Assembly (NCBI GenBank): GCA_037783545.1
Contig: JBBELK010000001.1
Location: 868,001 to 932,000, forward strand
Length of the DNA stretch: 64,000 bases
Reading direction: 5' to 3'
DNA from: Henricia sp. BOLD:AAB3569
Taxonomy: Eukaryota; Echinodermata; Asteroidea; Spinulosida; Echinasteridae
Shown here piece by piece: positions 1-64,000 of the stretch (positions are counted from its first letter, which is position 1; every line of letters begins with the position of its first letter). Under the pieces are notes generated by a model. It had not been told where the DNA came from. It was given only the letters and a program-made list of their open reading frames with translations, and ran no database searches. The position numbers and the translations under genes are program-made.

Positions 1-2451
1 ATCGACAAGCTAGAGTCAAGCCCAGAGCATATTCTCGCTCTAATTGCAGTTCTGACTGACTACTACTTCTTAATTGCAACATCGAGAGATCTCACAGACT
101 CGGAGAAGACTCATGCCCGGTGGATCATCAAGCATATCAAAGATAATGGGTCAGACAAAATGCCATGGTTTCGCCTCCTAGAAGGCGTTTCGGGAGAAGT
201 GGACTTGAAGGGGAGTCTGCGGCTATCTAGAAAATCGAGCATCAGGGACGTTCATCTAGCTTCTCTGCTCATCCACCTTGCTGCTGTTGTTCTCAGTCAA
301 GCCTGGCATGCCACTAAACTAAACACTTTTCAGGAACTATTCTGCCCTTCCGAAGACAACAAGCCGATGTTCTGGCCTGGTGCTGTAAAACAGACTCGAT
401 CGAAAGCTGCATTGACTAGGGCGGCCTGGTGCCCATGTGAGAACCATTATGTCCAGGACCTAAAGTATGACAAACATCCGAAATGTCCAACATGCGGTAA
501 AGAAATCTTCTTACCAAACCGTGATGAAAAAGATAAACCTCATCTGTATGAAGATCCAAGTGGCTACTACTATCCACCTGTAATGGAATCATGGAACAAC
601 CTGGAGGGGATGGGGGGCTTATCAGTGGCATCACAGTTGATCATAGACTTCATTGTCCATGGATGTATCTACACTGCATCAGAAATTTGTTCCGAGGGTT
701 TTTTCAGTCAGACAGGGTCTAACGACGATGTTCAGTCCAGGTTAAATGACCTGTGGTCAATTTTGCCAGATGTCCTCCGAGCAAGTGGTAAAGACACGGC
801 AGTGTTGCTTCATTGCATCATTAAAGAAGTGACTCCACTATTGACATCTGTGCAAGAGACGAGTACATCTGTTGAGAAGAGAGATGAGCTGGAGGTACAA
901 ATCCACAGAATAGTTGAGAAAATACTTCCGAATTGCACGTCCTACAGACATCAGTTTCTTACAGATTCATATGCAGCGTCTTGTATACCAAACGAATCAA
1001 TCAGATACCAGCTTCAGGAGTTGGATACTGTTGAAGAAGACACCTGGAAGTGTTTGCCGAGGTCGTCTCGTCAGAAACGTCAACCAGTACTTGAAGACCT
1101 ACGAGCATGCTTCTGTACACATAATGACAATTCAAGGAATTTCCCCTTCCTCCACCTCGTGCTTTCGCGATTTGGTGTCTTGAAGTACGTTGGCCACCTT
1201 CCAGCTTTGCTTGACTGGAATCTTGTCGTGAGCAGCCGCTTAAGTCAACAAAGATGCAAGCGTAAGCAAGGCAACAAACCGATCAGATTCTTAATAGATG
1301 ACGAGCCAGACTTGCAAGAACGTTGGTTGGCATTTAGTGGCTCTTATAATGAGATATGCAATGCATTGAGTGAGATCACAGGTGATAGTGAAAGCAAAAG
1401 TCCAGAGCTCATCACTTACAAATCTCCTCTTAAGGAGTGTCTCATACCTAAAGAAAGTGAGGAAAATACACTGAGGCGGATCATAAAGACACTTCAGTTT
1501 GTCCAGAACTCGTTCTTGATGAAGGCGTTGCAAATTGCGACTACCGGAAAGTGTCCAGCTATCAGCTTTCTTGTCAAGGAGGATCACCTCGCAGCTGTAC
1601 CCACAAAACGTCTCAGCCAAGTGAGAGGAAAAGATATAATTACTCTCCCAAGTGAGGAATGTCTCCATTACCATGACATCGGTACAGAGTACGGCCATGG
1701 AACGGAGATCTTCTACGACTTCACTCGGATTGAAATGGATGTTGCTTTGAATACCGTATTTAACAAAGTCATAATTACAGATGGGGGTAGTTTCGAAGGC
1801 TTTCTGTTCGCTGATGATCTGCACAATTCATCAGCAACCATCCTGAAGGATGTGGCAGACAAGGTCAAACAAGACTATATGCAGAAGGACATTGTGAATC
1901 TTGTCGTTCAAGGTGACAGAAGACGGCGCGGCACTTTCACAAATGACCTGCTTCAGACTGTAGAGGTTCTCATGAGTCTACTCAAGCAAATAGGGGGTGA
2001 CCCAGAGATGACCTTGGCAGAGTTCATTGACAATCGGAGCTCGATTATCAGAATCGAATCCCATGATTTATTTCGTTCCATAAAATTGAAGCACATCGTG
2101 GATCTTTATCAGCAGTTGAAAGTTATGTTGTCAGCTCCGACTATACATACTTTGGGTAAGGACTATAGAGAGAAGCTCCCACAGAAGTCTAAGCAAGAAC
2201 TAGAGAACTGTTGCATAGGCAAACCACCTGAGGTTGTAAGCAAGTTGAGAGACATCCTTAAGATGTTTATCTTCCGCTACCTGAGAACCAGCGGCGAGTT
2301 TCAAGTGGACCCTAAGCAAAAACTCCACCACCTCTTCAAGGAGCTACCAGAAGCAGACAGTGTTCTTCCTCTTCTTCACAAGGACATCCGCCTTTGCCAC
2401 ATCGTATGTATGCTGGAGTTTTTCGACGAGACGATCAAGGTACGCCTATGA
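1..2451 (+). CDS. RNF213-like E3 ubiquitin ligase, C-terminal part (5' partial)
   Basis: The frame is open from base 1, so the 763-codon ATG-initiated frame is only part of a longer exon that enters from outside the window. The protein resembles the C-terminal region of RNF213/mysterin-type giant ATPase-ubiquitin ligases. A zinc-binding cluster near residues 90-117 (from the ATG at 160) reads WCPCENH...KCPTCGKEI, similar in spacing to the RZ-type finger. The segment around GGDPEMTLAEF (residues ~607-617), followed by LKHIVDLYQQL, is typical of the family's end. RNF213 proteins ubiquitinate proteins and lipid-associated targets in the cytosol; that is family knowledge. The AAA and RING parts would lie upstream and are not seen. 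Read straight through, the frame ends at a TGA at 2449-2451. A consensus donor AAG|GTACGC at 2439/2440 suggests the exon really ends at 2439 and is spliced onward. RNF213-like genes are often multicopy in marine invertebrates, so orthology is not claimed. Confidence 0.75.
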   Translation: MDKLESSPEHILALIAVLTDYYFLIATSRDLTDSEKTHARWIIKHIKDNGSDKMPWFRLLEGVSGEVDLKGSLRLSRKSSIRDVHLASLLIHLAAVVLSQAWHATKLNTFQELFCPSEDNKPMFWPGAVKQTRSKAALTRAAWCPCENHYVQDLKYDKHPKCPTCGKEIFLPNRDEKDKPHLYEDPSGYYYPPVMESWNNLEGMGGLSVASQLIIDFIVHGCIYTASEICSEGFFSQTGSNDDVQSRLNDLWSILPDVLRASGKDTAVLLHCIIKEVTPLLTSVQETSTSVEKRDELEVQIHRIVEKILPNCTSYRHQFLTDSYAASCIPNESIRYQLQELDTVEEDTWKCLPRSSRQKRQPVLEDLRACFCTHNDNSRNFPFLHLVLSRFGVLKYVGHLPALLDWNLVVSSRLSQQRCKRKQGNKPIRFLIDDEPDLQERWLAFSGSYNEICNALSEITGDSESKSPELITYKSPLKECLIPKESEENTLRRIIKTLQFVQNSFLMKALQIATTGKCPAISFLVKEDHLAAVPTKRLSQVRGKDIITLPSEECLHYHDIGTEYGHGTEIFYDFTRIEMDVALNTVFNKVIITDGGSFEGFLFADDLHNSSATILKDVADKVKQDYMQKDIVNLVVQGDRRRRGTFTNDLLQTVEVLMSLLKQIGGDPEMTLAEFIDNRSSIIRIESHDLFRSIKLKHIVDLYQQLKVMLSAPTIHTLGKDYREKLPQKSKQELENCCIGKPPEVVSKLRDILKMFIFRYLRTSGEFQVDPKQKLHHLFKELPEADSVLPLLHKDIRLCHIVCMLEFFDETIKVRL

Positions 2452-2566
2452 AAATCAAATAATTTAATGGTTGTGAATCTTTGTGATTAAATCAAATTGA
2501 CTTGGTTGTCGTGGCAATATCTGTATTTGTAGCAATTAAGCACTATTGTTTGGTTTATCCTTAAAG

Positions 2567-2641
2567 ATACAAGAGGAAAGAGCTCATCGGAAGGGAAACC
2601 GCGAACCATACAAGAAGGCGCATGCACATACTTCATATTAA
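2567..2641 (+). CDS. Probable terminal coding exon of the RNF213-like gene
   Basis: After the donor at 2440, a pyrimidine-rich tract ending in AG at 2565-2566 would open an exon in the same phase. It adds 24 residues, starting IQEERAHRKGNREPY, before a TAA at 2639-2641. The intron would be 127 bp. The short basic tail is plausible for the family but cannot be proven without transcripts. The alternative is the read-through stop at 2451. Confidence 0.5.
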   Translation: MQEERAHRKGNREPYKKAHAHTSY

Positions 2642-2726
2642 TGAAAAAGTCTGGTAAGCTTAACTAATTAATATGATTTCGTTGATTTTCTTTTTGTTAA
2701 CGATCCCTCTATCTAACAAGCTGGGG

Positions 2727-3045
2727 AACAAGCGACAGAAATCTTGTCGCCTCTCTGGACCAATCAGGACGCTTGGCAGTGCATTGCAGGCATTCAAATG
2801 TAACGCCAGCAGATTGTAAAGAATGTGCATGCAGTGTGATACATGTACTTGGTAATGCTGGCCGTGTCCGTGTCGGCGATTGGCTGCTATTTGGGAATCC
2901 GTTCCATTCACGTTGGTCAGCATGCATCACTGTTATTAATTTGAAAAACTGTGGTCAGGAGTAAATAAGATCGTCGCCGGAAATTTTGGTAGGAATGGGA
3001 CAGTCATGAGGAACAGAACCCAATACAATTTCTGGAACGTATATG
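2727..3045. repeat. Interspersed repeat, about 320 bp, second copy at 51717-52045
   Basis: Begins ACAAGCGACAGAAATCTTGT and ends near CCCAATACAATTTCTGGAA. The same sequence with substitutions and small indels recurs at 51717-52045 in the same orientation. It contains two sequences resembling inverted CCAAT boxes, GACCAATCAGGA and CGATTGGCTGC. No coding frame is convincing. It is probably a non-autonomous element. Confidence 0.7.
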
Positions 3046-3049
3046 CCCC

Positions 3050-3262
3050 CAATTGATCACGTTTAAATGACGTCACTTCCTACAAATTGCCGTATGCATC
3101 ATGATTTTGAGCGTATGTTTTTGTGACGCGCATCGGTTGCGCCGTATTTCGAACAGATTTCGAGCAACATGCGCGCGTGTTTAGAACATGTTCTAGCGTG
3201 TGCGTGCATGCGCGTACTTCATGGAGTTAACACGCAGTAGCATTTTTTCCTACGAAGATGGC
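3050..3262. repeat. Interspersed repeat, diverged copy at about 26062-26262
   Basis: The stretch from TGACGTCACTTCCTACAAAT to ATTTTTTCCTACGAAGATG aligns by eye, with many substitutions, to 26062-26262 inside an intron of the LRP-type gene. Nothing coding is seen. Confidence 0.5.
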
Positions 3263-3588
3263 GTCTGTAAACGTGATCAATCTACCAAATAGTCGGGTGC
3301 CGTCCTAATAGGCCGTATTCCTGAACGCGGAGGGCGCTGTCAAGTGGTTCGCGCCTGGTCCGCGCTCATCGTGCGTTATGTTCGAACACAAAACGCGCTA
3401 CGCGCACACGCCTTCCAAACGTTTATTTTGAATGGAAATCTGTGCGCGCGACACAGGTCTGCGCGCTCCGCGTTCGCGACTTTTCCCCACGTACGTATGC
3501 ACGTACCCCCACTTTTCTACTGTCGTCTATGGACATTTTCCCCCAAATCACCTTGTTCGGGCGCCCTCACGCGTTCAGGAATACGGTC
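3263..3588. other. CpG-rich intergenic stretch, no gene seen
   Basis: GC- and CpG-rich sequence between two repeats. Open frames on both strands overlap each other and resemble no known protein. It could be regulatory, but no promoter element was identified. Confidence 0.4.
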
Positions 3589-4537
3589 TATAGACCGATC
3601 CAGTAAGCTCCGCCCATTTAGAAATTGCCTAGCAACATGAAACACATGTGAGGCACGTGGGCGGTAGAGTCGCGTGGCCGTGCCGTGCGTCAGCGTCCGC
3701 GCCCTGGTCAGCGCGTATTGAAACGCGCACACGCACACAGAAACTGCACGCTCGAAATGTGCACTTAAGTATCCGGTCGTGTGCGTGCACGTACAACACG
3801 CCTGCAATACGCGTAACGCGCGCGGTCGAACAAAAACATCTCGACACACATCTAGGGGCGTGTTTGTTTCGGACGGATCTAGATTCAGATCGGCGCGTAT
3901 CCAAGGTGAACTCGTTCACTTCGCGCACATCCTGATCGAGATCTGTGATCTGTGGAATCCTTCTCGAGAGATGGTTCAGCGCTAGATCCAAAATGGCGAC
4001 GTAAACATCGTGGAGATTTTGTGTGAGTAAAACCGTGTCGTTTCAGTTTTCAGAGGCAACACACGATACAAACAAATTTAGAATGCTTGTTTATTTACGA
4101 CGAATGTCGTGGGAGAAATTTGGAACAGAAATTTGGTAAATAAGGGTGTGTTTGTTTCATGACAGATCCGAATCCAGATCCCGATCTGTTTTACCGCGCA
4201 GAAACAAACGAAACCGCTCTCAACTCGGATCTCAAATCACGTGAATTGCAATTTATTTACCAAATTTGTCAAATTTCTGTAACACAAAAACAAAACCACA
4301 TTTATGAAGGGATTAAAAGTAGGTTAGGATAGTCTTATTCAATCCGTTTGAATCCGGCTAGGGTCCTCTGCGCTGATAAAAATGATGTTTATGGTGTTTT
4401 TGCGTCACTCGTGCTGCATTTGCCGTAATTTTGAGGACTCAGGTAACCAAAATGGAGATCCACTTTTTGGTTACCTGAACCTGAGGCTGTGATTGGTCAA
4501 TTCCAAAATGGGCGGAGCTTACTGGATCGGTCTATTA
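3589..4537. mobile_element. Inverted-repeat element (MITE/fold-back), about 950 bp
   Basis: The ends are inverted copies of one sequence: TAGACCGATCCAGTAAGCTC at the left and its reverse complement, followed by TA, at the right, extending through CCGCCCAT. TA at both ends suggests a Tc1/mariner-type target. The interior contains a hairpin at 4441-4478 (CAGGTAACCAAAA with its complement) and no transposase. Confidence 0.65.
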
Positions 4538-4603
4538 CAGCCGCGGCAACGTTATTTGAATAGGGACTGGCAGTCTATATGTTCTTTATGTCTGTGACTC
4601 AGA

Positions 4604-4980
4604 ACGACGATAAAGTAGTCGATACTGAAATACTGAAATACAGAAAAAGTGCGTGGTGCATTATTTTTCTTATCTAAACAGTAACTGCAAAGTATCGTAT
4701 TTTACGCTGGAATACAACACAACATCGCCACAAAAAAAAGGCAGTTTATACTGAGAGCATGCTGAGAGAAACTTGATGGAAGGAAGTGTTCACCATGACT
4801 GAATAAGCAGTTCCTGTATTAGAAGAACCATGGTAGAAGAACTGAACACGATTTGTGAATTCTTTTTAAAACGAATAAGCATAGGCCTAGGCCTAAAGGT
4901 ATTTTTTTGTAACTTTCCGAGTTGGTCAACAGTCGACATAGCCAAGACCATAACCATGATAACGTTACTTGTCATGCTCG
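4604..4980. repeat. Interspersed repeat, copy at 16962-17262
   Basis: Shared landmarks with 16962-17262, same orientation, are AAGTAGTCGATACTGAAATA, TTTTACGCTGGAAT and TTGTAACTTTCCGAGTTGGT. Small indels separate the copies. No protein is recognisable. Confidence 0.65.
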
Positions 4981-5102
4981 TTCATCATGTCATGTCATTA
5001 CTTACTTTTAGAAGGCTAAAAGTTATTTTCTGATGTTTACATTGGGACATATGAATCACTTTTAGCCCCTTACCTTTTGAACCCCATTCGCCGTGTTGAT
5101 TT

Positions 5103-6975
5103 TTCGAGCACGACAAAGATGGCTGCCTTTCTCCAAAGTGAAATTAATTTATTTTATTTTCAGATTTGTTTGTCTTTTGTAATTTTCGCATTACCATTGT
5201 AAAGTGGGGGCTATAGAGCCGCCACTGATATTGATTGTTTAGTTTAATTACCAATTGCCGTGCCTTACATTAATTGATGCATGTACTATAAGCCAAATTG
5301 TTTCTTGGCCCTAAACTTGACGGTTCTTGTGACATGTACTTGGATAATGTAATTCTTAAGTATAATTCGTTTAAATTGTAATGTTTAAAGCTATATATTA
5401 AACGCGTGTTTAATATAGGCCTACACGTGGTTAAATACTGTTTAGAGAGAGTATAATGTGGAGAGCCGCTGTCTTCTATGGTGTTGCTATGTATAGCATT
5501 AATGACGATGTTGCTATCAGCGGTATTAAATGCCATATGCTATATGACGATCTATTTTTGAGCGATTCTGGGAATAAAAAGGACATAAAAAAATCTGAAG
5601 ACGTTTCAGCTCCGTAAAATGTACCACGTTTTAAATTTCAGAGTCATTTACCAAAATGGATTTTCCCAACTTTTCAGCTTTTCTGCTATAGCATGCAGAA
5701 AAGCGGGTTTTACATTGGCGGTTCAAAACTGTATATATAACAAGTTGATGGCCACATCGATCTTGAAGAGTTATACCATAAATTTATGGATAAACCAGCG
5801 GTATGTACATTTCAGAAGACTAACCATAACATTTTAATACACACACTTGGTGTATATAAGAGTTAAGTATTTTCGGTCCGGTTTAATTTACAGTGCATGC
5901 TTATTTTAGCAGACTGTCGGACAGCTGAAGTATCTTAACCAAATATTCAGTATCATGCTTTAATATTTTGTTGGATTGGACCAGCTATGCTGACAGTACT
6001 ACACAGATGTATATAACGTATAAATACGAATTATAACTGGGAAATTTTCTCATATCCGGATACCACCAATTGTTCTTATTTGGTCATTAAATCCGTCTCT
6101 AGGGCAAATTTGATGTTAGAAACAAAATTATCTGGAAAGAAAAATTCAACCTTCCACTTGGCAAAAACGTTTCCGGAACTGTTCCATAAGTTTTGTACAG
6201 AAGGTTTCAAGCAGTATCCATGCAGGTAAATTTTTTACTGCCTTGCAACAGACTACATTTACTGCGAAGCTGCATGCAGAATAGGGTTTTATATGTAACA
6301 CCAAAACTAAATATATAATTTTCATCAGAAGATTTCCTGGAGGGTTTTCCTCTCACTTATAAAACTGCATCTCCTTCTTTGTCATCTTGTTTGTTCTGTG
6401 TTTTGACTGACAGGGCTCCAAAATATCTTAAAGATCTTTTTTAATTGACAAGTTGTATACTCCTTGTTATAATACTCGTTCAAATCATTTATCTTTTGTC
6501 ATTCCACATCATCGCAGTTGTGGACAACATTCCTTTATAGTTATTGGGCAAGGTTGTGGAATAAACTTCCCATAATGTTACGTAACACTAATTTATCATT
6601 AGACAATTTTAAGAAGGTTGTACAAATGCATTATTTTGACGAGTTCAGGAGAATGCAATGTTTGTTGTCGGATGACAACATTGTTGTCTTTTAATGGTAT
6701 AAGTATGTCACTTAAAAAAATTATGTGAAGTAATGTCTATGTATAGCTTATCTTAGTTTGTGTTCATCCCTTGAACATTTTGCATCATGTCTTTTAAAGC
6801 TACATATTTCGTTTTTTAAGTTCGTTTAACGAAACTGTATGTGACCAGGTGTGGCAACTTTGTATATCTGTTTTTAATGTGACCATTTGTATTTTAATAT
6901 ATAAAATCGAAATTAGGTAGAGGACCACAATAGAAATAAGCTGTTTTTAGCTTTTTTGGTGAGTCATCCTCGACA
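5103..6975. repeat. Tandem duplication, unit A (1.87 kb)
   Basis: Runs from TTCGAGCACGACAAAGATGG to CATCCTCGACAG and is followed directly by unit B. It lacks about 270 bp that unit B has at 7077-7346. Because fragments of that segment recur at 9840-10420, a deletion in unit A is more likely than an insertion in B. It carries a decayed RT tail at about 6340-6690. Confidence 0.8.
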
Positions 6976-6976
6976 G

Positions 6977-9124
6977 TTTCGAGCACGACAAAGATGGCTG
7001 CCTTTCTCCAAAGTGAAATTAATAAATTTTATTTTCAGATTTGTTTGTCTTTTGTAATTTTCGCATTACCATTGTAACCTATGAAAAGTATATGCGCGCA
7101 ATGAGATACCCAGACGTCTTACATGTACATAAGAAAGTGTTGTAATGCATTTGAATTTCCAAGCTCTGAAATCACTGTTGTATGCAGTGCATTTTTCAAT
7201 TGAAATGACTATTTTTGCACTTGTTTTAACCTACAAAACTGTGAAATTATTGTAAAGGCTGTTAATTTTATCTCCAAATATATGTAGTCCGGAGATATTA
7301 TTGACAGTGACACACTGGGTTTCATTGTATTCCTGTATTTTAAAGGGGCTATAGAGCCGCCACTGATATTGATTGTTTAGTTTAATTACCAATTGCCGTG
7401 CTTTACATTAATTGATGCATGTACTATAAGCCAAATTGTTTCTTGGCCTTAAACTTGACGGTTCTTGTGACATGTACTTGGATAATGTAATTCTTAAGTA
7501 GAATTCGTTTAAATTTTAATGTTTAAAGCTAGATGTTGAATATACAAACGCGTGTTTAATATAGGCCTACACGTGGTTAAATACTGTTTAGAGAGAGTAT
7601 AATGTGGAGAGCCGCTGTCTTCTATGGTGTTGCTATGTATAGCATTAATGACGATGTTGCTATCAGCGGTATTAAATGCCATATGCTATATGACGATCTA
7701 TTTTTGAGCGATTCTGGGAATAAAAAGGACATAAAAAAATCTGAAGACGTTTCAGCTCCGTAAAATGTACCACGTTTTCAATTTCAGAGTCATTTACCAA
7801 AATGGATTTTCCCAACTTTTTCAGCTTTTCTGCTATAGCATGCAGAAAAGCGGGTTTTACATTGGCGGTTCAAAACTGTATATTATAACAAGTTGATGGC
7901 CACATCGATCTTGAAGAGTTATACCATAAATGTATGGATAAACCAGCTGTATGTACATTTCAGAAGACTAACCTTAACATTTTAATACACACACTTGGTG
8001 TATATATAAGGGTTAAGTATTTTCGGTCTGGTTTAATTTACAGTGCATGCAGACTGTCGGACAGTGCCATGCACAAATAACTAAAGTATCTTAACCAAAT
8101 TTTCAGTATTTAATGCTTCAATATTTTGTTGGATTGGATCAGCTATGCTGGCAGTACTACACAGATGTATATATAACGTATAAATACGAATTATAACTAG
8201 GAAGATTTTCTCATATCCGGATACCACCGATTTTTCTTATTTGGTCATTAAATCCGTCTCTAGGGCAAATTTGATGTTAGAAACAAAATTATCTGCAGGG
8301 AAAGAAAAATTCAACCTTCCACTTGGCAAAAACGTTTTCGGAATTGTTCCATAAGGGTTTTGTACAGAAGGTTTCAAGCAGTATCCATGCAGGGAATTGT
8401 TTCCTGCCCTGCAACAGACTACATTTACTGCGAAGCTGCATGCAGAATATGGTTTTATATGTAACACCAAAACTAAATATATAATTTTAATCAAAAGATT
8501 TCCGGGAGGGTTTTCCTCTCACTTATATAAAACTGCATCTCCTTCTTTGTCATCTTGTTTGTTCTGTGTTTTGACTGACAGGGCTCCAAAATATCTTAAA
8601 GATCTTTTTCAATTGACAAGTAGTACTCATTTTTATAATACTCGTTCAAATCATTTATCTTTTGTCATTCCACATCATCGCAGTTGTGGACAACATTCCT
8701 TTAGAGTTATTGGGACAAGGTTGTGGAATAAACTTCCCATAATGTTACGTAACACTAATTTATCATTAGACAGTTTTAAGAAGGTTGTCCAAATGCATTC
8801 CTTTGACGAGTTTAGGAGAATGCAATGTTTTTGGTCGGATGACAACATTGTTATAATAATGGTACTATAAGTATGTCAAGTAATGTCTATAGCTTATCTT
8901 AGTTTGTGTTCATCCCTTGAACATTTCGCATCATGTCTTTTAAAGCTACATATTTCGTTTATTAAGTTCGTTTAACGAAACTGTATATGACCAAAACTGT
9001 GGCAACTTTGTATATCTGTTTTTAATGTGACCATTTGTATTTTAACATATCAAAATCGAAATTAGGTAGAGGACCACAATGGAAATAAGCTGTTTTTAGC
9101 TTTTTTTGTGTGTCATCCTCGACA
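6977..9124. repeat. Tandem duplication, unit B (2.15 kb)
   Basis: Direct repeat of 5103-6975 with the same start and end motifs. The two units differ by point changes and short indels, and B is the longer. It contains the better preserved RT C-terminal remnant at 8525-8870. Confidence 0.8.
8525..8870 (+). pseudogene. Non-LTR retrotransposon RT, C-terminal tail remnant
   Basis: Within a 157-codon open frame (8397-8870), the part APKYLKDLFQLTSS, HFYNTRSNHLSF, RLWNKLPIMLR and SFKKVVQM has the layout of the ORF2 C-terminus in Jockey/CR1-type LINEs (AP.YL..L, Y.TRS, LWN.LP, FK). The polymerase core is absent, so this is a 3' fragment. Unit A of the tandem duplication has the same fragment at about 6340-6690, frameshifted. 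The frame is probably open by chance of youth rather than selection. Confidence 0.65.
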
Positions 9125-9132
9125 GATAAAAA

Positions 9133-9174
9133 AAAACAAATACAAGTATCCGAGAGGATACTTGTATTTGTTTT
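9133..9174. repeat. Perfect 19-bp hairpin with GAGA loop
   Basis: Left stem 9133-9151 (AAAACAAATACAAGTATCC), loop GAGA, right stem 9156-9174 exactly complementary. It lies just after the end of tandem unit B and could be a structured element end. Confidence 0.85.
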
Positions 9175-9839
9175 GTTTATGTGTTCAATTTAATTGATTG
9201 TACTGTATGTATGTTTTTTTGTAAATAATATCCGAGATTGTCAAAACAAACAAACAAACAATCTTGAGTTGATAAAACATGAAAAGCGATTTCAAAGTTG
9301 TATCGTGTGCCGAAGATAAGCACTTGCTCTTTCACAATAAGTTTTATAAAACCATAAACACGCGACTTAACAAGCATGACAAATAGATGCACGACATGTT
9401 GATGGCATAAAGGGTTTTAGTTGCCGAAGATGCCATAAAATTAATAACAAAAATTGAATAGTAATGACAGTCGTAGACTAATTTCCATTTAAACACGACT
9501 CGTAAAAAAGCGGGTTTTATGAAATGGAAGTTAAGATATTGATTTCCTGATGGTTTTCAGGATGCACGAAATGTGAAAAGGCGATTATGTACAAATGAGA
9601 AGTGAATTGCTGCAAACAGAAGAACTTAAAGCAATTTAATTTTCATAAATGCATCCGCACTTTTCGACCATTCCAATTTTACCTAGACATTTTCCAACTA
9701 TTGTAAGCAATTTTCTTTCACTTTCGATATTTCGATTTTTGGGCTTTTTCGCTAGGGCAAAAAAGCCTCTTTTTTTTGCCGTACGTAAGAAATTGTTGTA
9801 CATAAGAAATTGTTGTACAGTATTGCATTTTAATTTCCA

Positions 9840-10935
9840 TTTTAATTTACTCTGAAATCATTGTTGCACGCAGTGCATTTTTAAACAGAAATGATTATTC
9901 TTGTAATTCGTTTTAACCTACAAAACTGTGAAATTATTGTAATGCGTTTTAATCTCCAAATATGCAGTCCGGAGATATCATTGAAAGTGACACACTGGGT
10001 TTCATTGTATTCCTGTATTTTAATGGGGCTATAGCAGCCACTGATATTGATTGTTCAGTTTATTTACTATAATTGCCACAAAATCACGACTCAGTAAAGA
10101 CTGTTACAAAAATGGTGACAACGCAAGTTTAAGCACTCCAGTTTTAACACAGTTGTATGTAAACTTTTGACTACAACTGTATCCAGGCGTCTTACATGTA
10201 CAATCATAATAAATTGTTGTAATGCATTTTAATTTCCAAACTCTGAAATCACTGTTGCACGCAGTGCATTTTTAAACTGAAATTATGATTCTTGTAATTC
10301 GTTTTAACCTACAAAACTGTAAAATTATTGTAATGCGTTTTAATCTCCAACTATATAGTCCGGAGATATTATTCACATGCAGTGACACCCTAGGTTTCAT
10401 TGTATTCCTGTATTTTATTGGGGCTAGAGCCGCCACTGATATTGATTGTTAATCAGTTTAATTACTATAATTGCCGTGCCTTACATTAATTGATGCGTGT
10501 ACTATAAGCCAAATTGTTTCTTGGCCTTAAACCTGTACTTGGATAATGTAATTTTCAAGTATAATTCGTTTAAATTTTAATGTTTAAAGCTATATATACA
10601 AACGCATGTTTAATTGGTTAAATACTGTTTAGAGGGAGTATAATGTGGAGAGACGCTGTCTTCTATAGTGTTGCTATACGTACAGTAATGTTGAAGTCAG
10701 AAGTTTACATACATGTACATGTACAACACTACCATCATCACCTAAAATGGTAAACAGGACTACCCGAACCATTGCAAGGTGTGCAAGCTATGCTCTAAGT
10801 ACTGCAAGCACGTGAAGAATTCCACAAAATCACGAGCTATTTTTAAGCGATTCTGGGAATATGATTACAAATAAAAAGGACATCAAAAAACCTGAAGACG
10901 TTTCAGCTCCGTAAAATGTACCACGTTTTAAAGTC
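9840..10935. repeat. Diverged partial copies of the 5103-9124 repeat
   Basis: Pieces of the tandem unit recur here in order but with gaps: the CACACTGGGTTTCATTGTAT segment near 9990, GCCACTGATATTGATTGTT near 10034 and 10431, and AGCGATTCTGGGAAT near 10846. The region looks like an older, fragmented copy of the same repeat. Confidence 0.6.
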
Positions 10936-11711
10936 ATGAATGCTCCAATATACCCTTTGTATAATGTTTAAAGACATATTACATGACTGGAAAACGTTTA
11001 AGACACGAACGATAGCATTTAGTGAAGAATATTGTTGATAAACTGCTTTGTAGAAATCTCAGGCACAATAAGTAAAACCATCAAGTTCGATGCATAGTGC
11101 ACGTATGAATGGTAAAAATAATTGGCTGCCGACAAATTAGAGAGCACCTTAAGCTGTCGTACAATTTCTCCCACAATATATATTTTAAACATTATGATGG
11201 TGTTTGTTACCATTGCTATCAATGACACTTTTATAGACATTTTAGTTTTTCTTGTCAACTCATGAAGTAAAATCTTGGGTCACTGCAAATGACGCATTGG
11301 GCGTATAATTATTTTCGGTCCTTTCTGTTGCATCATGCTTTTGATAATTATGTACTCTGCGTTTATACACGAATGAAATAGGGCAAAATTACTTATTATT
11401 ATGGTCAATTCTTAGAGGCATCAAGCTACTGCCTTAAGTGCACAAAAGTTTTGGTTTTTCTATGGATGCGATCTGCGCTGTGGGCCGGCGACGCCCTCAG
11501 ATTTTACAGTTGGGCAAGCCTTAATAATTCAACAGGTTTTACACTTGTCGGTCTTTCAAAGAAGAGACAAGATTATTTCATTAGAAAGGTAATTTTTATG
11601 CACAAAAAAGTGAAATAATGAGCTTCGACGAGCACAAATCTGGCAGGATCAGAAGTGCGCCATACAGCGTTGGATTGGATAAATGACGTCACGTAATTGT
11701 ATGTTTACTCA
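10936..11711. other. Intergenic, nothing recognised
   Basis: AT-rich sequence. The only frame over 70 codons (minus strand, 11019-11258) resembles no family and lacks a gene context. Confidence 0.4.
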
Positions 11712-11713
11712 TA

Positions 11714-11876
11714 GACTGCCGAAGTGAATACGTCATCTTTTGCTGGTTGCCTAGGCATTTGGCTCTAAACTAAAATTCACTGAACCGTGTCCCTGTGCTT
11801 TGCAATGGTACTTTTTTTCGACGGCCATGTTAGTTTAGAGCCAATTACCATGGCAACACGTCACACTTCGGCTGTC
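11714..11876. mobile_element. TA-flanked MITE, 163 bp (family 1)
   Basis: TA on each side (11712-11713 and 11877-11878). Terminal inverted repeats are GACTGCCGAAGTG and CACTTCGGCTGTC, and the arms continue through TCTAAACTA / TAGTTTAGA. A related copy sits at 16311-16475. TA duplication points to Tc1/mariner mobilisation. Confidence 0.8.
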
Positions 11877-11911
11877 TATTTAGTCCTAATGCAAGACCGA
11901 ATTTACCTATA

Positions 11912-12498
11912 CAGGGTGTTTTAAAAAAAAAGGAAACCGAGATTAATTAGTTAATTTCGTGGCGATGGCTAAATATTTTGGAAATTGGCAACCACCATCT
12001 ATTAGCTAATGATGTCCTCTTTCGAAATCCAAACTGGTCTTGCACCAGATTTACCGCAGCCTAACTCCAACAATTTTCATACCTAAAAAAAGAAGAAAGA
12101 CCAGTGTGTCCTCAACAAAATTTGTATTCTCAATGATTACACATTTTGGGTGCCTTTCCCTGTCTCGACCTAACTCAGTGTCCTTCGACTTTTAAGGAGT
12201 GTGCAATGAAATAACAGGCTGAGGATTGCATAATTTGGAGGCCCAACAAAAGCCCTGCACTATGGGCAGACATGGTTCATTATGAAAACATCTTTTTGGT
12301 GCAAGACCAGTTCTGACATGGTTGATTACACTGCTCTGTGCTCAGTCATTGTGTGACTGTAAATTGGAGTTCGTGGTGTCATACGAAAGAGGACATCATT
12401 ATGCTAATAGATGGTGGTTGCCAATTTCCAAAATATTTAGCCATCTCCACGAAATTAACAAATTAATCTCGGTTTCCTTTTTTTTTAAAAACACCCTG
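11912..12498. mobile_element. Palindromic MITE with CAGGGTGTTTT ends, 587 bp
   Basis: Flanked by TA (11910-11911 and 12499-12500). The arms are long: CAGGGTGTTTT..GGAAACCGAGATTAATT at the left is mirrored by ATTAATCTCGGTTTCC..AAAACACCCTG at the right, with further pairing through GCAAGACCAGT and its complement. No transposase is present. Confidence 0.8.
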
Positions 12499-12509
12499 TA
12501 CTGCTGGAG

Positions 12510-13735
12510 TTCGCGATCTCCACACTCGCTCCATATATTCCACATACAACGACTGGTTCCCGCTCCACATATTCCACATACAACGACTGAATATGAGGAC
12601 CGGCTACTGTGGTGTTTAAAATAGCACTAAGCATTACGTCATGCATTTATTTTTAGGAGCGCATAACCGTTAATTTTCAAATCGCGCTGCGCGCACTACG
12701 GCGTGAGTGTATAACAATTTGAAAAGGGTTATTCCATATTTGGCAAATAAACGTAGCATTAAAAATCAAATCCAAACCTTGTCTGCATCATCGTAAAATA
12801 AACACGCGGCAAAACATTGACGAATCGTACCCGACGATTAACGATAACGTTTGGACGTGCATTCGGGTAATTTCGGGAACCTTCGGAAAAAGGAGGAATT
12901 CCTCCTGTTTCAGTATGGCGGACAAACATGTATACTGGCGGTTGCCGGACCTTAAAATCAGTCTAGTGATCACATTTTTTGGTTCGGGAACCAGACTATC
13001 CCCACACTACGAACTGTTTACCTCTGTTGCCAGAGGGCATATACCTACACTCTAGATTGGTTCCCGATCCCTATAGATTGGTTCGCTTATTGCGAAAATA
13101 TAGGGATCGGTAAAGGGCAGCCATGACGGGCAGAATTCTGCCCGTCACTGATTATTATTATTTTAATTTTTTTGTGTAAGTGCGCAGATTTTGCATTGAC
13201 ATTTGTAACTTGGCCGTGCGTGTCGAACATATCCAATTATGTAAATAAAGTACATTGCCTAAAGCAAAGGGCTTGGCCAATTTTTAAATATACAAAATAC
13301 AATGCGCACGCGCAAAGACGACCAATTACAGATCAAGATGAAGCGCCCTTTACCTGCCCTTATATTCTCCTGTGTGGAATATGTGGACGGGAACCAGTCT
13401 AACCTACACTCTTTTCGACTGTATTTCAGGCGCGCCCTCTCGCGGTCAATTGTGAATAGTATATGTACGTTGTGTATCGCGCGCTATGGTCGCCAAAAAG
13501 CACGTCTTGCCAAAAGACTACTGACATAAGCGATCAGATGCATTGGCTTCTTCTTGAAAATCCTATTGGTAACAACGAGGTCGTGCGCCTCCGAGCAGTC
13601 CACTAGGCAGCATCTGTCGTCATGGCGGGCCCTTATCCAATGCATAGTTCCGAGTTTGCCTGCCCCCTTGGATATTGTTACTATGCCTTACACGCTATCC
13701 CTCAAAATGTCCACACACACACTGCACAAACCAAT
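12510..13735. other. Intergenic, no gene; short repeat fragments
   Basis: Contains the motif GGTTCCCG in both orientations (near 12983, 13058-13085 and 13388), suggesting fold-back remnants related to the hairpin at 62460-62545. No open frame resembles a known protein. Confidence 0.4.
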
Positions 13736-13737
13736 GG

Positions 13738-14057
13738 GACTTTTAACGGAAAGCACAGATTCATTGGAAAAAACTCAAAGGTATTCATGTTTCAGGATCG
13801 ACAGTTATCTTAGAACACACCGAGTAAAGGGCCAGTAATACAGGGAGGTCATATCATCATGGAATACATGCTTTCTTACCTTCGAACAGCGAATCGTCCG
13901 GCCTTGAAACAACAAATCTACCCATAACACCGCGTACAACGTATGGGCAGAATATTCCGTGATGTCGTTTGTGTGGCAATGCACTTTGACCTACATGGGC
14001 GCTGTCTGCTAGCTCTGTTGTGATTGGTCGGCGGGTTCGGTTGATTGACAGGTCGGA
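13738..14057. repeat. Interspersed repeat, copy at 48915-49245
   Basis: From GAAAGCACAGATT to GTTGTGATTGGTCGGCG and GATTGACA. The same order of motifs recurs at 48915-49245 with about one change every several bases. No coding frame is shared. Confidence 0.7.
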
Positions 14058-14536
14058 ACTTAACTATGCATTGGAATCAGTTAAATGAACACATACGACA
14101 TGAAAAAATTATCAACATTGCCAGCTTTCTCGATTTCTCTTGTTTTCGTCTCCTTGAGTGACGTCACTCAATGGCTCCTGCTCTCAAGACCCACTGCCAA
14201 GAAACTTCGAAACTAGTCAATCCGAAAACCCCACGGAGTAACCTTTCCAGAAATACCCATCAGGCGCCTGGTCAATAATGGTACATGGTGTAGATTCGTG
14301 AAGGATCTTTTGTCATGAACTTAAGGGTCGTTGCTAAGGACGATGCAGTTGCTAGTCAACAAACAGCTAACTTGGCCTCAATATTGGTTCAATATGGTCC
14401 CAGCATACCACTCGAATTACTCCGGTAAATTCATTTGGAATGGAAATCTTTCGCCAAAATGATTGATTGGAGCACAGAGCTGTACATTACACCTATTTTG
14501 CTCCTGGTGACCACATCAACCACCGGACAACCTTAA

Positions 14537-14669
14537 AGGCACAGGCTCGTCAGCATTGCTCGCGCCAAATTCGTGCCACGAAATATACGCAGCTCCATGC
14601 CTTTGCTACATGGAGCTGCGTATTTCGTGGCACGAATTTGGCGCGCGCAATGCTGACGAGCACCTGCCT
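14537..14669. mobile_element. TTAA-flanked palindromic MITE, 133 bp (family 2)
   Basis: TTAA at 14533-14536 and 14670-14673. The arms AGGCACAGGCTCGTCAGC and GCTGACGAGCACCTGCCT fold, as does the interior GCAGCTCCATG. Other members are at 44950-45073 and, enlarged, 26544-27188. A TTAA target suggests piggyBac- or Kolobok-type mobilisation. Confidence 0.85.
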
Positions 14670-15799
14670 TTAAGACGGCCCATTCTGAACAGCCCAAGGT
14701 ATGGCCCTTCCAAAAATACCCACCAAACAAGTGGTCATTTCCAGTAAGTAAATGGCCCTGGCTCGTACGTGGCCGGCCGTGGATGCGGTCGATGACAACG
14801 CGACTGGAAATATATTAGAAGTAAACGTATGGAAAATCAGGGCGTACCAACTCTGACAACTCAGATAAGAGCATCAATCATATGTGACCGACAGAGAGAA
14901 AGCACAAGTTCTTGCTGATCAATTTAAATCAGTTTTTACTGATGAGGACCTTGAGAAGATTCCATTTATTCCAGCTAAAATGCCGATTGTTGAGGAAATC
15001 CATGTTACGACTAAGGGGGTTCTAGAGTTACTCAAAGATCTGAACAGTAATAAGGCCAGTGGACCTGACGACATCTGTCCCAGAATTCTCAAGGAAACAT
15101 CTGAGGAGATCGCTCCAATCCTGAGAGACATTTTCCAGCAGTCACTGGATTGTGGCGACCTGCCTAAGGACTGGTTGTTGGCTAACGTCACAGCTTTACA
15201 CAAGAAGGGGGATAAGACTGTCCCGTCTAATTATAGACCTGTCTCATTGACCGGCATTTGCTGCAAATTACTGGAACATATAGTTCATTCTCACATCGGT
15301 CGTCACTTGGAAAAGTTTAATATACTTACACCAAAGCAACATGGTTTCAGGAAACACCATTCCTGTATTACTCAGCTCATCTTAGCTTCGGATGATTGGG
15401 CAAAAGCTGTGGACGCTGGTTACCAGGTGGACATCGCTATATTTGATTTTTCTAAAGCGTTTGACACCGTGCCACATGAACGCCTAAAAGCCAAATTACA
15501 TATGCATGGTATCCAGGGTAAGCTCCTGAATTGGATTATAAATTTCCTGACCCAACGAAAGCAGAGAGTGGTAGTCACTTGGTGCAAATTCTGAATGGGA
15601 CAACGTGGATTCAGGAGTTCCTCAAGGGACCGTCTTGGGCCCCTTGTTGTTTTTATTGTACATCAACGACATTACTGAAGATCTATACTCTGAGATACGC
15701 CTGTTTGCCGATGACTGCATTTTGTATATAGGGTTATCAAAAACTCTTCAGACTGTGACAGACTTCAAGATGATATCAACAGTCTTGATGCTTGGGGGC

Positions 15800-15822
15800 G
15801 GGGGGGGGGGGGGGGGGGGGGG
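15800..15822 (+). repeat. G(23) homopolymer inside the LINE RT frame
   Basis: A GGGGGC block, then 23 uninterrupted G's, at a position where related RTs have only a Trp-Gly-type pair before the KW.M.FN motif. The tract therefore looks expanded within coding sequence. Confidence 0.9.
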
Positions 15823-16310
15823 AAATGGCAGATGACATTTAACTCCAAAAAATGCTGTGTCATGCACATGGGAAGAAAAAGACAGAAATCCAGTTACAGT
15901 TACAAGCTTCAAGGTCAGACTCTGGGAATGGTCGATCATCATCAATACCTGGGTGTATTCTTATCTCACAAATACAAATGGGACTATCAATATGACCTGG
16001 CAAGAAAGCTAATCAAATTCTTGGCATGCTCCGGCGTAACCTTAAGGGATGCTCGAAGTCCATCAAAAGTACTGCTTATATTTGGCACTCGTTCGTCCAA
16101 ACTTGGAATACGCTTCGGTTATCTGGGATCGCCATGAGTCCAAATATATCAACCAACTGGAAATGGTCCAGAGAAGGGCGGCTAGGTTCGTGTGTAACAA
16201 CTATGATAAGCATGTTAGTGTTTCCAAAATGATCATAAGACCTCGGATGGGACACCCTGCAACACAGACGGGAGGCAGCAAGACTTGTGCTTATGAAACA
16301 GATCCAAATA

Positions 16311-16475
16311 CACTGCCGAAGTGAATACGTCACCTTTTGTTGGTTGCCTAGGCAATTGGATCTAAACTAAAAATCACTCAACCGTGTCCCAGTGCTTTTC
16401 CAATGGTAGTTTTCCCGACGGCCATGATAGTTTAGATCCAATTGCCATGGCAACGCACGTCACACTTCGGCAGTC
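16311..16475. mobile_element. TA-flanked MITE (family 1) nested in the LINE
   Basis: TA at 16309-16310 and 16476-16477, with ends CACTGCCGAAGTG and CACTTCGGCAGTC. It separates the RT piece ending near 16308 from the piece resuming after 16478, so it is younger than that LINE copy. Confidence 0.85.
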
Positions 16476-16961
16476 TATGGCCGGGAAGTCTGTAATACCA
16501 AAGTCTTTAGTTCCACCTGCTCCAACCAGATCTCGCCGATTACCTTACTGCAGGACCAAATGCTCGCAAATACTCATTCATCCTAACATGTTCTGACTGG
16601 AATAGACTACCGGACAGTATTGTCAACATAGATTCCATCAACAGCTTCAAAAACCACATTATTAATCATATCAAGATTAGACACCAATTCAGCTCTTGAC
16701 CAGTCCCCCTCCCGTGGCTCTAGATGGACTTTGTTGTAGTCTGTTGCCACGTACCGATCAAGATCAAGATCAAGAAGACTGAGGCCGCCGGCCGTACACT
16801 AAGGGCTCCCGTCAACATCAACGTACTCCATCCGTGTAAAATGATTGAAGGACTAAAGCAAGTTTGTAAATAGAACTCGCCGCGCCCCAACGCGCGCGGC
16901 GCTCTAGATCTTCTCTCACCCACTCAGCTAACGACGTTGTATCGATTACCTATACACAAGG

Positions 16962-17262
16962 ATAAAGTAGTCGATACTGAAATACAGAAAAAGTGCGTGG
17001 TGGTGCATTATTTTTCATATCTAAACAGTAACTGCAAATAAGTATCGAATTTTACGCTGGAATAATAATATGACACAACAACGAAAAAAGGCCGTTTACA
17101 TGGTTTAGAGAAACTTGACCGAAGGAAGTGTTCACCAAATTCCTGTAGAACTGAACACGATTTGTGAATTCAATTCCTTTTAAAACGAATGAGCATAGGC
17201 TAAAGGTATTTTTTTGTAACTTTCCGAGTTGGTCAACAGTCAACATCATGGTCAAGCATGTC
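16962..17262. repeat. Second copy of the 4604-4980 repeat
   Basis: Same landmarks as 4604-4980, in the same orientation. It lies directly downstream of the broken LINE's 3' region. Confidence 0.65.
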
Positions 17263-17291
17263 AAGTATAAAACGGTAAAAATACGCGAATC

Positions 17292-17410
17292 TCACGTCAA
17301 TTTGACGTCAAACATTTCGCGGCGAACATTCGATCGCGCAAGTTGATAAGCTAGTTCAACTTTTTGCGAATTCGCTGTGCGAAACATTTGCTTTGACGTC
17401 AAATTCGCAT
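17292..17410. repeat. Short inverted-repeat element with TGACGTCA arms
   Basis: AATTTGACGTCAAACATTTC at the left is mirrored by AAACATTTG..TTTGACGTCAAATT at the right. The arms contain the CRE-like palindrome TGACGTCA. It is probably a small MITE. Confidence 0.55.
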
Positions 17411-17645
17411 TAGCGTTCGCTTTCATTAGTTATATTAGCATGGTTGGACCAACCCTCAGACATGTCAGATAAAGTGGTGGGAGGTTGATTCTTGTTTAAC
17501 TCTTTTTGGTTTTCGTGAAAATGAGTGAAAAGGTTGCCGAGTTGGCGTCCCCACCCGTAGGTTTACGCCCATTTGGCCAAGCAATTTTGTCATCCAATCC
17601 CATAATGCATTGAGAACATCAATGGGGTGAACATCACGACCGTGG

Positions 17646-18020
17646 GGTACCGTGGCCGAGTGGTTATAATTAGGGCCATTGACTCGCAATCATGGGTGAA
17701 AACTTGGGGTTGCGGGTTCGAATCCGGCTGCGGTACATGTGCCCTTGGGCAAGGCACTCAACTACACTTGCTCCATCCTTCGGAAGGGATGTAAAGCCGT
17801 TGGTCCAGTGTGTATTAGGTAATTGGTAACGCACTCTAAAGATCCCAGAGCATTCTTTCGTATAAAAGAGCAAGGGGATTCCCCGATGTCTCTGGCCATT
17901 TCTAATTATAATTCTTCATGGGTTTCCTCACGCTTACGAGTGACAGTGCAATGAGCACTATTGAGGAATCCTTGGTATGAATACCAGAAAGAAATAATAA
18001 TAATAATAATAATAATAATA
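17646..18020 (+). mobile_element. tRNA-Ser-derived SINE with (AAT)n tail
   Basis: The head (17646-17737) folds like a tRNA. Acceptor-stem halves are GGTACCG and CGGTAC, the A box is TGGCCGAGTGG, an anticodon-like loop is CTCGCAA, and the B box is GGTTCGAATCC. The A-box and loop context best fit tRNA-Ser with a variable arm. A conserved body (CCTTGGGCAAGGCACTCAAC) and a tail of AAT repeats (about 17993-18020) follow. The A and B boxes would form an internal Pol III promoter. A bulged anticodon stem and the attached tail argue against a working tRNA gene. Confidence 0.85.
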
Positions 18021-18027
18021 AGGTTTA

Positions 18028-18094
18028 TTGTCAACTCGACCGTTGACCAACTCGACCGTTGACCAACTCGACTGTTGGCCAACTCGACCGTTGG
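18028..18094. repeat. Minisatellite, about 16-bp unit, four copies
   Basis: The unit CAACTCGACCGTTGAC is repeated with small changes. The core AACTCGACC is the same as in the arms of the fold-back element at 45299-45710. Confidence 0.8.
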
Positions 18095-20230
18095 CAAATC
18101 CTGAATCGATCACGGGCTGGCAAACCACGGGCTGTGCTACGCTCACCGCCCTGAAAGACCGGCCAATCACGTTGACCACCGGCCCGCCCACGCCCCGGCG
18201 GCGGCGACTAGTGCGTGTGGCTGTCCTTTTTTTATACATTAGGCACCATACATGTACATTTAGCTGTAAATTGCTCGCTTTTCAAATCTGACTTATTACA
18301 GTCGCAAATTCACAGCCCTAATTGAGGTATGTACGACAATACCAAGTCTCAAACTGCTCAAATCTGACAAAGTTCCACTACAAATATCGTCCGAAGCACA
18401 TCAGACCGAGCACTTTCACATACACCATTGCAATCCTGAGAGTCTAGTGTTTCATAAAATAACGGTAACGCTTACGGAATCGTTAATTTGGCCATCTACG
18501 ATGTCTGGAAACATTGGACAAATTTTCGTACTTGCCAGCTGGGATAAACACACGCGACGTCAATATGAATTATCGAAGTCGATTTGACCTGCACCCTTTG
18601 GATTGAATCCACCCTTCTCTGACCGCACGGTGCATTTTCGGTGTGCTAAAAAAAATCCCCCCTCGTCCGAAAATGGTACATGCTGGGTCACAATTCGGGT
18701 AGTCTGGTGCTTGACTCTCTTGTACGCGAGCGCCATAGCGCAGAGGCAGGACTCTAGGATTTATGCAAATCTACAATGTATCATGCAACTGGCTTATTTC
18801 GCACAGCATGCAAATGATGCAGTGTGTCCGTGTGGTAACAATTGTTGATTCTTTGGTCAAAAACCTTCGTTACCGCTTTTCATAGAGATTCTGACCAGCT
18901 ACATGTAGGATTGCTTTTTGGAGGAAATTTGATTGAGAAAGTGGAATTGTAGATGCATATGTTTGGTCTATCAATGGCCTTTGCAGTTAGGCCTATCTCA
19001 AAAGTTATAGCGTTATGAGGCTGACAGTCGGCCTCCGATTTTACAATAGACTAGTATTCAGCCAATCAAATGTTTTCCAACAAGCAAGGTAGGGGCGGAC
19101 GAAAGCGATTGAGCGACGTCGCTCAGTCGAGCGTTGGTCCCCATAGACTGGCGGATCGCATTAAACAGCATGTTCCATCCTCTATCCGCAGCAACCTGCC
19201 TGCTTCCCGCAAACAGCCGTCGCGGGAAACATTAACTACATTTAGCGTGTTTAAAACCTAGTTTCCATAATAATCGTACAGTATGTAACACATGCACGCA
19301 GAACACTGACGGAAACAATCGGAAAAGTTAAACTTGATTAAACTTTGCCGACTGTTTGCGTTACAGTTTACGTCTAGTTTGCGTTACTGTCTGCGTTTGT
19401 TGCGATGATATGGAAACCAGGCTTACGTTGACGATACTGCATATTGTGCAGATTTTTTGGCACCGAGAGGCACCTAAAATTCTATAAAATTATGTCGGCC
19501 TGTGCAGCACACACGTTCCTATAATGTGGAAATTATCAGGGGCTAAATACTCTTGCAGAAGACTAGTGTTTTGGGTACGAAATTGCAAGGTAATTTCTGG
19601 AATCGGCAAGTTATCAATAGGAATCGAATGTTGCTAAAAGGGAATCGGTTCCTACTGGGAATCGATTCCTCAGAAATATGGAAGTGCGATTCTGATTTCT
19701 AAGGTGGAATCGATTCTACTCGATTCCAGAGTGGAATCGCCCAAGCATATAGAGCTAAATGTGCAGGACATTGTTCCTACATTGCACACGGACATGTACA
19801 GTAGTAAGTAATTGGACTATATTTGGCCCTAAATGCAATTTTACTCGTTCTCATTTTACTTTTTGCAGAATAAAATGAAGGGGTCACAATTTGCATTCAC
19901 CAGGAGATCCAACCAGCATTGTATGTGTACATGCCTAAGGATTAGAACACATGTATTCTCAGGTAAGAAGTTGTTACGGGAGCTTATTCAGGTTTTTTCC
20001 CCAGAAAATGGATTTCGCTTATAACCGAATAAAAATACGGTACCTCCTCAAATTACTATGGGGGAAAAAACATAAAGTTTGCAATCTTTAATTTAGATGT
20101 GGAAGCAAAATGATTGGTTTCAATCACTGCATGCACTGCTTTATGGAATGGAAATTAGTTTACAAAACATTGGAGCTTTTTAGATGAAATATGGGTCTTT
20201 CCACGCTAATGGGCCTATTTGAAAAATTAG
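18095..20230. other. Intergenic, no gene recognised
   Basis: Holds an imperfect inverted repeat at about 19258-19418 (GTTTCCATAATAATCG versus CGATGATATGGAAAC), probably a small MITE. A cluster of GGAATCGATTCC-like motifs lies at 19598-19742. Part of an interspersed repeat (19985-20210) is shared with 37362-37590. Frames at 18603-18848 and 19070-19261 resemble no family. Confidence 0.45.
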
Positions 20231-20289
20231 TCAATACCGGGTAATTCCTTTCAGATGTCTTCAGTTTATCTCAAACCTTTTCCCAAAAA

Positions 20290-20478
20290 GGTAGGAAAAT
20301 GCTGCCACAACATACATTTCTGAAAAGCTTATAATGTACAAATTTCCCCTTTATATACCTACATGTATGTAACTGGACAGACAAAAATGTCACACTTTTG
20401 TCTGACCAGTTACATACGTTTATGGGAAATTTGTACATAAGCTTTTCAGAAATGTATGTTGTGGCAGCATTTTTGGGC
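20290..20478. mobile_element. Palindromic fold-back element, about 190 bp
   Basis: AAAATGCTGCCACAACATAC and AAAGCTTAT..GTACAAATTTCCC at the left are mirrored by GGGAAATTTGTACATAAGCTT and GTTGTGGCAGCATTTT at the right. The centre is AAAATGTCACACTTTT. Confidence 0.8.
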
Positions 20479-20734
20479 AGAAGTTATCTCCTGAGAGTAC
20501 AAGAAAATTTCTTTAATTTCGATATAAACTTAAGACATCTTAACATTAAACTCGACTCTGTAGAAGATGCTGGGTAGACCAATAGATTACATTGTACTTT
20601 TCATAGACTTATGTGTAAATTTAAGACGCAGACAATTGTCCTCCATTTAAGCCAAAACTACAAATATCAAAGAATCCCTACAGTGTGCATGTACCATGTA
20701 CATTGTGGCGCCATGAACATGTATTTGGGACTTC

Positions 20735-21140
20735 ACAGTAAAGGGGGCATTTTGGCAACACAGACCATATTTTCAAGGAAATACCTTTGTCTGGTCTCAA
20801 AATAAACGAAATAAGTTTAAGTTGTTCTGAAGAGATAACTTAGGCCCAAAAATAGTTACAAATAGTGTGACATGCCTTTCTAAAAACCCTGTGTACAAAT
20901 TTCCAATATACGCTCATAACCGGGACGGACACTTGTTACTTGTTACGAGCGTATATTAGAAATATTGTACACAGGGTTTTTAGAAAGACATGTTGTCACA
21001 CTATTTGTAACCCTTTTTTTGGGCCTAAGTTATCTCTTCAGAACAACTGAAACTTATTTCTTTTATTTTGAGACCAGTCAAAGGTATTTTCTGGAAAATA
21101 TGGTTTGGGTTGCCAAAAATGGCCCCCTTTACCGTGAAAA
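20735..21140. mobile_element. Palindromic fold-back element, about 400 bp
   Basis: The arms read AAAGGGGGCATTTTGGCAAC at the left and GCCAAAAATGGCCCCCTTT at the right. They include matching GATAACTTAGGCCC / GGGCCTAAGTTATC and CCCTGTGTACAA / TTGTACACAGGG. The loop is near CGGGACGGACACTTG. Confidence 0.85.
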
Positions 21141-21295
21141 GACTCAATTGCTTTCACTATTAGAAGTTCTTAGTAAAATTAATTTCTAGTTTGCAAAATA
21201 CATGTACAGTATGTATGTCTAATCAGGAAATCAAAATCTATTTTGCTGTGATTATATTTTTCTTGAGAGAACAGAGTTAAAGTACATGTAAAGCG

Positions 21296-21443
21296 GGCCT
21301 CCCACTGTGCGATTTTTGCCACGAATTTCATACGAATTGGTACTATTTGGTACGATTACCAGAGACTGTCTATAGACTCTACACACAATCGTACCAAATC
21401 GTTGGAAATTTGTGGCAAAAATCGCACAGTGGGAGGCCCGCTT
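21296..21443. mobile_element. 148-bp palindromic MITE (family 3)
   Basis: Ends GCGGGCCTCCCACTGTGCGA and its complement, with arms continuing through TTTTTGCCACGAATTTC. A second member at 23833-23982 has its centre in the opposite orientation. Confidence 0.85.
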
Positions 21444-23360
21444 AAGAGGAAATGAATTGGCATAAATGCAGCCATGTACAATCGTGTGCATGTGGTACTG
21501 TTATGAATTGACTGTTTTTGTGAATTCCGATGGGCATGACACATCGGCTGTATGACTATTGACTGCAATATTCACCTGCGGCAATCCTTCATATGCTATG
21601 GCATAACCAACTGGGTGTTGGGGTACATACAGTAGTTATGCTCCGTTGCACAAACACTTTTGGAAAATAACAATGGGAAAAGTTCCAAGTACACAATTGT
21701 CACTAAAGGCCATGAAATCTACATGTACAGTGTGGGACATGACGAAATAAAGTTCAAGTACAGAATTTTCCTCAAAAAAGTCTGTTTCCCCCAGTTTCCC
21801 TCCTGCAGTATACAAGAACTTTTACCCAGCAATGTTTTTTTGTACACTTGCTGGTCTACACATTGTCTATCGTTATGTAGATGTGCATGTGAACTACATG
21901 TACAGACATGTACATGTACCCAGTATGGGATGTGTTCTGTGCACAAATTGTTGGCACATTATAGTGTACATGTACGAGGGAAATGATTTTTGTTTTAATG
22001 TTTTAGCCTTTCCAATTATTTTTAAGATTTCAAACTGACCCTCTTTTCCCCCTAACCTCTGCGCCATCTCACCCCCTCCTCTGCATGCAGATATCCTTTT
22101 AAATATTTTACATTTAAGCAATTTCACAAAGTTTTCTTGCATCTACAATGTAGTACATGTACATTTGTACAATGTATACTGTATTTAACTCGCTTGGTGT
22201 GAACAACAAATTATAGCAGTAGTAAACAAACGGGACACTTTTAAAATCTTGAGTTGAGGACAAAGTACAAACAGACTGGACTGACATGTGTGAATCTACA
22301 TGTACGTATGTATTTCATAATTTTTTAAAAATCAGTCACCCAGAAAGATATTATCATACATGCACAGTACAATGTACGTGTAGTGAGCAAATTCTGTACT
22401 TAGAAGAACCATGATGTACATGTAGCCTAAAGGTTTTGTGTACATGTATGTACATGTACCTGCGACAAAAGGTACATACAATGTACATAAAGTACTGTTA
22501 GTTGTCCCACAAGCGTTAATGGAATACTGCATCATGTAGTGCGCCTCAATCCCACATACCATGATTCCTAAGGCTAAGTGGTATGGGATCTATGCACTAC
22601 TGCCAGACTTCACAACCACGAGTGGTACAACAAATTTATCTTCAATCAAACTTGATGCACACTTGCATGGGTGAGAACGGAAAGCACATGCAGAACATTT
22701 ATACGCACATATGACACTCCTGATGCACACACATCACATTTAAATAAGCCTTTTCCATATGTATGTGTAACCTCTGCAATGTGTAGCTGGCGCCCCAATA
22801 TGTTCACATTCAAACGGAGGTACCGGTACGCTGTTGTTGTTGCACGCCATTGCCTAGCAATCGACAGTCTGGTTGCTTTATGCCATTCTCTCCTACGGTG
22901 GACACGGTTTTGATTCTGTACTTCTCACCATCGGCATCCACATATCAACAAAAATTGTGGGTTCAAGCACCACTGTGTCTGTGTCCCTTGGCAAGACACT
23001 TAATCCCAGTTGCCTCATTGACAAAAGTGATAATAGACCTTTCTCACGGTGCGTCCATCTTTGTCTTGTTCCCCACCGTACATGTAAGTGTCGAATGCGT
23101 CTGCGCATCTGCGCAACAGCGCGTGTAATCTCCCGCTAAGAATTACTGCCCACGCTGCGCGCTCTCTTGATCGTGCAACGCCTGTGCCATTTTGACGCAC
23201 ACAATGAACAATTTCAAAACGGGACAAAACTATTTTTTCTGCAAGCCTCGCTTTGGTTACGATTGGCATCACAAATTCAAGTTTGTTTGAAGATAAATGT
23301 ATTCTTAAGAAGAGACATATATTTCCTTGGTATTAATTTCTGTATTTCTTTTCTTTACAG
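21444..23360. other. Intergenic to 5' region of the LRP-type gene; TACATGTA-rich
   Basis: Very dense in TACATGTA and GTACATGTAC palindromes, especially 21890-22500. A fragment at 22937-23000 (GTGGGTTCAAGCACC followed by CCTTGGCAAGACACTTAATC) resembles the B box and body of the SINE at 17646. The first coding exon of the LRP-type gene should lie in or before this stretch but could not be identified. Confidence 0.5.
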
Positions 23361-23411
23361 TTATATTGATATTTTTGTACGTGGGAGCTGAAGTAGGAGT
23401 TTCTGCATCAA
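23361..23411 (+). CDS. LRP-type gene: exon with end of signal peptide
   Basis: Acceptor TTCTTTACAG and donor A|GTAAGT. In the phase set by the next exon it reads [16 protein letters not shown], a hydrophobic stretch followed by small residues, as in the end of a signal peptide. It joins at the split Thr codon A|CG to the first CUB exon. It needs one base from an upstream exon carrying the ATG. Confidence 0.75.
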
Positions 23412-26400
23412 GTAAGTGTAGTACGGTACAGTATTTGAAATTTGTGAAAAAAAGGTTTTATTTACACGTACAAGATAAATAAATGACAGATGAACTATGG
23501 ATAATACAAGTGATTGTTGTTTTTCTGAAGAAAAAAAAAAACCTGACTTTTTTGTGTTTTTTTCCTACCAGCGTTCACGAATTGTGGCCAAACACTACTA
23601 TTCGGTCCCACAGGAGAGATACAGAGCCCGAATTACCCCGAGTCCTACCCAAATAACGCTGCATGCAAGTGGCATTTTAGCTTGGAAAGTCGCCACATGG
23701 TCACACTAAGGTGAGAACATTCTCTTTATAAAGTTTCTGAATTCTGTTTAAAAGAGAACCTTTTCTTTATTCCATTGTGAGGAGCTGGTTTATCAACTGG
23801 GGCCAATTTCATAAAACATGTTACGCTTAATCGGGCCTCCCACTGTTCGATTTTTGCCACGAATTTCCTACGATTAGCTACGATTAAGTACGATTGTGTG
23901 TAGAGTCTATAGACAGTCTCTGGTAATCGTACCAATTCGTAGGAAATTCGTGGCAAAAATCGCACAGTGGGAGGCCCGCTCAAATCAACAATTTTGGATT
24001 AAGCATAGCACGAAAATTCGCTCAAACAAGGGCCTGTTTCATTAAACATGTTAAAAGCTTGTTGTTCTAAGCGCGCGCGCAATGCTGTCGTCTGTTTTGT
24101 TCGAACACGTTCATCGTCTGCTTTCATAAGTCAACGTCAAATTTTTCCATCGATAATGTTTCTATTTTGGGATGAAGACTCTTGCCTTTCGCTGACTGGA
24201 ATATTTCAACAACGGCTAAAAGTTGTGTCTGTTGGAACATGTGTCTAAAAATTTGACGAGTATGGCGAAGAAAACAAGTGGCGTCGCGTTAGCAAAAAAT
24301 CGGTAAGTTAGCATGCAGTTTGGTTTGCTAGTGCTTAAACAGCTTTATGAAATGGAGAGAGTGCTGCTTAATCAAAAATCGGGTGCTAACATGTTTAATG
24401 AAATTGGCCCCTGTTGACTTGATGGCCCTTATTTACCTGCAGTGGCAACTTGGGGATTTTAAATGTATGTTGTCTGTGGCCACGGCCAAAAATGAATTTC
24501 CACAAAACATAGTTTTCCTGAGGCTGATTTCACAAAGCACTACGATCCTTCATTACTCGAGACGCACGTTACTCGAGACGCACGTTACCCGAGACGCACG
24601 TTACTCGAGACGCACGTTACTCGAGACGCACGTTACTCGAGACGCACTTTACAGTGGCTTACTGATCTCAACTGGTGGTACGAAGAATTGTAGTGCTTCG
24701 CGAAATAGACCCTTGGTTGGCCAAAAATAGACTTGCCATGGTTACAGGGTGTACACTAAAACCAGTGAACTCCTTTAAAGGGGAATTAACAAGAAACAAA
24801 AGACAATGTGCTGAACAAGTGCAACGTGTACATTATTTTTTACAAGAAATTTGACCTGCTTAAAATTGAATACAAACTTTTAAAAAAATGGCTTATGGGT
24901 GCTGCCATTTTGTCTAATAATAATAATAATTACATTTATATAGTGCGCATTACATATAAATATGTTCATGTGCGCTGCACATCTTAAAACAAAACTAATT
25001 ACATCACCGTACTTAATTAAGATTAAAAATCGTAAATCAAAGGCAAGTTTAAAAAGATACGTTTTAACTTTGGTTCTGAACTTCTCAAGACTCCTAAGAT
25101 TTCTGATGTGACCTGGAACTGGGCAAAGAATGACGTCGCAGACAACCTCTTTGTGTACTCCTTTTGCAGTACTACGGAGCTCTGGAAGTGCCATCCGACT
25201 TGTTGAGATCCTGAGATAATGTAGCCCAGGATGACGACATATTCAGTGCAAAATGTCGGCATATTTGTCCTAAATTCTTGATGTTGTCTTCCTGAGATGA
25301 TTATCACGGGATGACAAAATAATTAGTAATTTGATAATTTTCATATTAAGTCTTTTACGTACATGTTTTTTTGTAATAGTTTTAAGGATTTTAGTCTGGT
25401 GGGCCATGGAAGCTGCCTCTCTGGTGATAGTCTAGAGATTTCAAGCGATCCTTCTGCAAGGTCACTGACTTACTGTGGTTCTTCACTTCCCCCGCCGTAC
25501 ATCTCAGACGAAGGAACAGACGAAGTGGTAATCAAGTTCTTGAGTCGCAGGAGTCAACCTCACAGAGGCTTCGATATTGAGTACTTTATAGGTATGTTTT
25601 GTCAGGCAGGCCTCTCTCAAATGACAGGGGTCGAAATTAACACTGGTCCCGTGGTCTGAGACCAGTAAAAAAATCAGAAGGACCACTATCTGTCAAAGAC
25701 GCCGGTCCGATGGACCAGTGGAAACGTTTACTGACACATGGAAACATTCTCTGATGCCTAATCCACAGTAAACATTTCTTACTCAATGCGAAAAACTCAT
25801 GGTTACCACCAACAATTCTTGATCGCTTTAGACATTTTAAGATAACATTTTCAGACAACATGTAGCTTAATTGCCCCTTTTTTTGGATCAAAAAGCAATC
25901 CCATCCATCCTGCACTCAATGACCTTAAACCAGAAAGTGTTACAGTATCTCGCTGCCATTTTGAAAAGCACCAGTGGACCACCATATTTTCAGCAGGACC
26001 AGTAGAGTTCTCTAATCTACTGGTCCCTCTGACCAGCATGAAATTCGGGTTAATTTCGACCCCTGAATGACCTCAATTCCTACAGATTGCCGCGTGCATT
26101 AGGAGCTTGAGCGTAAATTTGTGTGATGTCTATCAGCTGTGCTGTATTTCAAACAAATATTGAGCAACACGCGTTCGTGTTTGGAACATATTCAAGATGT
26201 TTCGTACGTGCACCTGGTGGCGTTCAATACGCAGTTATATTTTTTTCTATAAAAATGTTCGTCTGTGAGGGTGGTGTACAGTCTGTTTCTTCGTGATGTA
26301 CAACATCCAGGAAATTCTGGGTGTTGGCATTCACTTGTGCACACGCACCTGGACATACATGTACCTAAAAAAGAAAACCTCATCCGTGTGTTTTCATTCG

Positions 26401-26669
26401 AAAAATGCTGCACGTGCCTGTTGCGATGCATTTAAATATCAACCATGTCCTTGCATAATTCTCATCGAGATTCGAAGCCAAGAGCGTATTCCTGGGCTGA
26501 TTAGATACTGCACCAAATTTATCCTGTGTTCAAAATAGTTTAAAGACGCAGGCTCGTCAATGCGCGACAAACAAATTTGTGCCACAAAATTCACCGTGCT
26601 CCATACCTTGCCCAAGTAAGGCAGCCAGCTCTTAAAATCCCAGTGTGGGGGAGGGGAGTTGGGGGGGGT

Positions 26670-26702
<33 letters not shown>

Positions 26703-29700
26703 GTGAGGGGTGAGGTAGATTGGTAAGTTTCCTTATAACAAAATGACCTTCAGTTGGATGTGGTGTCTAATCGTACATATATAGTTAGGCGTTAACATGA
26801 TTGTACAAATGTGGATATGTACATATGTACAGTCGATTCAACCATCTGAGAATTTCTTGAAGCGAATGTGACCATACATGTATCTGTATTTAAATATAAT
26901 GTGACTTGGACTGAAACTAAATGTCATGAATTTACAAAGGTTGTTTTTCTGCGATAAATATTTGATTTAGAAAAGATACACCCCTATTTGCAGAATGGAC
27001 GAGGCTACAATGTATCTTCATTCGCGCCAAGTCAGCGTGTATTTTCACGCGCATCATGTTCATGTCCCCCTTATGAGCTGGCATGTCAGCTTGCATAAAT
27101 AATGAGCCTGCACCCTCTGAGATTGGTATGGAGAGCTGTGAATTTTGTGGCACGAATTTGTTCGTCGCGCATTGACGAGCCTACGTCTTTAAAGGCAGTA
27201 CATGAGTTCTAAGTTCATTTTTAAATTGATTTTCCATAGGAGTAAGTCTAATGTGTTGCGCTGTGACAGTATACACATGATTGGTACATGTATCTCGAAG
27301 AATCAGAAATGTTCACAGATTTACACAGAACTTACACGATATAAACATGATGATAGCAGAAAATTCCCCCTAAAAATTGTTTTGTCTAAAGTGCTATAGT
27401 CTTGAAATGAGCAAAACAATTATTTTTCGTCTTGCGAGATGTAAATTCAATTCGCCCCAAAACCATTTTGCCCAAGTGCCATTTCGCTCCCAAACCACTT
27501 TGCCCGAGTGCCTTTTTGCCCCAAATCACTTCGTCCAAACACTACCTCGCCCAAATTCCACTTCGCCCCAAAACCACGTCGTGCACAGGTCTTGGTCCAG
27601 GGCAAAGTGGTTCAGGGCAAAGTGGTTCAGGGCAAAGTGGTTATGGGGCAAACCCCTTTTTGACTGTTTTTTTTGTTTTTTAAACTTAGACGAAGTACGG
27701 AGCTGGTTTTTGCTCAGGTTGGTTTTAATCATGCATATCTTCAATCACACAGGGGGATAAAACTATTTGTAACAGTTTACCAATCATGTATACTGCCTTT
27801 AAACAGTTCCAAGTGCACCACATGCATGGTAGTTCTAAAATGGAACTACCATTCTAACAAAATTTGACTAGAGTACTAGTCCATGTATATGTATCCTGGG
27901 GCCAATTTCATAGAGCTGCTTAAGCATAAAAAAATTGCTCAAGCATGACAAACTTTGCTTGATAAAATTAGGTTACCAGCAAAAATTTCATGAGATTGTC
28001 ATGGTAATGAAACAGTCCTCTAACACTAGTCATACACTACTTGAGGATTTCACTGGTAACGTTCTCTACTAAGCAAGAGTTTTTGGTACTTAAAGGCCCT
28101 GTAGATGATCTGTTTTTGAGCGATTCTGCGAATAAAACCATTATAAATCAAAAGAAAGACATCAACAAACTCACCCAAAGAAATGTCAGCTTTGTCAAAT
28201 GTACCGCGTTTAAAAAAAACATGAAACTCCATATTCGTTTTCCTGGTCTTGGCGGGGTGTTTCAAATATTCGTTCTCAGTTGATCGGGTACTATGTGGCT
28301 TGCATCATGCACTCTGTGGCGCACATCATATACTGCGTGTGCGCGCGATCCATAAAAATGCATCGCGTTGGAACACGCACACGCAGTACACAGCGCCCAT
28401 GCATTTTGGACCGCGTAGTTTCGAACCAAAAATAAGTAAATCGTTTGCAAACGATCTAAATAATTTCATCTTTACGGATTATTGTCTGGTAAAATTATAT
28501 CATTTTGAGCGGAAACCTTTCATTGGGTAGTTGCTATTAATTCACTCTTTACTTTCAGAACTTTTCCCCTGTAAACTCGTCGATTACTTTTTGGGGTCAT
28601 TGAAAATGATACACTGGCCCTTTAAACACCTCTATGAAATTGGCCCCATGTTCTCTGCAGGTGAACGCTACATAGAGCACTGCAATCAGGAAACGGAGTT
28701 CCACTGCCGTGTAGGCAACTGCATCCCACTCAAATGGCATTGTAATGGGATGAGCGAGTGCAGCGATGGGTCCGATGAATTGCCAATGTACTGCCATGGT
28801 GAGAAATTCCGGTTTGTCCACACTAAAGTGCACACTTTTGTGACTCCTTCTCAAAAGTAGATAAAAACTATGAAGTTGTTTATGGTAATTTCTTTATTAA
28901 ATTCTGAGTACATACCAGGCCATGTAAGAATTGTGTCTATTCTATATTTTTCATTTTACAGTTTCAAAAATTACAACTCACGCATACACGTTTGTCACAA
29001 AATGTCTGTCCAGTGACATACGTGAACTTACTTGGCACTGTAATTCCAAGAAATCAACACACAATTTGTTTGGGTTAATGTTTCATCAATCTTTTAGAAC
29101 TAATACATGATGTGTGGGTATTATTTTATAATGTAATCAATGCCTTTAGCACTTTTCAGATGACATTGTCTGTCCCCGTTACGAACGTGACATCTTCAAG
29201 AATACTCTGTAATTTCTTAAAAGATCTCGGAGAACTCTTTCGCGAAGAGTAAGGGTATTCCATTCCCTAGTGTTTCTGGGTGTTGGCTGCCAAAGTCGCC
29301 GCCCACCTATGTATCTCGATGTTTAGGCGGTATACAATGGATGTAAAATCAGTATTATCCAGAGATTTTGGAGTAACGGGTGAAAAAATATGAGTTGTCG
29401 GTTGTGTACACACGAGATTTGAAAGTACCGTAGTTTTCGGAATATAAGCCGCTGCTTATACGTTGATTTTGATACGGTAATTCTGATACTACTTAGGGAA
29501 TATACAAGATTTCTTTTGTAAAATCAACAAAGTAGCCGGCAGCAAATGACAGAGCAGCCGGTGAAATCGCCGGCAGCCGGCGCTTCTGGATAACACTGAA
29601 AATGCTGCGAAACCTCATGTAAGAGCGCTAGATAAATGCCCAAATAATAAGAATATCTGTGTGCTTGCGAAACCTCTCTATTATCTTTGGTTTAGGATTA

Positions 29701-32700
29701 AACTTGAAATGAATCAACTTGATATTCCCTACAAGCTTTTCATTATCTGTCCCTTGTTTTTCAGCATCAACCCCAGTGTACACCCCTGCCCCTGTTCCCA
29801 CCATTGCTGCTGTGCACACCTCTTCCCCTGTGCAGTGCCCGGCCCATACTTTCTCCTGTCAGTCAGTATCCACAAACAGACAAGTTTGCCTTCAGGAGTC
29901 GCTGAAATGCAATGGTCACAGCGACTGCGCAGACCAAATGGATGAATACAACTGCAAATGCGTGCAATATCTTAAAGGTGAGACCCGGGGAAGGGGTGCT
30001 TTCAATTCTGCCCCTCATATTGTGAACAATTTAAATAAGGAAAAAAAGCCATTCAACATTATGCTTAGAGCTTAAAAAATTGAAATGTTCCTCTTATTTT
30101 TGTTTATGGTCATTAAACGCATGCACTGTGGTATGTAAAACATTGACGGTACAGCACATCTAAAAATACTTTGACCAACTGTTGGAAGATTAGTTCTTCG
30201 GCATCTTTTGTGCATCTTTTGTGTTGTGCACGGTTAGTGATTACGACTACAATTAGCCAAATCTCAAAATCTTTACGTTTGATGGTTTGTTTTTCACTAA
30301 GGCATACAAGTGTTCAGGGGTGAGATTTTTCCGGATTTCCGGAATTTTTAGGGACCGTCCGGATTTGAGAGTTTTCTGTTTTTCATTGTGAAATCTCTGA
30401 TTTTTATCGGATTTCCGCTTTTTTGTTGTGTGCTTCGCGATCAACATTTTATTTTTTTTAACGAGTGCACCCAATTGATTCAGTAATTTTGCGAGGCAAA
30501 CTTGTGCAAGTCTAGTCGCCATGCAAGTGCCATGACATACATGTAGAGTGCTGCAGAGTGCTGTAGAGTACTGTAGCGCTCGGCAAGCAGATCGACACTG
30601 CAACAGAAGTGAAGCAGACGTGTACAAGTCTAATCCCTAACCAAGCGCCATCTTTGCCTGCATCGTAAACTGGCAATGGTCGTGCGTTGCGTGTGGTGTG
30701 TGCATGTGATGTGTGCACGCACGTGTGCAGTGCGTGGCTGGCACGATGTGGAAAGCAGCGGGCAATAAACTGATTTTACCCTCCGCTTTCGCTTCACCGT
30801 CTTCAACGATCGATGTTGCCTCTAATCTTTTTAATATTTGTACTAGGTAAATATTTAAAACAAAACTGGTTCTTGTGATACCTGGTTAAAATGTTTTTGA
30901 CATTGCAATTTGCACGATGGTGGTGTTTAAAACGATCGCAAAAGTTGAAGTCTTCGTGGTCTCTACGTCTCTCCCCGCCCCCTCCCCAAGGAAGCTACGC
31001 CTCTTCCGATTTGTTTTCTTCTGGAATTTTTTTCTTTCTCAAATCTCACCCCCGAGTGTTGCCATCAGTGTAGACAACAAAACTACACTTGGGATATTTG
31101 TGTAAACACCACAAGTACGCATACTGTTATTAATGTTAAATTCACTAAAAGTCGTTGTTTTGCCCAACCTTGCGCAACCGAGACCAGTGTCACTTACTGA
31201 CCATTTCGCAAAACTGGGTGAGACATTTGTGACAAAGTGGATCTATGCGGACATTGGGGATAAACTGGATCCTAATCAATTTGGGAATCGCAAAGGATTT
31301 TCAACGTCACACTACCTAATCAAATTAATGAACACTCTGTACGCTCATGCAGATTCACGCAACAGCTACAGCAATGTTGTAGTTACTGACTTTAGTAAAG
31401 CCTTTGATTTGATTGATCATAACATAGTCATTGGTAAATTACTTGAGTTAGGCGTGAGACCATCAATTTTGCCCTGGGTGTGCAGCTTCTTAAATAAAAG
31501 ATCCCAGTGTGTTCGTTACAGAAATGTACTATCAGATTTTCAAGTCTTACAGGGAGGTGTACCACAGGGAACAAAATTAGGGCCACTTTGTTTTCTGGCA
31601 CAAATAAATGATGCTATCCAAAAGCCACAACAGGGGATATCAATTTTGAAATATGTAGATGTCACAATAATTGAGAGCGGTCTGGTTAATGTGGACAGCA
31701 GTGTGCAAACCACACTGAATGAATTTAATGACTGGTCTACATGTAACAACATGAAACTCAACCCAGATAAATGTGCACTTATGAATGTCTGTTTCATGAG
31801 AAATCCCATTAGACCACCATCTTTGGAGATTTGTTCACAACAATTGAAAGTGGTCGGTTGTGTTAAACTTTTAGGTATACAAATTAGTCGTGACCTGAAA
31901 TGGGATAATCATGTCTCAGAATTAGTTCGTAAAGCTAATGCTAAACAGTACATGTTGAAGATATTAAAGAAATTTCATCTTTCTACTGCTGACCTTTTGA
32001 CAATCTATAAAGGATATGTGCGGTCTTTATTAGAGTATGCTGTTCCGGTGTGGAATGCTGGGCTTACAACAAAACAGGTTGATAATTTGGAAAGAGTTCA
32101 GAAACGTGCTTTAAGAATAATTTTGGGTTCCACCTATACAACATATCAAGAGGCACTTGATAAAATTGATATATGCACTCTACAACAACGTAGGAAAGAT
32201 ATTTGCATAAAATTTGCTACTGAACTGAGAAAGTCCAGCTTTTTCCAAGACTGGCTGCCTAGACAGCGGGGGGACCAAGTGCAATATAACTTGATAAATA
32301 GTAAACAAATCTCCAGACCAAGGTGTAAGACAAAGAGATATTCTCAGAGTGCAATTCCGTATTTAATTGACCTTTTGAATGAAATGTAAATAAAATTACC
32401 GATTCTTACTCATTTCCTTTAGATTTTAATAAGCAATTTTTAGGGTTGAATTGAATAAGGTTCCAGGGGGAGGGGTGTATTGTATTTTTAAGGTTTTGTC
32501 TTGTTAATGTATTGTATTTGGTAAAGTTTTAGTTCGTTTTTGGTAATGTTTTAGTTCGTTTTGTCCTACTTTAAAAACAAAACAAAAATCTTTTGGGTAT
32601 TATTGACTAATCATTAAGTATTGTGTAAATTGAATTTGTATTGTAAAAATTGACGCAATTTAGCTTGTGGCTACAAGTGCAATTTGAAATAAACCAACAA

Positions 32701-35700
32701 CAATAATAATAATAATAATAATATTTGGTCATACTGTACCAGTTCTTTTTTATTAATAACCTCATGTACATACTGATACAGACTTCCCTCTTGCATCTTG
32801 TCTTACCCAGGCACTTGGGGCTATTTCGAGTCGCCTAATTTCCCCAACCAATACGACCCCAATCAGAACTGTACGTGGTTTCTCACCATTGACGAGGGAA
32901 GCATCATTCAGCTACGATTTGATGTATTTGACCTTGAACAGCGGTACAACACGGATGCGGACTACGTCACAGTTTACGATGTTGATGAGGATAATAAGTG
33001 GGTGAGTATTCAAATTCTCATGGTTGTCCAGAAGCGCCGGCGATTCCACCGGCTACTCTGTCGTTTGCCACCAGCTACTTTTGTAATTAACATTTTAAAC
33101 AATCCTGTCGTTTATTCCATACAGTACTAGAATTACTTCAGGGGTCGAAATTAACCTGAAGTTCATGGTGGTCAGAGGGACCAGTAGAATTGTTCGCAGA
33201 AATGTTTACTGTGGATTAGGCATGAGGGAATGTTTTCATGAGTCATAACAATTTGACAGATTTAGTGGTCCTTCTGATTTTTTACTGGTCTCGGACCATG
33301 GGACCAGTGTTAATTTTGACCCCTGTACTTTCAGTCTCTTGTGTGTGTACACAACCGGCTACTCATTTTATTTTCGCCTGTTAATCCAAAATCTCTGGAC
33401 AACCGTACCCACAGCATTCTTGCATTTTGCTCTGATGATTGCAAGTCGAAAAGCTTTAGCATGTCTTTGTCGTTAGTTAATTCTATATTCCGCTGTTGTA
33501 TCTGTGGGTATGAAATTTCTGCAGGCTAGTTTACCAACATTCTTTGTGAAATGTATAATGCCATTATTTAAAAAGTGCATGAAAAGTTTCATTTATCTTT
33601 ATTCTTTTCCTGAGATTTTTACTCCCATTTGAGTATGGAATGAAATTCTTGCACATGAACAATGTTCGAGTGCCAATTCTCAACATACAAAATTCTGCTC
33701 TCGTTTTCTGACAAAATGCAAATTTCGACTCGAGTGTGGACATTTTTGCAACCTTTTCCAGCTAATTAAATGGCTGATCCAGGCCAAATAAAATACAAAA
33801 ATATGCTGGAAAATTTTAGGTGGTACCTATGTACTTCCCAAAATGTCCATTACAATTTTGCATTTTAATAGCCTTAGATTCAGCACTGATTTCTGGTTGT
33901 GGTTAAAGAAACCTCTACTCAGATTTTTGGACATATTTCCAGTCATTTCTCACAGTCGGGTCACAATTCAAGTTTGCAAAGTGTCCCATGTTAAAGACAA
34001 CTCTTCATGTTTGTTTTCCCATCTGCAGAATAAAATAGGAACGTATTATGGTTACATAAAGGAGCCGACATATATGCCGCCGACGGTGATCAATGGCAAG
34101 GGAAACCAGTTACAGGTGGTATTCCACTCAGATAGTAAAGCTTCTGGCAAGGGCTTCAATGCTACGTATCAGACTAAGGGTAAGACACATGCTAGAGGCA
34201 GGGAACCAGTCAAGGCCATGTTTAATAATAAGGTCGTCTATAGACGAAGTGCTCTTCGTTTATATCTAAATAATAATAATAACAATGAAAATTTATAATG
34301 TGCCGGTATCCATAAAAAAAGATGCTCATAAAGCACCCTCCGTCGCTGTTGTGCGCTCGTATCCTGTTTTGCATAAATTTGGTTTTATGTGAAACATGAT
34401 GTGCGCATATAACGCCGGGTGTGTTTTGGTTTGTTGACATGATGTCTGTACGATGCCTGTTTTAACCACATTATATTTGTGATTTTCCTCATTAGGTAGT
34501 TGTCTAGACGGCCAAACACTGTGCGGTAGGACGGATGCTAATTGTTATGACGAGAAGGAAAAATGCGACAATCACATGACTTGTCTGCAGGGACAGGATG
34601 AAAAGGGCTGTTCAGGTAGCTACAATCATTTGATAGTTGCAAAAAGGCGACATTTATCAGGTTTTATTTCCAATACGGCAGCCATTATTCAAGTGCAATT
34701 AGCCTTTTGCGTATAACATTTGCATAATGGCTGGCACCCCAAATTCTTTACACTTTCAAATAGAGGAGCAGTTTAGAAATATACAATACAGTTTAGAACA
34801 ATACAATCTAATTTTTCCTATCTTTAAAAACATGAGTTAAGAATGTTTATTTAGTAATGTTTATAAGTGGGCTTTATGAAATAGGACCCCGGTTGCACAA
34901 ACGCGTCGGGGGCCGTCCATAAAGTACGTATCTGTACGCACAAAATGCAGACTATTTAGACCACCCTCCCTCCCTGTACGCATTTTTTGGGCAAAATTTG
35001 TGACGGCATCCATTGATTTTAACATTGACGTATGCATTGGCTCTGACCCCGCCCCCCATGCGTACGTACTTTATGGATGGCCCCTCGTGTGTCAAGCGCC
35101 TAGCAAGGCATAGTGGCCTCCCACAGCTTTATTTGATCTTCATAAGCAGTTGCCGAATGTGAACAGTACCGCTCTTTGTTTGATATTCGTTAAGTCCGAT
35201 GTGAATACACGCTAAGATGATTAACTAATATTCGTCGAACGAAGCAATTTTTCTATTGAGAACAGGGTCATAGGTGCAAGAACTCTTAGTGTCTTGGGAA
35301 AGTATCTTGGCCATGTGTGACTCGTTATAGAAATGCGAACCAGATGTTGCACTGTAGGACAGTCTGAGTTTAGTTTGAATGGGGCTTGGCTAGAGGCTCA
35401 GGTTTCCCAGGATCGGCCTGACTGGCGAGTGAACTCAACATTGAAGGTGACTATACGCTCCAACATAGGGGATTGATTCAGGATTACATGAAGTATGAGC
35501 GGAAATGGCCCAAAGATGTTTCAGTAATTAAAAGTTCACAAAAAATGTGCCTTCTAATGCATCCCATCTTCTGAAAGCACTTCATAGTACTGTATGTCGG
35601 AAGGCTAAATGGCTGTTTAAAGGGCCTGTGACATGCTAAACAACTTTGTGCCTAAGCTTTGCTTCATAATGACGGATTACTTGTTCAGCAAGACATACTA

Positions 35701-38700
35701 TTGTTCGTTTGGATGTAAAATCAATAAAAGGTGGCCTTTTTCAACTGAAGATTTCACTGCAATAAATCACAGACAGAGGGCGCTGTTTTGAGTGCATCAC
35801 ATAAGGATGACGGAAGGAAAAAGTTAAGAAAAAACATAATTCTTCAAGTTGGACTTGTGGCAAATTGCTACAGTTTCTACCCCCAGTTTTGTCATGGCTT
35901 ACAGCAGGCAACATGTAAAATAAACTCAAACAGCCATGGATTACAAAAGTTTCAGGAAAATTGAGAAAAAAGTGGAATCTTTTGTGCACAGTTGAATGTG
36001 ATTTTCCTGTGTTTGCCTCTTGTGACATAGTGACCTTGGTCATGAATATGCATATTTGCATTAGCATAAAAACTAAAAACCTTTGTTTTAACCCCCAAAG
36101 CAAGCTCCAAATAGGATTTTTATGACTTTAACTGAGTAGAGTGGTTTTAAAGCATAGATTTCATTGATAAAAATCCTAAATAAGGGGTCGTTTAAAGTCA
36201 TTTAGAAGTGGCTACCAGAACTAATCAAAGATGTAAAAACTTTGAGTTTACATCTTAAGCCTCGTCTACACTGGCAAACTTTAATATAACCAAACAGGTA
36301 TGTTTGCTGACATTCTTCTGTGTGCCTACATTGGCAAACAGAAGCAAACTTCTGGAACAATCATGTGATCACGATTAGCTGGCTCTAATCACATGACCTG
36401 AAACTGGTTCCTGATTGGTTCAGATATAAAACATGAGCAAACAACAGTACTATGTCTAAACACAGTTTGGTGAAGTTAGCTGTTGTTTGCTAATGTTTTA
36501 TGTGCCGTCCACACCTGCAAACTTTTCTGAAAAACATGACAACTTTTTGGTCATGTTTTATGTGAAATGTTTGCCAGTGTAGACGAGGCTGAATGTCTGG
36601 ATTATACAGTGTATATTTTTTCTTTTTTCTTCCAAGTTGCATGTGGCCTAGACATGATCCCTTGCTTCGAATCGTCGAAAGGTTGCTTCTCAGAGGATAA
36701 ACGCTGTAATGGCAAGAATGACTGCTCAGCCAAGGAAGATGAGAAAGACTGCAGCACGCAGCTCTGTAATACCAACAAGGGTCTGTTCTGCTGCAGGGAC
36801 GGTACCTGTATTCAGGAGAAATACACCTGTGACTCATCGCCGGATTGCTCATATGGGGAAGACGAGGAAAACTGCAGTCAGTGAAAATTGTCTTTATTTT
36901 TAAAGCCTAGCGTACATCAACCTCGACACTGGAAGCAACAAGTGGCAACTGATGTTTCCGGCAACTGGGAGCAACTGATCAGTACGCGCACTTGCAACTA
37001 CTGGCAACTGGAAAAATCCCAGTTGCCGTGAGTTGCTCATTTTTCTACTTTCTGGCAACTATTTGTATCCAGTTGCGGTCAGTTGTTCTGATGTACGCGT
37101 ACTTGCAACTAGTTGCTGCCAGTTGCACAAGTGTGTCTGATCACGTCGGCGCACATCGACAGCAATTGCAAGGTCAATGTACTCTACCGAGTTGCCGTGT
37201 CGATGTGCGAGCTCTGGAAATGTAGACATGGCTGGATCCTTCTAGTTGCTGCTAGTTGCACAACTAATCAGTTGCCGTTGATGTGCGCGACACACACATT
37301 GACAACAACTAATCAGTTGAGTTGCTTCCAGTTGCAAGGTCGATGTACGCTAGGCTTAAAGGAGTGTGTTCAGATTTTTCCAGAAAATGGATTTCGTTTT
37401 AACCTAACAATCCTACCTCCCTAAAATACTATCCATAAGAAGTAAACAAAGAATTTGCATTCTCCAATTTGGATATGGAAACAAAAAGGTTGGTGTAATC
37501 ACTGCACTGCTTTATGTAACCAGAAAAATTAGTTTACAAAACATTGGTGGTTTTTGGATGTTATGTATGCAATCTGAAGACGAGGCTTGGAACGCATAAT
37601 TAGTCTGGCACCTTAGCAGTTTGCATTCAATTGAAGTGATTCAGGAGGCCTGGTTAAACTGCTCAAATACGTGAATAGGGTGTATAGACATGAAGTTTGT
37701 TGCAAAAGATGAACACTGGTATTAGCTGCTTGTTCGTTTTGTTTTTCAGCTGTGTCGACAAACATTGTGACAGCAGCCGCCGTGGGGTCCATCATCTGCG
37801 GCCTGTTACTGGTAGCAGCATTAAGTTGCACCTGCAAGCTTTATCAACTGCGAATCCGTGAGCGTCTGCCCCCGTCACACGTCTCCCCCTTGCGGGAAAT
37901 CGAGGAAGAGTTGCTTCGGCGCGAGGCCCCACCCTCCTACACTGCCACCATGGCGTCGCCACACTTTGACGAGGCACAGCGGGCGTTTATTGAAGGCATC
38001 CAGGCGGCCATGAGTGCGAGGAATGAATCTAGAAGTGCTGGGAGGAACGGTGGTGAAAGTACCAGCAGATCACAGCGTGGAACGTTGGTCAGAATGCTGT
38101 CCAGAGACGGGAACAGCACAAGTGCCGAGCAGTCGTATATCGAGGCAGACGAAAATACCACAGAAAGTCAGACGGAGACTTTGCCTCCAAGTCCCGAGGA
38201 TGCTGAGGGAATTGATAACGAGGCATCAACAGCAACAGTGGAGGATGAAATCTGCGCGATTGAAAACAACCCGCCTCCGTTACGGCGCTTTTCAGCAGAG
38301 CAGAGTGCCCCCATTGCGTGTCCGAGCTCGGCAGAAGCTTCGCCGCAGTCTTCCACACGAAGGCAGCCAGAAGAGTACGCATCAAGCTCCGTCTCGGACA
38401 CGGACTCGGAGACCAACATCGACGCTCTCCAGTTGGACCCGCGAGACCAGCAGATTCTCAGGGCAACTGCTAACATCCGGCGGATGCGTTTGGCTGGCGG
38501 GCTGCACAATATCCTACAAGCACAAGAGGAAATAGCGGCTAGATCTCGCAGTAGGACTGACAGTTTGGGTGATTCTGAAGGCACAGATTCGGCCCCAAAT
38601 ACAGATATCAACACGCAGCCAGAAGCAACTGCAGAAGGCCTATCTCCCAACAAGAACACCAATAACAGATCAGATCAGGGCCCCACAACCTCTAAACAGG

Positions 38701-38981
38701 TCACCACTGATGAAACCATAGAACCCTCCAAGAATTTTCCACCATGTCAAGATCCCCAACCACTTTCTACCGAAAGCCCACAGCGAGAGAGTACACCACC
38801 ACCTTCAGATGTCGACAGTCAATCACCAAACGGACAAATAAATTGTGACGATGAAGAAAGCTACGTCATAAAAACAGAGCAAGAGTTGGAAGATCGGCTG
38901 AGCCAAGCCTCATCTCTCTTATCAATTGCATCAACCAACTCTCAGAATACAGGTGAGGACTGTGAGATGCTCAAACTCTAG
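23361..38981 (+). CDS. LRP12/LRP3-type CUB-LDLa receptor gene (first exon missing)
   Basis: Ten exons join in frame: 23361-23411, 23572-23710, 25380-25591, 28661-28798, 29765-29977, 32811-33001, 34029-34179, 34496-34615, 36637-36876, 37750-38981. They give about 895 residues plus a missing start, close to vertebrate LRP12 (about 860). The order is end of signal peptide, CUB, LDLa, LDLa, CUB, three LDLa, one membrane segment, long cytoplasmic tail. This is the layout of the LRP3/LRP10/LRP12 subfamily of cell-surface endocytic/adaptor receptors. The tail begins with [13 protein letters not shown], a block I recognise from LRP12/LRP3, which includes a PPxY motif for WW-domain ligases. Every intron is GT-AG and every phase matches, which is strong evidence for a functional gene. 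Which vertebrate paralogue is closest cannot be settled by eye. Confidence 0.9.
23572..23710 (+). CDS. LRP-type gene: CUB domain 1, first half
   Basis: Acceptor CCTACCAG, donor AG|GTGAGA. Encodes [20 protein letters not shown] and then [15 protein letters not shown], the classic CUB opening (Cys, then I.SPNYP..YPNN..C.W). It joins the following exon through a split Ser codon. Confidence 0.92.
23797..24412. mobile_element. Fold-back element in intron, GGGCCAATTTCAT ends
   Basis: The left end GGGCCAATTTCATAAAACAT is mirrored by ATGTTTAATGAAATTGGCCC at the right. It contains a nested family 3 MITE (23833-23982). Another member of this family ends 13 bp before exon 28661. Confidence 0.7.
23833..23982. 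mobile_element. 150-bp MITE (family 3), nested
   Basis: Ends CGGGCCTCCCACTGTTCGAT and complement. The centre GTGTAGAGTCTATAGACAGT is inverted relative to the copy at 21296-21443, so the two lie in opposite orientations. Confidence 0.85.
24552..24655. repeat. 16-bp minisatellite, about six copies
   Basis: The unit GAGACGCACGTTACTC is repeated in direct orientation with one C/T change. It lies in an intron of the LRP-type gene. Confidence 0.9.
24914..25210. repeat. (TAA)n-led interspersed repeat in intron
   Basis: Starts with TAATAATAATAAT and ATTTATATAGTGCGCATTAC, then a body with TTTAAAAAGATACGTTTTAA. This arrangement is common in non-autonomous elements of marine invertebrates. A truncated relative lies at 34264-34345. 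Confidence 0.55.
25380..25591 (+). CDS. LRP-type gene: CUB domain 1, second half
   Basis: Acceptor TTGTAATAG, donor G|GTATGT. Encodes [20 protein letters not shown], then a YCG turn and a C-terminal GFDIEYFI strand, as in CUB domains (F.L....C..D.L.., CG, GF...Y). Confidence 0.92.
25625..26065. mobile_element. MITE with CAGGGGTCGAAATTAAC ends, 441 bp
   Basis: Flanked by the 5-bp duplication AATGA (25620-25624 and 26066-26070). Ends CAGGGGTCGAAATTAAC and GTTAATTTCGACCCCTG. A shorter member is at 33139-33325. A 5-bp target with CAGGGGT ends would fit the hAT5-like group (inference). Confidence 0.85.
26544..27188. mobile_element. TTAA-flanked element (family 2), enlarged to 645 bp
   Basis: TTAA at 26540-26543 and 27189-27192. 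Ends AGACGCAGGCTCGTCAATGC and GCATTGACGAGCCTACGTCT match the 124-133-bp members at 44950 and 14537, but about 500 bp separates the arms here. That extra DNA includes a 32-G run. Confidence 0.75.
26670..26701 (+). repeat. G(32) homopolymer
   Basis: An uninterrupted run of 32 G's preceded by shorter G runs (26646-26668). It could form G-quadruplex structure or be a length error in the assembly. Confidence 0.85.
27450..27655. repeat. Inverted minisatellite (GCAAAGTGGTT / AACCACTTTGC)
   Basis: The left part (27450-27572) has diverged CACTTTGCCC / CGCCCCAAAACCA units. The right part (27599-27653) has three units of GGGCAAAGTGGTTCA in the opposite orientation. The two halves can fold back on each other. 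It is intronic. Confidence 0.7.
27898..28647. mobile_element. Fold-back element abutting the LDLa 1 exon
   Basis: The left end GGGGCCAATTTCATAGAG is mirrored by CTCTATGAAATTGGCCCC at 28630-28647. Inside is a fragment related to 5549-5630 (AGCGATTCTG, AAATGTACC). Only ATGTTCTCTGCAG separates the right end from the exon. Confidence 0.75.
28661..28798 (+). CDS. LRP-type gene: LDLa repeat 1
   Basis: Acceptor TTCTCTGCAG, donor G|GTGAGA. Encodes one LDLa module with six cysteines and the calcium-binding acidic motif CSDGSDE. The upstream intron ends in the arm of a fold-back element whose last base lies 13 bp before the exon. Confidence 0.93.
29765..29977 (+). CDS. LRP-type gene: linker and LDLa repeat 2
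   Basis: Acceptor TTGTTTTTCAG, donor G|GTGAGA. A Thr/Pro/Ala-rich linker of about 28 residues (probably O-glycosylated, inference) leads into an LDLa module, from CPAHTFSC to [10 protein letters not shown]. Confidence 0.92.
30315..31055. mobile_element. Inverted-repeat element with CAGGGGTGAGA ends
   Basis: Flanked by GTGTT (30310-30314 and 31056-31060). Ends CAGGGGTGAGATTT and AAATCTCACCCCCGA. It shares the CAGGGGT start and 5-bp target with the family at 25625. No transposase frame is seen. Confidence 0.6.
31133..32722 (+). mobile_element. 5'-truncated LINE with open RT frame but YVDV catalytic box
   Basis: A 418-codon frame (31133-32389) covers RT from [15 protein letters not shown] through [28 protein letters not shown] and the C-terminal [13 protein letters not shown] region. 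Where active relatives have YADD, it reads KYVDVTI, so one catalytic Asp is lost and polymerase activity is not expected. The element is 5'-truncated (no endonuclease) and ends in a 3' tail of AAT repeats at 32698-32722. It sits in the intron before CUB 2, in the same orientation as the gene. The family is a Jockey/CR1/L2-type LINE. Confidence 0.88.
32811..33001 (+). CDS. LRP-type gene: CUB domain 2, first half
   Basis: Acceptor TCTTACCCAG, donor G|GTGAGT. Encodes [20 protein letters not shown] and C.W.., then a calcium-site-like stretch DADYVTVYD. It starts shortly after the 3' end of an intronic LINE. Confidence 0.92.
33139..33325. mobile_element. MITE with CAGGGGTCGAAATTAAC ends, 187 bp
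   Basis: Flanked by TACTT (33134-33138 and 33326-33330). It is a short relative of 25625-26065, in inverted orientation judged by the AAATCAGAAGGACCAC segment and its complement. Confidence 0.85.
34029..34179 (+). CDS. LRP-type gene: CUB domain 2, second half
   Basis: Acceptor CCCATCTGCAG, donor G|GTAAGA. Encodes [20 protein letters not shown] and ends with a [16 protein letters not shown] strand, typical of a CUB C-terminus. Confidence 0.9.
34264..34345. repeat. Fragment of the (TAA)n-led repeat
   Basis: AATAATAATAATAACAATG then AAATTTATAATGTGCCGG, a truncated relative of 24914-25210, between the CUB 2 and LDLa 3 exons. Confidence 0.45.
34496..34615 (+). CDS. LRP-type gene: LDLa repeat 3
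   Basis: Acceptor TTCCTCATTAG, donor G|GTAGCT. Six cysteines from CLDGQTLC to DEKGC. The usual SDE is replaced by a divergent GQDEKGC, so calcium binding may be weaker (inference). Confidence 0.88.
34919..35084. mobile_element. MITE with GGGGCCGTCCATAAAGTACG ends
   Basis: Ends GGGGCCGTCCATAAAGTACG and CGTACTTTATGGATGGCCCC, possibly flanked by TCG (34916-34918 and 35085-35087). The GGCCGTCCATAAA end is seen in MITEs of many aquatic animals. Confidence 0.8.
36258..36590. mobile_element. Inverted-repeat element with AGCCTCGTCTACACTGGCAA ends
   Basis: A 22-bp-plus inverted repeat: AGCCTCGTCTACACTGGCAA at the left and its complement at the right, with TTTGC/GCAAA-rich interior. It ends about 46 bp before the LDLa 4-5 exon. 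Confidence 0.8.
36637..36876 (+). CDS. LRP-type gene: LDLa repeats 4 and 5
   Basis: Acceptor TCTTCCAAG, donor A|GTCAGT. Two LDLa modules in one exon: [19 protein letters not shown] and [21 protein letters not shown]. The donor is chosen because A joins CT of the next exon as Thr and keeps the frame. Reading through instead meets a TGA within two codons. Confidence 0.9.
36904..37357. mobile_element. Inverted-repeat element rich in AGTTGC units
   Basis: The left end AGCCTAGCGTACATC and right end GATGTACGCTAGGCT are complementary, with TTAA nearby on both sides. The interior is full of AGTTGC and GCAACT words in both orientations. It lies in the last intron. Confidence 0.7.
37362..37590. repeat. 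Interspersed repeat shared with 19985-20210
   Basis: CCAGAAAATGGATTTCG, ATTAGTTTACAAAACATTGG and CACTGCTTTATG occur in the same order in both copies. Confidence 0.55.
37750..38981 (+). CDS. LRP-type gene: membrane segment and cytoplasmic tail (last exon)
   Basis: Acceptor GTTTTTCAG at 37749. The exon encodes one membrane helix ([19 protein letters not shown], then a CTCK stop-transfer) and a tail of about 380 residues. The tail starts with [13 protein letters not shown] (PPxY), followed by Ser/Thr/Glu-rich, probably disordered sequence with an acidic [10 protein letters not shown] block near 38395-38425. A second conserved-looking block is [19 protein letters not shown]. The tail is longer than in vertebrate LRP12. 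TAG at 38979-38981. The apparent upstream start at 37752 is a GTG (Val) internal to the exon, not an initiator. Confidence 0.92.
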
Positions 38982-39287
38982 ATCTATGCAAAAATGATGG
39001 CTGGATGGCGGACACAAAAGGGCCACACTATTCAGACACTTTGTATCCATATTCTGTACTAAACATTTAGATTTTTAGAATAATTACTATAAAGTCATGC
39101 ATATGTAGCTTTTAGTTGAGGTACATGTAGTGCCAGTTTGTGTATGCTTTTTTTTTCTGTACGGATGTAAAGATTTCTCATACACTGTAGTTAATCAGGA
39201 ATACATGTATCATATTTCCATGACATTTCTATGGGCACAAAGCTGTATACACAAACTAATGATTGGTTAAAATCCACATACATGTAC

Positions 39288-40004
39288 AGTAAACTCCGGC
39301 CAAGTCGACATCGTACAAGTCGCCTAAGTCCTGATCGTCTACAATGCGTTTCCATTGAAATGTTTGTTTATAAGTCGGCATTTGTAAGTCGTCATTATGT
39401 TATTCTCGGTCCATTTCAACAAAATGCAATACAAAATTCTTTGTGTAAGTCGGCACTTAAAAAAAAAACCCACACAATGGCATCGATTTCCTTCCCTGCG
39501 GTTTTCAAGAAGTGTCCAGTGAAAAGACAAACACTGCTTAACTGACGTCTGTTTAATGGCACGCACGGACCGTGGTCGCCAGTGTACATGTATGGCCTGG
39601 GTATCATGTACAACTAGGCCATGTGTGATATTGCGTGCACGCAAAAAGGGGTTCCCCCACTTCGCATATCATACCCATATTCCCTCCAGGCCTGTACGCA
39701 TTACACGCGTGTTCATAAAAACATGATTCAGTGTTAAAAATCAGTGCTACGATGTTGCTGGAATCATGGAGGAAGGAAAGCTGGAATCGACCCCAAAAAC
39801 AAGGAGATTATTAAAACCAAGGTAAATCGAAGCCTGCATGCTGCAATTAACCATATACATTATAAGCCATTCATGTAAAAATCATGACAAAATTTACACT
39901 TTCTAGGTCATTATCATGTCATATTATTAGGAAATGACGACTTACGGCAGATGTCGGCACAAATTTTCGGGTCCCAAGAGTGCCAACTTAGCCGGAGTTT
40001 ACTG
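39288..40004. mobile_element. Tigger/pogo-like inverted-repeat element
   Basis: Flanked by TA. Ends CAGTAAACTCCGGCCAAGT and ACTTAGCCGGAGTTTACTG. Interior motifs AAGTCGGCA recur, as in pogo/Tigger ends. No transposase frame of useful length. Confidence 0.75.
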
Positions 40005-40006
40005 TA

Positions 40007-42380
40007 TACATGGTCTTTCCATAAATTAGGGGTCCATTTTTTGGTGTCCTCCATTACATCTTGTTTTTTTTGTAAATTTAGGACATTCTTTAAATGCCTT
40101 CTACATGTACATATCTCAAAGAGTGAGTACCGGTACATATTGTAAAAATGGTTTGAAGGCCATTTTAATGGAGTTTGTATGGCAAATGCCACATACATGT
40201 AGGGTGTAACGGGGATACCAAAATATCACACTTAATCAAGACTCCTTACTTTTGGAAAGACCCATGGGTTTCTCCCAGGTAAGGACTTAAGGAGCCTATT
40301 TCGGTGATCAAAATGTGTGGAATTGTAAATTAGTATGGACTTTGGGCATGTTTTATTAATGTGACCCAAAGTAAACCATTCCAATCAGGGACACAATTAT
40401 TGCATTGGATTCCATAGTATACAGCTACAGTACACAGTTTGTTACTCAAAAACTAATTTAATATAGTGTCAAATATTTTCTCTGTATTTAGCAGGATAAT
40501 TTGAAAGACAGTTTATTATGCACTAAAGACTGATTTAATATATATTTACATGTAGGACAGAGTTTTTACTTATACTATGCTGTTTAAATGCAGTGGTGTG
40601 AGTTTTATACATGTATAAAGGGCCACTCAAAGTTGTCAATTTTCACGGGCCCCTCGCTCCCCCTGAAATACTACTTATATCATGGAGCTTATACATGTAG
40701 CTTATATCAACATGTTTTTTTTTCACTTCTGTGAAATGTCAACATTTTACAGTGCATGTACAGGTTAAAGTTGTACGCATTGAATAATGACAGTTCTGTC
40801 ATCAAAAATAACATTTTGCTTATAACTTACTGTTTTTATTCCAGATATTTTAAGGTTTCTGTGATTACACGGTACAAGTCAAGATAATTTGCCTCGAGGG
40901 GGTCAATGATTTTGCGCGATAACTAGTTTATGGAATCTAACCCGTAAAACACAATCCCTTCTTTCTAAGGCAGCAAATGCTTGCCATAGACGGACATACA
41001 TGTAATGGAAAATATATAATTTGCCCCAACAGTACCGATACATGTACGTACGTCATTAAGAGCATGACCAGATCACATTTTTGACGTACCCCCCACTCTC
41101 CTGCACAAACGAAACATGTCATGTATGTCATTGACCATTAGCCCAGTGGCACTAGTCGACAGTGTGTGAAAATTAGCCTTGTGCATGTTTCACATGAATA
41201 GCGTCCGACGTACTTCCTTTCACATGCACACTCAGCAACAGAAATTTAGTCTGGTCAAGTGGATACTATGTGGTACAGAATCAATAAACCATGTTCACGT
41301 ACTATTAGAAGAGAATGGCATAAAGCAGCCAGGCAATGGCGTGCACCACATACATGTAGCAACAACTGCACCTCCTAATTAGACATTGGCCTTTGCACAG
41401 CGACCATCTTTGGGGATGATCTCATTGTCACCATGCATATCGTCGGTCGCACCGCGAATACAGTAGTAAAATTTTGTTTTGTTAAAATCGCTTTTAAAGT
41501 TGGTCACTTTTAAAAACTCCAAATTCGCCGGTTATTCTATGAAAAGTTGTCAGTCTTTTTAGGTGATACTTTTTAGTATGAGTTAAATGACGTAAAAATA
41601 TACTTTTTTATTGTATTGATTGTCTAATTAAAGAACACTTTAGCTTAAAATTTATTCGTCATTTCGTGAAAAAGCAAAATGCCGACCATGCGTGATTTGC
41701 CACAGAATTCGCCCCCTGTCTGTATTTCACTGCGCGCGTAATATTTACAACGTTTGCTTGGCTTTTTCACAAAGTGGCATTTCTTGAAAAAGCAATTCAT
41801 GCACATACCATCTTTTTCAATGAGTGGCGTATCGCAATACGCCACTTCGTGAAAAATAAATTTCCATACCCATTAGTTACGTGATTTTAGGCAACTTCTG
41901 TAATTAAAAGAATACAAATTGTCAAGTCTCGTAACTTTGCATAAATGTTAAGGACCCCTAATAAAGTCAAATTATACCAAAAACAGAAATTGCTAAAGAC
42001 TTTTTTGGATGGATACGTCACTTCGTGGTGCACCATATGATTAGGAACTTTGTGGATCTACCGTCACATTTAAATATAAAAATTTCCCCCTAATGTGGCC
42101 ACCGGTGCTGAAAATACACAACTTTAGCACACGCACTAATGGCGTTGTGTAACAAAATTGCACTACATTCATCTGAGCCCGCACGTGTGTCAAAATATGA
42201 AAGGATTTGGCGCATGCGCAAACCGTGACATAGCCCCTTTAAAGAGCTACATGTACATGTAGTATCCCCCCTCATTAGGTATTACATGTAATGATATGTG
42301 CGCGACCCCGTGACGCAATCCTGAGAAAGAGAAGTCTACACGATTTTCAGCTCCATTAGTTTAAAGGGACGCAAAGAAAC
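40007..42380. other. Intergenic, no gene recognised
   Basis: AT-rich with many TACATGTA words. At 41641-41870 the words CATTTCGTGAAAAAGC, GGCTTTTTCACAAAGTGGC and CGCCACTTCGTGAAAAA recur in both orientations, suggesting a degraded inverted-repeat element. No open frame resembles a protein family. Confidence 0.4.
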
Positions 42381-42695
42381 TTGGAAAATCGTCTGTTAGA
42401 TGTTTTTTTTGGAAGAAATTTGTTTGACTTAGCGGGCCACACTGATTATGGTCTTGTAAAGGCAGATGAGTTTCAAGGGTTCTGGATATCCTATGACGTC
42501 ACGACTGGCCGTCTAGCTGTCGGGAAGCAGGGCGACCAGGCGCCATTCGTGGAGTGGGTAGACCCAAATTCAATCCCGGTTAAGTATATTGGATTCTCCA
42601 CAAATTGGGCAGCTTGCGGCATGTGGAGGGTTCTCCCGCCATTTAGGACCCAAAAATTCAAGAGGAATGGATTCTCGTGTCTCCTCATCAAGTGA
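42381..42695 (+). CDS. Orphan farnesoic-acid-O-methyltransferase-type domain exon
   Basis: The 104-codon frame contains GLVKADEFQGFWISYDV, GRLAVGKQGDQAPFVEWVDP and IPVKYIGFSTNWAACGMWRV. This is the signature of the Methyltransf_FA (FAMeT, PF12248-type) domain, found alone or in mosaic extracellular proteins. Only one exon's worth is present. The coding similarity ends at about GGAGG|GTTCTC (42632), a possible donor, and no partner exons are seen. The block B copy carries an in-frame stop. It is likely a remnant of a multi-exon gene left beside the zinc-finger array. The name reflects the domain family, not a demonstrated enzyme activity. Confidence 0.6.
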   Translation: MENRLLDVFFGRNLFDLAGHTDYGLVKADEFQGFWISYDVTTGRLAVGKQGDQAPFVEWVDPNSIPVKYIGFSTNWAACGMWRVLPPFRTQKFKRNGFSCLLIK

Positions 42696-42733
42696 CACTG
42701 TGAATGTCTCACCACAGTGGCTGCATACGACTG

Positions 42734-43735
42734 TTACATAGTATGGGTTCTCATGTGTCTCTTTAAATTAACACTCCATGTGAATGTCTCATCACAGTGA
42801 CTGCATGCATATGGCCGCTCACCAGTATGAGTTCTCATGTGTCTTTTTAAGTCGCCACACTGTGTGAATGTCTCACAACAGTGGCTGCATGCATACGGTC
42901 GCTCACCGGTATGGGTTCTCATGTGCACTTTCAAATGACTATTCCGTGTGAATGTCTCGCCACAGTTGGTGCATGCATACGGCCGCTCACCAGTATGGAT
43001 TCTCATGTGTGTCTTTAGGCCACCACTCTGTATGAATGTCTTATCACAGTGGCTGCATGCGTATGGCCGCTCACCAGTATGGGTTCTCATGTGTGTCTTT
43101 AAGCTACTACTCTCTGTGAATGTCTTACCACAGTGGCTGCATGCATATTTCCGTTCTCCAGTGTGGGTTCTCATGTGCGTTTTCATATTCCCATTCCGAG
43201 AGAATGTCTCACCGCAGTGGCTGCATACATACGGCCGCTCACCAGTATGGGTTCTCATGTGTGTCTTCAAGCTACAACTCTCCGTGAATGTCTCACCACA
43301 GTTGCTGCATAAATATGGCCGCTCACCAGTATGGGTTCTCATGTGTTTCTTCAAGCTACCACTCTCTGCGAAAGTCTTACAACAGTGATTGCACGTGTAT
43401 GGTCGCTCACCAGTATGTGTTCTCATGTGTATCTTCAAGTGACCACTCCGTGTGAATGTCTCACCACAATGGCTGCATGCATATGGCCGCTCACCAGTAT
43501 GGATTCTCACGTGTATTTTCAAGTTATCACTTCGTGTGAATGTCTTATCACAATGGCTGCATTCATGTGGCCGCTCACCAGTATGGGTTCTCATGTGTCT
43601 CTTCAAGTCACCACTCAGTGTGTACGTCTCACTACAGTGGCTGCATACATATGGCCGCTCATCAGTATAGGTTTTCTTGTCACCATTCTGTGTGAATGTC
43701 TTACCACAGGGGCTGGACAAATGTTGGGTTGTCAT
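42734..43735 (-). CDS. C2H2 zinc-finger protein, 11 fingers (block A)
   Basis: 333 residues. A degenerate N-terminal finger ([20 protein letters not shown]) is followed by 11 intact C2H2 fingers joined by TGERPY linkers at a strict 84-bp period, ending RTHTM. Such arrays bind DNA in the nucleus; the target is unknown. Helix residues at -1, 3 and 6 are varied (for example R-H-I, E-S-K, Q-D-R). No KRAB, SCAN or ZAD domain is present in this frame. Beyond the stop, a further degenerate finger lies in another frame (about 42680-42736), in both blocks, so that lesion predates the duplication. The frame may be complete or the last exon of a longer gene. The ATG at 43735 is the only in-frame candidate near the array start. 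Confidence 0.8.
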
Positions 43736-44295
43736 GTCTGTCAGTTTCTGCTCTTAATATCTCCACACTAAGGTTGTACCGGTATGCACAAGGCTGTTCA
43801 GTGTACAAAGTACATGCATGTACCTCCGAGTCCTCAGTTGTCTGCAAGAATAAGAGGTTGTATGATTTAGAGAAATTAGGAAATAAGAAGGGGTCTTAAA
43901 ATCTAATTTATTCAGACAAGTAGGCACTTTTTGTTTCGATTTCTCAGCTGTAATATAAGAAATATTAATGTAGAATCATCAATCAGCTTTATCGTCATAG
44001 CAGTCGATTTAATTAGTAAAAAAAAAAATTTGCCAAGTTGTATCCAGTGCGGAAATCAAGCCGCCTTAAAGATACACACCGGCTTCGTTGGGCTATTTTG
44101 GGCTCAAAATTGACCCATACAAGATTCTGAACGCCCTTCCGAAATAAACTGAGCATATCCTGAAAAGAAACCACGTAATTTTGCCGTTTTTGAGAAATGA
44201 AAAGAAAAAAACAGAGGTCACGTGACCTTTCGGAACCAGATTCTGGTTCCGAAAAGTCACATGGTCTTGCGAGTTAATAGTGTAGGATATTTGCC

Positions 44296-44466
44296 ATGCG
44301 TAGCACGGCAAATATCCCGAGTGCACACACGGCCGGGTTGGTTGTTCCGGTGTACGTTCGTGAAGAAAAAAACATGATGCCAACTTCTCCAAAGAAAACA
44401 GAAATTCCTATTCGCTCTTCCGGGCTGTCCAGTGAAATCGTGAGCAGAAAATTGGAGATATCCTGA
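44296..44466 (+). CDS. Conserved 56-codon micro-ORF (block A)
   Basis: An ATG frame preceded by an in-frame TAG, starting MRSTANIPSAHTAG and ending SRKLEIS. The block B copy at 54503-54673 has the same length and no indel. Five differences are visible by eye: two synonymous and three mild (V/A, L/V, S/G). The overlapping antisense frames accumulate harsher changes. No family is recognised, so it may be chance in a young duplication. Confidence 0.2.
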   Translation: MRSTANIPSAHTAGLVVPVYVREEKNMMPTSPKKTEIPIRSSGLSSEIVSRKLEIS

Positions 44467-44540
44467 GCAGGAGAAGAGCGAATCGTTTGTGACAAAGTCG
44501 TGAGGCTCGCGCGTAGTTGCAAGGGCTGGTAAAGCATACT

Positions 44541-44770
44541 GACCCCTTTCAAACACGTGCGAATATGCCATTTTTGGAGTCAAATAATGCCGAGTCATTG
44601 TGGAAGCAATGTGCGTGTGCGTCTCTGGTGGGCGTAACGCGGTTTAATTCATCAATGAGAGCCTCATCATTGCGCGTTACGCACACACACAACTCGCACG
44701 CACATTGCTTCCACAACGACGCGGCATTGTTTTACTCCCAAAATGACGTCATTGGCACGAGCTCAAATGA
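44541..44770. mobile_element. 230-bp palindromic element, orientation 1
   Basis: Arms GAGTCAAATAATGCC and GTGGAAGCAATGTGCGTG pair with CACGCACATTGCTTCCAC and GGCATTGTTTTACTC. The outer ends differ (GACCCCTTTC at the left, TGACGTCATTGGCACGAGCT at the right). In block B the whole unit is reversed at 54751-54980. Confidence 0.85.
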
Positions 44771-44840
44771 ATAGGCCCTAACAAGACTTTTGTTAATTTT
44801 GCACTTGGGATATTTTTTTTCACAACGACCATCAAAAAGG

Positions 44841-44895
44841 TATTGTCAATGCTGCTACATCACTAAATAATGTAAACAGTAGGCCGGTGTACCTT
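44841..44895. other. Empty target sites for two block-B insertions
   Basis: Here TATTGTCAAT-GCTGCT-ACATCAC (GCTGCT at 44851-44856) is uninterrupted; in block B the 7043-bp element splits it. GGTGTACCTT (44886-44895) is likewise single here and duplicated around the 606-bp element in block B. Confidence 0.95.
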
Positions 44896-44949
44896 TAATT
44901 TTAGAGCAGGGATGCCAGTGCAGTGGCTCTTACAGTTACATGTACTTAA

Positions 44950-45073
44950 AGGCACAGGCTCGTCAGCAATGCGCGCCTGCCAAATTCGTGCTCGAAACAC
45001 GCAGCTCCATGCCTTTGCTATGGAGCTGCGTATTGCGTGGCACACATTTGGCGGGCGCGCATTGCCTGTGCCT
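44950..45073. mobile_element. TTAA-flanked palindromic MITE, 124 bp (family 2)
   Basis: TTAA at 44946-44949 and 45074-45077. Ends AGGCACAGGCTCGTCAGCAA and GCGCGCATTGCCTGTGCCT. It is absent from block B at about 62855, where the flanks join with the TTAAG also missing, so it either inserted after the duplication or was lost imprecisely from B. Confidence 0.85.
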
Positions 45074-45298
45074 TTAAGTTTCAGGGCCGAAAAAAAAAAA
45101 ATCATAACTGCATACAGTGTATGCACGTTGTGGGATGTACATTGACAGTGTGCAATGCAAAATGTCAAACTGTTGTATGGATACAGCGCCCTCTATTGAG
45201 TCTATGAACTTCTCATCAATAGTCTGGTTTCGTGATACAGACATACTGCATGTGTGCAAATCATGTACACTGGGGGCGTTCAAGATGCTTACCTCGTG

Positions 45299-45710
45299 GG
45301 ATGTCAGTCAAGTCGACCGAATACCAACTTGACTCGGACCAACTCGACCGGGAAAAAAATCTATCGTCAACCAACTCGACCGCGTACCAACTCGACCGCA
45401 AACCAACTCGACCATACAAATGCAAAACAGGAGAAGCCGTGTCGCGTCGCTAGATTCGGCCGGTGAATGTCGGCTCGATCGCACACTGAACATGACACGT
45501 GGCCGGCCGCGGGTTTGTCGGCATGTCTTTGCCGGCGCCCGGGTTGCTGTCTGCGGTGACTGTCGACCGCGGGTTTGTTGGCAAGTCTTTGCCGGCGCCC
45601 GGGTTGCTGTTTTTTGGTTTGGTACGCGGTCGAGTTGGTTTGCGGTCGAGTTGGTACACGGTCGAGTTGGTACGAGTCGAGTTGGTAAACGGTCGAGTTG
45701 ACCTGACTCC
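45299..45710. mobile_element. 412-bp fold-back element with minisatellite arms
   Basis: Flanked by the 8-bp duplication ACCTCGTG (45291-45298 and 45711-45718), which is single in block B at 63099-63106. Ends GGATGTCAGTCAAGTCGACC and GGTCGAGTTGACCTGACTCC. Each arm is a minisatellite of about 17 bp (CCAACTCGACCG at the left, CGGTCGAGTTGG at the right). The centre holds two direct copies of CCGCGGGTTTGT..CCGGCGCCCGGGTTGCTGT. No transposase is present. Confidence 0.9.
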
Positions 45711-45903
45711 ACCTCGTGTATATGGGGTTTACACCGGGGGAATCCCCCAGAAGATGCAGAACGACACAGGGTTTCACTTTGACAAAATCCCCACCCCTGG
45801 GGCAACATTTAGGTGACAAAAATCCCCACCCTCGGGTGCAAAACATTTATGCAAAAAAATTTGTATTTCAATGGGTCAAAACCCCCACGGGGTGGGGTTG
45901 CGC

Positions 45904-45928
45904 GGGGGGGGGGGGGGGGGGGGGGGGG
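45904..45928 (+). repeat. G(25) homopolymer, six G's in block B
   Basis: After GGGTTGCGC, block A has 25 G's, while the homologous site in block B (63297-63302) has six before TGGAGAGGG. The run has expanded, or was mis-sized in assembly, in A. Confidence 0.85.
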
Positions 45929-46334
45929 AGGTGGAGAGGGAAACAATTTATAAAGAACAATTCATATAGAGTCACCACCAACCAGCTCTATAGTCGATCA
46001 AAGCCATCGATTTAATTAGTCAACAAAATAATTGCAAAGTTGTATCCAGTGTGCGAAGCCGCCTTAGATATGTTTTGTGCACGCACGCGCGCACATGCAG
46101 CGCTTGAGGGCGCTCTTTGCACCTCCTTCAAAAACGAAAATGTCGAAATGGTCTAGTGCAAGTGCACCTATTGAGCAAATATCAGAGCTAAGGGACAAAT
46201 TTCAATTTGCGTGAGTTTGCCCAAGTTTGCCACAGATTTTGGGTTAGAAACAGCACCAGGGCTGAGGATGTACTTCTAGACAGTGTCTAGAAAATTGCTA
46301 GACAACTCGTACCAAATTTTTAAAGGTCCTTCGA

Positions 46335-47705
46335 AATATCACCCCCCCCCCCCCCCCCCCCCCCCCTAGTTGTGTCCTGCAGTGGTTTTAGATGTCCATG
46401 ATTGGAAAGAAATACTTACAACACCGTTTTTGAAGCCAAAATGTTGTCCAACCATGGAGGTGGTCCAACGTACAAATCGTACTGGACGTTAGATCTCGAG
46501 AGAGGGCGCTTTCCTACGTGAAAAATCGGGCACAAATCACAGACCTAAAGAACCTATAGACGCGCAAGGCATGTAGAAAAGATCGGCAGGGTACCGTAAG
46601 TGAGACGGCGCCAGACTAAACTCCAAACCATGGGCGGAAGTGATTTTAAAATGTGCACGACCGTATGGAAAAACGTTTATGTCTGTGGCACAAATATACA
46701 TTTACACGTACGCAGTCCTTTCCATGCCGCTAGCGCTGTGTACGCACTGAGGAAATGACTTGGCTGCTCTTTCCGACGGCTGTTTCATTACTTAACACTT
46801 AATGTCAACCATGTCCAAGTTACTAAAATGTACACAAAAGTGTACACAACAGAACCATGACTGGTACACAACGGAACCAGCCGTTCGATAGGGACAGAAT
46901 CATTCTGTCTAGGGGCAAATGTGCCAGTAAAACGGTTTCAGAAAGTTGCACGCGCGTACACGATCGATCATGACGATCGATGGAATGGGTTCGAGTTGAC
47001 CAGGGTAGTACGAGTTGACCAGGGTACGTGGCTCATTTTGGGTGCGAGTTTTCCCGGGTACGACTATACATGTACGAGTTGTCCTGTTTCCTGTCTAGAG
47101 AATCCAATGGTTTTTTTTTAGCTCAAATTTTACCTACAACATACGGGAGAGGGCAAGTCAGGCACTCCGTGCGTGACGTAAGCTTTCCCGTGTACAAACC
47201 ATGGTATGGAAGGAAATGTACCCAATTTATTGTGCTTTTCTGTTTACGATTTGATTACACTTCTGGGGAACAACGGTCATGACAGCTTTCCTGAATGATT
47301 TCTGGGAGCTCGTATACTGCCTCGGATGAACAAACTGGGGATCGCAGATCATAGCGTTTTTCAAACATAGCCTGGCGTGCGTCGACCAATGAAATTTCAG
47401 CTGACGCTGGGGTGGTTTCCCTATTACTGTAATGAGTTTCGCTGGCTCAATGCAGAACCATCAAGGCGTTGGGTTACGGACTGTACCGATACAGTACGTG
47501 CATATGTGCATAGTCGTAGCGCAGGGCGCTGTGAGCCAATACGTGCAACAGATGCCGTAGTTATAAGCGCTTTGTTTTATCTTCAGCGGGCCGTCTAAAA
47601 GACAAGCCCAACGCTTTGATCAAGGCTAGTAAAATAAAGGATAGGCCTATACCGTTTCTTGTCAATGACTTGAGAATTGAAATGTGGGTGGCGGTCTGGG
47701 AAAAC
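46335..47705. other. About 1.37 kb present in block A only
   Basis: Block B runs directly from TTTTTAAAGGTCCT to GCGTACATTTTGTAG (63770-63795), while A has this extra stretch. It contains CGAGTTGACCAGGGTA direct repeats (46992-47028), related to the fold-back minisatellite. No clear target duplication was found, so insertion in A and deletion in B are both possible. No gene is recognised. Confidence 0.6.
46342..46366 (+). repeat. C(25) homopolymer
   Basis: An uninterrupted run of 25 C's at the left edge of a segment that block B lacks. Confidence 0.85.
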
Positions 47706-48640
47706 CCGTCGGAAGTCGCCACGTACATTTTGTAGTTACCGCTACGTTTCCACCATATGTCCCCGGCACTCCGGTTTGGCCAAAACGTGGCGTGCCGTGG
47801 AACTTTTATTGTCTTTTTTATTACTTTGGCTCGACTCGGCCCTAGTTAAGTTGGGCCGGTGTGTTGCGTTCTACCACGGTGCGTAACGTCCCAGTACGGA
47901 AAGCGTGGCGCGCCGTGCCGGTTCCGGGCCGCGAGGCGGATCGGACGGCGCGCCCCGGAACCGGGACGGCGCGCTACGTTTTAAGCGCCGTTCCACTACG
48001 GATGGGTCCACGTCCCAGGCCGGCCTGCTAAGTTCTGATGCGGTGCCTCACGTCCGTCCCGTTCGTGTCACGTTTGTTGTCCCGGCCCAATACGTACGTT
48101 AATTCCCGACGGTGTGCGAGGGTCTGCTGCGGCGCCCTGCGACTGAACGTGGCAGCTGTCACGTTTCACGTACGCCCCGGTGGTCTCCCGGTGAGCCCCG
48201 GTGGGTATAAATAGTGCGCTCCGCACCTTCATTTTCACTTCGTCCTGGAGCGCTGCCGCAGCAACATCATCATCATCGTGAGGCACCGGCCGCGATCAGA
48301 GGTCCCTGGCACCGCACCCCGTTGAGTCAAGGCACAGTGCGGTCCGTCACGCCCGCCCTGTGACAGGAGCCCCGTCCCACTGCGGCCCAACATTTTTGAC
48401 AGAGCTGTTCACTGGCCGGTGGCAAGGGTGAGCTACGGTCATTCACGTTTCGCCACCCCGGTCTCCTACGCTCCATGACGTCCATCCCGGTGCCTCCAGC
48501 ACGGTGCTCCTCTACCGGGGCGCCGGGACTTCCGGGGACAGCCTGATTTCTCCGTTTGTGGGTTTTAGAATAAAATTGTCTTCGAAAGGTCATAACTTTA
48601 GTTGTGGTTTGAATATTGAAACGCTCTGTTGCGCCGGCCA
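47706..48640 (+). promoter_or_regulatory. GC-rich segment with TATA box and poly(A) signal (LTR-like?)
   Basis: A CpG-rich stretch with a strong TATAAATA at 48206-48213, an initiator-like TTCATTTTCACTT about 20 bp on, and AATAAA at 48569-48574. That order is reminiscent of a retroviral-type LTR (U3-R-U5), and its start is shared with block B (63785-64000), which runs off the window. It may instead be an ordinary promoter. The frame at 48629-48811, whose second Met gives MARRPVYPVDGLGD, follows directly but resembles no protein I know. Confidence 0.35.
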
Positions 48641-48914
48641 ATCATGGCCCGCCGCCCGGTCTATCCCGTGGACGGCTTAGGAGACACCGATAGAATAAAT
48701 TTTACTGGACACACTGTGCCATCACATTTTCAAGAAATAGTTGAAAATGCATGTAACAAATTTCCTTTGTTTGTCAATTTTATTAATTATCTGTCCCTCA
48801 TGCACGCATAAAAACAACCTCCGCATAAAACTGTAAAGTCAATTTTATCATGTGATAAAACTAGGTGTGTTTATAAAAATGGCGACACAACGTACAAAGC
48901 AACGAGACTCGGCA

Positions 48915-49245
48915 TGGAAAGCACAGATTTATTGGAGAAAACTCAAAGGTATTTTTTTATGTTTTACGGTCGACACTTACCGTAGCACACACTGAGCGAA
49001 GGGCTAGCAATGCAGGGATGACATATATTCATAAAAATGCGCTTTCCTACCTTTGAACAGCGAATCGCCCAACATTGAAACCAAAATTCACCCGGTCACT
49101 GGCGCATACATACATGTACAACATACAAACTGTATGGGCAGAAAATCGCGTGATTGTGTAATGATTGCATCACTTTGACCTATGTAGGCGCCGTCTGCTA
49201 GCTCTGTTGTGATTGGTCGGCGTGTTCGGCTTGATTGACAACATA
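48915..49245. repeat. Second copy of the 13738-14057 repeat
   Basis: Same order of motifs as at 13738-14057 (GAAAGCACAGATT, GAACAGCGAATCG, GTTGTGATTGGTCGGCG), in the same orientation. Confidence 0.7.
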
Positions 49246-51228
49246 ACAATATCCATAAGTTATTGTGAGTAGTGTATGTACAAAACAACGAGGGTTTACA
49301 GGCTGCAACCCAGTCCAGTCCGCAGTGGTCATTTGCTTCACCTGTGCGAAACGGTGACGTGACATTTCTTGAGATCCTCGTTGGGTGCATTTCGTTTGTT
49401 TCTGCATGGTAAAACAACTTGGGATCTGTTCTGAAACCATAGAGTTATATTTTGAAAAACACATACTATGCATAAAACAAACGCGCCCTAATCTTCTGAT
49501 TAGGGAACCAGACTGTGCTGCATCAAGGCCTGGGTTCGACGACGTCTGAAAGACGTCTGGGGACTACGTAGGGAAAGGGAACCAGATTATCCTGCCAGGA
49601 GCAGCACAGACCCAACCTCGTCCCCAGGGTGGTCGAGCATCCTCGTTCCTAACTGCTCTAGACCTAGACTGGTTCCCTTGTCCACATATTTACTTCCCCT
49701 CCGTCGTATATGAGGACAGGTACACGCCGCCATGTTTGGCATAAATATCCAGGAATTCCTGGATGTTTATGCAAATTAAAAGGACTGTGTCACGGTTTGC
49801 GCAAGCGCCAAGCAGGCGCCCAGAATACAGCGTGTTGCGCGCCTTCGTTCGATTTGGCATCGCGCGCTATACGCAATCAATGTCTGTATTTTTGCATCGA
49901 CAGCAGAAGATATGCCTGTAAAATTGCTGTCAGAACCAAATAAACATACTGGTTTCGGTGGGAATCAAGGTTGAACAAATAGCTCTATATCCAACCATGT
50001 CATTCATATCATTCGATGGGGTTTCTGTCATGTTTTGTCGAGTTTGTTTATGCGATGAAAAACTTTTTTTGAACAACGGCCGCACTGTGATATTGATGTT
50101 TGGCGGCTTAAAAATACGGCAAACAGCGCCATTTCAAGCAAAAAGTAATGTATCAGTACAAACCTGGGCGTTGACGAGTACACCACTGCCAAAATTACTA
50201 AATAATTATAAGGGATGGCAAAGATTGAATAGGATATGCAAAACCCAGCGACAAAATTAACGATTGCGAAATTCACTCGTTGTTGAGCAAACTCTAAAAA
50301 TAGATCATGCATATATTTAATACAACGACCAATCACGCGTGGTAATACAACGGCCAATCACCCGTGGTTATTGCTCGGCGTGTGCCTGTCCTTGTATAGC
50401 GAGAGCAGCGTAGTGCACATATGGACAGGGGACCAGTCTACTCTAGACCATGGGGCAGAGGTCGGCAGTGGCACAGACCTATAAACCTATAGACCAACGA
50501 TGTGCATCAAAAATCATGATTTTGAAAAGTATGGGCAAATGACGACACAATGGGCTGCATGGGCTAACCGCGCGGGTTCAAAGCGCTCGCGGCTATTCCG
50601 AAACGCGCGTATGCCGTGCGTAATCTACGCGCTCCTATGAAGTATGGGCGATGCCGGATGAACACAGGGCGCGCGCAAAGCGAGGATTTGAATTTTAAAA
50701 TTCTTTTTTTGTCTGGAAATTATTCACACAAAAACCAAACAATTTGTAATCTACATGAAACATAGTTAGTACATAGGAGTTTTTTGTTAAAATTGAAAAA
50801 TGGGCATGGCTTCATACAATTTTTTGACTTGAACAGTTTGACTGTGCGTAAAATCCCTATATATACCAAGAGGTGACTTTGCCCATAGTTTTGTTTTGGT
50901 TGGGCGCCGCTCAAATCACTAAATGCTACTTAATCCTGTTTTGCATTTTTTTCCACGCAAAATAATGTTAATTTTGTTTGGAAAATTATCCCCTGTTCAT
51001 GCGTGAAATGCCAAACATAACGTTCAATGAAAACATGAAAGCTATGTATACCAATATGTATTATGAGCCAATTTAAAGAGCTAGTATCCCCTTAAAGAAA
51101 AATCCAGCATTTGCAGCTTTTTTGATAGTTCACATATCCCTCTAGCCGGCTTATATGGCAGTTTTTTTCAAATTGCCCCTTTTAAGTAGATAAATCGCAA
51201 GCAAAAGTGCAGTTTTTGAAAAAGAAAT
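49246..51228. other. Intergenic between blocks A and B, no gene recognised
   Basis: GGGAACCAGA and CTGGTTCCC words at 49504-49680 suggest fold-back remnants. The remainder shows no frame with family resemblance. Confidence 0.4.
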
Positions 51229-51375
51229 ATGACGTCACGACTGGCCGTCTAGCCATCAGGAAGTAAGGCGACCAGGCGCCATTCGTGGAGTGGGTAGACC
51301 CAAATCCAATCCCGGTTAAGTATGTTAGATTCTCCACAAATTGGGCAGCTTGCGGCATGTGGAGGGTTCGCCCGC
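51229..51375 (+). pseudogene. FAMeT-type domain fragment, broken (block B)
   Basis: Homologous to 42494-42640. In the frame of the A copy, CAG has become TAA shortly after GRLAIRK, and the upstream half of the domain is absent. It is therefore a decayed copy. Confidence 0.8.
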
Positions 51376-51716
51376 CATTCATCCAAAAATTCCAGAGAAA
51401 TGGATTCTCGCATCCTCTTGCAACAGGGGAGAGGCTACATGTATAAGCCAGGCACTCCATGCATGACCCGAATGCAGATCGCACAGTTCACAGCTGCAAG
51501 GGCCCGAATGTGGATGTGTATGCACCTGCACGTACACGATGTACATCAATTGGGTACATTCCTTCCATAACCATGACGGGTTCGTACACGGGCTGTGATG
51601 GGAAAGCACGGAGTGCCTGGCTTATAGTCTCAGCCCTTGCAACAGTGCCTCTTTAACGCACTCCCCAACTCCTGCGTACAATGGCCCTGTTGAAACAGGC
51701 CCAATTTCGCGGTGGG

Positions 51717-52045
51717 ACAAGCGACAGAAATCTTGTCGCCTATGCTGGACCAATCAGGACGCTTGGCAGTGCATTGCAGCACGATTGCAGGCATTCAAAT
51801 GTAACGCGCGCAGATTGTAAACACAGTGCATGCATGTGATGCATGTAATGCTGGCCGTTGTCCGGGCCGGCGATTGGCTGCTATTTAAAGCATACTGGGG
51901 AGTCCGTTCCATTACATTCGTAAGCATGCATCCCTGTTATTAATTTTAAAAACTGCGGAGTAAATTAAGATCGTCGTTTGAAAGTTTGGTAGGAATGGGA
52001 CAGTCATAAGGAACGGAACCCAATACAATTTCTGGAAAGTATATA
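51717..52045. repeat. Second copy of the 2727-3045 repeat, inside block B
   Basis: ACAAGCGACAGAAATCTTGT through CCCAATACAATTTCTGGAA. Block A lacks it, so it arrived in B after the duplication or was lost from A. Confidence 0.7.
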
Positions 52046-52282
52046 AATCGTTTCTTTTCGGCATAACATGACCGAATTAATTAAATTACATCAAAATGAC
52101 TTGGGCGTGAGTTGGCTCAAGACAACAGCCGGCTCACTCCACAGATTTGCGTGTGTTTCCTCAGGGTATTGTTACGTCGCTTTGCAGAGTGGAAGTTCCC
52201 TGATATCTCAGGATGGGATTCTCGTGTCTCCTCATCAAGTGACACTGTGTAAATGTCTCACCACAGTGGCTGCATACAACCG

Positions 52283-53988
52283 TTACACAGTATGGGTTCT
52301 CATGTGTCTCTTCAAATTAACACTGCGTGTGAATGTCTCATCACAGTGGCTGCATGCATACGGCCGCTCACCGGTATGTGTTCTCATGTGCACTTTCAAA
52401 ATACTATTCCGTGTGAATGTCTTATCACAGTGGCTGCATGCGTATGGCCGCTCACCAGTATGGGTTCTCATGTGTGTCTTTAAGCTACTACTCTCTGTGT
52501 ATGTCTTACCACAGTGGCTGCATGCATATTTCCGTTCTCCAGTGTGGGTTCTCATGTGCGTTTTCATATTCCCATTCTGAGAGAATGTCTCACCGCAGTG
52601 GCTGCATACATACGGCCGCTCACCAGTATGGGTTCTCATGTGTTTCTTCAAGCTACAACTCTCCGTGAATGTCTCACCACAGTTGCTGCATAAATATGGC
52701 CGCTCACCAGTATGGGTTCTCATGTGCTTCTTCAAGGTACCACTCTCTGCGAAAGTCTTACAACAGTGGTTGCATGTGTATGGTCGCTCACCAGTATGTG
52801 TTCTCATGTGTATCTGTAAGCGGCCACACTGTGTGAATGTCTCACAACAGTGGCTGCATGCATACGGCCGCTCACCGGTATGGGTTCTCATGTGCACTTT
52901 CAAAATACTATTCCGTGTGAATGTCTCGCCACAGTTGGTGCACACATACGGCCGTTCACCAGTATGGGTTCCCATGTGTGTCTTTAGGCCACCACTCTGT
53001 GTGAATGTCTTATCACAGTGGCTGCATGCGTATGGCCGCTCACCAGTATGGGTTCTCATGTGTGTCTTTAAGATACTACTCACTGTGAATGTCTTACCAC
53101 AGTGGCTGCATGCATGCGGCCGCTCACCGGTATGGGTTCTCATGTGCACTTTCAAAATACTATTCCGTGTGAATGTCTCGCCACAGTTGGTGCACACATA
53201 CGGCCGTTCACCAGTATGGGTTCTCATGTGTGTCTTTAGGCCACCACTCTGTGTGAATGTCTTATCACAGTGGCTGCATGCGTATGGCCGCTCACCAGTA
53301 TGGGTTCTCATGTGTGTCTTTAAGATACTACTCTCTGTGAATGTCTTACCACAGTGGCTGCATGCATATTTCCATTCTCCAGTGTGGGTTCTCATGTGCG
53401 TTTTCATATTCCCATTATGAGAGAATGTCTCACCGCAGTGGCTGCATACATACGGCCGCTCACCAGTATGGGTTCTCATGTGTGTCTTCAAGCTACAACT
53501 CTCCGTGAATGTCTCACCACAGTTGCTGCATAAATATGGCTGCTCACCAGTATGGGTTCTCGTGTGTTTCTTCAAGCTACCACTCTCTGCGAAAGTCTTA
53601 CAACAGTCGTTGCATGTGTATGGTCGCTCACCAGTATGTGTTCTCATGTGTATCTTCAAGTGACCACTCAGTAGCTGCATGCATATGCATGGCCGCTCAC
53701 CAGTATGGATTCTCACGTGTACTTTCAAGTTATCACTTCATGTGAATGTCTTATCACAATGGCTGCATTCATGTGGCCGCTTACCAGTATGGGTTCTCAT
53801 GTGTCTCTTCAAGTCACCACTCAGTGTGTACGTCTCACTACAGTGGCTGCATACATACTGTATGGCCGCTCATCAGTATAGGTTTTCTTGTCTCTCTTCA
53901 AGTCACCATTCTGTGTGAATATCTTACCATAGGGGCTGGACAAATGTTGGGTTGTCATGTCTGTGTCAGTTTCTGCTCTTAATATCTC
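52283..53988 (-). pseudogene. C2H2 zinc-finger array, 16 intact fingers, 5' part broken (block B)
   Basis: An open frame of 481 codons (53728-52283) holds 16 intact C2H2 fingers with TGERPY linkers, ending RTHTV. Upstream homology to the block A protein continues to about 53958 but is disrupted. There is a 5-nt insertion near 53858, and a CGA-to-TGA stop in finger 2 (minus-strand context ACATGAAGT, about 53740). A net 15-nt in-frame loss near 53670-53690 removes the zinc ligands of the next finger. Translation from the first Met of the open part would start inside a finger. Internally, a three-finger module is repeated and two fingers are chimeric. The long open frame could still be expressed from another exon, so pseudogene is likely rather than proven. 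Confidence 0.7.
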
Positions 53989-54502
53989 CACAATAAGGTT
54001 GTATCGCAAGGCTGTTCAGTGTACAAAGTACATGTACCTCCGAGTCCTCAGTTGTCTGCAAGAATAGGAGGTTGTATAAATTTAGAGAAATTAGGAAATA
54101 AGAAGGGGTCTTAAAATATAATTTATTCAGACAAGTAGGCACTTTTTGTTTCGATTTCTCAGCTGTAATATAAGAAATATTAATGTAGAATCATCAATCA
54201 GCTTTATCGTCATAGCAATCGATTTAATTAGTAAACAAATTAATTGTCCAAGTTGTATCCAATGCGGAAATCAAGCCGCCTTAAAGGTACACACCGGCTT
54301 CGTTGGGCTATTTTTGGCTCGAAATTGACCCATACAAGATTCTGAACGCCCTTCCGAAATAAACTGAGAAGAAACCACGTAATTTTTCCGTTTTTGAGCA
54401 ATTAAAAAAAAAAAGAGGTCACGTACGTGACCTTTCGGAACCAGATTCTGGTTCCGAAAAGTCACATGGTCTTGCGAGTTAGTATAGTGTAGGATATTTG
54501 CC

Positions 54503-54673
54503 ATGCGTAGCACGGCAAATATCCCGAGTGCACACACGGCCGGGTTGGTTGCTCCGGTGTACGTTCGTGAAGAAAAAAACATGATGCCAACTTCTCCAAA
54601 GAAAACGGAAATTCCTATTCGCTCTTCTGGGGTGTCCGGTGAAATCGTGAGCAGAAAATTGGAGATATCCTGA
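54503..54673 (+). CDS. Conserved 56-codon micro-ORF (block B)
   Basis: Colinear with 44296-44466, same start, stop and length. Same caution: no known family, and it may be non-coding. Confidence 0.2.
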   Translation: MRSTANIPSAHTAGLVAPVYVREEKNMMPTSPKKTEIPIRSSGVSGEIVSRKLEIS

Positions 54674-54750
54674 GTAGGATAGAGAAGAGCGAATCGTTTG
54701 TGACAAAGTCGTGAAGCTCGCGCGTAGTTGCAAGGGCTGGTAAAACGTAT

Positions 54751-54980
54751 TGAGCTCGTGCCAATGACGTCATTTTGGGAGTAAAACAATGCCGTGTCGT
54801 TGTAGAAGCAATGTGCGTGCACGTTGTGTGTGTCCATAGCGCGCGTAACGCGCTATGCTGAGGCTCCCATTGGTGAACTAAACCGCTTTGCGCCCACAGA
54901 CACACAACGCGCACGCACATCGCTTCCACAATAACTCAGCATTATTTGACTCCCAAAATGGTGTTCGAAAGGGGTCAATG
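54751..54980. mobile_element. 230-bp palindromic element, orientation 2 (flipped)
   Basis: Along its whole length this is the reverse complement of 44541-44770 between flanks that are not inverted (CAAGGGCTGGTAAA at the left, AATAGGCCCTAA at the right). The distinct outer ends (TGAGCTCGTGCCAATGACGT and GAAAGGGGTCAATGA) are flipped too. Confidence 0.9.
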
Positions 54981-55102
54981 ACAATAGGCCCTAAGATAAG
55001 ACGACTCTTGACCATTTTTGTTAATTTTGCACTTCTTTAGTGAATTACGGGATATTTTGGTGATCTTTTTTTCACAATGACCATCAAAAAAGTATTGTCA
55101 AT

Positions 55103-55108
55103 GCTGCT
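55103..55108 (+). repeat. Target duplication GCTGCT, left copy
   Basis: GCTGCT precedes AGTAGTGTGGGG. It is repeated at 62152-62157 and single in the empty site at 44851-44856. Confidence 0.92.
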
Positions 55109-55213
55109 AGTAGTGTGGGGGGTCTTGATGAGACAATTTTATGTTAATTTATGCAAATTTATGCATAACCACGCCCCCGACAGAGATCAAAGGTCAAGGG
55201 TCATGGGTCAAAT

Positions 55214-55470
55214 GGACCTGAAACGTTGATGAGACAAATATTCACGAGGTCATTGTGGAAATAAAGAAAAACAAGAGTTGGACCTGAAACGTTGATGAGA
55301 CAAATATTCATGAGGTCATGGGGTGAATAAAGAAAAACAAGAGTTTTGGACCTGAAACGTTGATGAGACAAATATTCACGAGGTCATTGGTGAAATAAAG
55401 AAAAACAAGAGTTTTGGACCTGAAACGTTGATGAGCCAAATATTCATGAGGTCAGTGACGAGCGAACTGA
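55214..55470 (+). repeat. Subterminal 66-68-bp repeats, four units (left arm)
   Basis: Units start at 55214, 55280, 55348 and 55416 with GGACCTGAAACGTTGATGAG and contain ATTCACGAGGTCATTG and AAAGAAAAACAAGAGTT. They are candidate binding sites for the mobilising enzyme (inference). Confidence 0.92.
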
Positions 55471-55533
55471 ATATCTTAATGAGACAGAGTAGCGTGACCC
55501 AGTGGAAATGCGGGTCGTGAACTGAATATCTTA

Positions 55534-55770
55534 ATGAGACAAATAGGAAATATGAACCCGTGTGAAGGTGCACGACCTAAACAAATTAAATCCGTGTATA
55601 TTGGAGTCTGTCAATGTAACCCGTTTTTACAAAATCGCTACATCGATACTCCAAAAGACACGTACCGTGCTTTATTTCACTACACAAACTTGAAATCGCT
55701 ACACCCATACACTGTGTACAAACGTCTTATAGTATTTACGTTTGATCATGTATATGTACTCTTATTATAA
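55534..55770 (+). CDS. Small ORF in left arm, 78 codons
   Basis: Starts MRQIGNMNPCEGARPKQ and contains YIGVCQCNPFLQNRYIDTP. No family is recognised. The right-arm copy differs at one residue (Asn here, Ile there), so at least one nonsynonymous change has been tolerated. It reads inward from the element end. Confidence 0.3.
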   Translation: MRQIGNMNPCEGARPKQIKSVYIGVCQCNPFLQNRYIDTPKDTYRALFHYTNLKSLHPYTVYKRLIVFTFDHVYVLLL

Positions 55771-55861
55771 CTACGTATTTTTTGATGTATTCTTATGTAT
55801 AAGATACAATAATACGAAAGTCGACATTAAGAAGAAGAACAATTAAAATACAGTAAATGAA

Positions 55862-56104
55862 ATGCAGTACAATAAGAACGTTAAAACGTATGATTCACGT
55901 GTCATAACGTGTGAACGTATTTCATGTTGCAAAGTGATATTCCGGACGAGTATTTACAAAGTTATACCTAACTATATTGACGAACAGTCTATTCCACTCA
56001 TTGTACATATACGCGATAATATGGTGCAGTACGTACCAGCATCCTTCCTATATGGTACCAGCCTCTATAACGCGTTGAGACAAGTCATACTGGCGAGGCC
56101 TTGA
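55862..56104 (+). CDS. Small ORF in left arm, 80 codons
   Basis: Starts MQYNKNVKTYDSRVITCERI and ends YNALRQVILARP. Its composition looks protein-like, without low complexity. The translation is identical in the right arm. It reads inward, in the same direction as the 78-codon ORF and convergent with the 227-codon gene. Function unknown. Confidence 0.35.
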   Translation: MQYNKNVKTYDSRVITCERISCCKVIFRTSIYKVIPNYIDEQSIPLIVHIRDNMVQYVPASFLYGTSLYNALRQVILARP

Positions 56105-56179
56105 ACATCCTGTGGGCCGGGCTTTATTGGGGTTGTGAGGGTCGAAACACCATGACGTCATAACGATGAGTCAGCACAA

Positions 56180-57023
56180 ATGGTTGACGTGTTAATTAGT
56201 GCTCGTTCTCCAATGGCGCTAGATTTGAAAGCACTAACCCTGCTATTTCAGCTTCATTTTTGGAGTAGCATTTGTTGGATCCACAGCTCCAATACGTTTA
56301 TTCATTCATTTCAACTCAATGCAGTTTACAACATTTTTCAGAAATGCTGCAGCAACTTAGCACATCGACGCCAAGATGGAATTACATGGTAGTCAAGGTA
56401 CGTTGTAAACAAAATTGTTTTTATTTTACACGTCAATTTGTTTGTTTTCTTTGTATTTTCCATATAAGATGTTTGCCACATTAATACTGTAGGCTCCTAT
56501 CATGTTTATTTGGTGTATCGGGCAGATTATTGCTCCTGTGTGGCCCTACCGAACAAAGAAACCGTCCTTGGAGCGGGAAAATTAAATCGCTGTCAACACC
56601 ATAAATGCCGTAGATTGGTATGATAAAATAAGTTTACTAACATCATGCATAGTTATGTTTGAAGTCTTACATGAGTTTATTTGTACATTTTTTTAAAATA
56701 TCCTTTTTTTCATTTTGAAATTAATAGTTGCAAATACATCAACAAAACAAATTGTGGTTGATTTAATCAATAAATATTTACGATCGATCAAAAGTAAATA
56801 CTCCCGACACACAATATATCAATCTATAGCATAATATAATCCTGAATGGGCTGTTCGGTGTTACCCTTATTGATAATGGATTGCTGGAGGAGTGCCTACC
56901 AGAGGTAACTATTTTTTATAATAATTTCTTTTCTACCAAAGGCACTTGAGTTATGTTATTTTAAAATAACAATTTCTTTCTGAAACTACTAGTTTTTAAT
57001 CACCACCGCGCGTTCCTCATGGT
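56180..57023. other. Left-arm spacer between small ORFs and the 227-aa gene
   Basis: AT-rich. A 70-codon frame (56180-56392) is present in both arms but overlaps another equally long frame, and neither resembles a protein. A possible donor CAAG|GTACGT occurs at 56396. Confidence 0.4.
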
Positions 57024-57707
57024 CTACCTATGCTGGAACAGTCCGTTAAATTCGGCCTGGTGTTTGGGCATTACTCTGTTCAAGGCTTTGTTTACTTCCA
57101 TGCCTTTATTTACTTTTTCTTCGAGCTCTTCCACAATCTCTTGATGAGTATCACTGTCTTTCAGATATAGGTAACTTGACAAGAAATCCTTGTAGTTGTT
57201 GAAAAAGATTCTATCGACTGCCCAGAGGGTCTTCCGTTTGGCTTTTTCCTTGGCTTGATCTTCACCCATACCCTCGCTGACATACTTTTCATATTTTTCA
57301 CTCCACATGTCTCCAGTGGATTCTTTGGCTTCTTCCAACCAGTCTCGATAGGCGACATTGTCTTCCAATTCAGAATCAGACTCATCCGATGATTTGTCAT
57401 CTTTTTCTGTTTCAGATTCCGATTCATCTTCCTCAACATCTTCGTCATCAGCCTGCGTAGAGTCAGTTCCACAGCTTTCTATTTCCGAATCTTCAAATCT
57501 ACGCCTTTTAAAATCGGTTTCATAATTTTCCATGTCCGAATATTCAGATTGAATAGGTTCAATTTCCCGATCATCGTCAACTCTGTCCGTTTGAGATTCA
57601 TCTTCAGCATGTACATTCTCTGCATGCCGCCGTAGGTTATATTTCCGCTCAAAGCTTTTGTCACACTGGTGGCAAGCATGGGGTTTGATTGCAGAAGCAG
57701 CATTCAT
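57024..57707 (-). CDS. C2H2-acidic 227-aa protein, left-arm copy
   Basis: One C2H2 finger at residues 12-34 (CHQCDKSFERKYNLRRHAENV then H) is followed by a Glu/Asp/Ser-rich stretch with a KRRRF basic patch (about 69-73), and then a charged C-terminal domain of about 110 residues (YRDWLEEAKESTGDMWSEKY, KRKTLWAVDRIFFNNYKDFL, VNKALNRVMPKHQAEFNGLF). The finger and basic patch suggest a nuclear, DNA-binding protein (inference). The family is not one I can name. The translation is identical to the right-arm copy. Both genes point outward from the minisatellite core. TATATATA lies at 57762-57769, about 55 bp upstream of the ATG. As the only substantial gene in the element it may serve its replication or mobilisation. 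Confidence 0.75.
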   Translation of the reverse strand: MNAASAIKPHACHQCDKSFERKYNLRRHAENVHAEDESQTDRVDDDREIEPIQSEYSDMENYETDFKRRRFEDSEIESCGTDSTQADDEDVEEDESESETEKDDKSSDESDSELEDNVAYRDWLEEAKESTGDMWSEKYEKYVSEGMGEDQAKEKAKRKTLWAVDRIFFNNYKDFLSSYLYLKDSDTHQEIVEELEEKVNKGMEVNKALNRVMPKHQAEFNGLFQHR

Positions 57708-57761
57708 GTTGAATCTTTGAAGGTCGATCTCCGAATGGCAAAAAGCGGATTAAATCGTTAA

Positions 57762-57769
57762 TATATATA
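57762..57769 (-). promoter_or_regulatory. TATA box of the left-arm 227-aa gene
   Basis: TATATATA on the minus strand, about 55 bp before the ATG. It is mirrored exactly at 59423-59430. Confidence 0.5.
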
Positions 57770-57847
57770 ACTACTCATTATGCTTATACCTCTGGTTTTT
57801 GTGCTCATTATGAACATATATATTCCCTGCTGTCTATAACGTCCGTG

Positions 57848-58689
57848 TTTACTCATTTTCGCTGCTCATTTGATCACTCCGCTGCTCATTTGCTCACTCT
57901 GCTGCTCATTTTGCTCACTTTCGCTGCTCATTTGCTCACTTCGCTGCTCATTTGCTCACTCTGTTGCTAATTTCGCTGCTCATTTGCTCACTTCGCTGCT
58001 CATTTTACTCATTTTGCTCACTTTCGCTGCTCATTTGCTCATTTTGCTCACTTTCGCTGCTCATTTGCTCACTTCGCTGCTCATTTTACTCATTTTGCTC
58101 ACTTCGCTGCTCATTTTACTCATTTTGCTCACTTCGCTGCTCATTTTACTCATTTTGCTCACTTTCGCTGCTCATTTTACTTATTTCGCTGCTCATTTGA
58201 TCACTCCGCTGCTCATTTGCTCACTCTGCTGCTCATTTTGCTCACTTTCGCTGCTCATTTGCTCACTTCGCTGCTCATTTGCTCACTCTGTTGCTAATTT
58301 CGCTGCTCATTTGCTCACTTCGCTGCTCATTTTACTCATTTTGCTCACTTTCGCTGCTCATTTGCTCATTTTGCTCACTTTCGCTGCTCATTTGCTCACT
58401 TCGCTGCTCATTTTACTCATTTTGCTCACTTCGCTGCTCATTTTACTCATTTTGCTCACTTCGCTGCTCATTTTACTCATTTTGCTCACTTTCGCTGCTC
58501 ATTTTACTTATTTCGCTGCTCATTTGCTCACTTCGCTGCTCATTTGCTCACTCTGTTGCTCATTTCGCTGCTCATTTGCTCACTTCGCTGCTCATTTTAC
58601 TCATTTTGCTCACTTTCGCTGCTCATTTGCTCACTCTGTTGCTCATTTCGCTGCTCATTTGCTCACTTCGCTGCTCATTTGATCATTTG
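57848..58689 (+). repeat. Core minisatellite, left half, with 327-bp higher-order repeat
   Basis: Built from GCTGCTCATTTGCTCACTTC and variants with TTTTACTCATTTTGCTCAC inserts. A 327-bp block starting near 57871 is repeated at 58198. Because the array lacks stops in this direction it is open in several frames (LLICSLRCSF-type strings), which is not evidence of protein. Confidence 0.95.
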
Positions 58690-58720
58690 CTAATTTTTAC
58701 ATACAGTTTAAGCTTTTAAG
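58690..58720. other. Centre (loop) of the 7-kb palindrome
   Basis: About 30 bp of unique DNA (AATTTTTACATACAGTTTAA, then GCTTTTAA) between the two oppositely oriented arrays. Confidence 0.85.
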
Positions 58721-59344
58721 CAGCGAAAGTGAGCAAAATGAGTAAAATGAGCAGCGAAGTGAGCAAATGAGCAGCGAAAGTGAGCAAAATGAGCAGCGAA
58801 GTGAGCAAATGAGCAGCGAAAGTGAGCAAAAATGAGTCAAATGAGCAGCGAAGTGAGCAAATGAGCAGCGAAATGAGCAACAGAGTGAGCAAATGAGCAG
58901 CGAAAGTGAGCAAAATGAGTAAAATGAGCAGCGAAGTGAGCAAATGAGCAGCGAAATGAGCAACAGAGTGAGCAAATGAGCAGCGAAGTGAGCAAATGAG
59001 CAGCGAAATGAGTAAAATGAGCAGCGAAAGTGAGCAAAATGAGTAAAATGAGCAGCGAAGTGAGCAAAATGAGTAAAGTGAGCAGCGAAGTGAGCAAAAT
59101 GAGTAAAATGAGCAGCGAAGTGAGCAAATGAGCAGCGAAAGTGAGCAAAATGAGCAAATGAGCAGCGAAAGTGAGCAAAATGAGTAAAATGAGCAGCGAA
59201 GTGAGCAAATGAGCAGCGAAATTAGCAACAGAGTGAGCAAATGAGCAGCGAAGTGAGCAAATGAGCAGCGAAAGTGAGCAAAATGAGCAGCAGAGTGAGC
59301 AAATGAGCAGCGGAGTGATCAAATGAGCAGCGAAAATGAGTAAA
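58721..59344 (-). repeat. Core minisatellite, right half (inverted)
   Basis: The reverse complement of the left-half unit (GAAGTGAGCAAATGAGCAGC). About 220 bp shorter than the left half and lacking the 327-bp duplication, so the two halves have evolved separately in length. Confidence 0.93.
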
Positions 59345-59422
59345 CACGGACGTTATAGACAGCAGGGAATATATATGTTCATAATGAGCACAAAAACCAG
59401 AGGTATAAGCATAATGAGTAGT

Positions 59423-59430
59423 TATATATA
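59423..59430 (+). promoter_or_regulatory. TATA box of the right-arm 227-aa gene
   Basis: TATATATA about 55 bp before the ATG at 59485, mirrored in the left arm. Confidence 0.5.
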
Positions 59431-59484
59431 TTAACGATTTAATCCGCTTTTTGCCATTCGGAGATCGACCTTCAAAGATTCAAC

Positions 59485-60168
59485 ATGAATGCTGCTTCTG
59501 CAATCAAACCCCATGCTTGCCACCAGTGTGACAAAAGCTTTGAGCGGAAATATAACCTACGGCGGCATGCAGAGAATGTACATGCTGAAGATGAATCTCA
59601 AACGGACAGAGTTGACGATGATCGGGAAATTGAACCTATTCAATCTGAATATTCGGACATGGAAAATTATGAAACCGATTTTAAAAGGCGTAGATTTGAA
59701 GATTCGGAAATAGAAAGCTGTGGAACTGACTCTACGCAGGCTGATGACGAAGATGTTGAGGAAGATGAATCGGAATCTGAAACAGAAAAAGATGACAAAT
59801 CATCGGATGAGTCTGATTCTGAATTGGAAGACAATGTCGCCTATCGAGACTGGTTGGAAGAAGCCAAAGAATCCACTGGAGACATGTGGAGTGAAAAATA
59901 TGAAAAGTATGTCAGCGAGGGTATGGGTGAAGATCAAGCCAAGGAAAAAGCCAAACGGAAGACCCTCTGGGCAGTCGATAGAATCTTTTTCAACAACTAC
60001 AAGGATTTCTTGTCAAGTTACCTATATCTGAAAGACAGTGATACTCATCAAGAGATTGTGGAAGAGCTCGAAGAAAAAGTAAATAAAGGCATGGAAGTAA
60101 ACAAAGCCTTGAACAGAGTAATGCCCAAACACCAGGCCGAATTTAACGGACTGTTCCAGCATAGGTAG
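59485..60168 (+). CDS. C2H2-acidic 227-aa protein, right-arm copy
   Basis: Residue-for-residue identical to the left-arm product at 57707-57024, including the single C2H2 finger and the charged C-terminal domain. It is divergent from the left-arm copy across the minisatellite core. Identity of both copies implies recent origin or ongoing gene conversion between arms. Confidence 0.75.
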   Translation: MNAASAIKPHACHQCDKSFERKYNLRRHAENVHAEDESQTDRVDDDREIEPIQSEYSDMENYETDFKRRRFEDSEIESCGTDSTQADDEDVEEDESESETEKDDKSSDESDSELEDNVAYRDWLEEAKESTGDMWSEKYEKYVSEGMGEDQAKEKAKRKTLWAVDRIFFNNYKDFLSSYLYLKDSDTHQEIVEELEEKVNKGMEVNKALNRVMPKHQAEFNGLFQHR

Positions 60169-61087
60169 ACCATGAGGAACGCGCGGTGGTGATTAAAAAC
60201 TAGTAGTTTCAGAAAGAAATTGTTATTTTAAAATAACATAACTCAAGTGCCTTTGGTAGAAAAGAAATTATTATAAAAAATAGTTACCTCTGGTAGGCAC
60301 TCCTCCAGCAATCCATTATCAATAAGGGTAACACCGAACAGCCCATTCAGGATTATATTATGCTATAGATTGATATATTGTGTGTCGGGAGTATTTACTT
60401 TTGATCGATCGTAAATATTTATTGATTAAATCAACCACAATTTGTTTTGTTGATGTATTTGCAACTATTAATTTCAAAATGAAAAAAAGGATATTTTAAA
60501 AAAATGTACAAATAAACTCATGTAAGACTTCAAACATAACTATGCATGATGTTAGTAAACTTATTTTATCATACCAATCTACGGCATTTATGGTGTTGAC
60601 AGCGATTTAATTTTCCCCCTCCAAGGACGGTTTCTTTGTTCGGTAGGGCCACACAGGAGCAATAATCTGCCCGATACACCAAATAAACATGATAGGAGCC
60701 TACAGTATTAATGTGGCAAACATCTTATATGGAAAATACAAAGAAAACAAACAAATTGACGTGTAAAATAAAAAAAAATTTGTTTACAACGTACCTTGAC
60801 TACCATGTAATTCCATCTTGGCGTCGATGTGCTAAGTTGCTGCAGCATTTCTGAAAAATGTTGTAAACTGCATTGAGTTGAAATGAATGAATAAACGTAT
60901 TGGAGCTGTGGATCCAACAAATGCTACTCCAAAAATGAAGCTGAAATAGCAGGGTTAGTGCTTTCAAATCTAGCGCCATTGGAGAACGAGCACTAATTAA
61001 CACGTCAACCATTTGTGCTGACTCATCGTTATGACGTCATGGTGTTTCGACCCTCACAACCCCAATAAAGCCCGGCCCACAGGATGT
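60169..61087. other. Right-arm spacer, mirror of 56105-57023
   Basis: Exact mirror layout of the left arm. A few substitutions are visible (for example AAAAATTTG versus AAAACAATTTTG near 60775, and CCCCCTCC versus CCCGCTCC near 60617). Confidence 0.6.
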
Positions 61088-61330
61088 TCAAGGCCTCGCC
61101 AGTATGACTTGTCTCAACGCGTTATAGAGGCTGGTACCATATAGGAAGGATGCTGGTACGTACTGCACCATATTATCGCGTATATGTACAATGAGTGGAA
61201 TAGACTGTTCGTCAATATAGTTAGGTATAACTTTGTAAATACTCGTCCGGAATATCACTTTGCAACATGAAATACGTTCACACGTTATGACACGTGAATC
61301 ATACGTTTTAACGTTCTTATTGTACTGCAT
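61088..61330 (-). CDS. Small ORF in right arm, 80 codons
   Basis: Same translation as 55862-56104. Function unknown. Confidence 0.35.
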   Translation of the reverse strand: MQYNKNVKTYDSRVITCERISCCKVIFRTSIYKVIPNYIDEQSIPLIVHIRDNMVQYVPASFLYGTSLYNALRQVILARP

Positions 61331-61421
61331 TTCATTTACTGTATTTTAATTGTTCTTATTCTTAATGTCGACTTTCGTATTATTGTATCTTATACATAAG
61401 AATACATCAAAAAATACGTAG

Positions 61422-61658
61422 TTATAATAAGAGTACATATACATGATCAAACGTAAATACTATAAGACGTTTGTACACAGTGTATGGGTGTAGCGATTTC
61501 AAGATTGTGTAGTGAAATAAAGCACGGTACGTGTCTTTTGGAGTATCGATGTAGCGATTTTGTAAAAACGGGTTACATTGACAGACTCCAATATACACGG
61601 ATTTAATTTGTTTAGGTCGTGCACCTTCACACGGGTTCATATTTCCTATTTGTCTCAT
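61422..61658 (-). CDS. Small ORF in right arm, 78 codons
   Basis: Mirror of 55534-55770, with Ile instead of Asn in the HYT(N/I)LKS stretch. Confidence 0.3.
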   Translation of the reverse strand: MRQIGNMNPCEGARPKQIKSVYIGVCQCNPFLQNRYIDTPKDTYRALFHYTILKSLHPYTVYKRLIVFTFDHVYVLLL

Positions 61659-61749
61659 TAAGATATTCAGTTCACGACCCGCATTTCCACTGGGTCACGC
61701 TACTCTGTCTCATTAAGATATTCAGTTCGCTCGTCACTGACCTCATGAA

Positions 61750-62047
61750 TATTTGGCTCATCAACGTTTCAGGTCCAAAACTCTTGTTTTTCTTTATTTC
61801 CCCAATCACCTCGTGAATATTTGTCTCATCAACGTTTCAGGTCCAAAACTCTTGTTTTTCTTTATTTCACCAATGACCTCGTGAATATTTGTCTCATCAA
61901 CGTTTCAGGTCCAAAACTCTTGTTTTTCTTTATTCACCCCATGACCTCATGAATATTTGTCTCATCAACGTTTCAGGTCCAACTCTTGTTTTTCTTTATT
62001 TCCACAATGACCTCGTGAATATTTGTCTCATCAACGTTTCAGGTCCA
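61750..62047 (-). repeat. Subterminal 66-68-bp repeats, five units (right arm)
   Basis: Complement of the left-arm array, with five occurrences of AACGTTTCAGGTCC against four at the left. The extra unit accounts for the 68-bp difference in arm length. Confidence 0.9.
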
Positions 62048-62151
62048 TTTGACCCATGACCCTTGACCTTTGATCTCTGTCGGGGGCGTGGTTATGCATA
62101 AATTTGCATAAATTAACATAAAATTGTCTCATCAAGACCCCCCACACTACT

Positions 62152-62157
62152 GCTGCT
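62152..62157 (+). repeat. Target duplication GCTGCT, right copy
   Basis: Follows CCCCACACTACT. Together with the left copy and the empty site it fixes the insertion boundaries. Confidence 0.92.
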
Positions 62158-62196
62158 ACATCACTAAATCATGTAAACAGTAGCCCGGTGTACCTT

Positions 62197-62802
62197 AGCC
62201 CCGCGAGCAGTGCTTTGGGAAAACCCTCGGCCCTGTCGTCTAATGTACTCAAAATCTGTGGCAAACTCACGCAAATGAAATTTGTCCCATGGCTCTGATA
62301 TTTGCTCAATAGGTGCACTCACCCCAGTTTGCAAATATTCCGAAGAGTACGCATCGATCCGATGTCTAGTTTCGGTGAAATCATGGGGAAAGTTTGAGAC
62401 CCTCCCGTGCGATGAAATAACGACTTTCACCATGCGCGAGAGCGGAGAGGTCAACACAATCTAGACTGGTTCGCTGTCCTCATATTTACTTCCCTTCATC
62501 TTACCACAAAGAGAAGTAAATTGAGGATGTGGAACCAGTCTAGTGTTGACCTCTCCGCTCTCGCGCATTTGATTTTTTGTGAAAGTCGGTATTTCATCGC
62601 ACGGGGTCTCAAACTTTCCCCACGATTTCACCGAAACTAGACATCGGATCGATGTGTACTCTTCGGAATATTTGCAAACTGAGTTTGCACCTGAGTGGAC
62701 CTATTGAGCAAATATCAGAGCCATGGGACAAATTTCATTTGCGTGAGTTTGCCACAGATTTTGAGTACATTAGACGACAGGGCTGAGGGTTTTCCCGAAC
62801 TA
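62197..62802. mobile_element. 606-bp fold-back element with captured sequence
   Basis: Flanked by the 10-bp duplication GGTGTACCTT (62187-62196 and 62803-62812), single in block A at 44886-44895. The arms pair over about 270 bp (GGGAAAACCCTC / GAGGGTTTTCCC, CGATCCGATGTCTAGTTTCG and complement), meeting at a hairpin of CTAGACTGGTTC / GAACCAGTCTAG. Both arms contain a stretch (TGAGCAAATATCAGAGC to GTTTGCCACAGATTTT) also present outside the element at 63541-63599. A 9-10-bp duplication suggests a MULE-like mobiliser (inference). Confidence 0.88.
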
Positions 62803-63509
62803 GGTGTACCTTTAATCTTTATAGAGCAGGGATGCCAGTGGCTTTTACATGTACTTTCAGGGCCGGAAAAAAAAATCATAACTGCACGTACTGTGTGTGC
62901 ACGTTGTGGGATGTACATTGCAAGTGTGCAATGCAAAATGTCAGATTGTTGTATTGATACAGCGCCCTCTGTCGAGTCTATGGACTTCTCATAGTCTGGT
63001 TTCGTGATACTTTAGCCGTGAATGATTATGGCCGGGATACAGACATACTGCATGTGTGCAAATCATGTACACTGGGGGCGACCGCGTTTAAGACGCTTAC
63101 CTCGTGTATACGGGGTTTACACCGCGCCGGGGGAAGCCCCCAGAAGATGCAGAACGACACAGGGTTTCACTTTGACAAAATCCCCACCCCTGGGGCAACA
63201 TTTAGGTGACAAAAATCCCCACCCTCGGGTGCAAAACGTTTATGCATACAAATTTGTATTTCAATGGGTCAAAACCCCCACTGGGTGGGGTTGCGCGGGG
63301 GGTGGAGAGGGAAACAATTGATAAAGAACAATTCCTATAGAGTCACCATCAACCAGCTTTATAGTCAAAGCCATCGATTTAATTAGTCAAAACAATTAAT
63401 TGCAAAGTTGTATCCAGTGTGCGAAGCCGCCTTATATAGATATATGTTTTGTGCACGCGCGCACATGCAGCGCTTGAGGGCGCTCTTTGCACCAACTTCA
63501 AAAACGAAA

Positions 63510-63704
63510 ATGTCGAAATGGTCTAGTGCAAGTGCACCTATTGAGCAAATATCAGAGCTAAGGGACAAATTTCATTTGCGTGAGTTTGCCACAGATTTTG
63601 GGTTAGAAACAGCACCAGGGCGGAGGATAGGACGCCCTGTCCACGGGTCTAGTCTGGGAAAATCGAAATCAAAACCAGCCATTCTCATTCTAGACAGTGT
63701 CTAG
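63510..63704 (+). CDS. Possible short exon or micro-ORF
   Basis: From an ATG in AAAATGTCG, the frame reads MSKWSSASAPIEQISELRDK and then FHLREFATDFGLE, ending at TAG. The block A copy (46140 onward) is frameshifted after RDKF. A related stretch (SAPIEQISEPWDKFHLREFA) is inside the fold-back element at 62197. No known family. It could be the first exon of an unrecognised gene or plain repeat. Confidence 0.25.
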   Translation: MSKWSSASAPIEQISELRDKFHLREFATDFGLETAPGRRIGRPVHGSSLGKSKSKPAILILDSV

Positions 63705-63784
63705 AAAATTGCTAGACAACTCGTACCCGGGTCAACTCGTACCCCTTTTGTCGTTATTATTTTGTTGTAGATTTTTAAAGGTCC

Positions 63785-64000
63785 TGCGTACATTTTGTAG
63801 TTCCCGCTACGTTTACACCATGTCCCCCGGCAGTCCCGGCGCTCCGGTTTGGCCAAAACGTGGCGTGCCGTGGAACTTCTGTCTTTTTATTACTTTGGCT
63901 TGACTCGGCCCTAGTTGGGCCGGTGTGTTGCGTTCTATCTACCACGGTGCGTTACGTCCCGGTACGGAAAGCGTGGCGCGCCGTGCCGGTTCCGGGCCGC
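63785..64000. repeat. Start of the GC-rich segment, block B copy
   Basis: TTTTGTAGTTCCCGCTACG through GTGCCGGTTCCGGGCCGC, matching 47726-47932 with small indels. The window ends before the TATA region would be reached. Confidence 0.8.

Follow-up and report, generated by a model that had tools for sequence, protein, structure and literature searches.

A palindromic element with Polinton-type ends and a duplicated zinc-finger gene in the sea star Henricia, probably a non-autonomous Polinton satellite

Replication of Polintons is thought to be linear, protein-primed and virus-like, a view mostly inferred from their genes. Same-end deletion derivatives arise in protein-primed strand-displacement replication, as in the end duplications of adenovirus and the derivatives of yeast linear plasmids. 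Transpovirons are linear satellites accompanying giant viruses and virophages. Foldback elements (FB/TU and Mutator-type) have long inverted repeats with internal tandem repeats, the target duplications of FB and TU being 8-9 bp, and the replication of AAV is not protein-primed. For AAV DNA, a rolling-hairpin mode of replication is the general assumption (PMC11575299), and Mavericks are described by (AG)3//(CT)3 or (AGT)2//(ACT)2 ends and perfect 6-bp target site duplications (TSDs) (PMC8097293). No palindromic Polinton derivative appeared in the titles and abstract beginnings of the Polinton/Maverick and protein-primed literature searched, a scope confined to papers and including a word search within PMC6431247, PMC8097293, PMC12220804 and PMC11071308. 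Similarly, literature searches on protein-primed and adenovirus parallels found no paper on palindromic derivatives.

Here, we analysed a 64,000-nucleotide stretch of the genome of Henricia sp. BOLD:AAB3569 (contig JBBELK010000001.1, positions 868,001 to 932,000; hereafter the window). It contains a near-perfect palindrome of 7043 bp at 55109-62151, with AGTAGT...ACTACT ends and the TSD GCTGCT on the left (55103-55108) and right (62152-62157). In self-alignment, the reverse complement of the element aligned to it across all 7043 bp, and the start, end, length, end motifs and duplication were as claimed in the preliminary description. The element and its own reverse complement have 20890 12-mers in common, a count that the tandem repeats inflate; 20 mononucleotide shuffles averaged 9.6 and reached 22 at most. 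A chance origin of the palindrome was rejected on this comparison. The (AGT)2//(ACT)2 ends, the 6-bp TSD, the inverted termini and the occurrence of the ends on gene-bearing relatives in the same genome are shared with Polintons/Mavericks (polintoviruses), and both end motif and TSD agree with the published Maverick description. It differs from them in being palindromic over its whole length and in carrying two copies of a zinc-finger gene of its own.

From the left, a terminal module on the forward strand (55109-55454) includes 3.6 copies of a 68-bp subterminal repeat (55213-55454), and the zinc-finger core, starting at arm position 947 and running inward, occupies 56055-57858. Within the core lies the left copy of the gene, encoding 227 aa on the reverse strand (57024-57707). 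A central tandem-repeat tract (57848-58688) is followed by its inverted counterpart (58719-59334), then by the right gene copy on the forward strand (59485-60168), whose protein is identical to that of the left copy, and by the right terminal module on the reverse strand (61738-62151), with 4.6 copies of the 68-bp repeat. Comparison of the two arms outside the tandem-repeat core gave 5 substitutions over 2745 aligned bases, plus a difference of one 68-bp repeat unit. Eleven Polinton protein queries gave no match in the element (tblastn, E<=1e-4); polymerase, integrase, ATPase, protease and capsid-type genes were not found in this copy with these queries, upholding the earlier claim that it lacks the Polinton core genes. 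The only family match in the element was the zinc-finger gene, and no transposase was found among its genes.

An empty paralogous site, TATTGTCAATGCTGCTACATCAC, is present at 44841-44863 with a single GCTGCT at 44851-44856, as had been proposed. The left flank of the element aligned to block A of the window over approximately 2.2 kb (87% identity), and the right flank over 45 bp only (95.6% identity), diverging beyond, which leaves the empty site with a short right side. The flank of the element also belongs to dispersed repeats. Of 5560 candidate loci, 40 were scored for a near-identical allele lacking the insertion, and none qualified; the best other locus reached 84%. Given that long-read data are known to contain inverted chimeras, a one-armed element might have been turned palindromic by chimeric reads. 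That origin is highly improbable, for both flanks match the empty site with the same TSD on each side, the arms are not exact copies of each other, and palindromes occur at many loci with different TSDs. Furthermore, two palindromes were each recovered on two contigs (C998/C351 and C109/C1202), in opposite orientation and with the same TSD and 10-12 bp of flank, a pattern that two haplotypes or a recent duplication would produce. An assembly artefact was rejected on the repeated loci and their differing TSDs.

The preliminary description had proposed, as a test of the Polinton link, a search for full-length relatives encoding protein-primed DNA polymerase B (pPolB) and integrase between the same ends. 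A genome-wide search with the ends and the 227-aa protein bore this out in part. The ends are shared with C679:39021-47487, an internally deleted Polinton of the same genome, over 352 terminal columns at 92.3% identity on both sides (92% for the left terminal module). C679 has TIRs of 813 bp that are 100% identical, encodes a whole rve integrase with chromodomain and retains the C-terminal part of pPolB only (PF03175, 9e-23). Its ATPase candidate fell just under the cut-off (Pox_A32, 21.5 bits), and further genes, which we take to be capsid-type, are named from gene order only. No intact autonomous element with the exact end type of 55109-62151 was found in the whole-genome search of ends. Other subfamilies of palindromes share ends with gene-bearing Polintons such as C70 and C1265, and the suggested Polinton link was borne out by these ends as well as by those of C679. 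C245, C364 and the C1265 group are called Polintons here because matches to integrase and capsid-type proteins lie between their paired ends; PF03175 was absent from the matches reported for them, with 91 of 158 candidates scored. The 446-aa protein labelled capsid-type had no Pfam match, and its PDB match was weak and to a designed protein only.

The shared ends bear on the possibility that the element is a classical foldback (FB of Drosophila, TU of sea urchin, or Mutator-type) mobilised by an unrelated transposase. Its very long inverted repeats and internal tandem repeats are typical of foldbacks. On the other hand, its 6-bp TSD contrasts with the 8-9 bp duplications of FB and TU, its (AGT)2//(ACT)2 ends are other than theirs, the same ends flank Polinton genes, and the element itself yielded no transposase. 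We regard such an origin as very unlikely, and a foldback transposon was rejected on TSD length and ends.

The zinc-finger gene allowed the family to be traced through the genome. Among the 95 matches listed, there were 37 close gene pairs, of which 35 were head-to-head, none tail-to-tail and 2 same-strand. The core is 86-95% identical to 17 other loci, some of which share all of it and others only the inner portion, with homology starting at six different arm positions. The element belongs to a family of mirror-image elements in which a single conserved zinc-finger core is combined with various Polinton-type ends. In each of the 15 zinc-finger palindromes listed, the two end sequences are mirror images, while end types vary by subfamily. 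Four end types were distinguished, each matching a different Polinton or Polinton-derived element, mostly at 88-94%. L014-type palindromes have 500-bp ends in common with Polinton C70 (94% and 80%), L019-type ends match C364 (93%) and one end of C245 (93%), and L022-type ends match C1265, C141, C599, C154 and C717 (88-94%). Pieces of Polinton genes are retained in some sister palindromes.

Exact TSDs were found at 15 of 17 zinc-finger element loci (exceptions, C457 and C43), counting haplotype-like pairs as one and reading C121 with a 3-base shift in its AGT run; wherever a zinc-finger locus has a TSD, its length is 6 bp. The same held for both zinc-finger-free palindromes (C364 and C56) and for all five Polintons or Polinton remnants (C679, C70, C1265, C599 and C861), each of which has an exact TSD. 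C706 (20.8 kb) and C972 (28.9 kb) also have exact TSDs. No one-armed ancestor of the zinc-finger palindromes was found; the candidates checked were C752, without Polinton match or end motif, and C43, a palindrome that lacks a TSD and whose one gene sits in the loop.

The predicted 227-aa protein comprises a C2H2 finger (residues 10-33), an acidic linker modelled at low confidence (36-112) and a helical C-terminal part (approximately 117-225). Stop-free reading frames were kept in 47 of 53 full-length copies, and the gene shows purifying selection, with a median dN/dS of 0.32 across 89 between-group pairs. Fold searches with the predicted model (mean pLDDT 66.5) gave no match at E<=0.001, and in a solved-structure profile search the best stretches (best 60 of 130) lay within the finger or, at most, the linker. 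NCBIfam gave no match. In a search of viral contigs for relatives of the protein, 26 stretches matched a pattern and none was confirmed by tblastn.

How such arms may have come to be mirrored is best seen in palindromes that lack the zinc finger. C364 has arms of 5811 bp that are 99.8% identical and the TSD GATGTG. It equals the unfolded Polinton C245 over 1000 bp, and collinearity of the two extends through a 54-nt loop as far as CGAACTGT. On the other side of the loop stands ACAGTTCG, whose reverse complement is CGAACTGT, giving an 8-nt inverted match exactly at the turn of C364. This is the sole 8-nt inverted pair with a loop of 3-60 in the 351-bp piece. C56 has a 3-nt inverted match with a 166-nt loop at its junction; a match of this kind is expected by chance at about 1/64 junctions. 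Fold-back junctions can be read in these zinc-finger-free palindromes, C364 giving the clearer trace (8 nt) and C56 the weaker. Both resemble the defective or satellite snapback genomes of AAV, which are subgenomic snapback DNA keeping one genome end (PMC8235507). The palindromes here differ from AAV snapback genomes in being integrated with TSDs and carrying a conserved gene of their own. Unlike the episomal palindromic derivatives of adenovirus and yeast linear plasmids, they form a genomic family.

A zinc-finger palindrome might instead have formed once, long ago, its arms being kept identical by chromosomal gene conversion rather than repeated fold-back copying. Inverted repeats are able to convert each other, and arm identity over the core was 98.7-100% in all 17 palindromes compared. 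We consider a single ancient origin rather unlikely, since palindromes of other content exist with fold-back junctions and the ends are mirrored in the listed palindromes despite their subfamily-specific types. In addition, arm differences of approximately 0.7% are kept in the two haplotype-like pairs, so conversion after insertion is incomplete.

A further argument against it comes from C151:1941298-1953289, a single element with the TSD GACATG. It contains a zinc-finger palindrome with arms of 3.7 kb (99.8% identical), joined on one side only to Polinton minor-capsid-type, basic, capsid-type and protease genes. The element is asymmetric, with no more than 89% identity between its two ends. 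C151 looks like the intermediate expected of an end swap. It also raises the possibility that the zinc-finger gene belongs to the ordinary gene set of an unsampled Polinton lineage, the palindromes being by-products (defective genomes) and not a selected satellite family. Behind the zinc-finger gene of C151 come remains of capsid-type and protease genes in the same orientation, and whole capsid-type genes lie within the same TSD-bounded element. C364 and C56 are palindromes formed from Polinton-type sequence, and homologues occur on contigs of up to 16.5 kb. Nevertheless, searching the retrieved C151 element turned up no piece of an integrase or polymerase, none of 21 full-length Polinton integrase loci had a zinc-finger match within 1 Mb among the matches listed (compared by eye), and the gene remains intact, with purifying selection acting on it, across palindromes of several end types. 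An origin as a by-product is unlikely on this evidence.

We consider it likely, with good confidence, that 55109-62151 is a non-autonomous Polinton satellite whose copying and integration would depend on Polintons acting in trans, and that the palindromes formed, and were probably rebuilt, by fold-back copying. Against this reading, no intact helper with the exact end type was found in the whole-genome search, an arm was nearer to another locus than to its partner arm in 5 of the 17 palindromes compared, and C457 and C43 lack a TSD. What suggests mobilisation in trans is the shared ends and the near-identical arms. The pPolB and integrase of resident Polintons would use the two identical ends as origins of replication and as sites of integration. 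A strand begun at one end would fold back at a short inverted match and be copied back to the same end, giving a palindrome. An end swap would probably occur on one arm, and the next round of fold-back copying would transfer it to the other. The zinc-finger protein, as a selected gene product, may bind the DNA of the satellite or its helper, or may regulate replication or packaging.

A stronger reading, offered tentatively, is that the zinc-finger palindromes are a true polintovirus satellite in an animal. Their linear genomes of approximately 5-9 kb might be replicated, packaged and integrated by several helper Polintons, with helpers switched via end swaps, the second half rebuilt by fold-back after each swap, and a dedicated zinc-finger protein recruiting or controlling the helper. 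By analogy, such an element would resemble transpovirons in being a small linear satellite-type element beside a virus-like helper, and would differ in its palindromic architecture. An integrated palindrome whose fold-back junction can be compared with a near-identical unfolded Polinton may be the trace of a single-stranded replication intermediate, and such junctions could make the replication mode of Polintons testable from genome sequence. If the satellite reading is true, a gene-bearing satellite wearing the ends of several Polinton lineages would be a third party in the Polinton-host system, comparable to the satellites of viruses.

The palindromic element at 55109-62151 is 7043 bp long, has the termini AGTAGTGTGGGG...CCCCACACTACT, and is flanked on both sides by GCTGCT, with an empty site at 44841-44863, in agreement with the preliminary description. 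Its full length aligns to its own reverse complement. Outside the tandem-repeat core, 2745 bases could be aligned between the two arms; they contain 5 substitutions, and the arms are further distinguished there by one 68-bp repeat unit. Both arms carry a copy of one gene encoding a 227-aa C2H2 zinc-finger protein (PF00096, 24.1 bits versus a cut-off of 25.2), and the two copies lie head to head with inverted tandem repeats between them. The insertion flank (54300-55108) itself belongs to dispersed repeats present on many contigs at ~90% identity, and two long reading frames for C2H2 zinc-finger arrays (42734-43753 and 52283-53737) occur in the duplicated blocks of the empty and filled sites. 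The window also contains a separate self-inverted repeat of ~407 bp (20732-21138, 87% self-complementary) and, judged from translations only, reverse-transcriptase-like reading frames at 14869-15594 and 31106-32389.

The ends and target site duplications (TSDs) tie this element to Polintons. Its 349-bp end also borders, on both sides and at 92% identity, an element on another contig (C679:39021-47487) with identical inverted repeats of 813 bp and the TSD GGAGCA. This element codes for an rve integrase that carries a chromodomain, for an ATPase (Pox_A32, 21.5 bits, under the cut-off of 22.8), and for a protein-primed polymerase of which the C-terminal portion is present (PF03175, 81 bits), and further genes follow the gene order of the C70 Polinton. 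The protease of C70 matches adenovirus endoprotease weakly, at 16.7 bits, a score below the cut-off. The names "major capsid" and "minor capsid" used for Polinton genes here are presumed from gene order. Full-length, same-ended relatives carrying both protein-primed polymerase B and integrase had been proposed as support for a Polinton link; the genome-wide search recovered both genes in C679, the polymerase being partial. Because C679 is internally deleted, it is a putative helper only.

In the published account of Mavericks (PMC8097293), (AGT)2//(ACT)2 ends and 6-bp TSDs are given as criteria. We located the AGTAGT/ACTACT motif by script and then compared the six bases outside it. They agreed at 15 of the 17 loci of zinc-finger elements and differed at C457 and C43; each haplotype-like pair counts once, C121 is read with a shift of 3 bases in an AGT run, and C1960 is left out. 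Equality was also found in two palindromes devoid of the zinc finger (C364 and C56), in all five Polintons or remnants (C679, C70, C1265, C599, and C861, the last with one extra AGT at one end), and in the elements of C706 and C972. The latter (L058/L059), 28.9 kb long and bounded by an exact TSD, contains a gag-like reading frame and inverted pieces of a PC4 gene.

The zinc-finger protein had at least 152 matches in the assembly (740.7 Mb, 2104 contigs; 150 of 238 candidates scored). Pair counts rest on 95 of these matches, with neighbours taken within 6 kb and haplotype-like duplicates included. Among these, 35 of 37 neighbouring pairs were head to head (-,+), none was tail to tail, and 2 were on the same strand. 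Of the 53 full-length copies among the 95, 47 sat in a head-to-head pair, and 47 had no stop; 21 of the 95 matches were unpaired, some of them full-length. Nineteen loci were looked at (the window, L010-L026, and L051), and in 17 of them a 750-bp piece of the core could be compared between the arms. Arm-to-arm identity was 98.7-100% in these 17 palindromes, and in 12 neither arm was as similar to any other locus as to its partner. The remaining five (L011; L014 and L016; L020 and L021) have near-identical copies at other places, the last four forming two haplotype-like pairs. L023 (C1960:21500-31450) shows nested or tandem palindromes: inside the larger one lies another inverted pair of 1.8 kb that includes parts of zinc-finger genes. 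L057 (C43) is palindromic as well, with a damaged end and a single zinc-finger gene located in the loop. Thirty relatives (48-76% identity) lie on public contigs of 0.6-16.5 kb.

The gene is under selection: between core groups of our own definition, median dN/dS was 0.32 (range 0.20-0.58, 89 pairs) once the frameshifted L024 and one member of every haplotype-like pair had been removed, and 0.35 over 142 pairs with L024 counted in. By region, the ratio of medians was 0.25 (finger), 0.43 (linker), and 0.24 (C-terminal part). The protein is probably functional.

The zinc-finger core is common to other palindromes at 86-95%, their homology with the element at 55109-62151 starting at arm position 947, 968, 1025, 1661, 1863, or 1906. 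Besides the end type of that element, three more were searched. The L014-type end is similar to C70 (94% left, 80% right), the L019-type end to C364 at both ends and to C245 at one end (93%), and the L022-type end to C1265, C141, C599, C154, and C717 (88-94%). Full-length integrases and capsid-type matches occur in these five and in C245, in none of which a match to PF03175 was reported (91 of 158 candidates scored). The printed left and right ends are mirror images in the 15 zinc-finger palindromes compared. Mirrored Polinton gene pieces remain between end and core of some palindromes, namely a PC4-domain gene (PF02229) in L015, L017, and L018, which shares 63% identity with its C70 counterpart, and protease parts in L022, L023, and L024. 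The terminal-proximal Polinton gene at L027:311-1345, which these three PC4-bearing palindromes have retained in mirrored form, has a PC4 (p15) domain at 29.1 bits (cut-off 25), and its product is possibly a single-strand DNA binder. Among the matches listed, compared by eye, none of 21 full-length Polinton integrase loci had a zinc-finger match within 1 Mb.

Two palindromes without the zinc finger show junctions of the fold-back type, one strong and one weak. C364:88011-99684 (TSD GATGTG), which consists of Polinton sequence, has arms of 5811 bp, 99.8% identical, with mirrored capsid-type, protease, and integrase-end genes. Over 1000 bp, comprising the inner arm and some of the loop, it is the same as the unfolded C245 (100% after rounding). 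C364 tracks C245 across the 54-nt loop as far as CGAACTGT, from where the inverted copy begins; across the loop stands ACAGTTCG, its reverse complement, and the 351-bp piece has no other 8-nt inverted pair separated by a loop of 3-60. Priming by a 3' end that had folded back would leave such a junction. At C56 (TSD GTGTTT, 166-nt loop) the match at the turn is 3 nt, weak evidence by itself. No one-armed parent of the zinc-finger palindromes was found, so their own fold-back origin is one that we only infer.

One asymmetric element, C151:1941298-1953289, is bounded by AGTAGT/ACTACT with the TSD GACATG. It contains a zinc-finger palindrome with arms of 3709 bp, 99.8% identical (1941421-1945127 and 1945974-1949680), each zinc finger being adjoined by capsid-type and protease pieces. 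To the right of this palindrome, minor-capsid-type, basic, whole capsid-type, and protease genes fill the remainder of the element. Its two ends are 89% identical, and neither integrase nor polymerase pieces turned up in it. A palindrome joined one-sidedly to a Polinton end would look like this before the other arm was rewritten. The element makes gene conversion, in any case an unlikely explanation of what keeps arms identical, slightly less likely. Because it holds zinc-finger and Polinton genes together, it also serves the rival view that the zinc finger is an ordinary gene of a Polinton lineage and the palindromes its by-products.

As a kind, a non-autonomous derivative of a recognised transposon class is not new. 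No palindromic Polinton derivative was described in the titles and abstract starts of the papers listed on Polintons/Mavericks and parallel systems, with subscription papers and Repbase outside this scope, and the palindromic architecture, the conserved gene of its own, and the different helper ends are undescribed as far as could be checked. Adenovirus uses a repeat for jump-back priming, which the terminal AGT repeat here resembles. We propose that a Polinton polymerase would initiate at a protein-primed end, and that the new strand would then fold back and copy itself as far as the same end. Arms may later be rebuilt, a core being joined on one arm to the end of another Polinton and the second arm matched to it through a further fold-back copy. 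The outcome of folding back would be a palindrome with two good ends, open to replication and integration in trans, presumably by Polintons.
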